Part shown: piece by piece, positions 1-64,000 of the stretch
Layout: every line of letters begins with the position of its first letter
How positions within the stretch are numbered: the stretch's first letter is position 1
From: Ochrobactrum chromiisoli
GTDB taxonomy: Bacteria > Pseudomonadota > Alphaproteobacteria > Rhizobiales > Rhizobiaceae
Assembly: GCF_026241335.1 (NCBI RefSeq)
Contig: NZ_JAPHAV010000001.1
Span: 620,001-684,000, forward strand
DNA length: 64,000 bases
Direction: 5' to 3'
Position numbers and translations under genes: made by a program
Notes under the pieces: model-generated
What the model saw: the letters and a program-made list of their open reading frames with translations, nothing else
Told to the model about the DNA's origin: nothing
Database searches by the model: none

Positions 1-71
1 GTTATTGACAGGATGACAGATTTTCACGGAAGGTCAAATTTTTTATCATCTGGTCAATTTATGACAAATCA

Positions 72-114
72 GCGCATCCCGAAAAGTGGGAGCCGGTTTT
101 CGGAAAAGATGCGC
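72..114. repeat. 43-bp dispersed palindromic repeat, copy 1
   Basis: Near-perfect palindrome: 7-bp outer arms (GCGCATC at 72-78 and GATGCGC at 108-114) and inner arms CCGAAAA (79-85) and TTTTCGG (97-103). The same 43-bp layout recurs at 29705-29747 and 44810-44852, and one half occurs at 57069-57084. All copies are intergenic. Such REP/RIME-like palindromes are common in Rhizobiales genomes. No function is visible; it may be a small non-autonomous element or an mRNA-end hairpin. Confidence 0.75.
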
Positions 115-142
115 GTCAGAAAAAATGCATACCAGAAATAGC

Positions 143-172
143 AAAGGCCCGGCTTTGGAAGCACGGGCCTTT
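143..172 (-). terminator. Hairpin downstream of the DMT permease gene
   Basis: Perfect 9-bp stem AAAGGCCCG (143-151) with CGGGCCTTT (164-172), 22 bp beyond the stop of the minus-strand permease gene. The T run on the minus strand is short, so termination efficiency is uncertain. Confidence 0.5.
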
Positions 173-193
173 GACATTGAACTCAAATGGAAA

Positions 194-1138
194 TCAGAGG
201 GGATCGGACTTGAGACCACTTGGTGCTGGTTCGGTGGTCGCTTCTGCTTCCTGAAACGCTTCTGCTTCTTTTGGCAGCGACGGACGCGCGCTTAATACCA
301 GTGCGCAGCCAGCGATGATCACGGCAGCGCCGGCAAACTGGATGATGGAAAGCTGTTCTTTAAGGAACACGGCACCAACCAGCACAGCAATGACTGTGAC
401 CGCAAATTCCACGCTGATGGCTTTTGTCGGGCCGACATTCCCGACCAGCCTGAAATAGAGCACATAGGTGAGCGCGCTCATCACGCAGGCAGAGATCAGC
501 AGAAAGACAACATCAATCAGCCCCGGCATGGCTGGCACAGGAATGACGAAGATCAGCGGCAGCGTGAGAATGCCGCCAAACACGAATGCGCCGATGGTGG
601 TTTCCCACGAGCCGGTGGTGGACAGGCGGCGGCTTGCATAATTGCTGCCAAATGCCGCCGAAAAGCACGAGAACATCACGGCAATGCAGCCCATGATGAA
701 TTCAGGCGTCACGGCCACAGCGGGAAAGCCAACCAGCAACACAATGCCGGTCACACCAAGCAACAGGCCGATCAGGCCGCGTGAGGTGATGCGCTCAAGC
801 CCCCACAACTGGCTGATGACCATTGAGAAAAGCGGAATTGATGCCACACAGATTGCAGCCATTGCCGTGCCGATCAGCGGTGTACCGTAGGAAAGGCCAA
901 TCAGCTGGCCCGCAACAGTTGTGGCGCCAACAATGGCAAACGGCTTCCAGCCAGCTTGAAAATCAAGGCTGCGCCCTGATAGCTTGGCAATGGCAAACAG
1001 TGTTCCCGCCGCAATGAAGGAGCGGAAAGCCACCGCACCCACCCAGCCGAAGGCTTCGACCACGCGCAGCACCACGAGGAACGAAAGCCCCCATGCGATG
1101 GCAAGAAAAATATAGGTTGCGGTATCTCTGGGTTTCAT
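194..1138 (-). CDS. EamA/DMT-family transporter
   Basis: A 314-residue integral membrane protein of the drug/metabolite transporter superfamily, with about ten hydrophobic segments arranged as two tandem EamA repeats (roughly residues 5-140 and 155-290). Such proteins export or import small metabolites across the inner membrane; the substrate cannot be read from sequence. The open frame continues upstream to 1378, but that extension would run into the coxG-like gene and lacks hydrophobic character. The start MKPRDT at 1138, directly before the first membrane segment, is therefore preferred. The C-terminus is a short polar tail rich in Glu and Ala. It is transcribed in the same direction as the upstream SRPBCC gene, about 100 bp away. 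Confidence 0.85.
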   Translation of the reverse strand: MKPRDTATYIFLAIAWGLSFLVVLRVVEAFGWVGAVAFRSFIAAGTLFAIAKLSGRSLDFQAGWKPFAIVGATTVAGQLIGLSYGTPLIGTAMAAICVASIPLFSMVISQLWGLERITSRGLIGLLLGVTGIVLLVGFPAVAVTPEFIMGCIAVMFSCFSAAFGSNYASRRLSTTGSWETTIGAFVFGGILTLPLIFVIPVPAMPGLIDVVFLLISACVMSALTYVLYFRLVGNVGPTKAISVEFAVTVIAVLVGAVFLKEQLSIIQFAGAAVIIAGCALVLSARPSLPKEAEAFQEAEATTEPAPSGLKSDPL

Positions 1139-1238
1139 GCCGATAGGCCTTAATGATGCTGTTGGATTATCGACTATCTGAGTTGGACGCAAAGCGAAAA
1201 CGCTTTCCCATCCATCCCCATACCATCTTGGAATGAAA

Positions 1239-1712
1239 TTATGCCGTTTTTGCAGCGGCATTATCGAGCGCTTTTTGAGCTGCCGCAGCACCGATATTGG
1301 CAAAGAAGCGATCCGCAATCTTGCGTGCGACCGAACCGAGAAGTTTCGATCCAAGCTGGGCGATCTTGCCACCGGCATCGCCGCGGATCACATAGCTCAG
1401 GATCGTGTCATCACCATCTTCTGTCAGGGTTACATCGGTGTCGCCATGGGCAAAGCCTGCAATCGAGCCTTCACCGCGCCCGGAAATCGTATAGGAGGCG
1501 GGTGGCTTCATGTTGGAGAGTTCGAGCATTCCATGGAAGCGGACCTTGATCACGCCGAGGCTGACTTTCAACGCTGCACGGATTTCTGTTTCAGAAATTC
1601 TTTCCAGATCTTCGCAGCCGGGAATGCTGTTTTTCAGCGTTTCAATATCATTGAGCGCATCCCAGACGGCCTGCCGGGGTGCGTTGATTCTCTCTTCTCC
1701 GACGAGGTCCAT
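1239..1712 (-). CDS. CoxG-type SRPBCC protein (CO dehydrogenase subunit G family)
   Basis: 157-residue SRPBCC/START-like protein. It opens with the typical N-terminal strand and helix containing the P-R-Q-A-V-W-D-A-L-N-D motif, then an SIPGCEDLE segment near residues 32-40. The family is named for CoxG, a membrane-recruitment factor for CO dehydrogenase. No cox or molybdenum hydroxylase genes lie nearby, so the specific role is unknown; many Rhizobiales carry such stand-alone members. The last third (GGKIAQLGSKLLGSVARKIAD) is the usual C-terminal amphipathic helix. The start at 1712 fits the canonical N-terminus of the family. Confidence 0.85.
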   Translation of the reverse strand: MDLVGEERINAPRQAVWDALNDIETLKNSIPGCEDLERISETEIRAALKVSLGVIKVRFHGMLELSNMKPPASYTISGRGEGSIAGFAHGDTDVTLTEDGDDTILSYVIRGDAGGKIAQLGSKLLGSVARKIADRFFANIGAAAAQKALDNAAAKTA

Positions 1713-1865
1713 GCTTTAAACTCGCTCCTATCAATCTATATTGATCAATATCCATATATGGAGCGGCATCAAAATGAAAAATTTCTGTAATTTAATTGGT
1801 GCAATCTTCTAATAAAATGCTTAATTATCCGCAATTAAATCGATTTGATTGACTGGAGTATCATC

Positions 1866-3515
1866 ATGGCAAGAGACGCGGCGAAGCTTGAAGCAACGGT
1901 CGCAAAGCTGAAAAAGCACTGGGCGGAAGCAGCACCAAAAGACATGCGTGCCGCATTCAAAGCTGATCCGGGCCGTTTTGAGCGTTATTCGCTGTCACTT
2001 GATGATCTGCTGTTTGACTGGTCGAAGGCCCGCGTCAATGACGAGACGGTTTCGCTTTTGACTGAACTGGCAAAAGCCGCCGATGTTGAAGGCCGCCGCG
2101 CTGCCATGTTTGCAGGCGAGCACATCAACAACACTGAAGATCGCGCTGTTCTGCATGTCGCCCTTCGCGACACAACCTCGAAAGAGGTATTGGTCGATGG
2201 CCACAACGTCCTGCCGGACGTGAAGAAAGTGCTCGACCGTATGGCTGCTTTCTCCGATGGCATCCGTTCCGGTTCTGTCACAGGTGCGACGGGCAAGAAG
2301 ATCACCGACATCGTCAATATCGGTATTGGTGGTTCCGATCTTGGGCCGGTTATGGCGACGATTGCGCTTTCACCCTACCATGACGGCCCGCGCGCCCATT
2401 ATGTTTCGAACATCGATGGTGCACACATTGCCGACACGCTCAATGTGCTTGATCCGGTAACGACACTGATCATCGTCGCCTCAAAAACCTTCACCACCAT
2501 TGAAACCATGACCAATGCGCAGACCGCGCGCAAATGGATTGCGGATGCGCTGGGCGAAGACGCTGTCGGCGCACATTTTGCAGCCGTCTCGACTGCCCTT
2601 GATAAGGTCGCCGCATTTGGCATTGGCGAAGAACGCGTCTTTGGTTTTTGGGACTGGGTTGGCGGTCGCTATTCGGTCTGGTCGGCGATTGGCCTGCCGG
2701 TGATGATCGCAATTGGCGCAGATAATTTCCGCAAATTCCTTGCAGGCGCGCATTCAATGGATGTGCATTTCCGCGATGCGCCGCTGGAAAAGAACCTGCC
2801 AATCTGGCTCGGTCTTATCGGTTACTGGCACCGCGCAATTTGCGGTTACTCCAGTCGTGCCGTCATTCCTTATGATCAGCGTCTGGCACGCGTTCCGGCC
2901 TATCTCCAGCAGCTCGATATGGAATCGAACGGCAAAAGCGTGACCGTTGACGGCAAGCCAGTTTCCGGCCCAACGGGTCCTGTTGTCTGGGGCGAGCCTG
3001 GCACCAATGGCCAGCACGCTTTCTTCCAGTTGCTGCATCAGGGTACAGACACCATTCCGCTCGAATTCATCGTTGCGGCAAAGGGCCATGAAAAGCATCT
3101 CGATCATCAGCATGAAATGCTGCTCGCCAATTGCCTTGCGCAGTCGGAAGCCTTGATGAAGGGGCGCACGCTCGATGAAGCGCGTGCACAGTTGAAGGCC
3201 AAGAATCTGCCGGACGCAGAAGTTGAGCGCATTGCACCGCATCGCGTGTTCTCGGGCAATCGTCCGTCGCTCACGCTTGTTCACGACAAGCTCGACCCGT
3301 TTGCATTGGGTCGCCTGATCGCCCTTTACGAGCATCGTGTGTTTGTTGAAGCGCAGATTTTCGGCATCAATGCCTTTGACCAGTGGGGCGTGGAACTTGG
3401 CAAAGAACTCGCAACCGAGCTTCTTCCTGTTGTTTCGGGTGCAGAATCCGCCGAAGGCAAAGACGCTTCGACCGTTGGTCTCGTTGCGCATTTGCATGCG
3501 CGCCGCAAAGCCTGA
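1866..3515 (+). CDS. pgi: Glucose-6-phosphate isomerase
   Basis: Interconverts glucose 6-phosphate and fructose 6-phosphate in the cytoplasm. The 549-residue length fits the long bacterial/eukaryotic-type PGI. Visible signatures are the sugar-phosphate-binding [23 protein letters not shown], the catalytic-Glu region [10 protein letters not shown], and the C-terminal signature [10 protein letters not shown]. An upstream in-frame codon at 1845 exists, but a GGAG Shine-Dalgarno at 1855-1858 sits 7 bases before ATG 1866, which decides the start. A hairpin terminator follows. Neighbours are not glycolytic, so it appears to be monocistronic. Confidence 0.97.
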
Positions 3516-3537
3516 TATTAAGGCAAATCAATAAGGC

Positions 3538-3563
3538 AAGCCGGGCGCTCTGCCCGGCTTTTT
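3538..3563 (+). terminator. Rho-independent terminator after pgi
   Basis: GC-rich stem AAGCCGGGC / GCCCGGCTT followed by a T run, ending 22 bp before the next gene. Confidence 0.85.
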
Positions 3564-3584
3564 GTGCTTTTAATGGGATGAGAG

Positions 3585-4646
3585 ATGAAGACCGAGATTA
3601 TCGAGTTTGCCGGCGACGTACCGGGTAACGCCATAGAACTGCGTGTGCTGCGTTTTGCAGGCAAAGACAGCGATGCGCCGACCGCCTATCTGCAATCCTC
3701 GCTGCATGGTGGCGAATTGCCGGGGCAAGCTGCTCTGCATTTTCTCGTGCCGATGCTGAAAAAAGCTGCTGAAGAAGGCCGTATTCTCGGCAATATCACG
3801 GTTATCCCACAGGCAAATCCGATTGGCTCAAACCAATGGCAGGCGCATCAGCATCTGGGCCGTTTCGAGTTTTTCTCTGCGGTCAATTTCAACCGCGCTT
3901 TCCCGCTGCTGCCGGATTTCGACACCAGTGAACTTTCCGGCCCGGATGCACCTGTTGCGCTTGCGCAGCGCCTGAAAGCAACGCTTTTGAAGTTGGCTCT
4001 CGAAAACGACATCGTGCTTGATCTTCATTGCGATGATGAAAGCGAAAGCTATGTGTATATCGCCAAGGAATTTGTGGAAGACATGAAGGATCTGGCCGTG
4101 GCACTCGGCTCGACAGCGATCCTCGCTTGGGACACGACCGCGGACGCAGCTTTCGAGGAAGCCTGCGCACATCCGGTTCTGCAATTGCCTGCGGATCAGC
4201 GCAATATGAAGCGCCGCGCCGTAACCACGGTTGAATTCCGTGGTTTGAGCGATGTCTATGCCGATATGGGCAAAGGTGACGCGGAAGGTCTTTACAGATT
4301 TCTCGTCCATCGCGGCGTGATTGTCGATGAAAGCGTCAAGCTTGATCTCGATTATAAGGGCCTCATTACGCCGCTTGAAAACGTTGAAATGCTGCGCGCA
4401 CCGGAAGGTGGCATGGTGCTTTATCACGTCGCTCCGGGCGATGTGGTGGAAGCGGGCGCCAAGCTCGTGACCGTTGTGACCAAGCCGGGTGAACCGGAAG
4501 GCGACATCACACTCACTGCGCCGCAGGCAGGCCGCATTCTCACCCGTCGCACCCTGCGTTATGTTCGTCGTGGGGATGATCTTCTCAAGCTGCTGGCTGA
4601 CAAACCATCGGCAGTGAAGAAACGCGCCGGTGCGTTAGAGGCATGA
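3585..4646 (+). CDS. Succinylglutamate desuccinylase/aspartoacylase-family zinc hydrolase
   Basis: 353-residue M14-type zinc carboxypeptidase-fold protein of the AstE/AspA family. Zinc ligands are visible in SLHGGELPGQ (the H-x-x-E motif, near residue 47) and VLDLHCDDESESYVY (the D-L-H motif, near residue 145). The last ~100 residues form a beta-rich, biotinyl/lipoyl-like hammerhead domain (GMVLYHVAPGDVVEAGAKLVTVV), common in this family. Likely deacylates an N-acyl amino acid or related amide, but the substrate is unknown because no arginine succinyltransferase genes are nearby. Its stop overlaps the start of the HAD gene by four bases (ATGA), implying translational coupling. Confidence 0.87.
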   Translation: MKTEIIEFAGDVPGNAIELRVLRFAGKDSDAPTAYLQSSLHGGELPGQAALHFLVPMLKKAAEEGRILGNITVIPQANPIGSNQWQAHQHLGRFEFFSAVNFNRAFPLLPDFDTSELSGPDAPVALAQRLKATLLKLALENDIVLDLHCDDESESYVYIAKEFVEDMKDLAVALGSTAILAWDTTADAAFEEACAHPVLQLPADQRNMKRRAVTTVEFRGLSDVYADMGKGDAEGLYRFLVHRGVIVDESVKLDLDYKGLITPLENVEMLRAPEGGMVLYHVAPGDVVEAGAKLVTVVTKPGEPEGDITLTAPQAGRILTRRTLRYVRRGDDLLKLLADKPSAVKKRAGALEA

Positions 4647-5371
4647 GTGCACCCCTTTCCTCCGAAAAGTTGAAATCAATCCGTGCCATCCTGTTCGATA
4701 AGGATGGCACGCTGATCGATTTCGACCGCACATGGTTTACCGTGTCGTGGAACCTTGCGCAGCGCACCGCCAATGGTGACGAGCATCGTGCGCGCTCGCT
4801 GCTTGATGCGGGTGGCTATGATTGGGAAGCATCGCGTTTTCGCGCCAATTCGGTGATTGCTGCCGGAACGGTCGAAGACATCGTGCAGCTCTGGCACCCG
4901 GAGATTGACGAAGCGGGTTTCAAAGCGAAGATCGACGAGTTTGACTCTTATACGGTCGCTGAAGGTGCGCGTTCTGCGGTGGGAATTGAGGGCTTGCAAG
5001 AGACACTCGAAGCACTTCGCGAGATGGGCTTTATCCTTGGCATTGCCACCAATGATTCCGAAGCAGGAGCACATGCGACCGCGAAGGCGCTGGGCATCGA
5101 CCATTTGTTTGATGTGGTGATCGGCTATGATACGGCCGCACGCCCAAAACCTTATGCCGACCCATTGCTGTATTTTGCTGAGAAAACCGGCCTTGAACCG
5201 GGTGCAGTCGCCATGGTTGGCGATAATCTGCATGACCTTGAAACAGCGCACGCTGCAAAAGCCGGACTTGCTGTCGGTGTTCTGTCTGGCAACAGCCCAC
5301 GCGAAGCGCTTGAGCCTCATGCTGATGTGGTGCTCGAATCTATTGCTGGCTTGCCTGGTTTGTTCAGATAA
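4643..5371 (+). CDS. HAD-superfamily phosphatase (phosphoglycolate phosphatase-like)
   Basis: 242 residues with all four HAD motifs. Motif I is LFDKDGTLIDF (nucleophile Asp19, acid/base Asp21), motif II the Thr of IATNDSE, motif III the Lys in RPKPYADP, and motif IV MVGDNLHDLETA. A small helical cap lies between motifs I and II, typical of the phosphoglycolate phosphatase/PGMB-like group. Coupled by an ATGA overlap to the preceding aspartoacylase-like gene, so both may act in one salvage or repair step. The substrate is not predictable. Confidence 0.88.
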   Translation: MSAPLSSEKLKSIRAILFDKDGTLIDFDRTWFTVSWNLAQRTANGDEHRARSLLDAGGYDWEASRFRANSVIAAGTVEDIVQLWHPEIDEAGFKAKIDEFDSYTVAEGARSAVGIEGLQETLEALREMGFILGIATNDSEAGAHATAKALGIDHLFDVVIGYDTAARPKPYADPLLYFAEKTGLEPGAVAMVGDNLHDLETAHAAKAGLAVGVLSGNSPREALEPHADVVLESIAGLPGLFR

Positions 5372-5375
5372 AACG

Positions 5376-5408
5376 AAGCGGCCCTCATAAAGTTGAGGGC
5401 CGCTTTTA
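5376..5408. terminator. Bidirectional terminator between HAD and acyl-CoA ligase genes
   Basis: Perfect 11-bp stem AAGCGGCCCTC / GAGGGCCGCTT with a short loop. A-rich and T-rich flanks on both sides suit termination of both convergent transcripts. Confidence 0.85.
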
Positions 5409-5410
5409 TT

Positions 5411-7138
5411 TTAGTCTCTCAATTCGCGGCGCAAAATCTTGCCGACATTGGTTTTCGGCAAGGCATCCCGAAACTCCACTTCGCGCGGGCGCTTGTAATT
5501 GGTCAGACGCTGGGCGCAGAACGATTTGACATCCTCTTCCGTGAGGGTCGGGTCACGGCGCACCACATAGAGTTTCACCACTTCACCAGAGTGCTCATTG
5601 GGAATGCCCACGGCAGCTGATTCCACGATGCCCGGATGTTCTGCGGCCACTTCCTCAATTTCATTCGGATAGACGTTGAAGCCCGAAACAAGGATCATGT
5701 CCTTCTTGCGATCAACAATCTTGGTGAAGCCGTTTTCATCCATGAAGCCCATGTCGCCGGTGCGGAAAAAGCCGTCAGTCATGATGGCGCGCTCCGTTTC
5801 ATCCGGGCGGTTCCAATAGCCAAGCATAACCTGCGGGCCGCGCACGCAAATCTCGCCCACTTCACCCAGTGGCAGATCCTTGCCGTCATCGTCTCGAATA
5901 GCAATGTCGGTTGAAGGCATGGGGAGCCCGATTGTGCCACTGAATTCGGTCGCATCCAGTGCATTGGCTGAAGCAACTGGAGATGTTTCCGAAAGCCCGT
6001 AGCCTTCGGTGATGTGGCAGTCCGTCATTTCCTGCCAGCGTTCGGCAATTGGACGCTGCACTGCCATGCCCCCGCCGAGTGTCAAAACCAGTGGCTTGAA
6101 GTTCAGCGCTTTGAAATCTTCGTTGTTCATCAAGGCGTTGAATAACGTGTTGAGGCCCGGAAAGATGTGGAATGGATATTTTTGCAATTCCTTGACGAAA
6201 GCTGGAATATCGCGTGGATTCGGAATGAGAATATTGCGCGCGCCAAGCTTGATGCCGATCATCGCATTCACAGTCAGTGCAAAAATATGATAGAGTGGCA
6301 GAGCACAGACGAAGTTGAGTTCTTTCGGTTTGCCCTTTTTCAAAAATGCCACTTCCATCCAGAGCCGCATTTGTTCCACATTGGCCAGAATATTGGCATG
6401 GCTCAACATCGCGCCTTTGGAAACACCCGTGGTGCCGCCGGTATATTGCAGAAAGGCAATGTCAGATTTGTCGACTGGAACCGGATTGAAAGACTTTGAC
6501 CTTCCTTGCTTCAACGCATCTTTGAAGCGCACATGATCGGGAATGTTCCATTCCGGCACCAGTTTTTTCACCTTGCGCACCACCAGGTTGATGATGTGGC
6601 CTTTCAGGCCGTGCATGTCACCCATAGAGGCAACAACGATGTTTGGAACATGGATGGAAGCCAGTGATTTCTGCACGGTGGTGGCAAAATTTTCGAGCAC
6701 GATCAGGGCCTGCGCGCCTGAATCATTCAATTGGTGCTGAAGCTCGCGCGGTGTGTAGAGCGGGTTTACGTTGACGACGACGAAGCCAGCCCGCAGGATT
6801 GCGGCAATTGCCACAGGATATTGCAGGATATTGGGCATCATCACCGCAACGCGGTCGCCCTTGACCAATCCGCGTGATTGCAGCCAAGCTGCGAGCGCGC
6901 GCGAATTCTCGTCCAGTTCCTTATAGGAAAGGTCCTTGCCCATGCAGGTGAAGGCTGGCTTGCCTGCGAATTGGCGGCATGCATTGGCAATCATGTCGCC
7001 AATGCATGTGGTCTTGCTCATGTCGATCTCGTGTGGAACGCTTTTTGGATAGGATTTCAGCCAAATCTTATCCGCTGCCGAAACAGCTGCGGTAGCCTTT
7101 TTCGACGTGGGTTTTGTTTCTGCTGCTTTTTTTGCCAT
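5411..7138 (-). CDS. fadD: Long-chain fatty-acid--CoA ligase
   Basis: 575-residue ANL-superfamily adenylate-forming enzyme that activates fatty acids to acyl-CoA for beta-oxidation or lipid recycling. Motifs: the P-loop YTGGTTGVSKGAM (about residue 233), GYGLSETSP, TGDMGFMDENG and the C-terminal DRKKDMI plus PKTNVGKILRRELRD lysine. The N-terminus is extended by a Lys/Ala-rich stretch. Start chosen at 7138 (MAKKAAET), because a strong purine tract (GGGGAGAAGG on the minus strand) precedes it; the frame extends to 7165 without a ribosome site. The next gene upstream is the TetR regulator, separated by 232 bp. Confidence 0.92.
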   Translation of the reverse strand: MAKKAAETKPTSKKATAAVSAADKIWLKSYPKSVPHEIDMSKTTCIGDMIANACRQFAGKPAFTCMGKDLSYKELDENSRALAAWLQSRGLVKGDRVAVMMPNILQYPVAIAAILRAGFVVVNVNPLYTPRELQHQLNDSGAQALIVLENFATTVQKSLASIHVPNIVVASMGDMHGLKGHIINLVVRKVKKLVPEWNIPDHVRFKDALKQGRSKSFNPVPVDKSDIAFLQYTGGTTGVSKGAMLSHANILANVEQMRLWMEVAFLKKGKPKELNFVCALPLYHIFALTVNAMIGIKLGARNILIPNPRDIPAFVKELQKYPFHIFPGLNTLFNALMNNEDFKALNFKPLVLTLGGGMAVQRPIAERWQEMTDCHITEGYGLSETSPVASANALDATEFSGTIGLPMPSTDIAIRDDDGKDLPLGEVGEICVRGPQVMLGYWNRPDETERAIMTDGFFRTGDMGFMDENGFTKIVDRKKDMILVSGFNVYPNEIEEVAAEHPGIVESAAVGIPNEHSGEVVKLYVVRRDPTLTEEDVKSFCAQRLTNYKRPREVEFRDALPKTNVGKILRRELRD

Positions 7139-7370
7139 GCCTTCTCCCCGGATTGCTCCGTCCACTGTTTGAGCAGCAAGCCCGCCACCCTTTTCCCAAT
7201 ACGACCCGTCCCGACAATGCAGGTCAGGTGCTCCTCAGTCATGAATGTGGTCGAGTTTCGTCCTGACCGCAAGAGTTACATTGACGTAAGCGTAAATTAA
7301 AAGGGGATGAGCTGTCTCTCCCAATTTTTTAGAGTGGCAGCGGACTCCGAAAAAATACGTGTTTTAGCGG

Positions 7371-8000
7371 TCAGAAAGAGCCGGGTTCGTCGATACGCAT
7401 GGAGCGTATCATTGTTTTGATGGTTTTACCGCCGGACTGAACCAGATCAAAGCTGCGTTCGCTTCGCATCCACTCGTTGAGAAGACCACTCAATACCGCA
7501 AGCAGGATTTGAGCCGCCGATATTGAAGTCCATTCCTTTGAGAGTTCTCCACGGCGTTCCGAAATGTCGAGCAATCCGGTGAACAACGATAACATAGTGG
7601 CGCGGGCTTCTTTCAGACGATCGACCACAGGGGCAATTTCTCCGACATATTCGCAGCGCTGATGAATGATGGTGAAAACATTCTGCTGCTGCTCATTGGT
7701 CGCGAAAAGTTCTAACGCCGTTAAGATCGATTGTTCGAGGACATGCATTGGATTGGGATGATCACAGGCCGCAGCCTGTATCATGATCTCTTCATGCGGA
7801 AAGCAGGTGCGATTAATAATCGCTTGAAAAATGTCCAGTTTGTCGTGAAAATGAAAATAGATTGCGCCGCGCGTAACACCCGCTTGGCTGGCAATTTGTG
7901 ACAGTGTTGATTGAGTGAGTCCGCGTTCGAGGAAGACGTGTTCTGCGGCGGCCAAAATGGCCTCCCGTGTTTCAGCAGCTTCAGCTTTTGTTCTGCGCAT
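7371..8000 (-). CDS. bepR: TetR-family repressor of the divergent RND pump (BepR/AcrR-like)
   Basis: 209 residues. The N-terminal TetR helix-turn-helix is clear (TREAILAAAEHVFLERGLTQSTLSQIASQAGVTRGAIYFHF, given here in parts: TREAILAAAEHVFLERG, then TLSQIASQAGVTRGAIYFHF), followed by a variable ligand-binding domain like AcrR/TtgR. It is divergent from an adaptor/RND pump operon with a 177-bp intergenic region holding a candidate operator, the usual layout for a local drug-responsive repressor. In Brucella the regulator in this position is BepR, which represses bepDE; the symbol is assigned by this similarity and context. Confidence 0.75.
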   Translation of the reverse strand: MRRTKAEAAETREAILAAAEHVFLERGLTQSTLSQIASQAGVTRGAIYFHFHDKLDIFQAIINRTCFPHEEIMIQAAACDHPNPMHVLEQSILTALELFATNEQQQNVFTIIHQRCEYVGEIAPVVDRLKEARATMLSLFTGLLDISERRGELSKEWTSISAAQILLAVLSGLLNEWMRSERSFDLVQSGGKTIKTMIRSMRIDEPGSF

Positions 8001-8118
8001 TCAATCTTCTCTCGACAAAGCAGATGCCTAAAATATGCGTTTCCCCCTTCACGACCAGGGTAACTCATTCGTGATATGTAATATTAAGTGATTGACTATA
8101 ACACGGTAATTCGTGTTT

Positions 8119-8136
8119 ACAAACACCGGTGTATGT
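8119..8136. promoter_or_regulatory. Candidate BepR/TetR operator
   Basis: Inverted repeat ACAAACACC-GGTGTATGT: 18 bp with a perfect 10-bp core (ACACCGGTGT, 8123-8132) and one mismatched pair. It lies 42 bp before the adaptor ATG, in the shared regulatory region of the divergent genes. A TTGACT hexamer at 8092-8097 could be the -35 of the pump promoter, which would put the operator over or just after the -10. Confidence 0.5.
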
Positions 8137-8177
8137 TTATTTGGCCGCACCGTGCGACATCAAGGGCAGCTCCCATT

Positions 8178-9371
8178 ATGACCATCAAACGTTCCATTCG
8201 GATTTTTGCGGCAGGTGTCGCATTTTTTATTCTTGCAGGGCAGACGGCCTTTGCGCAGGCGCCGGGAGGCGCAATGCCACCGCCACCTCCTGTTACAGTC
8301 ACGGAAATCAAGGCTGAAAATGTAACCGTGCCTTATGAATATGCGGCACGTGTGAGCGCATATCGTGATGTGCAGGTGCGTGCCCGCGTTGGCGGCATTC
8401 TTCTGCATCGTAACTTTGTTGAAGGTACGGAAGTCAAAGCTGGCGATCTGCTGTTTGAGATTGATCCGGCACCTTATGAAGCAGAAGTGGCACGCGCGCA
8501 GGCGCAGGTCGCGCAGGCAGAAGCAACCTATCAGCAGTCAATCCGCGATGCAGAACGTGCTGAACAGCTGGTTCAGCAGAAGGTGCAAAGCACAGCCGTT
8601 CGCGACAACGCGCTGGCAACGCGCGATCTGAACAAGGCAGCCGTTGCTGCTGCAAAGGCCCAACTGCGCACAGCAGAACTCAACCTGAGCTACACCAAGG
8701 TTACAGCGCCGATCAGCGGTATTACGAGCCTTGAGCAGGTTTCTGAAGGCAGCCTGATTGGTACAGACGCTTCTTCAAGCCTTCTGACTTCGATCACGCA
8801 GATCAATCCGGTCTATGTCAATTTCTCGTTTACGGACACGGAAGCGGCGGAAATCCGCAAGCTGCGTGAGGCACGCGGCGCCACCGGTCAGGATGCTGAT
8901 CGTCTGCGAATCAAAATCCTTTTTGGCGACGGTCAGGCTTATGATCACGAAGGCACGATCGACTTCACGTCTTCGTCGCTCGATACCGAAACCGGAACAC
9001 TGGGTGCCCGTGCCGTTGTTGAAAACCCGGACCAGCGCCTGATTCCGGGCCAGTTTGTCCGCGCTTCCATTCTGGGCGTAACCATTGACGACGCAATTCT
9101 GGTTCCCAAGGCGGCCCTGATGCAGAGCCCACAGGGGCAGTTCGTCTATGTGGTCAATAAGGACGATGTTGCGGAAGTTCGCCCGATCAAGGTCGGTCGT
9201 GAACTTACAGATTCCTGGCTGGTGAGCGATGGTCTCCAACCGGGTGACCGCATCATTACCGAAGGTGTGATCAAGGCTGCTCCCGGCAAGAAAGTTCAGC
9301 CTGTAGCGCCGAAAGCTGAAGGCGAAGCCGGAACGGCGGGCGATAAAGAACAGGCGGCGGGCAAACAATGA
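8178..9371 (+). CDS. bepD: RND efflux periplasmic adaptor (BepD/AcrA-like)
   Basis: 397-residue membrane-fusion protein. It has an N-terminal signal peptide ([17 protein letters not shown]), a split lipoyl domain, a long alpha-helical hairpin (about residues 100-170, Ala/Gln/Glu-rich), a beta-barrel and a membrane-proximal domain. It would bridge the inner-membrane RND pump and a TolC-like outer-membrane channel; no channel gene lies in this window. ATG 8178 is chosen over the upstream frame start at 8088 because it directly precedes the signal peptide and has an AAGGG upstream. It overlaps the pump gene by four bases (ATGA). Confidence 0.85.
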
Positions 9372-12300
9372 ATAAGTTCTTCGTTGACCGCCCGGTTTTT
9401 GCTGCGGTTATCTCTATCATCATTGTCATGGCGGGCCTCATATCGATGCGGATCCTGCCGATTGCGCAGTATCCGGAGCTGACGCCGCCACAGGTCGTGG
9501 TCAGTGCGACCTATCCCGGTGCCAGTGCTGAAACCGTGACGCAAACCGTTGCCGCTCCTCTTGAGCAACAGATCAACGGCGTTGAGAACATGCTTTACAT
9601 GCAGTCCTCAAGCCTTGGCAGCGGTACCATGCAGCTCACCGTTACCTTTGCTCTGGGCACTGACCCGGATCAGGCGACGATCAATGTCAACAACCGTGTT
9701 CAGCGTGCAACGTCATCGCTGCCGCAGGAAGTGCAGCGTCTTGGCGTAACCGTCGACAAGCGTTCCAGTACCATTCTCGGCATGGTGGCGATGTTCTCGA
9801 CCTCGGACCGCTATGATCGCACCTATGTCGGTAACTATGCGCTTCTCAATGTTGTGGACGATCTCAAGCGTCTCAGCGGGGTGGGCGATGTCCAGTTGCT
9901 CGGCAACATCGAATATTCAATGCGCATATGGCTGCGCCCTGACAAGCTTGCGCAATATAATCTGACGCCTTCAGATGTTCAGACCGCAATTCAGGAACAG
10001 AATGCGCAGTTTGCAGCCGGCCGTTTTGGTGATCAGCCGGACCCACAGGCCGGTCCGTTCACCTATACGGCGACGACGCAGGGACGTTTGCCGGACGCAG
10101 CCGCATTCGAAGACATCATTCTGCGATCTGACAAAAACGCGGCAACGCTCAAGCTTAAGGACGTTGCACGCGTCGAACTGGGAACGGAAAGCTATCTCGT
10201 TGACAGTGCCCTGAACGGTACTGCCGCAGTTCCGATTGCAATCTATCTGCAACCGGGTGCCAACGCGCTCAACACCATGGAACTTGTGCAGAGCCGCATG
10301 GCGGAGCTGAAAACGAGCTTCCCCGAAGGCATCAATTATTCGGTCCCCTTTGACACGACCAAGTTCATCAAGGTGTCGGTCGAAGAAGTGATTCACACCT
10401 TCATCGAGGCGATCATCCTCGTTGTTCTGGTGGTGTTCATCTTCCTCCAGAACTGGCGTGCAACGCTTATTCCGGTCATCGCGGTTCCGATCTCGATCAT
10501 CGGCACGTTCGCGGGCATGTATGTGCTTGGCTTCTCCATCAACCTGCTGACATTGTTCGGTCTGGTTCTGGCGATCGGTATCGTTGTGGACGATGCGATC
10601 GTGGTGCTGGAAAATGTCGAACGTATCATGACGACCGAGAAACTGCCGCCGCGCGAAGCTGCCATCAAGGCAATGAGCGAGGTGACAGGTCCGGTTATCG
10701 CGATTGTTCTCGTGCTCTGCGCCGTGTTTATTCCGGTTGCTTTCATGGGTGGTCTGGTCGGCGAAATGTATAAGCAGTTCGCTGTTACGATTGCGATTTC
10801 GGTGACGATTTCCGGCCTCGTGGCTCTGACGCTGACGCCTGCACTTTGCGCTCTGATCCTCAAGCCTGGCCATCACGAGCCGATGCTGCCGTTCCGCATT
10901 TTCAACCGCTTCTTTGATCGGTTGACGGCCGGATATACCAAGGGTGTGCGTTTCTTCCTGAAACGTTCAGCTGTGGGCCTGCTTATTTTCGCGGGTCTTT
11001 TGGGTGGCACATATTATCTCTTCCAGAAGGTGCCGAGTTCGCTTCTTCCTGACGAAGATCAGGGCTTCTTGTTCAGTGTGGCAATCCTGCCGCCAGCTGC
11101 GTCGCTGGAGCGTACATCTGCTGTTCTGCATGAAGCGAGTGAAAACATTCGTAAGCACCCTGCTGTTGAAAGCGTGTTTGAAGTCGCTGGCTTCGACCTG
11201 CTCTCGGGCGGGCTTAAGACCAGTGCTGGCACGATGTTCATCATGCTCAAAGACTGGAAAGAGCGCACCACACCTGACTTGGATGCACGTAATCTGCCCG
11301 GTACAATCATGGGTATGAATGCGGGTATTCAGGATGGTCTGGTTCTTGCGTTCAATCCGCCGCCAATCATGGGCTTGAGCACCACCGGCGGCTTTGAGCT
11401 TTATGTGCAGGACCGTACGGGCGGGGGTGTTCAATCTCTGACCAATGCGACCAATCTTCTGGTTGAAGCAGCGAAAAAGCGTCCGGAGCTGACAGGCGTT
11501 CGCACGACTTTTGATCCGAATGTGCCGCAATATGACATTCAGCTTGATCGCCAGAAGGCCAAGGCGATGGGCGTGCCGATCAACTCGGTGTTTACCGCCA
11601 TGCAGGCAACCTTCGGCAGCGTTTATGTCAACGACTTCACGCTTTATGGCCGTAACTATCAGGTGAACCTCCAATCGGAAGCCGAGTTCCGCCGCGATCC
11701 AAGCGATCTCAAGCATGTGTTCGTGCGTGCCGATTCGGGCAGTATGATCCCTTTGAGCGCACTCGTGACGGTCAAGCGTATTGTCGGGCCCGATCAGCTT
11801 GAACGTTTCAATGCGTTTAACGCTGCAAAGGTTACGGGCAATCCCGCTCCGGGTTATACGTCGGGTGAAGCGATCAAGGCGATGCAGGAAGTGGCAGCTG
11901 AAGTGTTGCCACAGGGCTTCCAGATTGCTTGGACCGGCTCGGCTTATCAGGAAGTCACGACAAGCGGCAGTGGCACGCAGGCGATGATCTTCGGTTTGAT
12001 CATGGTGTTCCTGATCTTGGCTGCACAGTATGAGCGTTGGAGCCTGCCGCTGGCAGTTATCACGGCTGTTCCATTCGCTATCTTCGGTGCGCTTCTGGCG
12101 ACCGATCTGCGCGGACTGACCAATGACGTGTATTTCCAGATTGGTCTGGTCACGCTCATAGGCCTCGCGGCAAAGAACGCGATTCTGATCGTGGAATTTG
12201 CTGTGCTGCAACGTGAAGAGGGCAAAACCGCAATTGAGGCTGCCGCTGAAGCTGCACGCCTGCGTTTCCGCCCGATTGTGATGACGTCGCTGGCGTTCAT

Positions 12301-12535
12301 TCTCGGTGTGGTTCCGCTGGCAATCAGCTCAGGCGCTGGTTCTGCAAGCCGTCACTCAATTGGTACAGGCGTTATCGGCGGTATGTTGGCTGCAACCTTT
12401 ATCGCGACCTTCTTCATCCCGATGTTCTATAGCCTCATTGCGCGCAAGCCGCCTAAAAAGCGTCCTGACGATGCGGCTATAACGACCGCTCCGGCAGAGC
12501 CTGTCTCGGGCGAGAGCAGCGGGCCTGCACACTGA
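9368..12535 (+). CDS. bepE: RND multidrug efflux permease (BepE/AcrB-like, HAE1)
   Basis: 1055 residues, full length for the HAE1 family. It starts [12 protein letters not shown], has a first membrane helix, two large periplasmic loops and two blocks of five or more helices. Proton-relay residues are present: the Asp pair in [16 protein letters not shown] at about 407-408, and the helix-10 Lys in [13 protein letters not shown] at about 935. Exports hydrophobic and amphiphilic drugs, dyes and detergents with the adaptor encoded just upstream; the start codon overlaps the adaptor stop. In Brucella the homologous pair is BepD-BepE. A strong terminator follows. Confidence 0.88.
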
Positions 12536-12590
12536 TCCTTTTTCGGCATATCGCTTCAGGCTTGCCATTAGATAAGGACAGACAAGAACG

Positions 12591-12620
12591 AAATAGCCCC
12601 GCTTTATGCGGGGCTATTTT
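12591..12620 (+). terminator. Rho-independent terminator after the RND operon
   Basis: Stem AAATAGCCCCGC / GCGGGGCTATTT closed by a short loop, with a T tail. Confidence 0.9.
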
Positions 12621-12848
12621 GTTGGAGAACCAATGTGATATGACGAGATCGGCGCAGTAAGAGCCGCTGTAAGAGCCATTGAAAAAAGCACAATCCCATC
12701 GCTTTGTTTTTCGCATTATCCCACGGAAAACCGCTGCATACTTCTGCTGGAAATGCTCTGGTCATATTTCCATTCTGCTGTGATTTATGGATTTGAGGTC
12801 CCTAAACGTGCATGCAGCACCAATGATAGGAACTTCACATTCACCACG

Positions 12849-13013
12849 CTAGAAATGTGCGGCCACACCTTGAGCAATGGCCCAAAGGATGACTGCTGCG
12901 GGTACTGTCAGGCATGCCAAAAATATACCGAAGAATACATAAGTAGCTTCATTCGGCGAGCGCTGTGTCTGCGCAGGAGACTTGTGCCAATGTGTGCTGA
13001 TGCCCTGGTACAT
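12849..13013 (-). CDS. Hypothetical 54-residue single-span membrane protein
   Basis: Reading the minus strand from ATG 13013 gives a 54-codon frame ending TAG at 12849. It begins MYQGISTHWHKSPAQTQRSP, followed by one strongly hydrophobic segment (about residues 25-47, with TYVFFGIFLACLTVPAAVIL) and a short tail ending AAHF. An exceptionally good Shine-Dalgarno (AAAGGAGGAG) lies 6-8 bases before the start. The N-terminus is polar with several His/Arg/Lys residues, so it is probably cytoplasmic. I do not recognise the family. Small single-span proteins like this often are accessory subunits of transporters or oxidases. It is flanked by the pump terminator and an IS, with no operon partner. Confidence 0.7.
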   Translation of the reverse strand: MYQGISTHWHKSPAQTQRSPNEATYVFFGIFLACLTVPAAVILWAIAQGVAAHF

Positions 13014-13420
13014 GTATAACTCCTCCTTTTCCTCGATTTTGATTATCGATTAAAAGAGAAAATCTTCAAGCGTAAATAAATGTCTGGATTTATTGGCAAA
13101 ATATGATAAAAGCGACATGAAAAATGCACGCTATCAGAAAATATCCTGCAAATTTTTCAAAAAAATCCCTATCAATATTTTGATTTTAAATAATTTTACT
13201 TCGATACTGTAAGTATCGAATGGTCGGAATTTTCAAAAATTACTGAAAATTAGATTGGCTGATTGCGACGGCGTGCGACAAAATGGCGCAAAATTGCCGC
13301 ACGTCTCAATGCAGAGATCTGCTTTCGCGCGGCACTTTGGGGCGTGTTTTGATTGAAAGCCTCTTGCTCAAAGCATGAATTCGGGAATTCTTGGTCCGTG
13401 CTGATGGGGCTTATGCACTA
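13014..13420. other. A+T-rich intergenic region upstream of the small membrane protein
   Basis: About 400 bp, visibly richer in A and T than its surroundings between 13025 and 13250. It would contain the promoter of the minus-strand small gene. No other open frame with a ribosome site was seen. The right edge is the IS insertion point. Confidence 0.5.
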
Positions 13421-13433
13421 GGGTCCGTGGACA
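13421..13433 (+). repeat. IS left terminal inverted repeat
   Basis: GGGTCCGTGGACA, matching the complement of the right end over all 13 bases. The transposase stop codon lies at 13435-13437, immediately inside it. Confidence 0.9.
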
Positions 13434-13434
13434 T

Positions 13435-13821
13435 TTACTTTAACGCGATGATGGTTGCGACGAGGTGCCAGTTTGCAGCGTAACTAAAGGCAGTTTTCTC
13501 GTACCGCGTTGCGATTGCTCCAAATTCCTTGATCTTCGCAAAGAAATTTTCGATCAGGTGTCGCCACCTGTATGCATGGCGATCAAAGTCGCGCTGCGTC
13601 TTTCTGTTTGCTTTTGGTGGAATAACCGCCGCTGTACCACGCTGATCGAGTTCTGAAAGCAACCAGTCCGCATCGAATGCCTTATCCGCGAGCAGCGCTC
13701 CGAACGACACATTGTCGATGAGCGGGGCAACACCTTTCATGTCATGGGCTTGCCCGGGCAACAGGTGAAAGTTGAACAGGTTTCCAAGCGCATCGACCAG
13801 GGCGACGATTTTGGTGGTCAA
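13435..13821 (-). CDS. IS5-family transposase, second frame (OrfB, DDE catalytic C-terminus)
   Basis: 128 residues. It starts at a TTG overlapping the OrfA stop, or more likely is made as a -1 frameshift fusion with OrfA. It contains the second catalytic Asp (GALLADKAFDADWLL) and the Y-(2)-R-(3)-E-(6)-K signature of IS4/IS5 transposases (YRWRHLIENFFAKIKEF). The preceding frame supplies the first Asp. No stop or deletion interrupts the domain. Confidence 0.88.
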   Translation of the reverse strand: MTTKIVALVDALGNLFNFHLLPGQAHDMKGVAPLIDNVSFGALLADKAFDADWLLSELDQRGTAAVIPPKANRKTQRDFDRHAYRWRHLIENFFAKIKEFGAIATRYEKTAFSYAANWHLVATIIALK

Positions 13822-14192
13822 TCCGCCGCGCGAACGCCCGATAGCCTGAGGTTGAGTCCCCCTTTTGCGCCACTGGCCTTCTGGTGAGCCTGGACTATCG
13901 TGCCGTCTATGAGCGCGTACTCGAAGTCCGGGACGCCCCGGTTACCTTTGACAAGCCGCTCGAACACCCCGGCTTTGGCCCAACGGCGAAAACGCCGGAA
14001 CACGCTGTTCCAGTTTCCGAACGCCGTTGGGGGATCACGCCATGGCAATCCCGTACGCACTCTCCACAGAACGTCTTCAAGAAACACGCGGTTATCTTTG
14101 CCAGTTACTCCTCGATCCCCTTGCTTGCCGACAAGCAAGGGCTCAATGCGGGAGCACGCCGCGTCCGATACCACAATCCGTGTTTTGTCCAT
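13818..14192 (-). CDS. IS5-family transposase, first frame (OrfA, DUF4096 N-terminus)
   Basis: 124 residues. The N-terminal DUF4096-like helical domain includes LEDVLWRVRTGLPWRDPPTAFG and WNSVFRRFRRW. It is followed by the first catalytic Asp in ALIDGTIVQAHQKASGAKGG. After AKGG the zero frame runs off into GLNLRLSGVRAAD and stops. A -1 shift at the A-AAA-GGG-G run instead restores the canonical continuation GTQPQAIGRSRGGLTTKI into OrfB. Together they make a transposase of about 250 residues, normal for the IS427 group. Confidence 0.88.
   Translation of the reverse strand: MDKTRIVVSDAACSRIEPLLVGKQGDRGVTGKDNRVFLEDVLWRVRTGLPWRDPPTAFGNWNSVFRRFRRWAKAGVFERLVKGNRGVPDFEYALIDGTIVQAHQKASGAKGGLNLRLSGVRAAD
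13858..13866 (-). other. Candidate -1 programmed frameshift site in the transposase
   Basis: On the minus strand the heptamer-like run AAAAGGGGG occurs in frame as A-AAA-GGG-GG, right where the OrfA protein must switch to the OrfB frame to give the conserved family sequence. A -1 slip on GGG yields G-T-Q-P-Q-A-I-G-R-S-R-G-G-L, the normal transposase junction. Confidence 0.6.
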
Positions 14193-14296
14193 TCAAATCT
14201 CCAATTGGGAGGCTTGAATCAGAAACGAGATCGCGATTAAAACATTCGTGTCGACAGACACCAGCACCGTCGATTGGCAAACATTAGGAATTTTCA

Positions 14297-14713
14297 ATGC
14301 CTATACCAATGGAATACAGGCTTGCGGCTAAAGAATTCGATAATTTTCTGGCAGATGTCGCTATGAAAACGAATTTAGGTTCCAGACACCAAGCATATAC
14401 AACGACGCAAGGAGTGTTTTTTTGTTTCAGGCGCAGGCTGAGTATTCATGATGCGATTTCATTTGTGCAAGTCTTGCCTGCAATGCTCCGGGCTTTATTC
14501 GTTAGCGATTGGAACACCAATGAGCTGCAAGAAAAATCATGGGATCGGGACTTGATGACAGACGATGTGAAGCAGCTTCGCAAGAATCACAATTTCTCCC
14601 CTGATACTGCAATTAATGATGTTGCCTGCGTTCTGCGCAAGTATGTAGATGAAGTCACATTCGAACGTTGTTTAAAAAAACTGCCGTCTCATGCTCGTGC
14701 TTTTTGGCTTTAG
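14297..14713 (+). CDS. DUF2267-domain protein carried inside the IS
   Basis: 138 residues with the DUF2267 pattern. A helix EFDNFLADVAMKTNLG is followed by an AYTTTQGVFFCFRRRLSIHDAISF helix pair, then LPAMLRALFVSDWN and a second helical half ending LPSHARAFWL. DUF2267 proteins are small cytoplasmic helical proteins of unknown function. The gene lies entirely between the transposase start and the right inverted repeat, on the opposite strand, and is more A+T-rich than the surrounding chromosome, consistent with acquisition. A second ATG at 14309 could also be the start; an AGGA lies 8 bases before 14297. It is intact, not a gene fragment. Confidence 0.78.
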   Translation: MPIPMEYRLAAKEFDNFLADVAMKTNLGSRHQAYTTTQGVFFCFRRRLSIHDAISFVQVLPAMLRALFVSDWNTNELQEKSWDRDLMTDDVKQLRKNHNFSPDTAINDVACVLRKYVDEVTFERCLKKLPSHARAFWL

Positions 14714-14725
14714 AACAGAATTTAT

Positions 14726-14738
14726 TGTCCACGGACCC
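14726..14738 (-). repeat. IS right terminal inverted repeat
   Basis: Exact complement of the left 13-bp end, immediately followed by the TA duplication that forms part of the neighbouring gene's stop codon. Confidence 0.9.
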
Positions 14739-15583
14739 TAATAAAAGCTGGTGGGGAAATAGCGCAGATAGAGTTCTGTAAGCTTACCCTGCTGTTGCAG
14801 CGATTGAAGTGCATTGTTGAGGGCGCTTGCCAGCGGCGCATTTTTCTGTGTGACAGCTATGCTCAGGCCGGGGCCTAAAAATTGCGGCGCGAGATAAGGT
14901 CCATCTGTAAAGGTGCAGCAATCATTGGCATCCTCGCCTTCAAGCCAGAAAGACAACGCCATTCCGTCATCAAAGGCGGCCTCTGTTTCGCCTTTTTGCA
15001 GTGCCGCCAGAAGTTCCGCGCGGTTTGGATAGGGTTTGGCAATGGCTTGCGGAAAATAAGCCTTTAAAAGTTGCTCATGTGCGGTGCCTGTTATGACGCC
15101 GATATTTTTTCCCTCTACCGCAATTGCAGCAGGCTGCGCAAAGAACTTGGCTTTGGTTGTTACAAAGCGTGCAGGCAGACGCATATATGCACGGGTGAAG
15201 ATAAATTTCCCCCGGTTTTGTGAATTTGCGCTCAAACCAGCAATTATGGCTTCGGCCGCACCACTTTCAAGCTTCTCTTCAAGCGCGTTCCAAGGGGCAG
15301 CCTCAATCTGGCAAATGTCGTCTAATCCCATTTGAGCACAAAGCGCTTTTGCCAGATCGACATTATAGCCGGAAAGCTGCCCCGCCTCGTTGAGCGAATT
15401 AAACGGTGGAAAGTCGAGCGTCGTTATAAAGCGTAACCTGTTCAGCCCCTGTAAGGACGGCAGGGCCAGCCTTTCCTTCTGGTTAAAGAAGTCAGGTGCC
15501 TTGGGTGCGGATTGTGCATGTGCAGGATGGCCGCCTAGAAGCCAACACGCTGCGACCGCTATGCTCAAAAGGGGTCGTTTCAT
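14738..15583 (-). CDS. Amino-acid ABC transporter periplasmic substrate-binding protein (family 3)
   Basis: 281 residues with a cleavable signal peptide (LLSIAVAACWLLGGHPAHA). The SBP_bac_3 fold includes RLRFITTLDFPPFNSLNEAG, GYNVDLAKALCAQMG, the lobe crossover and IGVITGTAHEQLL. It would bind a polar amino acid or opine-like ligand in the periplasm. No permease or ATPase gene is adjacent, so it is an orphan binding protein or works with a distant transporter. The TAG stop is made from the TA target duplication plus the first base of the IS; removing the IS would also give TAG, so the protein is unaltered by the insertion. Confidence 0.87.
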   Translation of the reverse strand: MKRPLLSIAVAACWLLGGHPAHAQSAPKAPDFFNQKERLALPSLQGLNRLRFITTLDFPPFNSLNEAGQLSGYNVDLAKALCAQMGLDDICQIEAAPWNALEEKLESGAAEAIIAGLSANSQNRGKFIFTRAYMRLPARFVTTKAKFFAQPAAIAVEGKNIGVITGTAHEQLLKAYFPQAIAKPYPNRAELLAALQKGETEAAFDDGMALSFWLEGEDANDCCTFTDGPYLAPQFLGPGLSIAVTQKNAPLASALNNALQSLQQQGKLTELYLRYFPTSFY

Positions 15584-15843
15584 CGCTACTTCGTATAAGC
15601 ATTATCTGATAATTTCGCGTTAACGGAGGTTTACCAGAAGGAGAGGCCTTGTTGCAGCATGTCTTAAATAAAAATATTAATGAAGGATTAAAGAATCTTA
15701 TTTCTATTTAAATTAAAATGGAATACATTTTATATGTAGGTATTTCTCCATAAAGTAATTTAGTAAATAATATTGATTGTGGAGAATAATCGATAAAATA
15801 TTACATTTAATTAAATTAATACTGCGTTTAGTGCGGGGGTACT

Positions 15844-17736
15844 ATGAGTAGTGGATCGATTGCGTTCGATCTGGGGGTATGCACAGCCATATCCGCTAGA
15901 TTGGAGCGGCGAGGTGTGTCGCGCAGTTGCCTGAAACGGGCCTATGAAACAGCGCGCGTCAATGGAACGAGTTTTTGCGAGGAAATTCAGCACGAACAAG
16001 CTGTTACGGAGACGATGCTTTTCGAGGCGATTGCAGATTATCTGAACCTTCCATTCACCGAAGAGATCTTGCCATCGCGTATCTTTGTTTCGGGGGAGGC
16101 GGCTGCATCAGAGGTGGAGGTGGGGCAGGCAATGGTTTTGGGCCATGACGGCTCAACCTACTTATATCTTGCGCCGAATGAGCGTCGAACGGCACGGCTT
16201 CTTGAACACCTGCGTCGCGCTCCAGAACTGCGTGGACGCATACGGATATGCACTCATTCCCTGCTGAAGCAAATTTTGCGGCAACGCCACCAGAAAGAGT
16301 TGATCGTCAGAGCGCATTCCATGACGCCGAAGAGTTTTTCTGCGTCGCGGGTGCTGGAGACGCCTCAGGCTTTTCTCATCGCCATGGGTTTATATGCTTT
16401 TGTGGCGGGTATCGTAATCTGGCCGATGCAAACAATCTTCGCGCTTCATAGCAGCCTAACCCTGTTCTTTTTAGGTTGCGTTCTCATTCGATTGTTTGCG
16501 GCAGTTTCAAGCCGTCGTCTTCGTTTGTCACAGATCGCTCCCTTTCACAGACGCGATCTGCCTGTCTATTCCGTTCTTGTTCCGCTTTACCGCGAGCAGG
16601 CGGTTGTCGGGCAGTTGATCGCGGCACTTGACCAAATAAATTGGCCGCGCAGTAAACTCGATATAAAACTGATCTGCGAGAAGGACGATTTCGACACGCT
16701 TGCAGCCATTCGGCGTTGCAGGCTGCCGAGGAATTATGAAGTTATTCTTGTTCCAACGGGCGGACCGCAGACAAAGCCGAAAGCACTCAATTACGCGCTC
16801 CAGTTTACGCGCGGCGAGATAATTGCCGTCTTTGATGCAGAAGATCGTCCGCACCCTGACCAGCTTCTCGAAGCCTGGCAGGCGTTTCAGCGGGAAGGTC
16901 CGGTGCTTGCCTGCGTTCAGGCGCCACTCATTATCGCAAATTTTAGGGAAAACCTGCTGACGCGTATGTTTTCATTTGAATATGCCGCGCTTTTTCGCGG
17001 TCTTCTGCCTTGGCTTGCATCCCGCCGTCTCGTTATTCCGCTGGGCGGGACATCAAACCATTTTCGCCGCTCTTGCTTGGAGCAAGTTGGTGGATGGGAT
17101 GCTTATAACGTCACGGAAGACGCCGATCTCGGTTTGCGTCTGGCGCGTTTTGGTTATGGCATCAGTGTCATCACTCGGGGAACGATTGAAGATGCACCGA
17201 TCAGTTACAGCGTGTGGCACAAGCAGCGCACGCGCTGGATCAAGGGGTGGATGCAAACATGGCTTGTGCACGGACGCAATCCCTATGCGGCATCCCGCGA
17301 GCTTGGCTGGTGGCGTTTTACGATCAATCAGATTTACACTTTGGGGATCATTGCATCAGCGCTTTTGCATCCATTCATGCTGATGACGGTGGCTCTGTTG
17401 TTCGTGAGCATGATATTTATGCCACTTGACGCCGATAACATCTGGCTTCTTCGCATCGATATGGTGAATATCATGCTTGCTTATCTGAGTTTTTATGTGC
17501 TCGGCTCCAAAACTATGGAACCAACCGAACTGGGTGGATATTTCCATATTCTGGCCATACCCGCTTATTGGATTTTAATTTCAGTCTCTGCGTGGCGCGC
17601 AGTTTGGCAACTGGTGCGAAAGCCTCATCTTTGGGAAAAGACTCCGCACCAGCCATCCTTTTTCTATGTGCCGGATGAAGAGGACTGCGCAATTTTGGAT
17701 GCAAGAAATGCAGCCCCACGACCGATGATGGACTGA
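15844..17736 (+). CDS. Membrane GT2 glycosyltransferase with N-terminal MshEN-like domain
   Basis: 630-residue inner-membrane glycosyltransferase. Residues 1-150 resemble the T2SSE/MshEN domain, which in some proteins binds cyclic-di-GMP ([21 protein letters not shown], then LNLPFTEEI). Two membrane helices follow near 180-225. The GT-A domain shows [10 protein letters not shown], the metal-binding DAED, GGTSNHF, the TEDADLG catalytic motif and [11 protein letters not shown]. Three or more C-terminal helices complete a BcsA/processive-synthase-like layout. It probably polymerises and extrudes an exopolysaccharide or glucan of unknown sugar. Its 3' end overlaps the convergent ppk2 gene by 73 bp. 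Confidence 0.85.
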
Positions 17737-18623
17737 TCTTCTGGTCCGATGGCCGCAAGATCACGGCCTTCATATGGCAAGGTGAGCAAGATGCGTCGCA
17801 TCGCGGCCAGTCTTGCCCGCCGCTTGTCGTTGGAGCGGATGATTGTCCAGGGTGCATAGCCTGTGTCAGTGCGCGCAAGCATGGTTTCCAATGCCGTTGA
17901 ATAATCATCCCAGCGCGATATGCCTGCAATGTCCATCGGAGAGAATTTCCAGTTTTTGAGCGGACTATGGCGACGCTCGTGAAAGCGCTTGAGCTGCATT
18001 TCCTGACCAATATCCAGCCAGAACTTGAACAAGTGAATACCTTCGGTCACAATCATGCGCTCGAAATCAGGTGTTTCGGTGAGAAATGTTTCAAGCTGCT
18101 GGGCTGTGCAAAACTGCATGACCCGTTCAACACCCGCGCGATTGTACCAGGAGCGATCAAAGGTCACGAACTCGCCGGACGTGGGGAAATGTTGGACATA
18201 GCGCTGAAAATACCACTGGCCACGCTCGGTTTCGGTTGGCTTGGGAAGCGCAACATTGCGCGCAGTACGCGGGTTCATATACTGCCGGACGGTAAAAATC
18301 GTGCCGCCCTTTCCGGCTGCGTCCCTGCCTTCAAAGACGCTGATGACCCGTTCTCCGGTCTTTTGCAGCCAGTATTGCAGCTTGACGAGCTCTATCTGAA
18401 GTCGCTCAAGCGTTTCCTCGTAGTCTTTTAACTTCATTTTCTCGGGGTAGGGATACCCGCCCGATTGCAGCGCGTTGTTTTCAATCCAGTCCGGAAGCTT
18501 GGGGTCGTTGATGTCGAACTTATGCGTTTCACCAGCGATTTTTATCTTTATGGGCTTATCAGCGAGTTTCGTAGGATCTATTTCGGTCTTCTTGTTGTTA
18601 GCTGTCTTCGAACTGTCACCCAC
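17664..18623 (-). CDS. ppk2: Polyphosphate kinase 2
   Basis: About 319 residues. PPK2 transfers phosphate between polyphosphate and nucleotides. Walker A is [11 protein letters not shown], the Walker B/lid region [12 protein letters not shown], and the basic segment [15 protein letters not shown] supports polyphosphate binding; the single domain fits the class I short type. A GTG at 18623 with GGGA eight bases upstream is preferred, since the extra 19 codons from ATG 18680 read like leader sequence; this choice is not certain. The 3' end overlaps the glycosyltransferase gene by 73 bp tail to tail. The PhoR-like kinase gene is divergent next to it, a plausible phosphate-linked pairing. Confidence 0.9.
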
Positions 18624-18790
18624 GATAGGCTCCCTTGGTTTATATAGGGCACGCACCGAAACGTGCCCGCAAATGCTCATCTATGATATGGGCTGTTTAT
18701 AAGGCGCGTAAAGGATGCTGTTTCTGATTTTGCAGGGATGCTATCGAAAAACAGATCGCTTCGATACTGCGAGCGTAAAAGGAGTGCAGA

Positions 18791-20080
18791 ATGAGTGAAG
18801 GCAACGGCGGGGATGTTGCGGAGCCCGCAAAGGATGAATCTCTTTTTGCACCGCTGTTTCGTGTAAAAGGCGTGATTTTTGCCAGCGTCGTGCTGATTCC
18901 CTGCATTCTGGCGCTGGACTTGCCAATCTGGTTTCGTGCCGCCCTGCTCATCATGGTGCTGATTGGAGCGGTCTGGGTTTCCAGTGCAACGGGTGACGAT
19001 GAGCCAGCTCGCAAACAGGAGCAAAAAAAACAGATCAACGAGATGTCGGACGTGTCGGGCGCGCGTCTCGCCGATCTTCTGACCGATCCGATGATTGTCT
19101 TTGATCATCGCGGCACGGTGCTGTTTGTCAATGCCATGGCCATGGATGCATTTCAGTCGCTTGAGCCTGGAACGGCCCTTTACCTGCGCTTTCGTGCACC
19201 GGAAATGCACAGGCTTATTCAGAGCGTCATTACCGATGGCGAACCACGCAGCATCGATTATTTTGAGCGTGTGCCGATTGATCGGTGGTATAAGGCGATG
19301 GTCAAGGCTTTGCGTGATGCTGACGGCAAGCCGGAACTCTTCGTGTTGCTGTTTCGCGACCAGAGTGAAACCCGCCGCATCGACCGCATGCGCTCGGACT
19401 TCATCGCGAATGCGAGCCATGAATTGCGGACGCCGCTTGCATCGCTGCTTGGCTTTATTGAAACCTTGCAGGGGCCTGCACGCAATGATGCAGCCGCGCG
19501 CGATCGCTTTCTGGGTATTATGCAAAAGCAGGCCGAGCGCATGTCGCGGCTGATTGATGATCTTTTGTCACTCTCGCGTCTTGAAATGCGGGCACATCTG
19601 GCGGTGACCGAATGTGTGGACATGACGGCAGTGCTCAATCATGTGGCTGATACACTCAGCCCGCTTGCGGCAGGTCTTGACGTTACGATTGAGCGCCATT
19701 TGCCGGACCATCCGGTCAATGTCACAGGTACGCGTGACGAACTCATTCAGGTCTTCCAGAACCTGTTAGAAAATGCCTGCAAATATGGACAGGGTGGCAA
19801 GCGGGTAATCCTGTGTCTTGATGAAGAACAGACAGAGCTGGGGCAGGAACTGGTTGCATCCGTGCAGGATTTTGGTCCCGGTATTGCAACTGAGCATCTG
19901 CCGCGCCTGACGGAGCGCTTTTATCGTATCGATGTGGAGACAAGCCGCGCACAAAAAGGCACGGGCCTTGGCCTTGCTATCGTCAAACACATTCTGGCGC
20001 GCCATCGGGGACGCCTTGTCGTGCGTTCGCAACTTGGTGAAGGGTCTACGTTTGTTGTGCGTTTGCCAAAGCGCGCGTAA
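18791..20080 (+). CDS. phoR: PhoR-like phosphate-regulon sensor histidine kinase
   Basis: 429 residues. Two closely spaced membrane helices near residues 25-75, a PAS domain (from LTDPMIVFDHRGTVLFVNA, about residue 96), a HisKA H-box NASHELRTPLASLLGFIE with the phospho-accepting His near 208, and a HATPase with N-box FQNLLENACKYG, G1 DFGPGIA and G2 GTGLGLAIVKHI. This layout is that of PhoR, which phosphorylates PhoB under phosphate limitation. No phoB or pst genes lie in the window, so the specificity call rests on domain layout and the ppk2 neighbour. The start has AAGGAG 8 bases upstream. Confidence 0.8.
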   Translation: MSEGNGGDVAEPAKDESLFAPLFRVKGVIFASVVLIPCILALDLPIWFRAALLIMVLIGAVWVSSATGDDEPARKQEQKKQINEMSDVSGARLADLLTDPMIVFDHRGTVLFVNAMAMDAFQSLEPGTALYLRFRAPEMHRLIQSVITDGEPRSIDYFERVPIDRWYKAMVKALRDADGKPELFVLLFRDQSETRRIDRMRSDFIANASHELRTPLASLLGFIETLQGPARNDAAARDRFLGIMQKQAERMSRLIDDLLSLSRLEMRAHLAVTECVDMTAVLNHVADTLSPLAAGLDVTIERHLPDHPVNVTGTRDELIQVFQNLLENACKYGQGGKRVILCLDEEQTELGQELVASVQDFGPGIATEHLPRLTERFYRIDVETSRAQKGTGLGLAIVKHILARHRGRLVVRSQLGEGSTFVVRLPKRA

Positions 20081-20114
20081 TAAAACGGTTTCAATCAGGA
20101 TTACAGATAAAGAA

Positions 20115-20144
20115 AAACCCCGGAGCAGGGTGCTGCCGGGGTTT
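20115..20144. terminator. Terminator between phoR and gcrA
   Basis: Long palindrome AAACCCCGG ... CCGGGGTTT with extra inner pairing. It lies between the convergent phoR and gcrA genes and can serve both strands. Confidence 0.8.
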
Positions 20145-20171
20145 GATATTGAGCAATGTTTGCGCGTTGCA

Positions 20172-20726
20172 TCAGCGGGCGCGGCGACGCTCTGCCGTTG
20201 GCTGGAAAGCCAGCTTGGAATGATAGCTGCAATAGGGGCTTGATTCACCGGATTCACTGCCGCAGAAATGGAAATCTTCATTAAGCGGATCGCCGATTGG
20301 CCATTTGCAGGTGCGCTCGCTGAGCTGCAAAAGCGTCAGCTTGCGCGAAATCGGAACCACAACGTCCGATGCGGGGCGTACAACGCGCTCCGCTACAGCA
20401 TCAGCCACATATTCCATCTGAAGCGCAGTTGCGCCAACGGTCTGCGTAACTGTTGCGGTGCGGATGGTGGTGGTCGCCTGTGGGCGGCTGGTACCGGTGC
20501 TATTGCTTGTTGCTGCAGGACGCGGGGTCGCTGCAACGGTGTTCACTTTTTTACTGCGTGGCGCTGCCGTGGTCGTTTTGCCGCGGCCCGAAAGCTTCAG
20601 GCGATGCACTTTACCGATCACTGCGTTGCGGCTGACGCCACCAAGCTGCGCTGCGATCTGGCTTGCACTCAAGCCTTCGTTCCATAATTTCTTTAGCAGT
20701 TCGACGCGCTCATCTGTCCAGTTCAT
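20172..20726 (-). CDS. gcrA: GcrA cell-cycle regulator
   Basis: 184 residues. GcrA is an alphaproteobacterial sigma-70 cofactor that recognises CcrM-methylated GANTC promoters and drives cell-cycle genes. The N-terminal helix-turn-helix is diagnostic: MNWTDERVELLKKLWNEGLS, then QIAAQLGGVSRNAVIGKVHR. A Thr/Ala/Pro-rich linker follows, and a C-terminal Cys/His-containing segment (CKWPIGDP, then FHFCGSE, YCSYHSKLAF). The canonical MNWTDE start at 20726 is used; the frame extends five codons further upstream. Confidence 0.95.
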   Translation of the reverse strand: MNWTDERVELLKKLWNEGLSASQIAAQLGGVSRNAVIGKVHRLKLSGRGKTTTAAPRSKKVNTVAATPRPAATSNSTGTSRPQATTTIRTATVTQTVGATALQMEYVADAVAERVVRPASDVVVPISRKLTLLQLSERTCKWPIGDPLNEDFHFCGSESGESSPYCSYHSKLAFQPTAERRRAR

Positions 20727-21144
20727 CGCCCTGGGCTCCAATCAATTTTCGTTATCCGGAATCCACTCGCGTTTCCGGATTGCTCCGGCCACAATTACTA
20801 TATCTATCCGGGTGACTAGGTCGGTCGCACGAAATGTAGTTTTAACTTTAAAAAAGAAACTACAATATCGAACGACTCCATGACAAGGGATAGCCTTGTC
20901 AGGCGGATTCCATTTTTATGGTTTTCCCCAACTTGGGTGATAATGACGGTTTTTCTGAGTCAGCTTTGCCCGTTTAGCAAGCATTTTTCATGGATGGTAC
21001 CCGTCAGGGAAAACGTCTCAGGGGTATATATCCACCTGATCCACAGAATGCCACCCCCGCGCTGCATGACACCTATCTTATATAAGGTGTGTTTCCGGCA
21101 TGAGTTCATGCATAAAGATGCATGATTATCCGGGTCGGCTTTGA
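20727..21144. other. Intergenic region between gcrA and the argD promoter
   Basis: Holds the divergent gcrA promoter region. Several local inverted repeats are visible: GTAGTTT/AAACTAC around 20837-20863, an 8-bp perfect TGACAAGG/CCTTGTCA stem at 20881-20901, and a symmetric ACACCTATCTTATATAAGGTGTGT around 21068-21091. An 81-codon plus-strand frame at 20880-21125 lacks a ribosome site and family character and is not called. Confidence 0.4.
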
Positions 21145-21173
21145 TTGACATTTTTTTTGTGAACGCCAATATA
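21145..21173 (+). promoter_or_regulatory. Sigma-70-type promoter upstream of argD
   Basis: TTGACA at 21145-21150, a 17-bp spacer and AATATA at 21168-21173: a perfect -35 with a good -10. The predicted start is near 21180, about 12 bases before an intrinsic terminator, which suggests attenuation or a short RNA. Confidence 0.55.
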
Positions 21174-21191
21174 CGCGCGGGATTAAACAAT

Positions 21192-21213
21192 GCCGCCTTG
21201 AGGGCGGTTTTTT
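21192..21213 (+). terminator. Intrinsic terminator in the argD leader
   Basis: Compact GCCGCC-TTGA-GGGCGG hairpin followed by six Ts, 85 bp before the argD ATG and just after the strong promoter. With no gene between promoter and terminator, it may control read-through into argDF-hslO. Confidence 0.65.
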
Positions 21214-21297
21214 ATTTCCACTTTAGTATGGGAAACGCTGCCTGGCCGGCCCTTGCCGGAGGCGCTGCAATGAAAAGGCTAATGGAGGCCTGCTGCA

Positions 21298-22509
21298 ATG
21301 ACCAACGTTACGACTGTGCAACCGCTTTACGACACATATAATCGTGCGGCTTTGCGCTTCGAGCGAGGTGAAGGCATCTGGCTTATTACCGAAAGCGGCG
21401 AGCGTTATCTCGATTTTGCGGCGGGCATCGCGGTTAATGCGCTGGGCCATTCTCATCCGCATCTGGTGAGTGCGCTCAAAGAGCAGGCTGATAAGCTTTG
21501 GCATCTGTCGAACCTTTATGAAGTTCCGGGTCAGGAAAAGCTGGGTCAGCGTCTGGTCGACGCGACTTTTGCGGACAAAGTATTCTTTACCAATTCCGGT
21601 GCGGAAGCACTTGAATGTGCGATCAAGACTGCGCGTCGCTATCATTATGTAAATGGCCATCCTGAACGCTTCCGTGTCATTACCTTTGAAGGTGCATTCC
21701 ACGGCCGCACGCTGGCAACGATCGCCGCTGGTGGTCAGGCCAAGTATCTTGAAGGTTTTGGCCCGAAGGTCGATGGTTTCGATCAGGTTCCATTCGGCGA
21801 TGAAGCCGCATTGCGTGCAGCCATCACCGATGAAACGGCAGCAATTCTGCTTGAGCCTGTGCAGGGCGAGGGCGGTCTGCGCGGTTTCCCTGAAGAGTTT
21901 ATGCGCCTTCTGCGCAAGATCTGCGATGAAAAAGGTCTGCTGCTGATCCTCGACGAAGTGCAGACAGGCGTTGGTCGGACCGGCAAACTCTTTGCGCATG
22001 AATGGTCGGGCATCACGCCAGACATTATGGCAGTCGCCAAGGGTATCGGCGGTGGTTTCCCGATGGGTGCTTGCCTTGCAACGGCTGAAGCTGCCAAGGG
22101 CATGACGGCTGGTGTGCATGGCACCACTTATGGCGGCAATCCGCTCGCTATGGCCGTTGGCAATGCCGTGCTCGATGTCGTGCTGGCCGATGGTTTCCTG
22201 GAAAATGTGCAAGAAACAGCACTCACCATGAAGCAGGGCCTTGCATCGATCATCGATCGTTTCCCGAATGTCATTTCGGAAGTGCGCGGTCGCGGCCTGC
22301 TGCTGGGTATCAAATGTGTTGTTCCAAACGTGGCACTTATTCAGGCTCTGCGCGACGAGCATCTGCTCAGCGTCGGCGCTGGCGATAATGTCGTGCGTAT
22401 TCTGCCTCCGCTGGTGACAACACCGGAAGAAGCGCGTGAAGCATTGGCACGTATTGAAGCAGCCGTTGAACGGCTTTCTGTCGCAAATCCGACCAGCAAG
22501 ACGGCATAA
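21298..22509 (+). CDS. argD: Acetylornithine aminotransferase
   Basis: 403 residues. PLP enzyme converting N-acetylglutamate 5-semialdehyde to N-acetylornithine in arginine synthesis; family members can also act on succinyl-diaminopimelate precursors. Visible are [17 protein letters not shown], the [13 protein letters not shown] segment, the cofactor-binding [13 protein letters not shown] and the PLP lysine in [15 protein letters not shown] (about residue 246). An AATGGAGG-type ribosome site precedes the ATG. Four bases separate it from argF, so they form an operon with hslO. Confidence 0.95.
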
Positions 22510-22513
22510 GATC

Positions 22514-23437
22514 ATGGCGAACAACGGTATCAAGCACTTCATTGACCTCTCGACGGTTCCAGCTGACGAATTGCGCGCGATCATGGAAGACGCAAAGGCA
22601 CGCAAGGCGCGCCTGAAGGCTGGCGAGATCGAAAAGCCTTTCGCAGGCAAGGTTCTGGCAATGATTTTCGAAAAACCGTCCACGCGAACCCGTGTGTCGT
22701 TTGATGTTGGTATGCGTCAGCTTGGCGGCGAGACGATCATGTTGACCGGTTCGGAAATGCAGCTCGGTCGCAGTGAAACCATTGCAGATACGGCCAAGGT
22801 GCTTTCGCGCTATGTTGATGCGATCATGATCCGCACAACATCGCATGATCGGATGCTGGAACTGGCTGAATATGCAACCGTTCCGGTTATTAATGCACTG
22901 ACCGACGACACACACCCTTGTCAGATCATGGCTGACGTTCTTACATATGAGGAACATCGCGGCTCGATCAAAGGCAAGACCTTTGCCTGGATGGGGGACG
23001 GCAACAACGTCCTGCATTCGCTTGTGGAAGCTGCGGCGCGTTTTGATTTCAACGTCAATATCGCAACGCCGGAAGGCAGCGAGCCGAAGCAGCAATATAT
23101 TGATTGGGCAAAGGCAAACGGCGCGAACATCATGTCCACAGCGGACCCTGATCTGGCGGCACGCGATGCAGATTGCATCGTGACCGACACTTGGGTTTCC
23201 ATGGGGCAGGAAGATCATGCTCGTGGCCACAATGTTTTTATGCCCTATCAGGTGAATGCTGATCTGATGGCTAAAGCTGACCCTCAGGCGCTTTTCATGC
23301 ACTGCCTGCCCGCACATCGCGGAGAGGAAGTGACCAATGAGGTGATCGACGGCCCGCAATCGGTCGTCTTCGATGAAGCTGAAAACAGGCTTCACGCCCA
23401 GAAAGCCATTCTGGCGTGGTGCTTGCAAGGCAGCTGA
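22514..23437 (+). CDS. argF: Ornithine carbamoyltransferase
   Basis: 307 residues, the usual anabolic OTC length. Forms citrulline from ornithine and carbamoyl phosphate. Carbamoyl-phosphate motifs [11 protein letters not shown] and [11 protein letters not shown] are present, as are the ornithine-loop MGQE region and the C-terminal [18 protein letters not shown] 22514 is used (MANNGIKHF); the longer frame from 22436 would overlap argD by 74 bases. Sits between argD and hslO in one operon. Confidence 0.97.
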
Positions 23438-23450
23438 TTGGGAGCATAAT

Positions 23451-24473
23451 TTGTCTGACAAGATCAGCAATGAGCATAACGAAGCCGAAGTCGTTCATAT
23501 TGATCTGAACAATTTCGACTTCGCAGGCGATGACGCCGTTGTGCCTTTCCAGGTGGAAGGGCTCGACGTGCGTGGTCGCGCGGTACAACTGGGCGGCACA
23601 ATCGATGCCATCCTGAAACGCCATAACTACCCCGAACATGTCGCACGCCTTCTGGCAGAAGCAACAGTTCTGACCACGCTTCTTGGCACATCGCTGAAAT
23701 TCGAAGGGAAGTTCATTTTCCAGACGCAGTCCGATGGGCCTGTCGATATGCTGGTCGTGGATTTCCGCACACCGCATTCTGTGCGTGCCTATGCACGCTT
23801 TGATGCCGAACGTGTCGCGGAAGCGGTGAGCGCTGGCAAAACCCGTCCTGAAGAACTTCTTGGTCGCGGAACACTTGCTTTCACGGTCGATCAGGGCGCG
23901 CATACGCAGCGCTATCAGGGCATTGTTGCGCTGGATGGATCAACGTTGGAAGAGATCGCACGCACCTATTTCCGTCAGTCGGAACAGATAGCGACCGATA
24001 TGCGGCTGAGCGTTGCAAAGCTCGTTGAGCGCGACAGTGATGGTAAGCTTGTCGAGTGCTGGCGCGCTGGTGGTCTGATGATCCAGTTCCTGCCTGAATC
24101 GGAGCTGCGCGCACGGGTGCCTGATCTTCCGGGTGGTGACGGCGATGAGAACACCGTTGTTCTTGATCTTGAAGATGACGGATGGGATGAAGCGCGTTCG
24201 CTGGTCGGAACAATCGAAAGCTCGGAACTGACCGACCCACAGGTTGGCTCTGAACGTTTGCTTTATCGTCTGTTCCACGAGCGCGGTGTGCGTATCTATG
24301 AAGCGATCCGTGTTGAGGACAATTGCTCATGCTCGCGCGACAAAATCGAAGGCGTGTTCAATAATTTCTCGGCGGAAGAAATTCAGGACAGCATTCAGGA
24401 CGGCAAGATTTCCGTGACGTGTGAATTCTGCTCAACGACCTATGAGTTCGATCCTGCACAGTTTGCGAAATAA
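23451..24473 (+). CDS. hslO: Hsp33 redox-regulated chaperone
   Basis: 340-residue holdase chaperone activated by oxidation. The C-terminal zinc-cysteine centre is visible as NCSCSRDKI and CEFCSTTYEF (C-x-C and C-x2-C). The start is a TTG at 23451 with GGGAG eight bases upstream, 13 bp after the argF stop; the nearest upstream ATG (23373) would lie inside argF. The order argD-argF-hslO is typical of Brucellaceae and relatives and couples a stress chaperone to an arginine operon. Confidence 0.93.
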   Translation: MSDKISNEHNEAEVVHIDLNNFDFAGDDAVVPFQVEGLDVRGRAVQLGGTIDAILKRHNYPEHVARLLAEATVLTTLLGTSLKFEGKFIFQTQSDGPVDMLVVDFRTPHSVRAYARFDAERVAEAVSAGKTRPEELLGRGTLAFTVDQGAHTQRYQGIVALDGSTLEEIARTYFRQSEQIATDMRLSVAKLVERDSDGKLVECWRAGGLMIQFLPESELRARVPDLPGGDGDENTVVLDLEDDGWDEARSLVGTIESSELTDPQVGSERLLYRLFHERGVRIYEAIRVEDNCSCSRDKIEGVFNNFSAEEIQDSIQDGKISVTCEFCSTTYEFDPAQFAK

Positions 24474-24482
24474 TATTATGAG

Positions 24483-24510
24483 AAAGGCGCTTTGAAAAAA
24501 GCGCCTTTTT
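24483..24510. terminator. Terminator between hslO and apaG
   Basis: Stem AAAGGCGCT / AGCGCCTTT with T runs, placed between convergent genes and touching the last base of apaG. Confidence 0.85.
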
Positions 24511-24902
24511 TAATTCAGGGTTCGTCTTGTCTCTGGAATATCCAGCGAGAAAGCCGGAATATCGACATCAAAGGCACTCCCATCCGGTAATTGCATTTGA
24601 TAGCGCCCGACCATAACACCGGATGTGGTGCTGAGAGGGCAACCGGATGAGTATTGATAAGAATCGCCCGGATTAAGTGTGGGTTGCTCGCCGATGACGC
24701 CAGCACCCTTCACCTCTTCGATGCGGCCATTGCCATCGGTAATCTGCCAGTAACGTGAGCGCAGCTGAACGGTCTGCGATGAATTGTTGGCAATGGTTAT
24801 CCGGTAGCCCCAGACATAGCGATTTTCGTCCGGTTCGGACTGGTCTTCGAGATAAAACGGTTCAGCCGTTACCTCAATATCCCGCGTTACCGCTCTGTAC
24901 AT
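24510..24902 (-). CDS. apaG: ApaG-family protein
   Basis: 130 residues, standard ApaG length. A fibronectin-III-like beta sandwich with the signatures [43 protein letters not shown] and MVGRYQM. The family was linked to Co2+/Mg2+ resistance in enterobacteria; its biochemical role is still undefined. Monocistronic here, convergent with hslO. Confidence 0.95.
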
Positions 24903-25042
24903 GCATACCCGCCTTTAAGTCTTATCAAACATACTACACAAAGCTATCGCCAAAGTTGCGCGGGAGGTCAACGAATTGATGCCGACAAATGCATTGCAAT
25001 TGCCGAAATGTTCCGGCAATTGCGTCGTTTAGGCATCAATCT

Positions 25043-26236
25043 TTAGCGCGCGGCTGCAAGCGCTTCCAGCACGTCCTCAACCAGATCATCCTGGTCTTCC
25101 AGACCGACAGAGATGCGCAGCATACCATCTGAAATGCCGAGTTCCGCGCGTGCTTCGTCCGTGAGGCTCTGATGTGTCGTTGTGGCCGGATGAGTGATGA
25201 TGCTCTTTGCATCGCCCAGATTGTTGGAAATGCTGAACACCTGCAAAGCATTTTCGAACTTGAACGCAGCTTCCTTGCCGCCTTCGAGTTCCAGCGCGAT
25301 CAGTGTCGAGCCGCCAGTCATCTGCTTGGCGATGATGTCGGCCTGCGGGTGATCGGCGCGGCCCGGATAAATGACCTGCTTCACACCTGCCTGACCAGCC
25401 AGTGCATCGGCCACGGCTGCGGCAGATTGCGTCTGCTGACGCACGCGAACGCCGAGCGTTTCAAGACCTTTCAGCATGATCCATGCATTGAACGGGCTCA
25501 TGCCGGGGCCGGTATGACGGAAGTAAGGCTGGAGAACTTCTTCGGTCCATTCCTGATCGGAAAGAATGATCCCGCCCAGACAGCGGCCCTGACCGTCAAT
25601 ATGCTTTGTGGTCGAATAGACGACAATATGCGCGCCGAGTTCCAGAGGCCTCTGGTAAAGTGGCGTTGCAAATACGTTATCAACGATCAGCTTTGCGCCG
25701 ATTTCATTGGCAATGTCGGCGACAGCTGCAATGTCGATCACCTCAAGCGTCGGGTTTGACGGGCTTTCGAGCAGCATGACTTTGGTGTTCGGACGAACAG
25801 CCGCTTTCCAGTTTTCAATCTTTGAGCCGTCGATGATCGAGAACTCGACGCCATAGCGAGGCAGAAGCGTTTCAATGATGTAACGCGACGAGCCGAAGAC
25901 GGCGCGCGCACAGATAACATGCTCGCCCGCCTGTACCTGACAGAGAATAGAGGCGGCGACGGCCGCCATGCCGGATGTGAAAGCGCGCGCATCTTCCGCG
26001 CCTTCGAGCGCGCACATGCGCTTTTCAAACATATCTGTGGTCGGGTTGGCATAACGCGAATAGATGAACCCCGGATCTTCGCCCTTGAAGCGGGCCTCGG
26101 CAGCTTCTGCTGTCGGATAGAGAAAGCCTTGCGTCAGATAAAGGGCTTCTGACAACTCTGCAAAGCCCGAACGCAGCGATCCTGCATGAACGAGCTGAGT
26201 TGCCGGGCGAAACTTACGGGTAGTCTTATTCGTCAT
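25043..26236 (-). CDS. metZ: O-succinylhomoserine sulfhydrylase
   Basis: 397-residue Cys/Met-metabolism PLP enzyme making homocysteine directly from O-succinylhomoserine (or O-acetyl) and sulfide. Motifs: YSRYANPTTDMFEKR, SGMAAVAASILC, the PLP lysine in VVYSTTKHIDGQGR (about residue 210), and SLGxx-type region TLVxx replaced by SNNLGDAKSIITHPATTTH. Its leader contains a SAM-II riboswitch plus terminator, so expression should fall when S-adenosylmethionine is abundant. Confidence 0.93.
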   Translation of the reverse strand: MTNKTTRKFRPATQLVHAGSLRSGFAELSEALYLTQGFLYPTAEAAEARFKGEDPGFIYSRYANPTTDMFEKRMCALEGAEDARAFTSGMAAVAASILCQVQAGEHVICARAVFGSSRYIIETLLPRYGVEFSIIDGSKIENWKAAVRPNTKVMLLESPSNPTLEVIDIAAVADIANEIGAKLIVDNVFATPLYQRPLELGAHIVVYSTTKHIDGQGRCLGGIILSDQEWTEEVLQPYFRHTGPGMSPFNAWIMLKGLETLGVRVRQQTQSAAAVADALAGQAGVKQVIYPGRADHPQADIIAKQMTGGSTLIALELEGGKEAAFKFENALQVFSISNNLGDAKSIITHPATTTHQSLTDEARAELGISDGMLRISVGLEDQDDLVEDVLEALAAAR

Positions 26237-26292
26237 TTTTCCAACCTGTCGAAAGCTGGTCGGCCGGGGCCTGGAAATGCCTCGGCGGCCAA

Positions 26293-26328
26293 TAAAAAAC
26301 CGGCCTCGCGAACACGCAAAAGGCCGGT
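26293..26328 (-). terminator. Expression-platform terminator of the metZ leader
   Basis: On the minus strand an 8-bp stem (ACCGGCCT/AGGCCGGT at 26299-26306 and 26321-26328) is followed by a T run (26294-26298). It lies between the SAM-II aptamer and the metZ start. Confidence 0.8.
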
Positions 26329-26339
26329 AACGAACCGCG

Positions 26340-26398
26340 GCCTTATTTTAGCGAATTCTTTAACGTGGCTGCAAGCCGGCCGGCCAAATCACCACGGA
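26340..26398 (-). ncRNA. SAM-II riboswitch in the metZ leader
   Basis: The minus strand reads CCGTGGTGATTTGGCC, then GGCTTGCAGCCACGTTAAA, then GCTAAA. These are the hallmark conserved blocks of the SAM-II (metA-type) aptamer found before methionine genes in alphaproteobacteria: a stem plus pseudoknot that binds S-adenosylmethionine. The location 104 bases upstream of metZ, with a terminator between, supports transcriptional control. Confidence 0.93.
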
Positions 26399-26598
26399 AC
26401 ACTTTTTCCTTATGCCTCTTGAGCGGGGCCGTCAATGCTTGAAGAAGAGCGAAGAATAGAAATTGGCGCGTAGCGATCCTGTTGTTGCAATTTAAAGCTG
26501 GGGAAACTGGCTAAAAAAGCGTTAAAAAGCTGGTCTTGATTATTATGAGCGGTCAATGGTCATAGACCGATTTTAAGTAATTCACGGAGTTGAGTGGC

Positions 26599-27690
26599 AT
26601 GACGCAGAGGGAAGCAGGCATTCTGGCAGATGCGGATATTGCAGCACTCTTTGAAAGTGGTTTGCTCAAATCTGCGCGTCCTCTGGATGCCGACCAGATT
26701 CAGCCTGCAAGCCTCGATCTGCGACTGGGGGCAAAAGCCTATCGTGTACGCGCATCCTTTATGCCGGGTCCGGGCACGCCAGTCATCGACAAGCTGGAGC
26801 GCTTGAAACTCCATGAGATTGATCTGACCCAAGGCGCAGTTCTCGAAACCGGATGCGTGTATATTGTCCCACTGCTTGAAAGCTTGTCGCTTTCACCGGA
26901 ACTGTCGGCATCCGCTAATCCGAAAAGCTCGACCGGTCGCCTTGATATTTTCACCCGCGTTATCGCCGATGGCGCGCAGGAGTTCGACAAGGTGCCTGCT
27001 GGCTATAATGGCCCGCTTTATCTTGAAGTCAGCCCACGTACTTTCCCGATTGTTGCGCGCACCGGCTCGCGGCTGTCGCAAATTCGTTTCCGTCAGGGAC
27101 GTGCGCAGCTGACTGAAGCAGAACTTGCAACACTGCATCAGAATGAAACGCTGGTGGCGGCAGAACAGCCAAATATTTCTGGCGGCGGTATCGCACTCTC
27201 GGTCGATCTTTCGGGCGATAAAGACAGGCTGATCGGCTATCGTGGCAAGCACCACACGGCGGTTGTGGATGTCGATCAGCGTGCGGCACATGATGTTCTC
27301 GACTTTTGGGAGCCGATCTATGATCGCGGTTCGCGTGAATTGGTGCTCGACCCGGATGAGTTCTATATCCTCGTTTCGCGCGAAGCAGTGCATGTGCCGC
27401 CGCTTTTTGCGGCTGAAATGACGCCTTTTGACCCGCTGGTCGGCGAATTTCGCGTGCATTATGCAGGCTTCTTTGATCCGGGCTTTGGTCACACCGCTGC
27501 TGGTGGAACGGGAAGCCGTGCGGTTCTGGAAGTGCGCAGTCATGAAGTCCCGTTCATTCTCGAACATGGCCAGATTGTCGGCCGTCTTGTTTATGAGCAT
27601 ATGTTGAATCGCCCGAAGGCGCTCTATGGCATCGATCTGGGATCGAACTATCAGGCGCAGCAACTCAAGCTCTCCAAGCATTTCAGGTGA
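26599..27690 (+). CDS. Dcd-family protein, annotated as dCTP deaminase, duplicated
   Basis: 363 residues, about twice the length of canonical Dcd. Two dUTPase/Dcd-type beta-barrel halves can be seen: the first includes QIQPASLDLRLGAKAYRV and a trimer-type SANPKSSTGRLDIFTRVI segment, the second MTPFDPLVGEFRVHYAGFFDPGFG and ILEHGQIVGRLVYEHM. Canonical Dcd converts dCTP to dUTP for dTMP synthesis; alphaproteobacteria often carry this long form, presumably with the same role. ATG 26599 preceded by GGAG; a TTG nine bases earlier is an alternative. No repeats of known regulatory sites upstream. Confidence 0.82.
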   Translation: MTQREAGILADADIAALFESGLLKSARPLDADQIQPASLDLRLGAKAYRVRASFMPGPGTPVIDKLERLKLHEIDLTQGAVLETGCVYIVPLLESLSLSPELSASANPKSSTGRLDIFTRVIADGAQEFDKVPAGYNGPLYLEVSPRTFPIVARTGSRLSQIRFRQGRAQLTEAELATLHQNETLVAAEQPNISGGGIALSVDLSGDKDRLIGYRGKHHTAVVDVDQRAAHDVLDFWEPIYDRGSRELVLDPDEFYILVSREAVHVPPLFAAEMTPFDPLVGEFRVHYAGFFDPGFGHTAAGGTGSRAVLEVRSHEVPFILEHGQIVGRLVYEHMLNRPKALYGIDLGSNYQAQQLKLSKHFR

Positions 27691-27746
27691 TTGCGTTCTT
27701 CCTGATCCCGTTCATATAAAGTGGGATGTGGTGGAGGACAGCTCAG

Positions 27747-28745
27747 GTGAAAAAAGGGAAGGATGAGGTTCGGGAAACAACGGCAGATGCGCCATTGCGT
27801 CGTCTATCTGTCGGTATCGTTGCGCTGCCCGGCTTTACGCTGACGGCACTCAGCCTGTTTCTCGATCCGTTTCGCCTCGCAGCCGATGATCGCGATAAAA
27901 GCCGCCAGATCCGTTGCGCCTGGAAAATCTGCACCTTATCGGGCGATCCGGTGACATCCAGTTCCGGTATGGTGATCGAGCCGACCGCTCCGCTGGGGGC
28001 GCTCGATGAATGCGATTATGTGGCAGTTGTTGGTGGCCTGCTTGCACAATACCGTCCGCGCCAGCAGGCATTGGTTGATCTGATCAAACGCGCAGACAAG
28101 CGCGGCAAGACTGTGGTCGGCCTTTGCACGGCTGCCTTTCTGCTGGCCGAAAGTGAGTTGCTTGACGACCGTAATTGTTGTGTGAGCTGGTTCCATCGTG
28201 ATGATTTTCTTGATCTTTTTGATGGCTATACTGCCGATACGACAAGTCTTTTTCATCGCAGTGGCCGACACTATACCTGCGCGGGTGGCCTGGGCGCGGC
28301 CTCACTTTCGCTGTCGATCATCCAGAATGAAATCTCTGAGGAACTGGCCCGTAAAAGCGCGTCTATCCTGATGATCCCTTACGAACTGGTGCGTTCAGAA
28401 CAGCCCGCATTGAGCTTTAACGGCGTTCGCTCGCCGATGATCCGCAAGGCGATCCGCATTTTCGAGGAAACGCTGGAAGAGCCTGTGCCGATGATTGATG
28501 TGGCGCGAAAGCTTGGCATTTCGGTGCGCCAGATGGAGCGCGGGTTTCGCATGGCGATCGGCAGGACGGCTTTTGAGGTGCGCGAAGAATTACGGGTCAA
28601 GAAGGCGCGGGAGCTTTTGTCCGAAACCGGGCTGTCGTTGCTGGAAGTTGCCGTCGCCAGCGGATTTACCGACACGCGCAGCATGAATCGCTCCTTTGTT
28701 CGCCAGAAGCAAAAGCCGCCCCGCGATTATCGCAAACAGCGATGA
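27747..28745 (+). CDS. GlxA-family AraC-type transcriptional regulator
   Basis: 332 residues. Residues 15-190 form a DJ-1/PfpI-like domain (VALPGFTLTALSLFLDPFRLA, then VVGLCTAAFLLAESELLD with the nucleophile-elbow Cys). Residues 230-330 are an AraC double helix-turn-helix (MIDVARKLGISVRQMERGF, then SLLEVAVASGFTDTRSMNRSF). The GlxA group controls catabolism of choline, carnitine, betaine or arginine in proteobacteria; the target here is unknown. GTG 27747 has GGAGG upstream and is preferred over ATG 27726, which lacks a ribosome site. Confidence 0.85.
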   Translation: MKKGKDEVRETTADAPLRRLSVGIVALPGFTLTALSLFLDPFRLAADDRDKSRQIRCAWKICTLSGDPVTSSSGMVIEPTAPLGALDECDYVAVVGGLLAQYRPRQQALVDLIKRADKRGKTVVGLCTAAFLLAESELLDDRNCCVSWFHRDDFLDLFDGYTADTTSLFHRSGRHYTCAGGLGAASLSLSIIQNEISEELARKSASILMIPYELVRSEQPALSFNGVRSPMIRKAIRIFEETLEEPVPMIDVARKLGISVRQMERGFRMAIGRTAFEVREELRVKKARELLSETGLSLLEVAVASGFTDTRSMNRSFVRQKQKPPRDYRKQR

Positions 28746-28837
28746 TTTTCTAAGCTTACTTGCGAATCCTGCTGGGAGCACCTATTTTCCGCGGCGAAAC
28801 TGCCACTTTGGCAGGTGACAGAATACTGGAGATTTGC

Positions 28838-29104
28838 ATGTCTGATGGTGTGAACCGATTTCTTGGCGATACGCCTGCGCGCGTGTTGATCAAGCTTGTG
28901 CTGATCTCGCTGGTGGTGGGCGTGGTGATGAGCGCATTCCACTGGACGCCTTATGATATTCTTTATGGCATCCGCGATTTCGTGCTGCGCCTTTGGAATA
29001 TGGGCTTCTCTGCCATCGCAGGCTTTGCCGATTATCTCATCCTTGGTGCAGCTGTTGTTATTCCCGTCTTTATTTTGCTCCGAATCCTGAGTTATCGCAA
29101 ATAA
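28838..29104 (+). CDS. Small membrane protein, DUF6460-like
   Basis: 88 residues with two hydrophobic segments (LIKLVLISLVVGVVMSAF and LILGAAVVIPVFILLRIL) and a conserved-looking WTPYDILYGIRDFVLRLWNMG centre. I recognise it as a Rhizobiales-conserved small membrane protein (DUF6460 type) of unknown function. ATG 28838 follows GGAG at a good distance; the frame to 28760 is not supported. It lies 16 bp before the CAP-protein gene, so probably co-transcribed. Confidence 0.75.
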   Translation: MSDGVNRFLGDTPARVLIKLVLISLVVGVVMSAFHWTPYDILYGIRDFVLRLWNMGFSAIAGFADYLILGAAVVIPVFILLRILSYRK

Positions 29105-29120
29105 GCGATAGTCCGGGAAA

Positions 29121-29612
29121 ATGAAAATGCCGCAGAACAATAGTTTCACTCTTTCGCGCCGTGGATTTCTGATTCTTGCCGGCGGTGCGCTGGCTTATGC
29201 AGCCCTACCGAAGGGCTTTGCTGAAGCTGCTGCGGGCGACGTTGATCCAACGGCCTTGTTCAATCAGATCCGCAAGGCCAATGGCCTGCCATCCATGACG
29301 ACCGACAGCAAGCTTGAGAAGGCGGCCCTTTATCAGGCGCGCCGCATGGCAAGCTTTGGCAAGATCGGCCATTCGGTCGGTTGGGGCAATGGTTTTGTCT
29401 CGCGGCTCAAGCAGGCCGGCATTCGCGGTCCTGCGGCGGAAAATGTTGCGGCTGGTCAGCCCAATACGCAAGCCGTGTTTGATGCCTGGATGAAATCGCC
29501 GGGGCACCGCAAGAATATGCTCGATCCGACATTCGGACATTACGGGCTGGCATGGGCCACGCCTGAAAACAATCCCCGTCGCATTTACTGGGCCATGGTG
29601 CTGGGGCTTTAA
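29121..29612 (+). CDS. CAP/SCP-domain secreted protein with Tat-type signal
   Basis: 163 residues. The N-terminus has a twin-arginine motif (SRRGFLIL) ahead of a hydrophobic core ending AEA. The rest is a CAP (YkwD-like) domain: LFNQIRKANGLPSM, ARRMASFGKIGHSVGW, AAENVAAGQPN, MKSPGHRKNMLDPTFGHYGLAWA. The two CAP His residues and Glu are present. Bacterial CAP proteins are extracytoplasmic and of unclear function. Confidence 0.87.
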   Translation: MKMPQNNSFTLSRRGFLILAGGALAYAALPKGFAEAAAGDVDPTALFNQIRKANGLPSMTTDSKLEKAALYQARRMASFGKIGHSVGWGNGFVSRLKQAGIRGPAAENVAAGQPNTQAVFDAWMKSPGHRKNMLDPTFGHYGLAWATPENNPRRIYWAMVLGL

Positions 29613-29704
29613 TCCTGCTGACATAAGGTTGTCAGGGCTGCGACAATGCGGTGGCGGAATTCGCTGTCGCTTTGAATGATTCCAGAATAGAGCTTTCCCT
29701 ATAA

Positions 29705-29747
29705 GCGCATCCTGAGACGTGGCAAGCGGTTGTCGGATAAGATGTGC
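29705..29747. repeat. 43-bp dispersed palindromic repeat, diverged copy
   Basis: Same 43-bp length and arm placement as the copies at 72-114 and 44810-44852 (GCGCATC ... GATGTGC), with several substitutions. Located in the short gap before the MATE gene. Confidence 0.6.
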
Positions 29748-29788
29748 TTTAGAAAAAAGATTGGAATTATGGGAAAGCCGGGGATCAG

Positions 29789-31138
29789 ATGCTGCACGAT
29801 CAGAGCATTGTTTCCAGACCATTTGAAGTAAACCATCGCATGGTGATGATGATCGCCGTGCCGATGACACTTGCCGCCATTACCACGCCCTTGCTTGGGC
29901 TGGTGGATATGGGGGTGGTCGGTCAGATGGGGCAGGCTGAGCTGATTGGTGGCCTCGCTATCGGCGCGCTGGTGTTCGACTTTCTGCTGACCATGTTCAG
30001 CTTCTTGCGCTCAGGCACCACCGGACTTGTGGCGCAGGCGGTTGGTGCGGAAGACAAGGCCGAAGAACAGGCAATTTTCTGGCGTGCGATCATTATAGCG
30101 GTTGCCGCCGGTCTCTTGATGATCCTGAGCCTGCCGCTCGTGCTGACCATTGCGTCTGATTTCATTCATCCCACGCCTGCCACGCAGCAAGCGATGGCGA
30201 CCTATGTGTCGATCCGCATGTTTTCAGCGCCGGTCGCACTCATTAATTATTCAGTGCTTGGCCTTCTGCTGGGGCGCGGGCAGGGCATTCTGGGCCTTAG
30301 CCTTCAGGTGCTGATTAACGGCATCAATATCGTGCTCTGTGTTGTGCTGGGACTGGAACTCGGCTGGGGTGTGGCCGGTGTTGCATGGGCGACCGTCACG
30401 GGCGAAACGGTCGCTGCTATCGTCGGTCTTGTACTTGTTGCACGCCACTTCAATCGCTCGACGGGACGTAAACCCGACTGGACGCGCATCTTCGACAAGC
30501 AAGGTCTGGTGCGGATGGTTGCGCTTAACCGCGATATTATGATCCGCTCGATTTTGCTGCTCACAGCCTTTGCTTATTTTACGCGGGCAGGTGCAGAACT
30601 TGGCACAGTAACACTTGCGGCAAACGCTGTTCTGATGAATTTCTTCCTTATCTGCGGCTTCTTTCTGGATGGCATGGCAGCCGCCGTTGAGCAAATTGTG
30701 GGGCGCTCAGTCGGCGCGCGCTACAGCCCGGCTTTTGTGCGCGGTGCAAAGCTCACCTTCGTCTGGGGACTGGTCATGTCCGGCTTGATTGCGTTCTTTT
30801 TGCTGGTGTTTGGCGATGCCATCATTGATCTTCTATCGAAAGCAGAAGATGTGCGTGATGAGGCCATCCGATATTTGCCATGGGCTGCTCTGACGGGGCT
30901 TACGGGCCTCCTCGCATTCCATATGGATGGGGTTTATATCGGCGCAACATGGTCGCGCGATATGCGCAACATGATGTTCTTCTCGCTGATATTCTTTTTG
31001 GTCGTTCTTTATGCAGTAAAGCCCGTGATGGGAAATCACGGGCTTTGGCTGGCAATCAATCTGTTTTTGTCCATTCGCGGCATCACGCTTCTGGCATTGC
31101 TGCCGCGCAGATATAAGGCAGAATTCTTTAAGCCCTAA
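29789..31138 (+). CDS. MATE-family efflux transporter (DinF-like)
   Basis: 449 residues with about 12 hydrophobic segments in two MatE halves. The first half begins MTLAAITTPLLGLVDMGVVGQMGQ and the second contains FFLDGMAAAVEQIVGRSVGAR. This sequence type matches the DinF subgroup, proton- or sodium-driven exporters of cationic compounds. The stop overlaps the convergent pyrD stop by four bases. Confidence 0.88.
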   Translation: MLHDQSIVSRPFEVNHRMVMMIAVPMTLAAITTPLLGLVDMGVVGQMGQAELIGGLAIGALVFDFLLTMFSFLRSGTTGLVAQAVGAEDKAEEQAIFWRAIIIAVAAGLLMILSLPLVLTIASDFIHPTPATQQAMATYVSIRMFSAPVALINYSVLGLLLGRGQGILGLSLQVLINGINIVLCVVLGLELGWGVAGVAWATVTGETVAAIVGLVLVARHFNRSTGRKPDWTRIFDKQGLVRMVALNRDIMIRSILLLTAFAYFTRAGAELGTVTLAANAVLMNFFLICGFFLDGMAAAVEQIVGRSVGARYSPAFVRGAKLTFVWGLVMSGLIAFFLLVFGDAIIDLLSKAEDVRDEAIRYLPWAALTGLTGLLAFHMDGVYIGATWSRDMRNMMFFSLIFFLVVLYAVKPVMGNHGLWLAINLFLSIRGITLLALLPRRYKAEFFKP

Positions 31139-32229
31139 TCAGATAGGCGGCGCGCGGCCCATTCCTTTGTGTCGCGGTCGCGCAGGTCAGAAATGCTGGT
31201 GACACCTGCGGCCTTTACAGCCTCCGACAGGCCACGCACGATTTCCGATGCGAGGCCCGGACCGCGATAAATCATGCCAGTGTAAAGCTGGATGAGATCA
31301 GCACCCGCTTTGATTTTTGCAAGCGCCGTTTCAGCGCTATCAATGCCGCCAACGCCGATCAGGGGCATATCTGCACCGACGCGCTCGCGCATACGGGCCA
31401 GAATGATCGTCGAACGTTCAAACAGCGGCGCCCCGGAAAGACCACCGCTTTCTTCGCGGTTTTCAGCGCTGTTGAGACCATTGCGCGAGAGCGTGGTGTT
31501 GGAAACGATAATCCCGTCAAGCTTCTGCTCAAGGGCAACCGCTGCAATATCATCAAGCTCTTCGTCAACGAGGTCTGGTGCAATTTTAAGGAAAACCGGA
31601 CGCTTTAGCGTGCACATCTTGCCTTCTTCATCGCGTGCGGCAAGCACACGCGAGAGTAGCTCGCGCAATGCATCGCGCGATTGCAGATTGCGCAGCCCCG
31701 GCGTGTTTGGCGACGAGATATTGACGGTGAAATAGCGCGCCAGCTGATAGAATTTGCGAATACCGGCAACATAATCGCCGATACGATCCTCAGCATCTTT
31801 GTTGGCACCAATATTGACGCCGACAATGCCGCTCTTGCCAGCGCGCTGCGACAGGCGCTTGAATGCTGCATCATGGCCTTCATTGTTGAAGCCAAGACGA
31901 TTGATGACAGCGCGGTCATCCACCAGGCGGAAAATGCGCGGGCGCGGATTGCCGCTCTGCGGACGTGGCGTGATGGTGCCGACTTCCGTAAAACCAAAGC
32001 CGATTTTCAACAGCGCATCCGGCACTTCGGCATTTTTGTCAAAGCCAGCGGCCATGCCAACAGGATTTGGAAACTGCAACCCTGCAATCTTGACCGACAG
32101 CGCCGGGTCCTGCGGACGGCTACAGGTAACAATACCCGTTTTTAGTCCTGCGATGGACAGACCATGCGCTTGCTCGGCGTCGAGCGTAAACAAGGCACGT
32201 CGCCCAAAAAGTTTAAAAAGCCCGCTCAT
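31135..32229 (-). CDS. pyrD: Dihydroorotate dehydrogenase (quinone), class 2
   Basis: 364 residues. FMN enzyme oxidising dihydroorotate to orotate with quinone at the inner membrane. An N-terminal helix (FKLFGRRALFTLDAEQAH) mediates membrane/quinone contact. Signatures: GMAAGFDKNAEVPDALL, VGTITPRPQSGNPRPRIFRL, NISSPNTPGLRNLQ and GVGGIDSAETALAKIKAGAD. The ATG overlaps the stop of the upstream DUF952 gene, giving a two-gene unit. Confidence 0.96.
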   Translation of the reverse strand: MSGLFKLFGRRALFTLDAEQAHGLSIAGLKTGIVTCSRPQDPALSVKIAGLQFPNPVGMAAGFDKNAEVPDALLKIGFGFTEVGTITPRPQSGNPRPRIFRLVDDRAVINRLGFNNEGHDAAFKRLSQRAGKSGIVGVNIGANKDAEDRIGDYVAGIRKFYQLARYFTVNISSPNTPGLRNLQSRDALRELLSRVLAARDEEGKMCTLKRPVFLKIAPDLVDEELDDIAAVALEQKLDGIIVSNTTLSRNGLNSAENREESGGLSGAPLFERSTIILARMRERVGADMPLIGVGGIDSAETALAKIKAGADLIQLYTGMIYRGPGLASEIVRGLSEAVKAAGVTSISDLRDRDTKEWAARRLSD

Positions 32230-32579
32230 TTGTCCTCAAGCTCCGGGAAAATATGGAGACCATTTTCATCAAGCAGCAATGGCTCAACCTTCACGACCGC
32301 TGAGAGTGGCAGCACCGCATAAAGATGCGGAAACAAGGCGCCGCCGCGTGAGGTTTCGTATTTCAGCGCGTCGCCTAAAGAGGTCGCATCCACGCTTACC
32401 AGCAGCAGATTCGCTTGCCCGGTAAAATGTTTGGCGGCTGTTTCGCGCACCTGTTCATGGGTGGAGAAATGGATATAGCCATCGGCAACATCAACCGGTG
32501 CTCCGGTAAAAGTACCAGCCTGTTCTGCCTGCGCCCAGAGATCGCGCGGGGCGATCTTGTAGATGGTCGTTTTGGTCAT
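32226..32579 (-). CDS. DUF952-domain protein
   Basis: 117 residues, the standard DUF952 size. Visible: IYKIAPRDLWAQAEQAG, DGYIHFSTHEQVRETAAKHF, LYAVLPLSAVV. The family is cytoplasmic and uncharacterised, with a fold related to ADP-ribosyl-binding or glutathione-S-transferase-unrelated small proteins. It precedes pyrD with a 4-bp overlap, an arrangement common in Rhizobiales, but no functional link to pyrimidines is shown. Confidence 0.9.
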   Translation of the reverse strand: MTKTTIYKIAPRDLWAQAEQAGTFTGAPVDVADGYIHFSTHEQVRETAAKHFTGQANLLLVSVDATSLGDALKYETSRGGALFPHLYAVLPLSAVVKVEPLLLDENGLHIFPELEDK

Positions 32580-32694
32580 GGCTGCTCTCTATCCCGAATT
32601 TATTTTAAAATCAAAGCATGACTTGTTCGTTTTTCTTGCATAGCTCCCATATGATGGGGGGCAGGATCGGAATAAGCCGATAGGAGATTTGACT

Positions 32695-33144
32695 ATGTCT
32701 GGCCAAAACATGCCTTTGCTTCGCACACTCGTCGCTGTTTCATTTCTTGGCACGGGCTTTATAGCCAGCAGTGCTTATGCGCAGGATAATGGGCGCTATC
32801 GTATTGAAGGCACGGAAACCGGCTATGTGCGGCTGGATACGCGCACAGGTGCGCTTTCGGTCTGCAATGAGCAGCAGGGGCAGCTCATCTGCAAGATGGC
32901 AACCGAAGATCGCGAAGCATACGAGAACGACATTTCGGATTTGCAGGACCGCGTGAAAACGCTTGAGGACAAGCTTTCAGCGATTGAATCGGGCGCTGCA
33001 TCCGCCACGCCTTCCAAGCTTCCCTCCGAGGCAGAGTTTGAACAGTCGCTTGGCTATATGGAACGCTTCATGCGCCGCTTCATGGATGTCGCCAAGAGCT
33101 TTGACAGTGAGCCTGAGAAGCCAGCAGCTGGCACGCAGCAATAA
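32695..33144 (+). CDS. Periplasmic protein of unknown function with coiled coil
   Basis: 149 residues. Signal peptide ending IASSAYA, then a small domain (GRYRIEGTETGYVRLDTRTG and CNEQQGQLICKM) with two Cys that could form a disulfide. A coiled-coil stretch follows (DISDLQDRVKTLEDKLSAIE) and a Pro/Glu-rich tail. No family recognised beyond Rhizobiales hypothetical. ATG 32695 is selected by AGGAG at 32682-32686; the frame also starts at a TTG six bases earlier. Confidence 0.75.
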   Translation: MSGQNMPLLRTLVAVSFLGTGFIASSAYAQDNGRYRIEGTETGYVRLDTRTGALSVCNEQQGQLICKMATEDREAYENDISDLQDRVKTLEDKLSAIESGAASATPSKLPSEAEFEQSLGYMERFMRRFMDVAKSFDSEPEKPAAGTQQ

Positions 33145-33251
33145 GCGTATGCTGCGAACGTAGCTCTTGCGCGCCATCGCTGAAAATGCTTGCCTTCCCA
33201 CATCTGTTTGCTCAATAGGGGCTTAACAGGTGGGGAGGGAAGTTCGGCAAT

Positions 33252-36200
33252 ATGCAGGGCTGGGGAGTTTTAGGCGTTGCTTTTCTGTATTTGCTGATGT
33301 TGTTTGCCGTGGCAAGCATCGGCGACCGGCAGGCTGCACGCTGGAGCAGCGCTCCGCGCCCTTATATTTATGCATTGAGCCTCGCGGTCTATTGCACGTC
33401 GTGGACGTTTTTTGGCTCGGTCGGCCTCTCGGCTCAGCGCGGCCTGGAATTCCTGGGCATCTATATCGGGCCTATTCTGGTTTTCACGCTCGGCAATCGC
33501 CTCCTGCGCCATATCGTGCGATTGGCAAAATCAGAACATATCACCTCAATCGCCGATTTTCTGGCTGCCCGTTATGGCAAAAGCTTTGGTGTTGCGTCGC
33601 TTGCCACTTGTATCGCAGCAGTAGGATCCATCCCCTATATCGCGCTGCAACTCAAAGCCGTTTCGGGCAGTGTCGGACTGGTGATGGAGCATTATGGCGC
33701 TGCGTTTGATCCGTCATCTTTTGTGTTTGGCGATATTTCGTTGCCGGTAGCGGCGGTGTTGGCGGTTTTTGCGATCCTGTTTGGCACGCGCCACACGGAT
33801 GCAACCGAACATCAGGACGGGCTTATTCTGGCAGTGGCGCTTGAGTCGGTTATTAAACTCTGCGCGTTTCTTATGGTCGGCTTGGCCTGTACTTTTTTCT
33901 TGTTTGGCTCCCCCGGCGAATTGATCGACAGAATTTCACACTCGCCAGCCGCACTTGACGCTTTTCACTATGAGACATCCATTGGCACATGGATCGTGCA
34001 TACAATGTTGAGTGCCGCAGCGATTATCATGCTGCCGCGCCAATTTCATGTGACGGTTGTCGAAAGCCGCAGCGAGAAAGAATTGCGCACGGCTTTCTGG
34101 CTGTTTCCGCTTTATCTGATCCTGATCAACATCTTCGTTTTTCCGATTGCGCTGATCGGTGTGATGACGCTGGGCAATACAGTCAGCGGCGATCTTTATG
34201 TGCTGGCATTGCCGCTTTCAATTGGTGCGCACTGGCTGGCTTTGATCGCGTTTCTCGGTGGGCTTTCGGCTGCAACGGCGATGGTGATCGTTGCCTGCGT
34301 GGCGCTGTCGATCATGATCTCAAACCACCTGGTTCTGCCGCTGATCATCCGCAGACTGGCTGTTCGTCATCCCAATGGCCAGCACGATCTCACACAGATC
34401 ATTCTCAACACGCGGCGGCTGACGATTATCGCCATTCTGGCGCTGGCCTTTGCCTATTATCGCATGGCGTCGAACAATATTCACCTCGCATCCATTGGCC
34501 TTATATCCTTTGCTGCCATTGCACAGTTTGTACCCTCCTTTATCGGCGGGTTATTCTGGCGTAACGCCAATGGGCGCGGTGCGATGCTGGGCCTTTTGGC
34601 AGGCTTTCTGATCTGGGCCTATACGCTGCTGCTGCCAACGGTTGCGCCGGAGGATGCAGCAATCCTGACCAATGGCCTGCTGGGTTTTACGGCCTTGCGC
34701 CCCGAAGCCCTGTTTGGCACCGATGCGCTGCCATTGACGCATGGCGTTATGTGGAGCCTCGCTGCCAACACGCTGTTTTATATTCTGGGTTCGCTTTCGC
34801 GTGCCTCGACACCGCTTGAGCGTATTCAGGCCAGTATCTTTCTGCCGCGCTATTCCATTACGGTGCCAACACTCAAACGATTCCGCACCACCGTCACAGT
34901 TGCCGAACTCAAGGCAACCATGGCCCGCTATCTCGGTGCAGAACGCGTTGAACGTGCATTTATCCGCTTTGAAGGGCGCGAGCAGCGCAGGCTCGATCCC
35001 GGTATGACGGTCGATACGCCATTGATCCGCTATGCAGAACAATTGCTGGGTACGGCGGTTGGCTCTTCATCGGCCCGTCTGGTTCTTTCGTTGCTTCTCA
35101 AGCGCAATGATGCATCGGCACGGGATGCGCGGCAATTGCTGGATGATGCTTCCATTGCCCTCCAACAAAACCGCGATCTCTTGCAGATTGCACTCGACCA
35201 GATGGATCAGGGAATCACCGTTCTCGACAAGGATTTGCGGCTCACATGCTGGAATCGCCAGTTCCGCAGCTTATTCGATCTGCCGGATGAGGTGATGCAG
35301 GTTGGCATTCCGGTGTCCGAGATTGTGGAGCATCTTGCACGCAGTGGCGATCTTGCTCCCAATGCGCAGCATGCAGCCATTCGTTCGCTGGCGACATTGC
35401 GCAAACCATGGCGACTGACGTTGAAATCGACGGGCAAGGTGCTTGAGATCAATTCCAACCCGATGCCGGATGGCGGACTGGTTGCGACCTACACCGATAT
35501 TACCGCCGAAGTGGAGGCGGATTTGATGCGGCAGAGGGCGGCGGAACTTCTGGAGCAGCGCGTGGCTGATCGCACGGCAGAACTCACCCATGTCAACCAG
35601 AAACTGGCCAAAGCGCAGAGCGCTGCCGAAGAAGCCAATCTCGGCAAAACGCGCTTTCTGGCCGCCGCTGGCCACGATATTCTGCAACCGCTCAATGCTG
35701 CCCGGCTTTACAGCACTGCACTGGCCGAGAAGCTTGGTCGTGCAGAGACAAGCCAGCTTGCACGCAATATCGATTCTTCACTTGAATCGGTCGAAGCCAT
35801 TCTCGGAATGGTTTTGGACATATCCCGGCTTGATACAGGTGCGCTGAAACCCGAGGCGACAGTTTTTCGGCTCGACCGCCTTCTAAGCCAGATTGCAACG
35901 GACTTCACGCCGATGGCACGCAAAAAGGGGCTGAAGTTGCGTGTAGTGCCATCAAGTATTGTGGTCAAAACCGATCGCAACATGTTGCGTCGGCTTATTC
36001 AGAATCTTGTTTCCAACGCGATTAAGTATAGTCGCAAAGGCAGCATCCTCTTTGGAGTTCGTCGCCGTGGCAAGTTTGTTGATTTGCAGGTGCTCGACAC
36101 CGGCATTGGCATTCCGCAACAGAAGCTGAAGCTCGTTTTCCGTGAATTTACACGTCTTGATGAAGGAATGCGCGAGGCGGAGGGGCTGGGGCTTGGCCTG

Positions 36201-36749
36201 TCGATCGTTGATCGTATTGCGCGAATGCTTGAACTGCCACTGACCATTTCGTCCGAACCGGGCAGGGGCAGTGTGTTCATCCTACGCCTTCCGGTCAGCG
36301 ATGAGATCGTGCCGGTTGAGGAAGTTGCCAGCCGCAAGGGCGTTAAGCGTGCATCCAGCCTGACCGGGCTCGATGTGGTCTGTGTCGACAATGACGCCAA
36401 TATTCTTGCGGGTATGGAAACGCTCCTCCAAGGCTGGGGCTGCAATGTGACGACGCTTCGCAACGGTGCGGGTTTGAAAGTCTTCTGCGTTGAACGTGAG
36501 GTGGCGCCCGATATTATCGTGGCTGATTATCACCTTGATCATGAAAACGGGCTGGATATGATCGGCTTTGCGCGGGAACGCTTCGGCAGCGACATCCCGG
36601 CGATCCTGCTGACGGCGGATCGCTCCAAAGAAGTGCGCAAGCGGGCCGACGATGAAAATGTCATTGTGCTGCACAAGCCTCTGCGTCCGGCGGCATTGCG
36701 CTCGCTGCTTTCAAGCGCACTGCATCAGCGTCAGTCAGCCGCAGAATGA
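33252..36749 (+). CDS. Symporter-linked hybrid sensor histidine kinase (CrbS-like)
   Basis: 1165 residues. Residues 1-500 form an SSS/SLC5-type sodium:solute symporter domain of about 13 helices (GSVGLSAQRGLEFLGIYIGP; IADFLAARYG). A PAS domain follows near 640-750 (LDQMDQGITVLDKDLRLTCWN), then a coiled coil, a HisKA domain with His about 806 (AAGHDILQPLNAARL), HATPase (NLVSNAIKYS, DTGIGIP, GLGLGLSIVDRI) and a C-terminal receiver with Asp about 1091 (IIVADYHLD). This is the CrbS/MxtR layout, which in gammaproteobacteria senses or transports acetate-related signal and controls acetyl-CoA synthetase through a LuxR-type regulator. The converging gene next door is such a regulator. Confidence 0.85.
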   Translation: MQGWGVLGVAFLYLLMLFAVASIGDRQAARWSSAPRPYIYALSLAVYCTSWTFFGSVGLSAQRGLEFLGIYIGPILVFTLGNRLLRHIVRLAKSEHITSIADFLAARYGKSFGVASLATCIAAVGSIPYIALQLKAVSGSVGLVMEHYGAAFDPSSFVFGDISLPVAAVLAVFAILFGTRHTDATEHQDGLILAVALESVIKLCAFLMVGLACTFFLFGSPGELIDRISHSPAALDAFHYETSIGTWIVHTMLSAAAIIMLPRQFHVTVVESRSEKELRTAFWLFPLYLILINIFVFPIALIGVMTLGNTVSGDLYVLALPLSIGAHWLALIAFLGGLSAATAMVIVACVALSIMISNHLVLPLIIRRLAVRHPNGQHDLTQIILNTRRLTIIAILALAFAYYRMASNNIHLASIGLISFAAIAQFVPSFIGGLFWRNANGRGAMLGLLAGFLIWAYTLLLPTVAPEDAAILTNGLLGFTALRPEALFGTDALPLTHGVMWSLAANTLFYILGSLSRASTPLERIQASIFLPRYSITVPTLKRFRTTVTVAELKATMARYLGAERVERAFIRFEGREQRRLDPGMTVDTPLIRYAEQLLGTAVGSSSARLVLSLLLKRNDASARDARQLLDDASIALQQNRDLLQIALDQMDQGITVLDKDLRLTCWNRQFRSLFDLPDEVMQVGIPVSEIVEHLARSGDLAPNAQHAAIRSLATLRKPWRLTLKSTGKVLEINSNPMPDGGLVATYTDITAEVEADLMRQRAAELLEQRVADRTAELTHVNQKLAKAQSAAEEANLGKTRFLAAAGHDILQPLNAARLYSTALAEKLGRAETSQLARNIDSSLESVEAILGMVLDISRLDTGALKPEATVFRLDRLLSQIATDFTPMARKKGLKLRVVPSSIVVKTDRNMLRRLIQNLVSNAIKYSRKGSILFGVRRRGKFVDLQVLDTGIGIPQQKLKLVFREFTRLDEGMREAEGLGLGLSIVDRIARMLELPLTISSEPGRGSVFILRLPVSDEIVPVEEVASRKGVKRASSLTGLDVVCVDNDANILAGMETLLQGWGCNVTTLRNGAGLKVFCVEREVAPDIIVADYHLDHENGLDMIGFARERFGSDIPAILLTADRSKEVRKRADDENVIVLHKPLRPAALRSLLSSALHQRQSAAE

Positions 36750-36753
36750 ATGA

Positions 36754-37404
36754 TCAGGGCGTGTCAGAGGTGAGCGTATCACTGCCAATCCGCGACAGAA
36801 CAATGACGGCTTGCGTGCGGCTGTCAACGCCAAGCTTTTGTAAAACAGCGGAAACATGCGCCTTGACAGTCGCTTCCGAGACGTTGAGCTCATAGGCGAT
36901 CTGCTTGTTGAGCAGGCCTTCGCCAAGCATTGTCAGAACGCGGGTCTGTTGCGGTGTGAGCGTCCTGATCTTGGCAATCAGGGCTTCGATTTCCGGGTCA
37001 TGTGCCTGATCAAGATCAATATTCTCCGGCATCCAGACATCGCCTGCCAAAACGGCATGGACGGCTTCGCCAATGGTTTCCATGCTGGCAGACTTGGAAA
37101 TAAAACCGGATGCGCCCAAGTCAAGCGCATGTCGAATCGTTGCAACATCGTCAGTTGCTGACACGATGATGATCGGCAGTGCAGGTTCAAGCGCTTTCAG
37201 GGCAACAAGGCCGGAAAGCCCCGTTCCGCCCGGCATGGTCAGGTCGAGCAGCAGAAGATCAATATCATCTCCGTCTGCGACCAGTTTTTTCGCAGCATCG
37301 AAATCGCCGACTTCAATGATTTCGGCCTCTTCCGGCAAGCTGGACAGCACTTGTCTGAGCGCGCCTCTGAAAAGCGGATGGTCGTCAGCAATGATAAACT
37401 GCAT
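36754..37404 (-). CDS. LuxR/NarL-type response regulator (CrbR-like)
   Basis: 216 residues. N-terminal receiver (MQFIIADDHPLFRGALRQVL; phospho-acceptor Asp in LLLDLTMPGG) and C-terminal LuxR helix-turn-helix (LTPQQTRVLTMLGEGLLNKQ, then IAYELNVSEATVKAHVSAVL). The converging SSS-kinase gene is four bases away tail to tail, suggesting a cognate pair like CrbS/CrbR or MxtR/ErdR. Start 37404 is the first codon of the canonical receiver; the frame to 37497 adds a basic leader without a ribosome site. Confidence 0.88.
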   Translation of the reverse strand: MQFIIADDHPLFRGALRQVLSSLPEEAEIIEVGDFDAAKKLVADGDDIDLLLLDLTMPGGTGLSGLVALKALEPALPIIIVSATDDVATIRHALDLGASGFISKSASMETIGEAVHAVLAGDVWMPENIDLDQAHDPEIEALIAKIRTLTPQQTRVLTMLGEGLLNKQIAYELNVSEATVKAHVSAVLQKLGVDSRTQAVIVLSRIGSDTLTSDTP

Positions 37405-37613
37405 AAGCCTCGCACGCCATTTTGAAAGTCCTCCCCGAGCGATGCATTTTACATGCAACTGTTTCGTTTTATGCCGTTTTTCAATCCGGGCAACCAAAAA
37501 TAGCGTTATCTGGCTGGTTTCTTATGTCGCATTGCCGCGTTGTGGCCGTATTATTTGCTAGTTTTAAGTTCGATCGAAAGCACCATGCTGTAGCGGGAAT
37601 GAAAAGGCATCTT

Positions 37614-38564
37614 ATGACGCGCAATACGCTTTATCCTGAAATTCAGCCCTTTAAAGAAGAGATGCTGCAGGTTTCACCCTTGCATCGCATCCATGTTGAA
37701 CAATGCGGTAATCCCGATGGCAAGCCGGTTATCATGATCCATGGTGGCCCCGGCGGCGGTATAACGCCTGCTATGCGTCGTCTGCATGATCCCGAGAAAT
37801 ATCGTATCATTCTTTTCGATCAGCGCGGCTGCGGACGTTCCACGCCACATGCTGAATTGCGCGAGAATACAACCTGGGATCTTGTGGCCGACATGGAGCA
37901 TATCCGCGCTCATCTTGGTATCGATAAGTGGCAGGTTTTCGGCGGCTCCTGGGGCTCGACATTGGGTCTGGCTTATTCCGAAACGCATCCTGAGCGGGTC
38001 TCGGAAATCATTCTGCGCGGCATTTTCATGGTTCGTCGGTTCGAAGTGGACTGGATGTATTCCAACGGCGCGAGCATCATTTTCCCGGACCACTTTGAGG
38101 CCTATCAGGAGCATATCCCCGAAGACGAACGCGGCGACATGATCGCAGCTTATTACAAGCGTCTGACTGATCGCGATCCGCAGGTGCAGCTTGCCGCAGC
38201 CCGTTTATGGGCGCGCTGGGAGGGTTCGGTGCTGTCAATCCAGCCTGATCCGGCGCGTGTGGAAGCATTTGGTGACGATCTTTATGCTGTCGCTTTTGCC
38301 CGTATCGAATGTCATTATTTCCAGAATCGGGGATTTTTGGAAAGCGATGACCAGCTTTTGCGCAATGTGGAGCGTATCCGCCAGATTCCGGGCGTCATTG
38401 TGCATGGCCGTTATGATATCTGCACGCCGTTTATCAATGCGTGGCAGCTTAAGAAAATGTGGCCGGAAGCCGATCTCAGAATCGTTGAAGATAGCGGTCA
38501 TGCCGTGACAGAACCGGGGATCACACATGAACTGATCGAAGCGACCAAACGCTTTGCAGATTAA
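37614..38564 (+). CDS. pip: Proline iminopeptidase
   Basis: 316-residue alpha/beta hydrolase (peptidase S33) that removes N-terminal proline from peptides. Oxyanion-hole motif HGGPGGG, nucleophile Ser in GGSWGSTLGL (about 112), acid in GRYDICTPF and His in DSGHAVTEPG. ATG 37614 has an AAGG upstream; ATG 37599 in frame is also possible. Followed by a clear terminator. Confidence 0.93.
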   Translation: MTRNTLYPEIQPFKEEMLQVSPLHRIHVEQCGNPDGKPVIMIHGGPGGGITPAMRRLHDPEKYRIILFDQRGCGRSTPHAELRENTTWDLVADMEHIRAHLGIDKWQVFGGSWGSTLGLAYSETHPERVSEIILRGIFMVRRFEVDWMYSNGASIIFPDHFEAYQEHIPEDERGDMIAAYYKRLTDRDPQVQLAAARLWARWEGSVLSIQPDPARVEAFGDDLYAVAFARIECHYFQNRGFLESDDQLLRNVERIRQIPGVIVHGRYDICTPFINAWQLKKMWPEADLRIVEDSGHAVTEPGITHELIEATKRFAD

Positions 38565-38570
38565 CTTTAA

Positions 38571-38602
38571 AAAAGGCGCATTTTCTGCGCCTCTTTTTTT
38601 AG
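38571..38602 (+). terminator. Terminator after pip
   Basis: AAAAGGCGCA / TGCGCCTCTTTT hairpin with a run of seven Ts. Confidence 0.88.
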
Positions 38603-38798
38603 AGATCGTTAAAAAGCCCCTTTCAAATAGCGCCTTTTGAAAGTTTATCTTTTCTTTGAATATTTTCGCCTACAATCTAACGAGAGAACAATTGCGACCA
38701 TATTCGGTTTCAAGTGTTTATCGTAAGGATTTTGTGGCGAAGCTTATCCGTTAGCAAGGACGGCCCGGTATAAGTTCGTGTTCGAGAGGGATACAGCA

Positions 38799-39221
38799 AT
38801 GTTAAAGGAATTCAGAGAGTTCGCTCTCAAGGGCAATATGGTCGATCTGGCCATCGGTGTGATCATCGGTGGAGCGTTCGGTGGTTTGGTCAATTCCATC
38901 GTCAATGACATCATCATGCCGATCATTGGTTTGATCACAGGTGGTATCGACTTCTCCAATATGTTCATTCAGCTCGCCGGTGCACCTCAGTCCACGCTGG
39001 CGTCGGCTCGTGAAGCGGGTGCGACGATTGCCTATGGTAACTTCGTCACCCTGCTCATCAACTTCCTGATCATTGCATGGGTTTTGTTCCTCGTCGTTAA
39101 AGGCATGAACAGGCTCAAGAAGAAGGAAGAAGCAAAGCCGGAAGCCGCAGCAGAGCTTCCACGCGAAGAGGTTCTGCTCGCCGAAATCCGTGATCTTCTC
39201 GCAAAGCAGAGCAAAGCCTGA
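38799..39221 (+). CDS. mscL: Large-conductance mechanosensitive channel
   Basis: 140 residues. Opens in hypo-osmotic shock to release solutes. N-terminal amphipathic helix and first span ([39 protein letters not shown]), periplasmic loop, second span ([19 protein letters not shown]) and the cytoplasmic charged helix. ATG 38799 gives the canonical MLKEF start; seven extra codons upstream lack support. Confidence 0.96.
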
Positions 39222-39242
39222 GTGCTTGACAAACGCTGACAT

Positions 39243-39270
39243 AAAACGGGGCCTTATGGCTCCGTTTTTG
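39243..39270 (+). terminator. Terminator after mscL
   Basis: AAAACGG ... CCGTTTTT hairpin just after the gene, with an extra GG/CC inner pair. Confidence 0.78.
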
Positions 39271-39376
39271 TTTGATCCATCAATAGAGCTTATCGGATCA
39301 TCACAAAATGCCACGTGATTTCATGCGTGTGCCTTGCTAAGCAGTGCAAAGACAATCCAAGTTTATGTGAGAAAAC

Positions 39377-40543
39377 ATGACGCTTATTGCCAATCTTCGA
39401 CGCGAAGCAGCCCTTTCCCCGGAAAGCGGCATCATTACCGTAGCCAATCACGGTCGTGGCAAGGAAGGCATTATCCCGCTTTGGGTCGGAGAGGGTGATC
39501 TGCCGACCCCTGAGTTCATCCGCGCGGCGGCCCAAAAGGGCATTGCCGATGGTGAAACTTTCTACACATGGCAGGCCGGTATTCCCGATCTGCGTGAAGC
39601 CCTAGCCCGTTATCATGCGCGCCATTTTCCGCAACCGTTCAAACCGGAAAATTTCTATGTCACCGGCTCTGGTATGCACGCCATTGAGATGGCGCTCAAG
39701 GCAACAACAGGCGCGGGCGAAGAGGCAATTTATCTTTCACCGGCTTGGCCAAATTTCGTCGGCGCGGCAGGTCTTGCAGGGGCAGTGCCCGTACCTGTCG
39801 AACTTGAGTTTGGAGCCAACGGTTGGGTTCTCGATCCTGAAAGGATTGTAAGTGCGATCACACCGCGCACCCGCGCGCTGTTTATCAATACGCCCTCCAA
39901 TCCCACGGGTTGGACCGGAGATCTTGATACGTTGCGTTTCATTCTCAATCTGGCGCGTGAAAAAGGCATCTGGATTATTGCCGACGAGATTTACACCCAT
40001 TTCTATTATGGCGGTGGCCGTGCCCCTTCCTTCATGGACATTATGGAGCCGGATGACCGGATCATCTTCGTCAATTCTTTTTCAAAGAACTGGGCGATGA
40101 CCGGTTGGCGGGTGGGCTGGATGAATGTGCATCCCTCCATCGGTCCGGCGATTGAAAACATGATCCAGTATTCCAATTCCGGTGTGGCGCAATTCATGCA
40201 GCGGGGTGCTGTTGCAGCCCTGGATCAGGGCGATGACTTTATTGCCATGCAGGTCGAACGCACGCGTTCAACACGGGACCGTCTTTGCGCAACGTTGCAG
40301 GAAACGGGAAGAGTTCGTCTGACACCGCCGCAAGGCGCGTTCTATCTGTTTTTCGGCGTCGAAGGTGTGACGGATTCGGTCAACGCCGCATTTGATATGG
40401 TCGATAACGCCAATGTCGGTCTCGCACCGGGCAGCGCATTCGGGGTGGGCGGCGAGGGCTTTTTCCGTCTCTGTTTCGGCCGAGATCCACAGCAGGTCGA
40501 TGAAGCGGCGGCAAGACTGGTTCGCTGGATCAATAATCTTTAA
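39377..40543 (+). CDS. Class I/II PLP-dependent aminotransferase
   Basis: 388 residues, aspartate-aminotransferase fold type I. PLP lysine in NSFSKNWAMTGWRVGW (about residue 237); TPSNPTGWTG and DEIYTHFYYGG are the cofactor and substrate segments. The substrate amino acid is not predictable; such alpha-proteobacterial enzymes act on aromatic, branched or aspartate-type amino acids. Monocistronic, ending at a terminator shared with hemA. Confidence 0.88.
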   Translation: MTLIANLRREAALSPESGIITVANHGRGKEGIIPLWVGEGDLPTPEFIRAAAQKGIADGETFYTWQAGIPDLREALARYHARHFPQPFKPENFYVTGSGMHAIEMALKATTGAGEEAIYLSPAWPNFVGAAGLAGAVPVPVELEFGANGWVLDPERIVSAITPRTRALFINTPSNPTGWTGDLDTLRFILNLAREKGIWIIADEIYTHFYYGGGRAPSFMDIMEPDDRIIFVNSFSKNWAMTGWRVGWMNVHPSIGPAIENMIQYSNSGVAQFMQRGAVAALDQGDDFIAMQVERTRSTRDRLCATLQETGRVRLTPPQGAFYLFFGVEGVTDSVNAAFDMVDNANVGLAPGSAFGVGGEGFFRLCFGRDPQQVDEAAARLVRWINNL

Positions 40544-40547
40544 AAAG

Positions 40548-40573
40548 AAAGGCCGGTGAAAACCGGCCTTTTT
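40548..40573. terminator. Bidirectional terminator between the aminotransferase and hemA
   Basis: Perfect AAAGGCCGGT / ACCGGCCTTT stem, flanked by A and T runs on both sides. Confidence 0.88.
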
Positions 40574-40596
40574 TCAATGCGTTGATGCTGAGTTGA

Positions 40597-41874
40597 TCAG
40601 CCGCCGGCTTTAGAAACCATCAGCGGAATGATGCGGTCAGAATTTGCAGCTTTCGGCGCGTCCGGTTCAGCAAATGGAATGCCCAGCGTGTTCCAGACTT
40701 CCAGCAGCGCATCCTTGAGGCCATCAATCAGCGCATCGTCATGCAACGGTGATGGTGTGATGCGCAGGCGCTCGGTGCCGCGTGGAACGGTTGGATAGTT
40801 GATGGGCTGAATATAGATGCCATGCACGTCGAGAAGACGGTCGCTGGCTTTCTTGCAAAGCTCTGGATCACCGACCAGAATTGGAACGATGTGTGTTTCC
40901 GATGGCATGACGGGTAGGCCGGCTGCCGACAAAACATCCTTGGCGCGTTGCGACTGGCGCTGCTGGCCATCGCGCTCGACTTGCGAAGCTTTCAGGTGAC
41001 GGATCGCAGCGGTCGCGGAAGCAGCGACTGCTGGCGGCAGCGACGTGGTAAAGATGAAGCCCGGCGCATAAGAACGCACGGCATCAATGATTGCACGTGA
41101 GCCGGTGATATAGCCCCCCAGTGCACCGAATGCCTTGGCAAGCGTGCCTTCGATAATATCCATGCGATGTGCAAGACCGTCGCGTTCGGTAATACCACCG
41201 CCGCGCGCACCATACATGCCAACCGCATGAACCTCATCAATATAGGTCATGGCATTATATTTCTCGGCCAGATCGGCAATCTTTTCAATTGGCGCAATGT
41301 CGCCATCCATCGAATAGACGGACTCAAATACGATCAGCTTGGCGCGGGAACGGTCCGCAGCCTTCAAAAGCTGTTCCAGATGCTCAACGTCATTGTGACG
41401 GAAAATCTTTTTCTCTGCACCGGAACGACGCACACCCTCGATCATCGAAGCGTGGTTTAATTCGTCAGAAAGGATCAGGCAGTTTGGCAGCAAGCGACCG
41501 ATGGTCGAGATCGACGCTTCGTTGGAGACGAAACCGGATGTGAAGACAAGGCCTGCCTCTTTGCCATGCAGATCGGCAAGTTCGGCTTCAAGCTCAACAA
41601 GCGGGTGGTTATTGCCCGAAATATTGCGGGTGCCGCCTGCGCCGGAACCGGCGCTGTTGGCCGTATCGCACATTGCCTGAATGACATCGGGATGGTGCCC
41701 CATACCCAGATAGTCGTTCGAGCACCACACAGTGATCTCACGTGCTGAGCCATTGTTACGCCAGGTAGCGCGGGGGAAACGTCCAACAATGCGTTCAAGA
41801 TTGGCAAAAACGCGGTAACGTTTCTCGGCGTGCAGCTGGTCGATCGCTTCTTCAAAAAACCGGCGATAGTCCAT
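40597..41874 (-). CDS. hemA: 5-aminolevulinate synthase
   Basis: 425 residues. PLP enzyme condensing glycine and succinyl-CoA, the first step of tetrapyrrole synthesis in alphaproteobacteria (Shemin route). Motifs: [46 protein letters not shown] and the catalytic Lys in [16 protein letters not shown] (about 248). AAGGAG precedes the ATG. A perfect FNR/FixK box lies about 95 bp upstream, so heme supply is probably linked to oxygen tension. Confidence 0.97.
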
Positions 41875-41967
41875 TATACGCTCCTTAGTTATGCTCTAGT
41901 ACCGCTTTTGCATCTCTGCGTCCATGGCAGATTGACGGGCAATTTGCCACGTTTTCGTGAGGCTGCA

Positions 41968-41981
41968 TTGATCAAAATCAA
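41968..41981. promoter_or_regulatory. FNR/FixK-type box upstream of hemA
   Basis: TTGAT-CAAA-ATCAA: a perfect match to the FNR/FixK consensus dyad, centred about 100 bp before the hemA start and 18 bp from the end of the deacetylase gene. In related alphaproteobacteria, hemA is oxygen-regulated by FnrL or FixK2 through such sites. Confidence 0.65.
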
Positions 41982-41998
41982 ATAAATAGCCAAGTTTT

Positions 41999-42700
41999 TT
42001 AGCGTGTTATTAAACGGTAGATGAATTTCGGCGCCAGATCTCTGCGGCGAACATAGACCCGTGGCATCCCGAACGGATCATCACTTGCTCTTGCGCGGGC
42101 ATGGACTGTTGTGGTGGCGGTTTCATACCCGGCTTCACGGCACATTTCACGATGAACGGGAAGATTGCCGCCATAAGGGTAGGCAAAATTTGTCACTTCC
42201 GATCCAAGCATATCCTCAAGCACGGTTTTGCACTGAGCGATCTGACGGCGGGCTTCGTCGTCCGGTGTTTTCTCCAGATTGACGTGGTCAAGCGTATGCG
42301 CGCCGACCTCGTGGCCGAGTGCCGCCCATTCACGCATTTGCCCTACCGACATACAGGGCGATTGCGGTACCCCCAGAGCATTGTCCCAGACATTGCTGCC
42401 GCCGATCTGATTGGCGACAAAATAATTGGTGGCAGTAAAACCAAATTCAGCAAGCACCGGCAGCGCATTTTCGTAATTGTTGAGAAAGCCATCATCAAAC
42501 GTAATGACCGCAACTTTGCCGGTCTTCTCGCCCTTGATGTAGGGCATGGCATCGCGCAGCGAAAGACCCTGATAGCCAAGCCTCTTTAACCACGCCATCT
42601 GGCTGCGGAATTTGTCAGGATGCACCCAAAGCCCGCGAAACGGAATTTTCTTGTGCGGTAAAGCGGCGATCTGATGATAAAGAAGAATCGGAACAGCCAT
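41999..42700 (-). CDS. Polysaccharide deacetylase family protein
   Basis: 233 residues with a NodB-like domain. Motif 1 ITFDDGFLNNY gives the catalytic Asp and metal Asp, motif 2 is HTLDHVNL and motif 3 AYPYGG. It would remove acetyl groups from a glycan. No signal peptide is evident. The upstream GT25 gene stops six bases before this ATG; an alternative GTG start at 42709 would overlap that stop (GTGA), implying coupling. Part of a three-gene glycan cluster with GT25 and GT29-like genes. Confidence 0.87.
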   Translation of the reverse strand: MAVPILLYHQIAALPHKKIPFRGLWVHPDKFRSQMAWLKRLGYQGLSLRDAMPYIKGEKTGKVAVITFDDGFLNNYENALPVLAEFGFTATNYFVANQIGGSNVWDNALGVPQSPCMSVGQMREWAALGHEVGAHTLDHVNLEKTPDDEARRQIAQCKTVLEDMLGSEVTNFAYPYGGNLPVHREMCREAGYETATTTVHARARASDDPFGMPRVYVRRRDLAPKFIYRLITR

Positions 42701-42705
42701 ATGTC

Positions 42706-43428
42706 TCACTTCGATCTCGCAGAGAATTGGCGCACGCGCATCCGGTAGAGGGGGCGCAGGATTTCACGTGCAAGCTTGTCCTTGAAGGATTTTTTGTGCT
42801 GAATTGTCGTGCCGCCAAGCTCGGCAGAGATTTCTTTCACCCCGCCCGGAATGACGGCAAGTGGCTGTAATCCAGTCACCCAGCGCATCTGCACGGTGGT
42901 ATCGACAGGTCGGTCAAACTGTTGAGTTGCGGCAAGCAGTTTTTTCGCGGCATCAAAGCTGACAAGTTGCGCCACCATGCCAAGCCCAATCGGGTTGGGG
43001 ATGATGATGCGTAATTGATCATTGCGGAAAACTTCGCGGCCCTGTTCCCGGTCGCGGAACGTGAAGCGTACAAAGCTGCCCGGCTCGAAATGATTGGTGA
43101 CAGCGTGAAACGCGGCATGGAAAACGTCTGTCAGTTCGATGTCATCTTCAATGATAAAGCCAGCATCCAGTTTCTGATCGACAATAGCCTGCCATGCTTT
43201 GCGGTGGGATAGAAAGCAGGCAATCTCATTTTTGCTCAATTCAAAAGGATAGCGGGGCGCGTGAAGTTTGCGCCGATAAACGCGCTTTATCTCCGCATCT
43301 GACAGCGTACGGCTATCAACAGCATCAATGATCTCGGCTTTCACATGCAGTTGCTGGATGAGCTTTTCGACTTGCGGTCTGCGATCCGTCGCGCGCGCCA
43401 AGTGAATGATGAGGGCCTTGATGTTCAT
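42706..43428 (-). CDS. GT25-family glycosyltransferase (LOS biosynthesis type)
   Basis: 240 residues. The N-terminus ALIIHLARATDRRPQVEKLI and IIDAVDSRTLSD, plus SKNEIACFLSHRKAWQAIVD and the metal-binding FIIEDDIELT, define glycosyltransferase family 25, which adds galactose or similar sugars to lipooligosaccharide. Cytoplasmic face of the inner membrane is expected. Overlaps or abuts the deacetylase gene and follows the GT29-like gene by 85 bp. Confidence 0.88.
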   Translation of the reverse strand: MNIKALIIHLARATDRRPQVEKLIQQLHVKAEIIDAVDSRTLSDAEIKRVYRRKLHAPRYPFELSKNEIACFLSHRKAWQAIVDQKLDAGFIIEDDIELTDVFHAAFHAVTNHFEPGSFVRFTFRDREQGREVFRNDQLRIIIPNPIGLGMVAQLVSFDAAKKLLAATQQFDRPVDTTVQMRWVTGLQPLAVIPGGVKEISAELGGTTIQHKKSFKDKLAREILRPLYRMRVRQFSARSK

Positions 43429-43513
43429 GGTAAACCTGAGCGTATAGCGCGTAAAGTCAGCCGAATTGGCATTCTATATCTGCTATGTGCTCAATTTGCG
43501 CAAGTCGCACCTT

Positions 43514-44128
43514 CTATCCAACCTTGTGAAGATGTCCGATAGCGATCTTTTCTTCGATCCATTTGCGCTCCGCAGCCCAGTCATGCCGTTTCCAGCCCTC
43601 CCAGCTAAAGCCGCATATTTTGATCTCCCAGTCGGGCTGCGAGTATTTGCGTAAAACCAGCCAGATGCCGAAGAAGCCGGTGCTTGGGAACACCTTTTTC
43701 ATCTGATCTGGGGTAATGCCCAACTCTTCGCAGACAGAAAAATAATCCTTTGAGGGCATGATGCGGATTTTTTTGCCAGCACGGCCAAAATAATCGATGG
43801 CCTCATTTGTCCAGTCGGCGCGTCGACCTTTGAGGCGGGACAGGATATTGGGCTGGTGGTGAAAGCGTTTGATGATGCTCGGATGGAACGCAAACAGAAG
43901 TTCTGGCGCATTGCGGACAATGTCCGAATTGATAAAAGCCGGGTCTTTGATCCACTGTTCCATTTGTTTGCTCGATGTGGCGAGCATCAGCATATCTGTC
44001 TTTGTGCCCGTCATGCCACGCGAAACGCGCGGCTCGTTGAAGCGAAGCACAAGATCAGCGGTATCTATCTGTGCGGATAAATCGTTCTCGACAGGGCCGT
44101 TGCCGACAATGAATATGGTTCTTTTCAT
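43514..44128 (-). CDS. GT29 (sialyltransferase)-like protein
   Basis: 204 residues. The start TIFIVGNGPVENDLSAQIDT, ADLVLRFNEP and the GTKTDMLML segment match the sialyl-motif-L layout (VGN-x-G, ID-x-x-D-x-V-x-R-x-N, G-x-KTD). FPSTGFFGIWLVLRKY and IKICGFSW match motif S. Related Rhizobiales proteins are sometimes labelled urease operon accessory protein without evidence. It probably transfers a nonulosonic or other acidic sugar in surface glycan assembly. No sialic-acid synthesis genes are visible here. The frame to 44212 is not supported; ATG 44128 is the family start. Confidence 0.7.
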   Translation of the reverse strand: MKRTIFIVGNGPVENDLSAQIDTADLVLRFNEPRVSRGMTGTKTDMLMLATSSKQMEQWIKDPAFINSDIVRNAPELLFAFHPSIIKRFHHQPNILSRLKGRRADWTNEAIDYFGRAGKKIRIMPSKDYFSVCEELGITPDQMKKVFPSTGFFGIWLVLRKYSQPDWEIKICGFSWEGWKRHDWAAERKWIEEKIAIGHLHKVG

Positions 44129-44416
44129 ATGGTGTGGGATCTTGTCTCGTGAGTCACAATTTACAGATTTAAACAAAATGCGGCTGTTGTAACCCTCTAA
44201 AACACCCCTCACGGTTTTACTCTACATTTAGCAATCACTTTTTTCGTACGCTCTAACGAACTGCGTTACTGTTCGCCATGTTTACGCGCGCTGTTCCAGC
44301 ATTGCAGCCATGCAGTTTATGCACTTCTCAAAACGATTAAAAAGACGGAAGCTTCAGAGTGGGAGGAAGGTAAAAAGCCCAGCACTCAAAGGTGCTGAAG
44401 ATAAGGGGATACCACC

Positions 44417-44566
44417 ATGAACCACCTTCGTACCCAGTTCTCCCGTTGGATGCAGTACCGCGAAAATCTGCGCGAGTTAAGCGGTTGCAGTGATCGCGAA
44501 CTTTCCGATCTTGGCTTGTCGCGCAGCGATATTCGTCGCGTTGCCCATGAGGCAGCTTTCGCCTGA
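44417..44566 (+). CDS. DUF1127-domain small protein
   Basis: 49 residues: MNHLRTQFSRWMQYRENLRE then LSGCSDRELSDLGLSRSDIR and a short tail. The YRENLREL...LSDRELxDLGLSRxDI pattern is DUF1127 (YjiS-like). Such small basic proteins are common in alphaproteobacteria, sometimes controlling phosphate, RNA turnover or carbon metabolism. AAGGGG lies 10 bases before the ATG. The stop sits inside a perfect hairpin. Confidence 0.85.
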   Translation: MNHLRTQFSRWMQYRENLRELSGCSDRELSDLGLSRSDIRRVAHEAAFA

Positions 44567-44582
44567 TCTTGTCAGGCGAAAG
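44556..44582 (+). terminator. Hairpin overlapping the DUF1127 stop codon
   Basis: Perfect 11-bp stem CTTTCGCCTGA (44556-44566) with TCAGGCGAAAG (44572-44582) and a five-base loop. It lacks a T run, so it may protect the mRNA end rather than terminate. Confidence 0.55.
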
Positions 44583-44607
44583 AGATGCGGTATGGCAAGC
44601 GCAGGCT

Positions 44608-44793
44608 TTAAACCTCGCCGGGCTTCTTGAAGCGGATGTGAATGTCATCGCCTGCAAGATCAAAACCGGCATAATTGCGTTGGAAGGCGATAAGGGCATC
44701 ATTGACGCCCTTTGAATAATCATCGTCGTGTACGTCAACGTGATGCCGGTAAATGATCCTGTCGCCTTTGTAGAATATAACCTGACCTTCCAT
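44608..44793 (-). CDS. Hypothetical 61-residue protein
   Basis: 61 residues beginning MEGQVIFYKGDRIIYRHHVD and containing DDDYSKGVNDALIAFQRNYA. Predicted small beta-alpha protein without membrane segments or signal. Not recognised. AAAAGGAGG precedes ATG 44793 on the minus strand, a strong ribosome site, so it is likely real; the frame to 44904 is not favoured. Confidence 0.65.
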   Translation of the reverse strand: MEGQVIFYKGDRIIYRHHVDVHDDDYSKGVNDALIAFQRNYAGFDLAGDDIHIRFKKPGEV

Positions 44794-44809
44794 GATAGCC
44801 TCCTTTTGA

Positions 44810-44852
44810 GCAAATCCCGAAAAGCGTCGAGCGGCTTTCGGATAAGATGCGC
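44810..44852. repeat. 43-bp dispersed palindromic repeat, copy 3
   Basis: GCAAATCCCGAAAAGCGTCG ... CTTTCGGATAAGATGCGC: same length and inner arms as the copy at 72-114. It lies just upstream of the 61-residue gene's ribosome site. Confidence 0.7.
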
Positions 44853-44952
44853 AGTAAAATAGGTCTAAAAGACTGATGGTTGAGAAGGGCGTGAGTGCTC
44901 CCACAATGTCGGTATATTCAAAAAGATAGGCGAGCGGCTGGGCAGGTCAAGC

Positions 44953-45837
44953 CTACTCCGCAGTATTCTCGCCTCTGCAAAGCGCAAGCCATGCCCTCGC
45001 GGCATGGGACAGGAACGCACCTTTTCGCCAGATGAGCGCCATGTCCCAGTTCAGTTTCGCATCCTTGATGTGATGAATGCGAACGCCGGGATGTTTGCGC
45101 TGTTCGGCAATCATTTGCGGCAGAAAGCCTATCCCCATGCCTGCTGCGACCAGCTCGACGATGAAGTCGATCTGGCTTGATCTGACAGCGACATGAGGAA
45201 ACAGTCCGCGCTGATTGAATGCTTCAAGAATGATCTGATTGAGCGCAAAGCCGCTTTCAAAAAGAATGAAGGGCAGACTGGCAATATCGGACAAGGGAAT
45301 ACCGCCATCATCGACGAAGCTGTGGCTGGCTGGAAGCAGGGCAACAACGGGCTCACAACGAACGGCCTGCCACTCGAAACTTTCTTCGACGGGCAAAAGG
45401 GAAGCGGCCAGTTCGACGTCACCTGCCAGAAGAACTTCTTCCAGTCGTTTGCTGCCATGTTCGACAAGCTGAATGTCGATATCGGGATAAAGCTTGGTGA
45501 AGGCTGCAAAGACGGGGGCAAAAAGCACGCTGGAGCCGATGGGTGGCAGGCCAAGGCGCAGGAGTCCGCGCTTGAGGCCGCGCAATTCTTCAAGCTCGCT
45601 CAGCATGTCGTCTTTTTCAGTCAGCATTGCAACTGCGCGCCGATAGACGATTTCCCCGGCGCTTGTCAGGCGCGGTGGGCTGACCTCACGGTCAAGAAGG
45701 GTGAGGCCAAGCTCATCTTCGAGCTGCCGCACCGTCTTGCTGACGGTTGATTGAGTGGCGTTGATGGTGCGGGCCGCTGCCGAAAAGCCGCCCTGCCGCA
45801 CCACTTCCACGAAAGCTTGAAAGCCGCGTAAGTTCAT
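44953..45837 (-). CDS. LysR-family regulator (CidR-like)
   Basis: 294 residues. N-terminal winged helix-turn-helix FQAFVEVVRQGGFSAAARTI, NATQSTVSKTVRQLEDELGL and a LysR substrate-binding domain. Divergent from a CidA/LrgB pair with about 100 bp between, the arrangement of CidR, which activates cidAB in response to acetate or overflow metabolism in other bacteria. Two ATTC-N7-GAAT sites lie in the gap. Confidence 0.85.
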   Translation of the reverse strand: MNLRGFQAFVEVVRQGGFSAAARTINATQSTVSKTVRQLEDELGLTLLDREVSPPRLTSAGEIVYRRAVAMLTEKDDMLSELEELRGLKRGLLRLGLPPIGSSVLFAPVFAAFTKLYPDIDIQLVEHGSKRLEEVLLAGDVELAASLLPVEESFEWQAVRCEPVVALLPASHSFVDDGGIPLSDIASLPFILFESGFALNQIILEAFNQRGLFPHVAVRSSQIDFIVELVAAGMGIGFLPQMIAEQRKHPGVRIHHIKDAKLNWDMALIWRKGAFLSHAARAWLALCRGENTAE

Positions 45838-45842
45838 GAGCC

Positions 45843-45888
45843 ATTCTATTATGGAATAGCTGCAATGAAATCAATTCATTTCTGGAAT
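45843..45888. promoter_or_regulatory. Tandem LysR-type operator between LysR and cidA
   Basis: Two copies of ATTC-N7-GAAT, at 45843-45857 and 45874-45888, spaced 31 bp centre to centre (about three helical turns), as expected for a LysR tetramer binding two boxes. A TATAGT at 45903-45908 could be the cidA -10. Confidence 0.6.
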
Positions 45889-45940
45889 GGCGATACTGCG
45901 CCTATAGTGAATTCACAAATACCTGCATTGGAACATCATC

Positions 45941-46348
45941 ATGAGCGCCCACAACCTGACAATCCGTTTTCGCTATGCGCTGCACAACAGCCGTCTTATG
46001 CAGATTGCGACATTGTTCGGCTTCTGGCTGGCAGGGGAAGCTTTTGTTCGCTTGGTCGGCTTGCCGCTGCCGGGTGGCATTGTTGGCATGGTACTGGTTC
46101 TGGCCCTGCTCTTAAGCGGACGCATCAGCCTGTTCAGCATGAAGCGCGGTGCGGAATGGTTTCTGGCAGAAATGCTGCTGTTTTTCGTGCCGGCGGTTCT
46201 GGCTATTCTCGAACATCAGGAACTGCTCGGCATGCTGGGCGTGAAAATCATGGCTGTTATTCTGGTCGGAACGCTGACTGTTATGACTGTGACCGCGCTG
46301 ACTGTCGATATGTGTTATCGGCTGAGTGTACGCTATGCCGCTAAGTAA
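45941..46348 (+). CDS. cidA: CidA/LrgA-family holin-like protein
   Basis: 135 residues with four hydrophobic spans (LMQIATLFGFWLAGEAFVRL; GGIVGMVLVLALLLSG; ready FFVPAVLAILEHQELLG; IMAVILVGTLTVMTVTALTV). The CidA/LrgA group forms holin-like membrane proteins implicated in programmed lysis or metabolite export. It overlaps the LrgB-type gene by 14 bp; both are controlled presumably by the divergent LysR gene. Confidence 0.85.
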   Translation: MSAHNLTIRFRYALHNSRLMQIATLFGFWLAGEAFVRLVGLPLPGGIVGMVLVLALLLSGRISLFSMKRGAEWFLAEMLLFFVPAVLAILEHQELLGMLGVKIMAVILVGTLTVMTVTALTVDMCYRLSVRYAAK

Positions 46349-47030
46349 CCCCTATGTGGCAACGCTGTTCTGGTCTGCCGCTACAATCCTTCTCTACCTC
46401 GCAGCAAAACGCGTCTATCGTCGCTTTCCGATGTGGTGGCTGACGCCGCTTGCTGTCACGCCGTTATTGCTGATGGCCCTGCTCATAGGGTTCAATGAAA
46501 ACTACAGAGGTTATTTCAGCGCGACCCATTGGCTTGTGGCGCTTCTTGGCCCCGCAACCGTGGCTTTTGCGATTCCGATCTATCAGCAGCGTGCAACCAT
46601 TCGACGATATTGGCCGGTCTTGCTGGTTGGCGTCGTGGTCGGCAGTTCGTCTGCGATGCTCTCCGCCTGGGGGCTGGCGCATCTTCTTGGTCTTAGCGAC
46701 GCTATCAGCTTGAGCTTGATGCCGCGCTCTATGAGTACGCCTTTTGCGATGACGGTTTCCGGCGATATTGGCGGAATGCCTGATCTGACGGCCATTTTCG
46801 TCGTGCTGACCGGTGTATTTGGTGCTGCAATGGGTGAAGTGATGCTCAACTGGCTGCCGCTTCGCTCTGCTTTGGCGCGCGGCGCATTGTTCGGTATGGG
46901 GGCGCATGGCGCTGGCGTTGCCAAGGCGCATCAGATTGGCAGCGAAGAAGGGTCAATTGCTGGTCTTGTGATGGTGCTGGTTGGTCTGGTCAATGTTCTG
47001 GCTGCGCCACTGATCGCGCATCTTCTCTGA
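46335..47030 (+). CDS. lrgB: LrgB/CidB-family membrane protein
   Basis: 231 residues, about seven spans. Characteristic: ALLGPATVAFAIPIYQQR, SLMPRSMSTPFAM, DIGGMPDLTAIFVVLTGVFGA, GAHGAGVAKAHQIGSEEG. LrgB-type partners of CidA/LrgA regulate murein hydrolase activity or transport of overflow carboxylates. ATG 46335 lies inside the cidA end, so translation is coupled. Followed by a clear terminator. Confidence 0.87.
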   Translation: MPLSNPYVATLFWSAATILLYLAAKRVYRRFPMWWLTPLAVTPLLLMALLIGFNENYRGYFSATHWLVALLGPATVAFAIPIYQQRATIRRYWPVLLVGVVVGSSSAMLSAWGLAHLLGLSDAISLSLMPRSMSTPFAMTVSGDIGGMPDLTAIFVVLTGVFGAAMGEVMLNWLPLRSALARGALFGMGAHGAGVAKAHQIGSEEGSIAGLVMVLVGLVNVLAAPLIAHLL

Positions 47031-47060
47031 AACACTGATTTTGCAGCATATTTTTCTCAG

Positions 47061-47088
47061 CCTGCTCATTCTGTGAGCAGGTTTTTTA
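47061..47088 (+). terminator. Terminator after the cidA-lrgB unit
   Basis: CCTGCTCA / TGAGCAGG hairpin followed by six Ts. Confidence 0.88.
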
Positions 47089-47186
47089 TATTTAGGATTC
47101 TGCATTAAACTTAAGCATCGGCGTATTTGCATAACTGATATGCGTTATTGGTCGTTGTTGAATAAAGAGGCGCTTGGTAAATATTG

Positions 47187-47300
47187 GTCATCGGGTTCAC
47201 TCCTCCTCCCAGAGCCCGATGACGAATACGGCACTCCTCCTCCCAGCCGTATTCAAGATCAGGCCGCGCATCCTCCTCCCGCGCGGCCTTTTTCTTTTTT
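47187..47300 (+). ncRNA. Cuckoo-type small RNA with three anti-Shine-Dalgarno hairpins
   Basis: Three consecutive hairpins each display CCTCCTCCC in the loop. Stem 1 GTCATCGGG/CCCGATGAC (47187-47223), stem 2 GAATACGGC/GCCGTATTC (47224-47254), stem 3 GGCCGCGC/GCGCGGCC (47262-47288), the last followed by TTTTTCTTTTTT as terminator. This is the layout of alphaproteobacterial cuckoo RNAs (e.g. Rhodobacter CcsR1-4), whose loops can pair with Shine-Dalgarno sequences. The 5' end is unknown, probably near 47130-47185. No protein is encoded. The gap from 47300 to 47613 otherwise holds nothing recognised. Confidence 0.85.
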
Positions 47301-47613
47301 AAAGCTTCCCTTAATCACTCTGATCTGTTGGCCGTGCGTTGCTCGCACCACCCATGGGCAATTGCGTTCAACAATACGTTCGCGGTGACAGTGTTCTCGC
47401 GCAAAAGCTTTGAAAAAAGACGAAAGGCAGCTGTGGAAATAGCTGTCCTTTATGGGCCTTGTGTAACTGAGATGCCGCAGCGGCATAATCTTTCCACAGG
47501 TGTCGACAATTAGGGCTTGGCATATCTCTTCCGGTAAAGAATATATTACCCGCGCCCAAACTAAAATGTTGATCGGGCGGTTTGGGGATCAAGTCTTGTC
47601 GGGGAGTTGGGTT

Positions 47614-48855
47614 TTGCAGAGTATTTTTCGTCGCATCACCCCTGCATTTCTCGTTGTCCTGATTATCATCGCAGGCTGCGCAAGTCGGCCGGATGGTATT
47701 CTGATCCCTGTTGGTCAGAGTGTTCCGGGTGCATCCAAAGTCAATCTTATGGTTGCAACGACACGCGCGCCTTCGGGTGATCCCGGCACATTGTTTTCCG
47801 GGGAACGCGATCAGGATCTCAGTCTGACACAGATTGTGGTTTCAATTCCACCGGATAAAAATCGCAAGATTGGTGAAGTTCAGTGGCCCAAAAAGCTTCC
47901 GGCCAATCCGCTTAAAGATTTCACCACCGTTGAGGTGAAGGCAATCAATTCAACCAATGGCGCTCAACAGTGGTTGAACAGCAGCCTGCCCAAAAATCGC
48001 CGCGTGATGGTTTTTGTCCACGGTTTCAACAACACCTTTGAAGACTCGGTTTATCGTTTCGCCCAGATCGTGCATGACTCCGGCGCCGAAGTCGCACCAG
48101 TTATTTTCACATGGCCGTCGCGCGGCAGCGTGTTCGATTATAATTACGACAAGGAAAGCACCAATTATTCGCGAGATGCACTGGAAACAGTGCTACGAAA
48201 GATTGCGCAAGATCCACGCGTCAAAGACATAACGATCATGGCGCATTCGATGGGGAGCTGGCTGACCGTTGAAGCACTGCGCCAGATGGCAATCCGCGAC
48301 AAGCGCGTTGATCGCAAGATCACTGACGTCATTCTTGCGTCACCTGATCTTGATGTGGATGTTTTCAACAAGCAGTTCCGTGCGATGGGCAAGGAGCATC
48401 CGCGTTTCACATTGTTCACATCACGCGATGACCGTGCCCTTCGTGCATCGCGCTTCATTTCCGGCAATGTTGACCGTCTGGGGCAGATCGACCCCTCGGT
48501 TGAGCCTTATCGCTCGCAACTTGAGAAGGCTGGTATCACCGTTATTGACCTGACGCGTCTTAAGGCGGGTGATAGTCTCAACCACGGTAAGTTTGCCTCA
48601 AGTCCCGAAGTGGTTCAGTTGATCGGTCAGCGTCTCGTCACCGGCCAGACGATCACGGATTCGGATATTGGTCTGGGTGAGCGCCTTGGCGCCGTAGCCC
48701 TTGGTACAGCGCAGGGTGTGGGTACGGCTGCGTCACTGGTCGTCAGTGCACCGATTGCGGTTTTTGATCCGAATACCCGGCGAACCTATAACGAACAGAT
48801 TGACCGCTTTGGCAGAACGGTGGGCAGCACTGTTGAGGCCGTTGGCGGACAGTAA
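47614..48855 (+). CDS. DUF900-type alpha/beta hydrolase lipoprotein
   Basis: 413 residues. Starting from TTG 47614 (ribosome site GGGGAG seven bases upstream) gives a lipoprotein signal with lipobox IIAGC near residue 20. The rest is an alpha/beta hydrolase of the DUF900 group: VMVFVHGFNNTFEDSVYRFA, FTWPSRGSVFDYNYDKES, nucleophile Ser in IMAHSMGSWLTVEAL, acid DPSV-region and His in NHGKF. Function unknown, probably outer-membrane-anchored esterase-like. In-frame ATGs at 47500 and 47566 would bury the signal peptide. Confidence 0.82.
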   Translation: MQSIFRRITPAFLVVLIIIAGCASRPDGILIPVGQSVPGASKVNLMVATTRAPSGDPGTLFSGERDQDLSLTQIVVSIPPDKNRKIGEVQWPKKLPANPLKDFTTVEVKAINSTNGAQQWLNSSLPKNRRVMVFVHGFNNTFEDSVYRFAQIVHDSGAEVAPVIFTWPSRGSVFDYNYDKESTNYSRDALETVLRKIAQDPRVKDITIMAHSMGSWLTVEALRQMAIRDKRVDRKITDVILASPDLDVDVFNKQFRAMGKEHPRFTLFTSRDDRALRASRFISGNVDRLGQIDPSVEPYRSQLEKAGITVIDLTRLKAGDSLNHGKFASSPEVVQLIGQRLVTGQTITDSDIGLGERLGAVALGTAQGVGTAASLVVSAPIAVFDPNTRRTYNEQIDRFGRTVGSTVEAVGGQ

Positions 48856-48926
48856 TTGCTTTGCATTTTAGCAATTGAACTTGTAGGAGTGGCGGCCAAA
48901 TCTGGTCATTTGGCAGGGAGGTCGCC

Positions 48927-49796
48927 ATGCGGATCATCCATACGATTGAAGCTTTGCGTCAGGCGCTTGGTGAGGTCCGCAGGAGCGGCCAATCCATTGG
49001 TCTCGTGCCGACCATGGGTTATCTCCACAAAGGGCATCTTGAACTGGTGCGCCGCTCACGTCAGGAAAATGACATTACAGTTGTTTCGATTTTCGTGAAT
49101 CCTTTGCAATTTGGCGCCAATGAAGATCTCGACAAATATCCGCGTGATCTGGAGCGTGATGCAACCCTGCTGCGCAGTGCGGATGTTGATTTTCTGTTTG
49201 CGCCTGCGGTGTCGGATATGTATCCGCGTCCGATGCAGACAGTGGTCGATGTCCCAACGCTCGGCAATCAGATGGAAGGCGAAGCACGTCCCGGTCATTT
49301 TGCGGGCGTTGCAACCGTAGTCAGCAAGCTTTTCAACATCGTCGGCTCGGACGCCGCTTACTTTGGCGAGAAGGATTTCCAGCAGCTCGTCATCATCCGC
49401 CGCATGGTCGACGATATGGCGATTCCGGTGCGGGTGGTTGGTGTTGAGACCGTGCGGGAGGATGACGGAATTGCCTGTTCATCGCGCAATGTTTATCTCA
49501 GTGAAGCGCAGCGTGCCGCAGCGATCATCGTACCAAAGGCGCTGGAGGAAGCCGAACGGCTTTATCGGTCCGGTGTCGATGACCCGGAAGCGCTTGAAGC
49601 AGCAATCCGTACTTTCATTGCAACGGAACCGCTGGCAGTCCCGGAGGTGGTGGCATTGCGTGATCCTGACACTTTGCAGCGTCTTAAGTCCGTTCAGGGC
49701 AGGTCGGTTCTGGTTGCGCTTTTTGTGCGGTTCGGCACCACGCGCCTTCTCGACAATCGTTTGATCGCGCATGTGGCGCAGGAAAAGGCCGCCTGA
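48927..49796 (+). CDS. panC: Pantothenate synthetase
   Basis: 289 residues. Ligates pantoate and beta-alanine with ATP. HIGH-type motif [17 protein letters not shown], then [47 protein letters not shown] and SSRNVYL. Strong AGGGAGG ribosome site. One base separates its stop from the panB ATG, so the two form an operon completing vitamin B5 synthesis from ketoisovalerate. Confidence 0.97.
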
Positions 49797-49797
49797 C

Positions 49798-50625
49798 ATG
49801 AGCGTCACCGTTAAGAAGAAGCGCCTTTCGCCCAAGGCAATTCAGGCAATGAAGGGCGAGCGTCCGATCGTCAGCCTTACGGCCTATACAACACCGATTG
49901 CCCGTCTGCTTGATCCTCATTGTGATCTGCTTCTGGTTGGTGATTCCGTTGGTATGGTGCTTTACGGCATGGATTCAACGCTTGCCGTCACGCTCGACAT
50001 GATGATTGCACATGGACAGGCGGTTATGCGCGGCGTCGAACATGCCTGCGTGACGGTCGATCTTCCATTCGGCGCTTATCAGGAATCGAAAGAACAGGCT
50101 TTTCGCAGCGCAGCCCGTATCATGCAGGAAACCGGCTGCGATGGCGTGAAGCTTGAAGGCGGCGAAGAAATGGCCGAGACGGTCGATTTTCTCGTCAAAC
50201 GCGGCATTCCGGTTTTCGGCCATGTCGGACTGATGCCGCAGCAGGTCAATACGGTCGGTGGGTTTCGCTCGCTTGGACGTGATGATGCGGAAGCCAATCA
50301 TATCCGCAAGGATGCACAAGCCATTGCGGATGCCGGTGCTTTTGCGCTGGTGATTGAAGGCACTGTTGAGCTTTTGGCCCGCGAGATCACGCAAACGCTC
50401 TCCATTCCCACTATTGGAATCGGCGCATCGCCTGCCTGTGACGGCCAAATTCTGGTTTCCGACGATATGCTGGGACTATTTGAGGATTTTACACCGCGTT
50501 TCGTGAAACGCTTTGCCACGCTTGCGCCGCTGATTTCCGATGCTGCGCAAGCCTATGCGGATGAAGTGCGCGCCCGCTCATTCCCAGGGCCGGACCATGT
50601 TTTTGGTGTGAAGCCAAAAGCCTGA
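49798..50625 (+). CDS. panB: 3-methyl-2-oxobutanoate hydroxymethyltransferase
   Basis: 275 residues. First committed step of pantothenate synthesis: methylene-tetrahydrofolate plus ketoisovalerate to ketopantoate. Signatures [55 protein letters not shown] and GHVGLMPQ. Follows panC immediately; the ATG at 49798 sits right after the panC stop. Confidence 0.97.
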
Positions 50626-50653
50626 TGAGAGAGCAGGCCTTTGGCGTATCAGA

Positions 50654-51289
50654 TCAACTCCCGCAAATCTGGCTTTGCCAATAGCGATAAAGTGTGTCCA
50701 CATCACTGTTGGTCAAAATTGCCATCGCACCTTTCAATTGGTCGTCCGACCAGTCCCACCACTGCATTTCCAAGAGTTGTCTGACGGCGACTTCATCAAA
50801 GCGGGAGCGGATGGTGCGGGCGGGGTTGCCGCCAACAATCGTGTAGGGCGCAACATCGCGCGTCACGAGCGCGCGTGTGCCGATAATCGCGCCATGACCG
50901 ACTTTCACACCGGGCATGATAATGGCTTCAGAACCAATCCATACGTCATTGCCGATCACTGTATCGCCTGATGGGCTGTAGCCATTTGCGCTTCCTGCAA
51001 ATATGTCCACTTCCGACATGAAGAAGAACGGGAAGGTACTGATCCAGTCGTACCGATGGCCCTGATTGCCTGCCATGATGAAAGCAGCCCCCGACCCGAT
51101 GGAGCAGAAGCTGCCAATGATCAGCTTGTCAGCACCTTCATCGGGCAGGAGGAAGCGCGCGCAATCATCAAAGCTATGGCCATGATAATAGCCAGAATAA
51201 TAGCTGTAGCGCCCAACGAGGATGTTTGGATTTGTGACCTGCTTGTCGAGGGTTATGCCCTTGAATGGGCTTTCAAAGTAATTTTTCAT
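50654..51289 (-). CDS. catB: CatB-type (xenobiotic) O-acetyltransferase
   Basis: 211 residues. Left-handed parallel beta-helix acetyltransferase of the type B chloramphenicol acetyltransferase group: [60 protein letters not shown], and [16 protein letters not shown]. The catalytic His lies in the GHxF/HRYDW segment. Such chromosomal catB genes confer chloramphenicol modification in Ochrobactrum and others. ATG 51289 is used; the ribosome site is weak (GTGAG). Confidence 0.88.
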
Positions 51290-51472
51290 GATAATGCTCA
51301 CTGCACGAGTTCCGATGAGACCGGCATTTATCCGCTCGCATATAGCCAAGCGAAGACTGCGCAAGAAACGCGTGGTTTGCTTGCGTCCATGCTCCTTGTG
51401 CTTAAATCACAGGAGCGCGATGCAGGGGATACTCGAACAGTTTATCATGCGGGTGAGCATAAAGACGGCAGC

Positions 51473-51503
51473 GAGAAAAAGAAAGGGAGGCGTGCGCCCC
51501 CCT
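51473..51503 (-). terminator. Terminator after fpr
   Basis: On the minus strand GGGGGGCGCACGCCTCCC is followed by TTTCTTTTTCT, just beyond the fpr stop. Confidence 0.8.
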
Positions 51504-51525
51504 TATTAAAAAATATTTTTATCGC

Positions 51526-52302
51526 TTACTTTTCCACGAAAGCCTTTTCGATAACGAAATGACCGGCTTCGCTCTGGCTGCCCTCTTCAAGGCCGAGGCC
51601 TTCAAGAATCTGGCGCATATCGGCCAGCATTTCCGGGCTTCCGCAAAGCATCATGCGGTCGTCCTGTTCGGAGAATTTCGGAAGGCCGAGATCTTCAAAA
51701 ATCTTGCCGGAGCTGATGAGGTCAGTGATGCGACCCTTATTGCGGAATTCTTCACGCGTCACAGTTGGGTAGTAAATCAGCTTCTCGCGCACCATTTCGC
51801 CCAAGAATTCGTCTTCCGGCAGTTCCTTCGTGAGGAGATCGGCATAAGCCAGTTCGTTCACTTCACGCACGCCATGCACCAGGATGATCTTCTTGTAGCG
51901 CTCATAGACTTCCAGATCGCGAATGATCGACAGGAACGGCGCAAGGCCTGTACCGGTTGAAAGCAGCCACAGATTGTCGCCGGGAATGAGATTGTCATAG
52001 AGCAGCGTGCCAACCGGCTTTTTGCCGACGATTACCTTGTCGCCTTCTTTCAGGTGCTGAAGGCGCGAGGTCAGCGGACCATCCTGCACTTTAATCGAGA
52101 AAAACTCGAGTTGTTCATCATAGACGCTGGAAGCAATCGAATAAGCGCGCAGCAGTGGTTTGCCATTGACTTCAAGGCCGATCATGACGAACTGGCCGCT
52201 CTGAAAGCGGAAGCCCTGATCGCGCGTGGTGCGGAAGGAAAACAGTCTGTCGGTCCAGTGGTGAACGTCAAGAACGGTTTCCTGATAAAAATTGCTGCTC
52301 AT
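51526..52302 (-). CDS. fpr: Ferredoxin--NADP reductase
   Basis: 258 residues, Fpr/FNR-type. Transfers electrons between NADPH and ferredoxin or flavodoxin, helpful in oxidative stress and iron-sulfur repair. FAD-binding RAYSIASS, NADP nucleotide motif STGTGLAPFLSIIRD, CGSPEMLADM and the C-terminal HFVIEKAFVEK. Monocistronic with a terminator. Confidence 0.95.
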   Translation of the reverse strand: MSSNFYQETVLDVHHWTDRLFSFRTTRDQGFRFQSGQFVMIGLEVNGKPLLRAYSIASSVYDEQLEFFSIKVQDGPLTSRLQHLKEGDKVIVGKKPVGTLLYDNLIPGDNLWLLSTGTGLAPFLSIIRDLEVYERYKKIILVHGVREVNELAYADLLTKELPEDEFLGEMVREKLIYYPTVTREEFRNKGRITDLISSGKIFEDLGLPKFSEQDDRMMLCGSPEMLADMRQILEGLGLEEGSQSEAGHFVIEKAFVEK

Positions 52303-52618
52303 GTCGGAACTGTCTCTGTTTCGCTTTTCACGGTATTTGCTTCAGATGAAGCAAACGTCTTTCATCGCAATCAAGGGGGATCGCGTCTGGCTGCCTTGAG
52401 GGTGGCTTCCGCGGAGGTCGTGATTTGCCAACATGCTGTACCATGTCCGGCCGACGATTACGGAAGTTGGAATAATGCTTCTATGTCCCGACATCAAGAG
52501 TTAATCAGGCGATATGCGTTGCGCAATTAAATCGAATTCAGAGGCAGTCTCAAGGAAAGACGTCCTAATCAGGATGGCCTCCGAAGCATGATATGCTCTG
52601 AAGGCCTGTTTTCGTGTC
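52303..52618. other. Intergenic region between fpr and the MFS gene
   Basis: 316 bp upstream of fpr and downstream of the MFS gene. Besides the fpr promoter zone, a hairpin AGGCCT-type palindrome (GGCCTCCGAAGCAT / ATGCTCTGAAGGCC, 52575-52604) may end the MFS transcript. No open frame with a ribosome site was found. Confidence 0.5.
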
Positions 52619-54052
52619 TCAGCGTGAACTGCGCACCAGCGCGATTGCTGCAAAAAGCGCAACACTCGACATTGTAGCAAAGCCGATGAACAGCCAAAGT
52701 GCTGCATTTGACGTGCCGGCAAAGCCACCGGGATTGCTCAGACCGGCAAGATTCGCAATCATGCCTGCAAGGGCAGCACCCATGGCCGTGGTGAAAAGCT
52801 GGACGGTTGTCAGTGAAGCTGATGCGAGATTCTGGTCGCTCGCATCGGCCCGTTTGAAAATCCGCGTCAGCAGATGCGGCCATGTCATGCCAACACCAAA
52901 ACCCACAACGATCATTGCAAGACAAATCGGAACAAGTGTGGTCCAATGACCGTCGCTGCCGGGGGGAACCAGAATGGCAAGTGTTGTCATGCCCAGAATG
53001 CCCATAATTGGCGCTGCAAGGATAACCCGGTTTACGCTTTTGCCTGTCACGCCGGATGAGCCGATGGAGCCGAATGTCCAGCTTCCGCCCATCAGCGCTG
53101 CAAGATAACCAGCCACCAGCGGTGATTGATTATGCAGGACCTGAAAGAACAGCGGCACGAACACTTCGGAACTTGTGACCGATCCGCCAAGAAAGCCCAT
53201 GGTGAGATAGAGCGCACCAAGACGGCTCAGGCTGAAAGTACCCTTCGGCAAAATACGTTTCGTGGACCGATGCTCGACGAAAACAAGCAGCATCAGCACG
53301 GCAAATGCAACCGCAACGCCAGCGATGTTCCATATAGCACTTTGTGAAATACTTGCGGCCGAGATGATGAGCACGGCTGTGGTCAGCAGAATAAGCTGCG
53401 GCCATGCAAGCCGGTCTTTGTTCTCAGCGCTGTCTTTCTGCTTTGGCAGGACCAGCATTGCCATGACAGCAAAAATGCCGATCACCGGCACAAGCGACCA
53501 AAACGCTGCACGCCAGACGCCAAGTTCAGCAAAAATACCGCCTACTGCCGGGCCAACGAGCGTTGCCACACCCCACATGCCGGAAACGAGCGCAATAGCG
53601 CGAGGCCAGAGCCTTTCGTCAAAGACGATACGGATCATGGCATAAGAGAGCGCCAGCATCATGCCGCCGCCAAGCCCCTGCACCACACGACCGCCAAGCA
53701 TGGCAGGCATGGAGGGGGCAAGACCACAGGCAAGCGTGCCAATGGCGAAGATGATCGCCGCCACGAGATAGGCATAGCGTGGGGCTGCCTGTGACAGAAG
53801 TTTGGGCACAAGCGCCGAGCCGAGAATGGACGCCGTTACAAACAGCGCTGTGTTCCAGGCATAATAGTCCATGCCGCCAATATCGGCGACGACGGTTGGT
53901 AATATGGTTGTGGCAATAAAAACATTGATAGCGTGGAGCGCAACTCCACCGACGAGCGTCAGCGAACGGATCGCATTTTTGCCCGCAAACAATTCTCCCC
54001 AGCCTGCAGTAGCCCCTGCGGTAGCAGTGGCGGCTGGATTTTCGGTCTGCAT
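52619..54052 (-). CDS. MFS drug-efflux transporter
   Basis: 477 residues with about 14 hydrophobic segments, DHA2-like. Features: IFIATTILPTVVADIGGMDY-type motif D1 near the start, GGRVVQGLGGGMMLALSYAM as motif C-like region, and basic loops. Exports drugs or metabolites by proton antiport; the substrate is unknown. ATG 54052 (MQTENPAATA) follows GGGAAAGAA; the frame to 54109 is not favoured. Confidence 0.85.
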   Translation of the reverse strand: MQTENPAATATAGATAGWGELFAGKNAIRSLTLVGGVALHAINVFIATTILPTVVADIGGMDYYAWNTALFVTASILGSALVPKLLSQAAPRYAYLVAAIIFAIGTLACGLAPSMPAMLGGRVVQGLGGGMMLALSYAMIRIVFDERLWPRAIALVSGMWGVATLVGPAVGGIFAELGVWRAAFWSLVPVIGIFAVMAMLVLPKQKDSAENKDRLAWPQLILLTTAVLIISAASISQSAIWNIAGVAVAFAVLMLLVFVEHRSTKRILPKGTFSLSRLGALYLTMGFLGGSVTSSEVFVPLFFQVLHNQSPLVAGYLAALMGGSWTFGSIGSSGVTGKSVNRVILAAPIMGILGMTTLAILVPPGSDGHWTTLVPICLAMIVVGFGVGMTWPHLLTRIFKRADASDQNLASASLTTVQLFTTAMGAALAGMIANLAGLSNPGGFAGTSNAALWLFIGFATMSSVALFAAIALVRSSR

Positions 54053-54234
54053 TTCTTTCCCTGGTCCTATCCCGCATTTCAGAGGCGGGTTGATGCCCGC
54101 TGTCCGCACGCGTGTGCTGGTTCTATAAAATGCTTTTTCAAACTTCGGAATAGGGGAGGAAGTAAAACAATATCAATCTTAATCAGAAGGGGTTCAATTT
54201 GCCCTGAAAAGCCCTATATGAAGCTTTGAATATA

Positions 54235-54286
54235 AAATCCGCCGCAGCAGGTGAGAAAATTTTCTCCAAACCTCTGTGGCGGATTT
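54235..54286. other. Structured element upstream of nspC
   Basis: AAATCCGCC (54235-54243) pairs perfectly with GGCGGATTT (54278-54286), and the loop holds a further AGGT/ACCT pairing and the 14-bp palindrome GAGAAAATTTTCTC. It sits between divergent genes 117 bp before nspC. Could be an operator region or an mRNA leader structure; no known motif was recognised. Confidence 0.45.
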
Positions 54287-54402
54287 GTGTTTCTGTCACA
54301 AGCTTCCTATAAGCCTCTTTAAGTGCGGCTTTCTGTTGCTGCATAACATGCCGCCAGCCAGCTGGACAGGCCATCTTCCCTAATTGACGACCCGGAACGA
54401 CC

Positions 54403-55500
54403 ATGATCCAGACGCCTTACTATCTGATTGATAAGACAAAGCTGAAACGCAACATGCAAAAAGTTGCTTATGTGCGCGAGAAATCCGGCGCCAAGGCTCT
54501 TTTGGCGCTGAAATGCTTTGCCACATGGTCGGTGTTTGATCTGATGAGCGAATATATGGACGGCACCACCTCGTCTTCGCTCTATGAAGTGCGTCTTGGC
54601 CATGAGAAATTCTCTGGCGAAGCCCATGCCTATAGCGTGGCCTATGCCGATTACGAGATCGACGAAGTCATCAGCCATGCCGACAAGATCATTTTTAATT
54701 CGATCAGCCAGTTTGAACGCTTTGCCGATAAGGCCGCCCATATCAAGCGTGGTCTGCGTTTGAATCCCGGCATTTCGTCTTCAAGCTTTGATCTTGCCGA
54801 TCCGGCGCGTCCGTTCAGCCGTCTTGGCGAATGGGATGTCGCGAAGGTCGAAAAGGTCATGGATCGTGTCACCGGTTTTATGATTCACAACAATTGCGAA
54901 AACGCCGATTTCGGTCTGTTCGACAAGATGCTGACCGATATTGAAGAAAAGTTCGGCTCGCTTCTCCATCGCGTTGAATGGGTGAGCCTTGGCGGCGGCA
55001 TCCACTTCACCGGCGACGATTATCCGGTCGATGATTTCTGCGCGCGCCTGAAGGCATTTTCGGAAAAATTCGGCGTACAGGTCTATCTGGAACCCGGCGA
55101 AGCTTCGATCACCAAGACCACGACGCTGGAGGTGACGGTGCTTGATACGCTTTATAACGGCAAGAATCTTGCTGTCGTCGATAGCTCGATTGAAGCGCAT
55201 ATGCTGGATCTGCTCATTTATCGCGAAAAAGCGAAGATGGCGCCAAATAATGGCGAGCACAGCTACATGATCTGCGGAAAATCCTGCCTTGCCGGTGATA
55301 TTTTCGGCGAGTTCAATTTCGACAAGCCTTTGCAAATCGGCGACCGTCTCTCATTTGAAGATGCGGCCGGTTATACCATGGTCAAAAAGAACTGGTTTAA
55401 TGGTGTGAAAATGCCAGCCATTGCCGTGCGTGAGCTGGATGGCACGGTCAAAATTGTCCGCGAATTTGATTACGCGGATTTTGAAGGGTCGCTTTCATAA
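54403..55500 (+). CDS. nspC: Carboxynorspermidine decarboxylase
   Basis: 365 residues. PLP enzyme of the alanine-racemase/ODC fold III making (nor)spermidine from the carboxy form. PLP Lys in LALKCFATWSVFDLM, GLRLNPGISSSSFDLADP, VSLGGGIHFTGDDYPVDD and the C-terminal ICGKSCLAGDIFGEF. The next gene is the matching carboxynorspermidine dehydrogenase, so the pair supplies spermidine via aspartate semialdehyde instead of SAM decarboxylase. Confidence 0.93.
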   Translation: MIQTPYYLIDKTKLKRNMQKVAYVREKSGAKALLALKCFATWSVFDLMSEYMDGTTSSSLYEVRLGHEKFSGEAHAYSVAYADYEIDEVISHADKIIFNSISQFERFADKAAHIKRGLRLNPGISSSSFDLADPARPFSRLGEWDVAKVEKVMDRVTGFMIHNNCENADFGLFDKMLTDIEEKFGSLLHRVEWVSLGGGIHFTGDDYPVDDFCARLKAFSEKFGVQVYLEPGEASITKTTTLEVTVLDTLYNGKNLAVVDSSIEAHMLDLLIYREKAKMAPNNGEHSYMICGKSCLAGDIFGEFNFDKPLQIGDRLSFEDAAGYTMVKKNWFNGVKMPAIAVRELDGTVKIVREFDYADFEGSLS

Positions 55501-55612
55501 AGATCCTGTTGCAGCGTTCAAACTGCAATGAACTCGTGTGTTCCGACGGGAAAGTGATCGGGACGTTTAACAGATGGCGGGGAACCGCTGGAAGAGGAAG
55601 CATCGACAGAAA

Positions 55613-56854
55613 ATGAAGAAGAACGTTCTCATTATCGGCGCCGGGGGCGTGGCTCAGGTTGTTGCACATAAATGTGCACAAAACTCTGACATATTGGGCG
55701 ATATCCATATTGCGTCCCGCACGGTTGAGAAATGCCGCAAGATTATCGATAGCGTGCATGAAAAGAAGAGCCTCAAGACCGAGGTGAAACTGGAAGCGCA
55801 TGCGCTGGATGCTATGGATGTGGAAGCCACCAAGGCTCTCATTCAGAAGACTGGCGTTCAGATCGTGATCAATGTCGGCTCGGCCTTCCTCAATATGTCG
55901 GTCCTTCGCGCCTGTATTGATACAGGCGTGGCTTACATGGACACTGCGATCCATGAAGATCCGAAGAAGATCTGCGAAACCCCACCGTGGTATGGCAACT
56001 ACGAATGGAAGAACCTGAAAGAATGCGAAGAGAAGGGCATTACAGCCATTCTCGGCATTGGTTTTGATCCGGGCGTGGTCAATGCCTATGCACGCCTGGC
56101 TGCTGATGACTATCTCGATGAGGTTAAATCCATCGACATCGTTGACATCAATGCCGGTTCGCATGGCCGCTGGTTTTCGACCAACTTCGACCCGGAAATC
56201 AACTTCCGCGAATTCACCGGCACGGTCTATTCATGGCAGGGTGGGCAGTGGCAGTCGAACAAGATGTTCGAAGTTGGCCAGACTTTTGATCTGCCTGTTG
56301 TTGGTCCAAGCAAGGCCTATATGACCGGGCATGATGAAGTGCACTCGCTATCCAAGAACTACCCGAACGCCGATGTGCGTTTCTGGATGGGCTTTGGCGA
56401 TCACTACATCAACGTCTTTACCGTGCTGAACAATCTCGGTCTCCTGTCCGAACAGCCGGTCAAAACCGCTGAAGGTCTGGAAGTCGTGCCGCTCAAGGTG
56501 GTCAAGGCTGTGCTGCCTGATCCATCATCGCTTGCGCCAGATTACACTGGCAAGACCTGCATCGGCGATTTCGTCAAAGGCACCAAGGACGGCAAAGAGA
56601 AGGAAGTCTTCATCTATAATGTTGCCGACCACAAGGACGCCTATAACGAAGTGGGCAGCCAGGGCATTTCCTACACCGCAGGTGTGCCACCCGTTGCAGC
56701 CGCAATCCTGATCGCTTCGGGCGAATGGGATGTGAAGAAGATGGTCAATGTGGAAGAGCTGAACCCGAAGCCATTCCTGCACATTCTGAACCAGATCGGC
56801 CTGCCATCGCGCATTAAGGACGAAGACGGCGACCGCGCTCTCGACTTTGCATAA
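55613..56854 (+). CDS. Carboxynorspermidine dehydrogenase (saccharopine dehydrogenase family)
   Basis: 413 residues. Rossmann NADP motif NVLIIGAGGVAQVVAHKCAQ at the N-terminus and the saccharopine-dehydrogenase-type body (FDPGVVNAYARLAADDYLDE; HDEVHSLSKNYPNADVRFWM). Reductively condenses putrescine (or diaminopropane) with aspartate semialdehyde to the substrate of NspC. 112 bp after nspC, so likely the same operon. ATG 55613 gives the family N-terminus; ATG 55574 is upstream in frame. Confidence 0.88.
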   Translation: MKKNVLIIGAGGVAQVVAHKCAQNSDILGDIHIASRTVEKCRKIIDSVHEKKSLKTEVKLEAHALDAMDVEATKALIQKTGVQIVINVGSAFLNMSVLRACIDTGVAYMDTAIHEDPKKICETPPWYGNYEWKNLKECEEKGITAILGIGFDPGVVNAYARLAADDYLDEVKSIDIVDINAGSHGRWFSTNFDPEINFREFTGTVYSWQGGQWQSNKMFEVGQTFDLPVVGPSKAYMTGHDEVHSLSKNYPNADVRFWMGFGDHYINVFTVLNNLGLLSEQPVKTAEGLEVVPLKVVKAVLPDPSSLAPDYTGKTCIGDFVKGTKDGKEKEVFIYNVADHKDAYNEVGSQGISYTAGVPPVAAAILIASGEWDVKKMVNVEELNPKPFLHILNQIGLPSRIKDEDGDRALDFA

Positions 56855-56875
56855 GCGTGGGTTGAATGAATAAAG

Positions 56876-56902
56876 AAAGCCCCGCCTGGTGCGGGGTTTT
56901 TA
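56876..56902 (+). terminator. Terminator after the polyamine genes
   Basis: AAAGCCCCGC / GCGGGGTTTTT hairpin. Confidence 0.9.
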
Positions 56903-57248
56903 TTTCGACATATGTCAGCAGTTGAGAATTTACTTCTCAAGATATGTTGCTTCTTTATGCAAGTCTGGTATCCATTGCGCATTAATTTTGTGCCAATCGA
57001 TGTGCAGCCCGCCTGGCTCCGGATCAGTCTCTGGAACATACACAACGTTCCCATTAGAGACTGAAGAACCCGAAAAGTGGGAGCAAAGTCGCAATCGCGA
57101 TGAAAGCTCTTAGCCGGCATGGGGCGATCGATATTCGTATCACGATGCTAAATTCCTCAGATTGACATGGTCTCTGACGTCATGGCACGTGTTTCAGCTA
57201 TGGATTGTCTGGCGGATTGACGGCCCCGGACAGTTCGGGGAGTGACTT
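56903..57248. other. Intergenic region before the second MATE gene
   Basis: 346 bp. Contains the half-copy of the 43-bp palindrome and the MATE promoter zone. A 74-codon plus-strand frame at 56889-57113 overlaps the terminator, lacks a ribosome site and is not called. Confidence 0.5.
57069..57084. repeat. Half-copy of the 43-bp palindromic repeat
   Basis: CCCGAAAAGTGGGAGC, identical to the left inner half of the copy at 72-114, but the matching right half is missing. Confidence 0.65.
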
Positions 57249-58667
57249 GTGATCAATACAGTTGTTGAAGGCTTTCGTGAGCCACATTTGAGCCGTTTTC
57301 AGCGCTGGAGCCGGGAAATAATAACAGCCCTCAAGCTAGGCTGGCCGTTGATTTTCACCAATCTTTCGCAGGCTGCATTGACTGCCACTGATGTTATTTT
57401 CATCGGGCGGCTGGGTAAGGACACGCTTGCCTCGGCACTTTTGACGACCAGTTTTTATCATACGCTGATGATCTTTTCGATGGGGCTTGTCTCGGCTGTT
57501 ATGCCAATGATCGCCATTGCACTCGGCAGGAACCGTCATTCGGTGCGCGACGTGCGCCGGACTGTGCGTCAGGGCATGTGGTCGGCGATTATGATCTCGA
57601 TCCCGATATGGTTCGTGTTGTGGCATTGCGAGGAAATATTCATCTTCCTTGGCCAGCAGCCGGATATTGCCGCGCGTTCCACCGATTTCATGCACACGCT
57701 GCAATGGGCGCTGTTGCCTTATCTGTTCTATATTGTGCTGCGCTCATTTTTTGCGGCCATGGAAAAGCCGATGTGGACATTGCTGGTTGCGGCTGCGGCC
57801 ATTGGTTTCAATGCGCTGGCTGGCTGGACACTCATTTTCGGTCACTTTGGCTTCCCACGTATGGAGTTGCATGGCGCCGGTATCGCCACCACGCTTTCGA
57901 GCAGCATGATGTTTCTTGGTATGGCGTTTATCGCGACCCGCCATCGGCGTTTCCGTCGCTATCGTCTGTTTGGTCGCTTCTGGCGTGCTGACTGGCCACG
58001 TCTCATCGAGCTCTGGCGTATCGGTTTTCCGATGGCGCTGACCTTTGTGTTTGAAACCTCGATTTTCTATGCTGCCGTCATCATGATGGGCTATATCGGC
58101 CCGACTGCGATGGCAGCCCATGCCGTTGCAATTCAGGTGGCGTCACTTAGCTTTATGGTGCCGCTCGGTTTCGGGCAGGTCGCAACGGTTCGAGTCGGGC
58201 GTGCTTACGGACGCGGTGACCCGCAGGCTGTAGCCTATGCGGGCTGGAGCGCTTATGCGTTGGGAGTGGGCTTCATGGCGATCATGGGATTGCTGATGAT
58301 TTTGATTCCACGCGTGTTTATTGGTGCATTTCTCAATCTAAAAGACCCCGAGAATTTTGCCGTTATCGAACTTGCGGTGACATTTCTGGCGCTTGCGGCG
58401 CTGTTTCAGATCGTCGACGGTGCCCAGGCCGTTGCCGCAGGTATGCTGCGCGGTCTGCGTGATACGCGCATTCCGATGTATCTTGCGCTTGTCGGTTACT
58501 GGGGTGTCGGCTTGCCGTTGGGTGCGCTTCTGGCATTCCAGTTTAAGCTCGGCGGCGCTGGGGTCTGGCTTGGATTGGCCGCAGGCCTGGCCATCGTTTC
58601 CGTACTGATGACCATGCGCTGGCGACGTTCACTCACCCGCATCAGCAATATCTCAGTCGATGCATAA
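57249..58667 (+). CDS. MATE-family multidrug efflux transporter (NorM-like)
   Basis: 472 residues with about 12 hydrophobic segments. LGWPLIFTNLSQAALTATDV, FIGRLGKDTLASALL and the second-half LGFGQVATVRVGRAYGRGDP show the NorM-type MATE fold. Exports cationic drugs with Na+ or H+ coupling. The start at 57249 lies close to a GGGG-rich leader. Different subgroup from the DinF-like MATE protein at 29789. Confidence 0.9.
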   Translation: MINTVVEGFREPHLSRFQRWSREIITALKLGWPLIFTNLSQAALTATDVIFIGRLGKDTLASALLTTSFYHTLMIFSMGLVSAVMPMIAIALGRNRHSVRDVRRTVRQGMWSAIMISIPIWFVLWHCEEIFIFLGQQPDIAARSTDFMHTLQWALLPYLFYIVLRSFFAAMEKPMWTLLVAAAAIGFNALAGWTLIFGHFGFPRMELHGAGIATTLSSSMMFLGMAFIATRHRRFRRYRLFGRFWRADWPRLIELWRIGFPMALTFVFETSIFYAAVIMMGYIGPTAMAAHAVAIQVASLSFMVPLGFGQVATVRVGRAYGRGDPQAVAYAGWSAYALGVGFMAIMGLLMILIPRVFIGAFLNLKDPENFAVIELAVTFLALAALFQIVDGAQAVAAGMLRGLRDTRIPMYLALVGYWGVGLPLGALLAFQFKLGGAGVWLGLAAGLAIVSVLMTMRWRRSLTRISNISVDA

Positions 58668-58671
58668 ACAA

Positions 58672-58700
58672 AAGCCGCTCCGCTTTCGGCGGGGCGGCTT
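58672..58700. terminator. Terminator between the MATE and ialB-like genes
   Basis: AAGCCGC / GCGGCTT outer stem with a GC-rich interior, between convergent genes. Confidence 0.78.
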
Positions 58701-58720
58701 AGCATTAGAGAGTAGAACGC

Positions 58721-59242
58721 TTACTTTGTCAGCGTGACGATGCGGTCAAGGGCGGCACCGAAGCCTTTCAGCGAAACCTTGAAGGCAACAGGCTGGCTAG
58801 GGCTGAGAGCAGTCGTGGTTACGTTAAGGTTGCTGCCAGCTTTCAGCGCTGCGGCCTGCTTGGCGTCAAAGCTCACAGGCGCGAGGCAGCCTTGCGGCAA
58901 ACAGGTCGAGAAAGTCAGGTTCGGACCGGCGGCGTCGTCAATTTTGAGCGTCGCGCCCTTCGCGAGATCAAGGCCGAATGGCATCAGCAGTACGCCTTCA
59001 ATCTTGCCGCCTGCCATATTACGAAGCTCGGCAGTCAATACGCGCTGGCCAGTCTGTGAACTATTCTGGTCCTGACGGATCGCGCAGACGGTCGTTTCCT
59101 TCTGTGACTGGCAAGAGACTGTCCAGTCCTCATAGGTTTCCTGAAGCGTGCTTGCGCCGCCTGGGAGAGGTGCTGCAAAAGCGGAAAGCCCCGAAAATGC
59201 TGTGAAGGCAACTGCGAGACCAAAGGAGCGATAGTTTTTCAT
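58721..59242 (-). CDS. Invasion-associated locus B (IalB) family protein
   Basis: 173 residues. Signal peptide ([15 protein letters not shown]), then the IalB domain: [54 protein letters not shown], with four Cys likely in disulfides. The family is named after the Bartonella invasion locus; in free-living relatives it is a periplasmic or surface protein of unknown function. ATG 59242 gives a clean signal peptide; the 25-codon extension is not favoured. Confidence 0.88.
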
Positions 59243-59730
59243 AAATGTATTCTCTGTTGAATTGATGTTGGTTAGTGACGACGGAAAACTCATAACCCTA
59301 TTATTAATATTGAGCATAAAATAAGTCTCTGTTCAACAGGCAATATATTGGAGATTTTATTGACATTATAATATTCGAAATACCTTTCGTAAGGGTGTGT
59401 GGCATGTATTTCAATTTTTATCCCTGTTTTTGAAGCAAACGGCTGGCAGGGTGTTTTTTAGGATATTCTGAAAAATGGTTGAAGAGTGAAATTATAGAAT
59501 ATTAGTAATATAATTTTGAAAATAAAAAGTTGCTAGCTATTATTTTATAACTATTAATTGAAGGTATAAATTTTAAAATTGGGATAATGTAAAGCAAATA
59601 CTAAATAGTTGCGCATATGATACATATTAACTGCTGTTTTAAATACTGATGAAAATGCGATTGCCGCTTATAATAATTGTGTTCTATCAGAAAGGAGTCT
59701 GAATTTATATATCTACTGGAGTATAATAAA
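59243..59730. other. A+T-rich intergenic region between ialB-like and porin genes
   Basis: About 490 bp, strongly A+T-rich from 59330 to 59650. It is the divergent promoter region of the ialB-like gene and porin. A good ribosome-like AAAGGAG (59691-59697) is followed by no start codon within range. No gene is supported. Confidence 0.5.
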
Positions 59731-60843
59731 ATGACTATTAAAGGTCTTCTTCTTGGTTCCGCAGCCGTTATGGCTGTAGCGACAACCAGTGCTTACGCTG
59801 CTGACACGATCGTGTCTCCAGAGCCGGAACATGTTGAATATGTGCGTGTATGCGATGCTTATGGCGCGGGCTATTTTTATATTCCAGGCACCGAAACCTG
59901 CCTGCGCGTTTCCGGTTACGTGCGTTATGATGTCGGCGGCGGCGATAATGTTTATGGCCGTGGTTTCAGAGATCGTGAAGGTTTTGTCGACACCCGCCGC
60001 AACAGCTGGGACAACAAAGCGCGACTTTCACTGCGCCTGAGCACCGCGTCGGAAACTGAACTTGGCACTTTGAAGACATATGCTGAAACCCGCTATGACT
60101 GGGGCAATGGTGTAGAAGGTGCTTCCGGTTCGCTTCGCTTTGGTTATATTCAGCTCGGTGGTCTTCGCCTTGGTCTTGATGAATCCGCATTCGTGACGTT
60201 CCCGGGTTATCTTGGCGACGTCCTCAATGATGACGTGATCCTCGCAGGCGGTTATCGTACGGGACTGGTCAGCTATACGTTCACTGCCGATAACGGCTTT
60301 TCTGCTATCTTGTCGCTGGAACAAGGCAACAACGAAGATACAGACAGCGCCTATGGCTTTAATGGCACGATCAAAGATTACACCCCGCATGTTGTTGGTG
60401 GTGTAAAGTATGAACAGGGATGGGGCACGATTGCCGCCGTTGCTGCTTATGACGCACGTAACGAAGAATGGGCTGGCAAGCTGCGCGGTGATTTGAACCT
60501 TACCGATCGCTTCTCGGTTTGGGCTATGGGTGGCTACAAGTCCAACAAGGACATCTATCAGGACGGTGTTCGCATGATCAGCAGCTTCTACGGCACATGG
60601 GGTGGCGATTGGGCTGTTTGGGGTGGTGCGAAATTTAAGGCAACTGACAAGGCAACGCTGAATGCGCAGCTTGCCTTTGATGGCACCAATACGCTGGCGG
60701 CGACGGCAAATGTTGCTTATCAGCTGGTTCCTGGCTTCACTGTTACGCCAGAAGTATCCTACACCAAGTGGAAGGATAGCCATTCTGTTCTCAATGGTAA
60801 GGATGCATGGGGCGGTATGGTTCGCTTCCAGCGCTCGTTCTAA
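59731..60843 (+). CDS. Outer-membrane porin (Omp2a/Omp2b family)
   Basis: 370 residues. Signal peptide ending TSAYAA, then a beta-barrel porin of the alphaproteobacterial porin_2 family: [35 protein letters not shown] with two Cys, alternating aromatic strands and the terminal Phe in MVRFQRSF. Forms a general diffusion trimer in the outer membrane. ATG 59731 has GGAG upstream. In Brucella the homologues are Omp2a/Omp2b; here one copy is present. Confidence 0.92.
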
Positions 60844-60851
60844 TATTAAAA

Positions 60852-60884
60852 AAAGGCCGTCACTATATGTGGCGGCCTTTTTAT
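60852..60884 (+). terminator. Terminator after the porin gene
   Basis: AAAGGCCG ... CGGCCTTT long hairpin followed by TTTTTAT. Confidence 0.88.
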
Positions 60885-61103
60885 AATCTTCAATATTATC
60901 TTCCTAAGAAATAATAGCAATAAATTGTATTTTTACTTTGATTTTGGGTTGAATGATCAAAATAAACTATATGTGATTATTTTTAACTGAAAATACAAGC
61001 TATATAGAGAATGCCATTGAACAGCGTAGAAGGACTGCGCAAAGTTTATCTGATCTCCAGTCAGGCATGGCAGCGGCGGGCTTTTGGCCCGCCGTTTCTA
61101 CTT

Positions 61104-61925
61104 TTAACGCGATAGCTTCATATGGCGGTTGACGTCTTTATAAAGCAGATAGCGGAATTTTCCCGGACCACCAGCATAACAAGCCTGCGGGCAGAAGGCG
61201 CGCAGCCACATGAAATCACCGGCTTCCACTTCCACCCAGTCCTGATTGAGCCGATAGACGGCCTTGCCTTCCAGCACATAAAGCCCGTGTTCCATCACAT
61301 GGGTTTCGGCGAACGGGATCACGCCACCCGGCTCAAATGTGACGACGGTCACATGCATGTCGTGACGCAGATCGTTCGGGTCAACAAAGCGCGTTGTTGC
61401 CCATGCGCCGTTGGTGTCGGGCATCGGTGTCGGTGCGATGTTCTTCTCATTAAGAAAAAGCGGCTCCGGCACGTCGAGGCCGTCGACATATTCGTAAGCC
61501 TTTCGCACCCAGTGGAAGCGTGCGACAGCGCCTGAATTGTTGCGAAGCGTCCAGCCGCTCTTGGGCGGCAGATAGGCGTATCCGCCTTCGCTCAACACAT
61601 GATCCTTGCCCGCAAGCGTAACCGTGATTTCACCTTCGACAACAAACAGTACGCCTTGTGCGGCGTCATCGAGTTCCGCACGGTCGCTGCCGCCGCCGGG
61701 TTGTACTTCCATGATATATTGCGAGAAAGTCTCCGCAAAGCCCGAGAGTGGGCGGGCAATGATCCATAGACGCGTCTTGTCCCAGAAGGGCAGGAAGCTT
61801 GTGACGATATCGCTGAATGTGCCTTTCGGAATGACCGCATAGGCTTCAGTGAACATGGCCCGATCAGTCAGAATTTGCGTCTGTGGCGGCAGGCCACCGG
61901 TCGGTGCGTAATAATTACGGCTCAT
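61104..61925 (-). CDS. allE: (S)-ureidoglycine aminohydrolase
   Basis: 273-residue bicupin. Cupin segments: VVEGEITVTLAGKDHVLSEG, YAYLPPKSGW and VTFEPGGVIPFAETHVMEHG, LYVLEGKAVYRLNQDWVEVE. It would release ammonia from ureidoglycine in allantoin catabolism. Lies directly downstream of the puuE-uraD gene in one transcript, consistent with the pathway. Some relatives are annotated as bifunctional with allantoicase. Confidence 0.88.
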   Translation of the reverse strand: MSRNYYAPTGGLPPQTQILTDRAMFTEAYAVIPKGTFSDIVTSFLPFWDKTRLWIIARPLSGFAETFSQYIMEVQPGGGSDRAELDDAAQGVLFVVEGEITVTLAGKDHVLSEGGYAYLPPKSGWTLRNNSGAVARFHWVRKAYEYVDGLDVPEPLFLNEKNIAPTPMPDTNGAWATTRFVDPNDLRHDMHVTVVTFEPGGVIPFAETHVMEHGLYVLEGKAVYRLNQDWVEVEAGDFMWLRAFCPQACYAGGPGKFRYLLYKDVNRHMKLSR

Positions 61926-61937
61926 TGTTGCCTCTGA

Positions 61938-63365
61938 TCAATATAGTGTTTCGGGAAGAATATCTTTGAGCCGCAGCAGCGCGATGCGCTCGACCTGTTC
62001 ACACGCGGTTTCCAGCTCCGCTTGTTTCGAATTTTCAACACGCCGTTTGAAAGCGTCGAGAATTTCCTTCTTGTTGCGTCCCTTGACCGCAATGATGAAA
62101 GGAAAGCCGAATTTCTGCGTATAGGCGTCGTTGAGTTCGGTGAAAGTCTTGCGCTCGTCATCGCTCAAAGCATCAAGGCCCGCAGATGCTTGCTCAGATG
62201 TGGATTCCGGTGTCAGACGCTTCGCCGCCGCAAGCTTTCCTGCAAGATCGGGATGGGCGCGTAAAACACCGAGCTTTTCATCGTCTGATGCAGCGCGGAA
62301 TGCGCGGACCAGAACCGTATGAAGACCGGATGCAGAATCGGCCAGTTCCGTCAGACCCATGTCATAGGCGCGTTCGGCAATCCATGGCGAATGCTCGAAA
62401 ATCCCGCCATAGCGCGCAACAAAGTCGGCCTTGCTGGCCTTGGAGGGTAGGACATCGGCCTGCTTTGGCTTGTGATGCTCATGCCAGTGACGCGCAATAT
62501 CGACGCGCTTGGCAACCCAGACCTTGTCGTGGCTTTGCACATAATCGAGGAAGCGTTCAAGTGCCGCTACACGGCCCGGACGACCGACGAGGCGGCAATG
62601 CAGGCCAATCGACATCATCTTCGGCGCACCTTCTGCACCTTCGCGGTAAAGCACGTCGAATGTGTCTTTGAGATAGGTGTAGAACTGATCGCCGGAGTTA
62701 AAGCCCTGTGGCGTGGCAAAGCGCATGTCATTTGTATCAAGTGTATAAGGCACGATCAGATGCGGACCTTTTGGCCCCTTTACCCAGTAAGGCAATTCAT
62801 CGGCATAGGAATCGGCTGAATAGAGAAAGCCGCCTTCCTCCATCACCAGCTTCAGCGTGTTATCCGATGGCTTGCCCTGATAGATGCCGAGTGGGCGCGA
62901 GCCTGTAATTTCGGTATGCAGGCGCACAGCTTCGCGAATGTGTTCGCGCTCCACCTCTTCGGGAACATCCTTATATTCCCACCAGCGCAGACCGTGGCTG
63001 GCAATTTCCCAGTCGGCTTCCTTCATGGCGCTGATGGCTTCGGGATTGCGCTCCATGGCAAGGGTCACGCCATAGACGGTTACCGGCATGTTGCGTTGCG
63101 TGAATGCGCGCCACAAACGCCAGAAGCCGGATCGGGCACCATATTCGTAGATCGATTCCATGTTGAGGTTGCGCTGACCGTTCCATGCCTGCGCGCCGAC
63201 GATTTCCGAAAGCAGGCATTCGGATGCGGGATCGCCATCAAGGATGCAGCTTTCACCACCTTCTTCGTAGTTGACGACGAACTGCACGGCGATATTTGCC
63301 CCACCCGGCCAGCGTGGGTCTGGTGTGTTGCGGCCATAGCCAACCAGATTGCGCGGATAACTCAT
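61938..63365 (-). CDS. puuE: PuuE allantoinase fused to UraD (OHCU decarboxylase)
   Basis: 475 residues in two parts. Residues 1-305 are a polysaccharide-deacetylase-like cofactor-free allantoinase (NLVGYGRNTPDPRWPGGANI; SHGLRWWEYKDVP). Residues 306-475 form a UraD domain (FVARYGGIFEHSPWIAERAY; LGVLRAHPDLAGKLAAAKRL). Together they process the urate-oxidase product OHCU to S-allantoin and open allantoin to allantoate. ATG 63365 is the family start; the longer frame is rejected. Downstream is allE; divergent is uraH. Confidence 0.92.
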   Translation of the reverse strand: MSYPRNLVGYGRNTPDPRWPGGANIAVQFVVNYEEGGESCILDGDPASECLLSEIVGAQAWNGQRNLNMESIYEYGARSGFWRLWRAFTQRNMPVTVYGVTLAMERNPEAISAMKEADWEIASHGLRWWEYKDVPEEVEREHIREAVRLHTEITGSRPLGIYQGKPSDNTLKLVMEEGGFLYSADSYADELPYWVKGPKGPHLIVPYTLDTNDMRFATPQGFNSGDQFYTYLKDTFDVLYREGAEGAPKMMSIGLHCRLVGRPGRVAALERFLDYVQSHDKVWVAKRVDIARHWHEHHKPKQADVLPSKASKADFVARYGGIFEHSPWIAERAYDMGLTELADSASGLHTVLVRAFRAASDDEKLGVLRAHPDLAGKLAAAKRLTPESTSEQASAGLDALSDDERKTFTELNDAYTQKFGFPFIIAVKGRNKKEILDAFKRRVENSKQAELETACEQVERIALLRLKDILPETLY

Positions 63366-63620
63366 GTGGAATTCCCTCGATTTTTGTCTGTTTTGCTTAT
63401 GATAATAAAGATTTACGCCGACCATTCCCCCTCAAAATTTTGAAAGACATCCAACGATTATCATCTTTCCCAAGACATAACTTCGGTAAATACTCACAAT
63501 AGGGAACAAGTGTGGTTCGCAAACACTCACGTGTTGCGTGAAATAAATCACACAAAAACAAGTGCTTGCAATGGTTCTAACGGTAATGTCGGAAGAATCG
63601 TGCAGGCGGCAGGAGTAAAA

Positions 63621-63986
63621 ATGGGAAGCCAAGCAAGCGGTCAGGGCCGGTTAACGACGCATGTCCTTGATACGGTCAATGGTAAACCAGCGGCAAATCT
63701 GCGCATCGAATTGCGCCGGATCGAGAATCAGCAGGCAGAAATCTTGCGCGAAATTCGCACCAATGCGGATGGTCGCTGCGGTGAACCGCTGCTTGCGGGC
63801 GATGCGCTCCATTCTGGTTCATATGAGCTGCTTTTCCATGTCGGTGAATATTTCGGCAAAAGGGACGGTGTGATCCCGTTTCTGGATGTGGTGCCATTGC
63901 GTTTTGGTATTTCTGACGAAAAGGCGCATTATCATGTGCCGCTTCTGGTTTCGCCGTTTTCTTATTCAACCTATCGCGGGAGTTAA
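63621..63986 (+). CDS. uraH: 5-hydroxyisourate hydrolase
   Basis: 121-residue transthyretin-like protein hydrolysing 5-hydroxyisourate to OHCU. Signatures: [20 protein letters not shown] with the catalytic His, [19 protein letters not shown] with the canonical C-terminal YRGS. AGGAG precedes ATG 63621. Divergent from the puuE-uraD operon, and followed at once by another gene start. Confidence 0.95.
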
Positions 63987-63991
63987 GCGGT

Positions 63992-64000
63992 ATGGGTCAA
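63992..64000 (+). CDS. Start of a further gene (truncated by the window edge)
   Basis: ATG-GGT-CAA six bases after the uraH stop, with GGGAG 12 bases upstream, suggests the next gene of the urate/allantoin operon. Only three codons are visible, so no product is assigned. Confidence 0.4.

What the first reader, a model, noticed from the sequence alone, without database searches (positions are those of the whole stretch)
47187..47300. Triple-hairpin anti-Shine-Dalgarno RNA (cuckoo type)
Three tandem hairpins with perfect 8- or 9-bp stems each expose CCTCCTCCC, and the last one is also the terminator. This could titrate or block ribosome sites of many mRNAs at once. Stem sequences differ while loops are constant, indicating selection on the loop and on pairing.
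Basis: partly seen in the sequence, partly recalled or inferred. Interest (0 to 1): 0.75.

Follow-up and report, generated by a model that had tools for sequence, protein, structure and literature searches.

The report
Triple-hairpin anti-Shine-Dalgarno small RNA (ar14)
The window carries a copy of a known alphaproteobacterial small RNA that shows the same ribosome-site-blocking sequence on three hairpin loops, and a recognisable switch site upstream hints at which regulator turns it on.

Summary
Three tandem hairpins (47187-47289, + strand) each expose CCTCCTCCC, the only exact copies in the window; the RNA folds far better than shuffles (z -9.0) and a T-run follows the last hairpin. It belongs to Rfam RF02344, ar14 (86.2 bits, cut-off 58.8), the published "cuckoo"-type family of NfeR1 of Sinorhizobium meliloti. 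The host is Brucella/Ochrobactrum-type; its genome has five ar14 matches, four over the cut-off. This copy is found in 34 of 35 genomes of the genus, own included. Likely mechanism: the redundant loops pair with purine-rich ribosome-binding sites and block translation, as published for NfeR1; transcription and targets here are inferred. Added result: a perfect match to the published VtlR/LsrB box (GCAT-N3-TG-N3-T) lies 54 bases before the RNA, kept in 29 of 30 and 22 of 23 ortholog loci read. Upstream of 14 related loci in this genome (5 ar14, 3 AbcR, 6 DUF1127), 7 have it. A known kind, with a predicted VtlR link that I saw in no paper found for this genus, though a conserved promoter element including Brucella is already in print.

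The parts
47129..47141 (+). Predicted VtlR/LsrB (LysR-type) binding box GCATAACTGATAT = GCAT-N3-TG-N3-T, at -54 from the RNA start; lies in conserved block 47124-47160
   Evidence: Perfect match to the consensus quoted in PMC7486931 (passage) and PMC8844928 (passage); kept in 29 of 30 (own included; 30 of 34 matching genomes were read) and 22 of 23 ortholog loci, sets that overlap in species; block 47124-47160 has 23 of 37 invariant columns over 24 sequences, its neighbours 3 of 33 and 2 of 22. Binding not tested.
47183..47301 (+). ar14 small RNA gene, about 112-119 nt (5' end taken from the Rfam match, not measured)
   Evidence: RF02344 86.2 bits over 47183-47294, cut-off 58.8
47187..47223 (+). 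Hairpin 1, 12-bp stem (one G-U; outer three pairs poorly kept in relatives), loop ACTCCTCCTCCCA
   Evidence: inner stem shows an A-U to G-C change on both sides in 6 of 15 distinct orthologs; 88.3% of H1 cells paired
47224..47254 (+). Hairpin 2, 9-bp stem, loop ACTCCTCCTCCCA
   Evidence: 8 of 9 pairs never vary in 15 distinct orthologs
47261..47301 (+). Hairpin 3, 9-bp GC-rich stem, loop ATCCTCCTCCC, then T-rich tail: likely intrinsic terminator
   Evidence: 9 of 9 pairs never vary. The terminator scan does not list it; its stated loop limit is 8 bases and this loop has 11.
47059..47083 (+). Terminator-like hairpin of the upstream lrgAB genes, before the RNA gene
44417..44566 (+). Small DUF1127 protein gene (49 aa) with its own VtlR-type box (reverse orientation) at about 44301-44313: predicted co-regulated gene

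Best explanation
It is an ar14-family trans-acting small RNA, of the same kind as NfeR1 of S. meliloti. It is made from its own promoter between lrgB and a DUF900 hydrolase gene and ends at the third hairpin. Three rigid hairpins present the same C-rich loop, which pairs with unusually long, purine-rich Shine-Dalgarno stretches (GGAGGAG type) of a limited set of mRNAs and blocks ribosome binding; three copies give redundancy. Shown here: structure, family membership, conservation, conserved upstream box. Shown in print for NfeR1: loop-dependent silencing and activation by LsrB. Inferred for this copy: transcription, activation by the LsrB orthologue VtlR, and the targets.
For: RF02344 at 86.2 bits; the S. 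meliloti pSymA stretch of the known member SmelA075 scores 89.9 bits with the same model. Fold z -9.0. Loops invariant or nearly so over 24 sequences (13 of 13, 12 of 13, 10 of 11 columns). Paralog stems differ widely yet pair: arms swapped between classes pair 48-59% (own arms pair 100% by construction). Changes on both sides in H1: 11 cells (2 of 500 shuffles as high), covariation score 0.068 against 0.049 shuffled (1 of 500). Box at -54 in this copy and in paralog L004; AbcR at -61 and -63. A LysR-family gene next to a pyridine-nucleotide-disulphide oxidoreductase gene (trxB by my reading) and near an AbcR gene in the same genome fits the vtlR neighbourhood described for B. melitensis in PMC12595884 (passage). 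NfeR1 loops silence ntrB and two transporter mRNAs, and LsrB binds and activates its promoter (PMC10746234, passages and one section). Of 20 genome sites inspected with 7 or more complementary bases, two encode solute-binding proteins, the class of the two earlier confirmed NfeR1 targets.
Against: No transcript data. No sigma-70-like promoter found by the scan, and the CTTAGAC-N17-CTATAT signature reported for the family is not evident by eye. No window gene has 7 or more complementary bases near its start. The ntrB start region of this genome offers only 6 bases by my reading, so the best-studied target may not be shared. Two covariation measures do not exceed shuffles (pairs with double change 265 of 500, further pair types 500 of 500). 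Transporter enrichment was not tested against a background.
Confidence: 0.82

Rival explanations
1. It acts mainly as a decoy or sponge for something other than mRNA start sites: an RNA-binding protein (for example a DUF1127 protein such as CcaF1, which takes part in maturing the Rhodobacter RNAs encoded behind it) or purine-rich RNA in general.
For: Three identical loops suit a sponge; two of the host's other ar14 copies lie directly downstream of DUF1127 genes and a further DUF1127 gene with the box lies 2.6 kb away in the window. CcaF1's role is cited in PMC12501420 (passages).
Against: For NfeR1 the silencing needs the loops and goes through mRNA start sites (PMC10746234); the small DUF1127 proteins of Agrobacterium act through protein contacts (PMC12501420, title and passages).
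Confidence: 0.08
2. It mimics the 3' end of 16S rRNA and globally lowers initiation at strong Shine-Dalgarno sites (general titration) rather than acting on a chosen target set.
For: The loop contains the anti-Shine-Dalgarno core CCTCC; GGAGGAG-N5-9-ATG is more frequent than the reversed pattern in the genome, 73 to 8, as any Shine-Dalgarno-like pattern would be.
Against: 0 of 49 crude window genes with 7 or more complementary bases; the full 9-base complement occurs at 28 places, 16 of them being ar14 or AbcR genes read on the other strand, against 18 for the reversed control.
Confidence: 0.08
3. It is only a read-through terminator array or 3' UTR piece of lrgAB, without trans function.
For: Starts about 150 bases downstream of lrgB on the same strand.
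Against: A separate terminator-like hairpin follows lrgB; that stretch is poorly conserved (0 of 59 columns invariant) while box and RNA are kept; of 25 lrgB loci without three exact loops, 24 have 2.6-4 kb of downstream sequence to look at and 1 (L051) none.
Confidence: 0.02

Closest known systems
ar14 family (Rfam RF02344); NfeR1/Smr14C2 and SmelA075 of Sinorhizobium meliloti
   Same: Three hairpins, CCUCCUCCC in each loop, variable stems, several copies per genome (six NfeR1 copies reported in S. meliloti, five matches here), LsrB-type box upstream
   Different: Box is GCAT-N3-TG-N3-T at -54; in S. meliloti TGCA-N6-GCAT at -72 to -60. The ntrB site here is only 6 bases. An NtrC site is said to be not evident in Brucella homologues (PMC10746234).
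CcsR1-4 of Rhodobacter sphaeroides (Rfam RF02791)
   Same: CCUCCUCCC loops; the host's other copies L002 and L003 sit downstream of a DUF1127 gene, as CcsR1-4 sit downstream of ccaF1
   Different: Below the CcsR1 cut-off (27.1 of 65.3 bits); three hairpins, not two (RS0680a has two, PMC3927594 section 2.7); the window copy is free-standing
AbcR1/AbcR2 (ar15, RF02345)
   Same: Anti-Shine-Dalgarno motif, predicted shared targets, VtlR/LsrB box upstream of two of three copies here
   Different: Two distinct anti-Shine-Dalgarno motifs in S. meliloti AbcR1/2 (one exact CCTCCTCCC per copy here); Hfq-binding in S. meliloti, NfeR1 not (PMC8844928, passages)

Membership tests
ar14 (RF02344) | Score at or above the Rfam gathering threshold | tested here: met
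   86.2 against 58.8 bits, full model 1-123
ar14 (RF02344) | Three hairpins with CCUCCUCCC unpaired in every loop | tested here: met
ar14 (RF02344) | Stems highly variable among members, pairing kept | tested here: met
   Between paralogs; among orthologs of this locus mainly H1 varies
ar14 (RF02344) | Own RpoD promoter CTTAGAC-N17-CTATAT with conserved upstream element | tested here: inconclusive
   Upstream element conserved; no sigma-70 hexamers found
ar14 (RF02344) | Loop-dependent silencing of mRNAs | not testable with these tools
   Seen in print for NfeR1
cuckoo RNA family (2-4 hairpins, unconserved helices, conserved loop motif; definition in PMC4504443, passage) | 2-4 hairpins with the conserved loop motif | tested here: met
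   the thermodynamic matcher itself was not run
CcsR1 (RF02791) | Score at or above the Rfam gathering threshold | tested here: not met
   27.1 against 65.3 bits; best in the genome 30 bits
CcsR1 (RF02791) | Located directly behind a DUF1127 gene | tested here: not met
   Nearest DUF1127 gene in the window ends at 44566, and lrgAB lie between; met by paralogs L002 and L003
VtlR/LsrB regulon | Box GCAT-N3-TG-N3-T upstream | tested here: met
VtlR/LsrB regulon | Binding by and dependence on VtlR | not testable with these tools
   Needs experiment or deposited RNA-seq

The most novel reading that the evidence does not exclude
In the Brucella/Ochrobactrum group VtlR does not just switch on one small RNA and three small proteins, as the passages read here state; it switches on a bank of anti-Shine-Dalgarno RNAs: two free-standing ar14 RNAs (window copy and L004), two ar14 RNAs carried behind DUF1127 genes (L002, L003) and two AbcR RNAs, together 14 exact CCTCCTCCC loops under one regulator.
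Probability: 0.5. Interest if true: 0.5.

Novelty: new member of a known kind. Interest (0 to 1): 0.3.

Why it matters
The RNA itself is a further copy of a family already in Rfam and in print. What could matter is the regulation: the VtlR regulon in this genus has been described as AbcR2 plus three DUF1127 proteins (PMC12595884, passages). The boxes found here predict that it also contains four ar14 RNAs, two of them behind DUF1127 genes. That would bring the Brucella group in line with S. meliloti, where LsrB activates NfeR1, and it could be checked in deposited RNA-seq.

Tried and rejected
CcsR1 membership: rejected, below cut-off. sX13, SorX, SorY matches: all below their cut-offs, judged C-rich resemblance or chance. 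Protein-coding reading of the 82-aa ORF: rejected, ortholog indels. Broad sponge over window genes: no support (gene calls crude, start sites uncertain). ntrB as a conserved target: inconclusive, 6 bases only. Covariation was not counted on the paralog alignment A1 because hairpin 3 is misaligned there; A2 had wrongly cut rows and was replaced by A3, which holds the window and the 23 named-genome loci. Class-wide sample: 17 of 289 genomes (own included) match at E 0.001 and 1 of 289, the own genome, passes the cut-off, with strict filters; in the nearer sample 45 of 60 match and 37 of 60 pass (own included).

Papers. I saw nothing linking VtlR to ar14 in Brucella in the listings and (20 of 144 listed), nor in the passages opened from PMC12595884, PMC7486931, PMC9751625 (none of r14, CCUCC, Shine-Dalgarno, NfeR1, Rfam occur) and PMC11975290. 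Against novelty: PMC10746234 says that an earlier alignment of NfeR1 promoters, Brucella included, showed a conserved 29-nt element; that may be the block described here. The founding papers (del Val 2012, Reinkensmeier and Giegerich 2015, Robledo 2017) were not read; the first two are not held, the third was not looked up and is known here only through citing text. The names trxB and VtlR for genes of this genome are my assignments.

Full report
What is there. Window 47187-47289 on the + strand holds three tandem hairpins with 12-, 9- and 9-bp stems, each showing CCTCCTCCC in its loop, and a T-rich run follows the third. The motif occurs three times in the 64 kb, all here; none of 100 shuffles gives three. 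The fold is far below shuffles (z -9.0).

What it is. Rfam's ar14 model RF02344 matches 47183-47294 with 86.2 bits, cut-off 58.8. As a yardstick the pSymA stretch that carries S. meliloti SmelA075 scores 89.9 bits (position from PMC7143759, passage). The Rhodobacter CcsR1 model does not reach its cut-off. The own genome has five matches, four over the cut-off: the window copy, L004, and L002 and L003, which lie directly behind DUF1127 genes; L005 is a weak fifth (33 bits). L002 has a fourth loop just upstream, like the four-hairpin SmelA099 group described in PMC3927594 (section 2.7).

Host and conservation. The lrgB gene next to the RNA is 86-97% identical in protein to that of the 23 named-genome loci (of 48 fetched) that have three exact loops just downstream; these are labelled Brucella, Ochrobactrum or, in three cases, Rhizobiales bacterium. 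Of the other 25, 24 do not have three loops within the 2.6-4 kb seen downstream, among them L026 (Mesorhizobium), L027 (Paramesorhizobium) and L030, labelled Brucella endophytica; L051 ends at the gene and cannot tell. By DNA, 34 of 35 genomes of the genus (own included) keep the locus, 31 of 31 of those with good quality. Over 24 sequences the loops keep 13 of 13, 12 of 13 and 10 of 11 columns and the stretch downstream 3 of 89. H2 and H3 stems hardly vary; H1 does. On 15 distinct rows and 30 pairs, 3 pairs show a change on both sides, 2 of them in the poorly kept outer stem of H1; 11 cells with such a change (2 of 500 shuffles as high) and a covariation score of 0.068 (1 of 500), but the number of such pairs (265 of 500) and of further pair types (500 of 500) do not stand out. 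Between paralog classes stems differ widely and arms swapped between classes pair only 48-59% (the comparison is lopsided because arms were defined by pairing).

The switch site. The block 47124-47160 is the most conserved part outside the RNA in the stretch aligned (23 of 37 columns invariant). It holds GCATAACTGATAT, a perfect match to the VtlR/LsrB consensus GCAT-N3-TG-N3-T given for B. abortus and A. tumefaciens (PMC7486931 and PMC8844928, passages). The consensus turns up 18 times in the window on both strands, so about 0.06 is expected in 220 bp (rate). In 220 bp upstream, 7 of 14 loci examined have it: ar14 2 of 5 (both at -54), AbcR 2 of 3 (-61, -63), DUF1127 3 of 6 (reverse orientation, -102 to -125); two of those three DUF1127 genes are the ones followed by ar14. 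Without it: ar14 L002, L003 and L005 in their own 220 bp, AbcR L091, DUF1127 L125, L126, L127. In 33 ar14 loci (four of the own genome and 29 best matches of other genomes) the box is present in 5 of 5 window-type, 7 of 8 L004-type (three in reverse orientation; L071 lacks it), 18 of 19 DUF1127-linked (reverse orientation, within 420 bp; L056 lacks it) and 0 of 1 from another genus (L072); the classes are my sorting of that output. At the window locus it is kept in 29 of 30 loci from the genus search (30 of the 34 matching genomes were read; L120 departs) and 22 of 23 named loci (L013 departs), sets that overlap in species. A LysR-family gene (Pfam) lies between a pyridine-nucleotide-disulphide oxidoreductase gene, which I read as trxB, and the AbcR copy L090, the neighbourhood given for vtlR in PMC12595884 (passage); its identity as VtlR rests on that.

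How it works. For NfeR1 the three loops act redundantly at mRNA start sites, LsrB activates and NtrC represses (PMC10746234, passages and one section). The anatomy here fits the same mechanism. The likely targets are mRNAs with GGAGGAG-type sites: 73 matches in the genome with an ATG 5-9 bases on, against 8 for the reversed pattern (two of the 73 are ar14 genes read on the other strand and one site is listed twice). I looked at 20 of the 73, 16 with 8 or more complementary bases and 4 with 7; 14 gave an open frame that I scanned, all 14 with a Pfam match, two of them solute-binding proteins (L130, L139), and 6 gave only short frames. No background was taken, so this is consistent but not evidence of enrichment. 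Against wide action: no window gene among 49 crude calls has 7 complementary bases, fewer than the shuffled mean of 1.25.

Verdict. A genuine, conserved and ordinary member of a known family. The VtlR box is a specific prediction that I did not see in the papers found for this genus, although a conserved promoter element in Brucella homologues has been reported.

Noticed in passing
window 44301-44566: DUF1127 small-protein gene with a VtlR-type box in reverse orientation.
   Followed up: partly
window 26325-26405 (-): SAM_alpha riboswitch, 79.8 bits.
   Followed up: no
window 44953-47030: LysR-type regulator gene divergent from an lrgA-lrgB pair.
   Followed up: no
G001:C2, G005:C2, G008:C4, G009:C2, G017:C71, G028:C44: In at least six genomes of the genus (list of matches cut short) two ar14 copies lie about 0.6 kb apart in opposite orientation; unexplained arrangement.
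   Followed up: no
L002 about 1501-1640 (own genome C11:1252524-1252663): Four-loop ar14 copy behind a DUF1127 gene, like the CcaF1-CcsR arrangement of Rhodobacter.
   Followed up: partly
L003 770-859 (-): Glycine riboswitch near the DUF1127-linked ar14 copy; an AbcR copy (L091) lies about 5 kb away.
   Followed up: no
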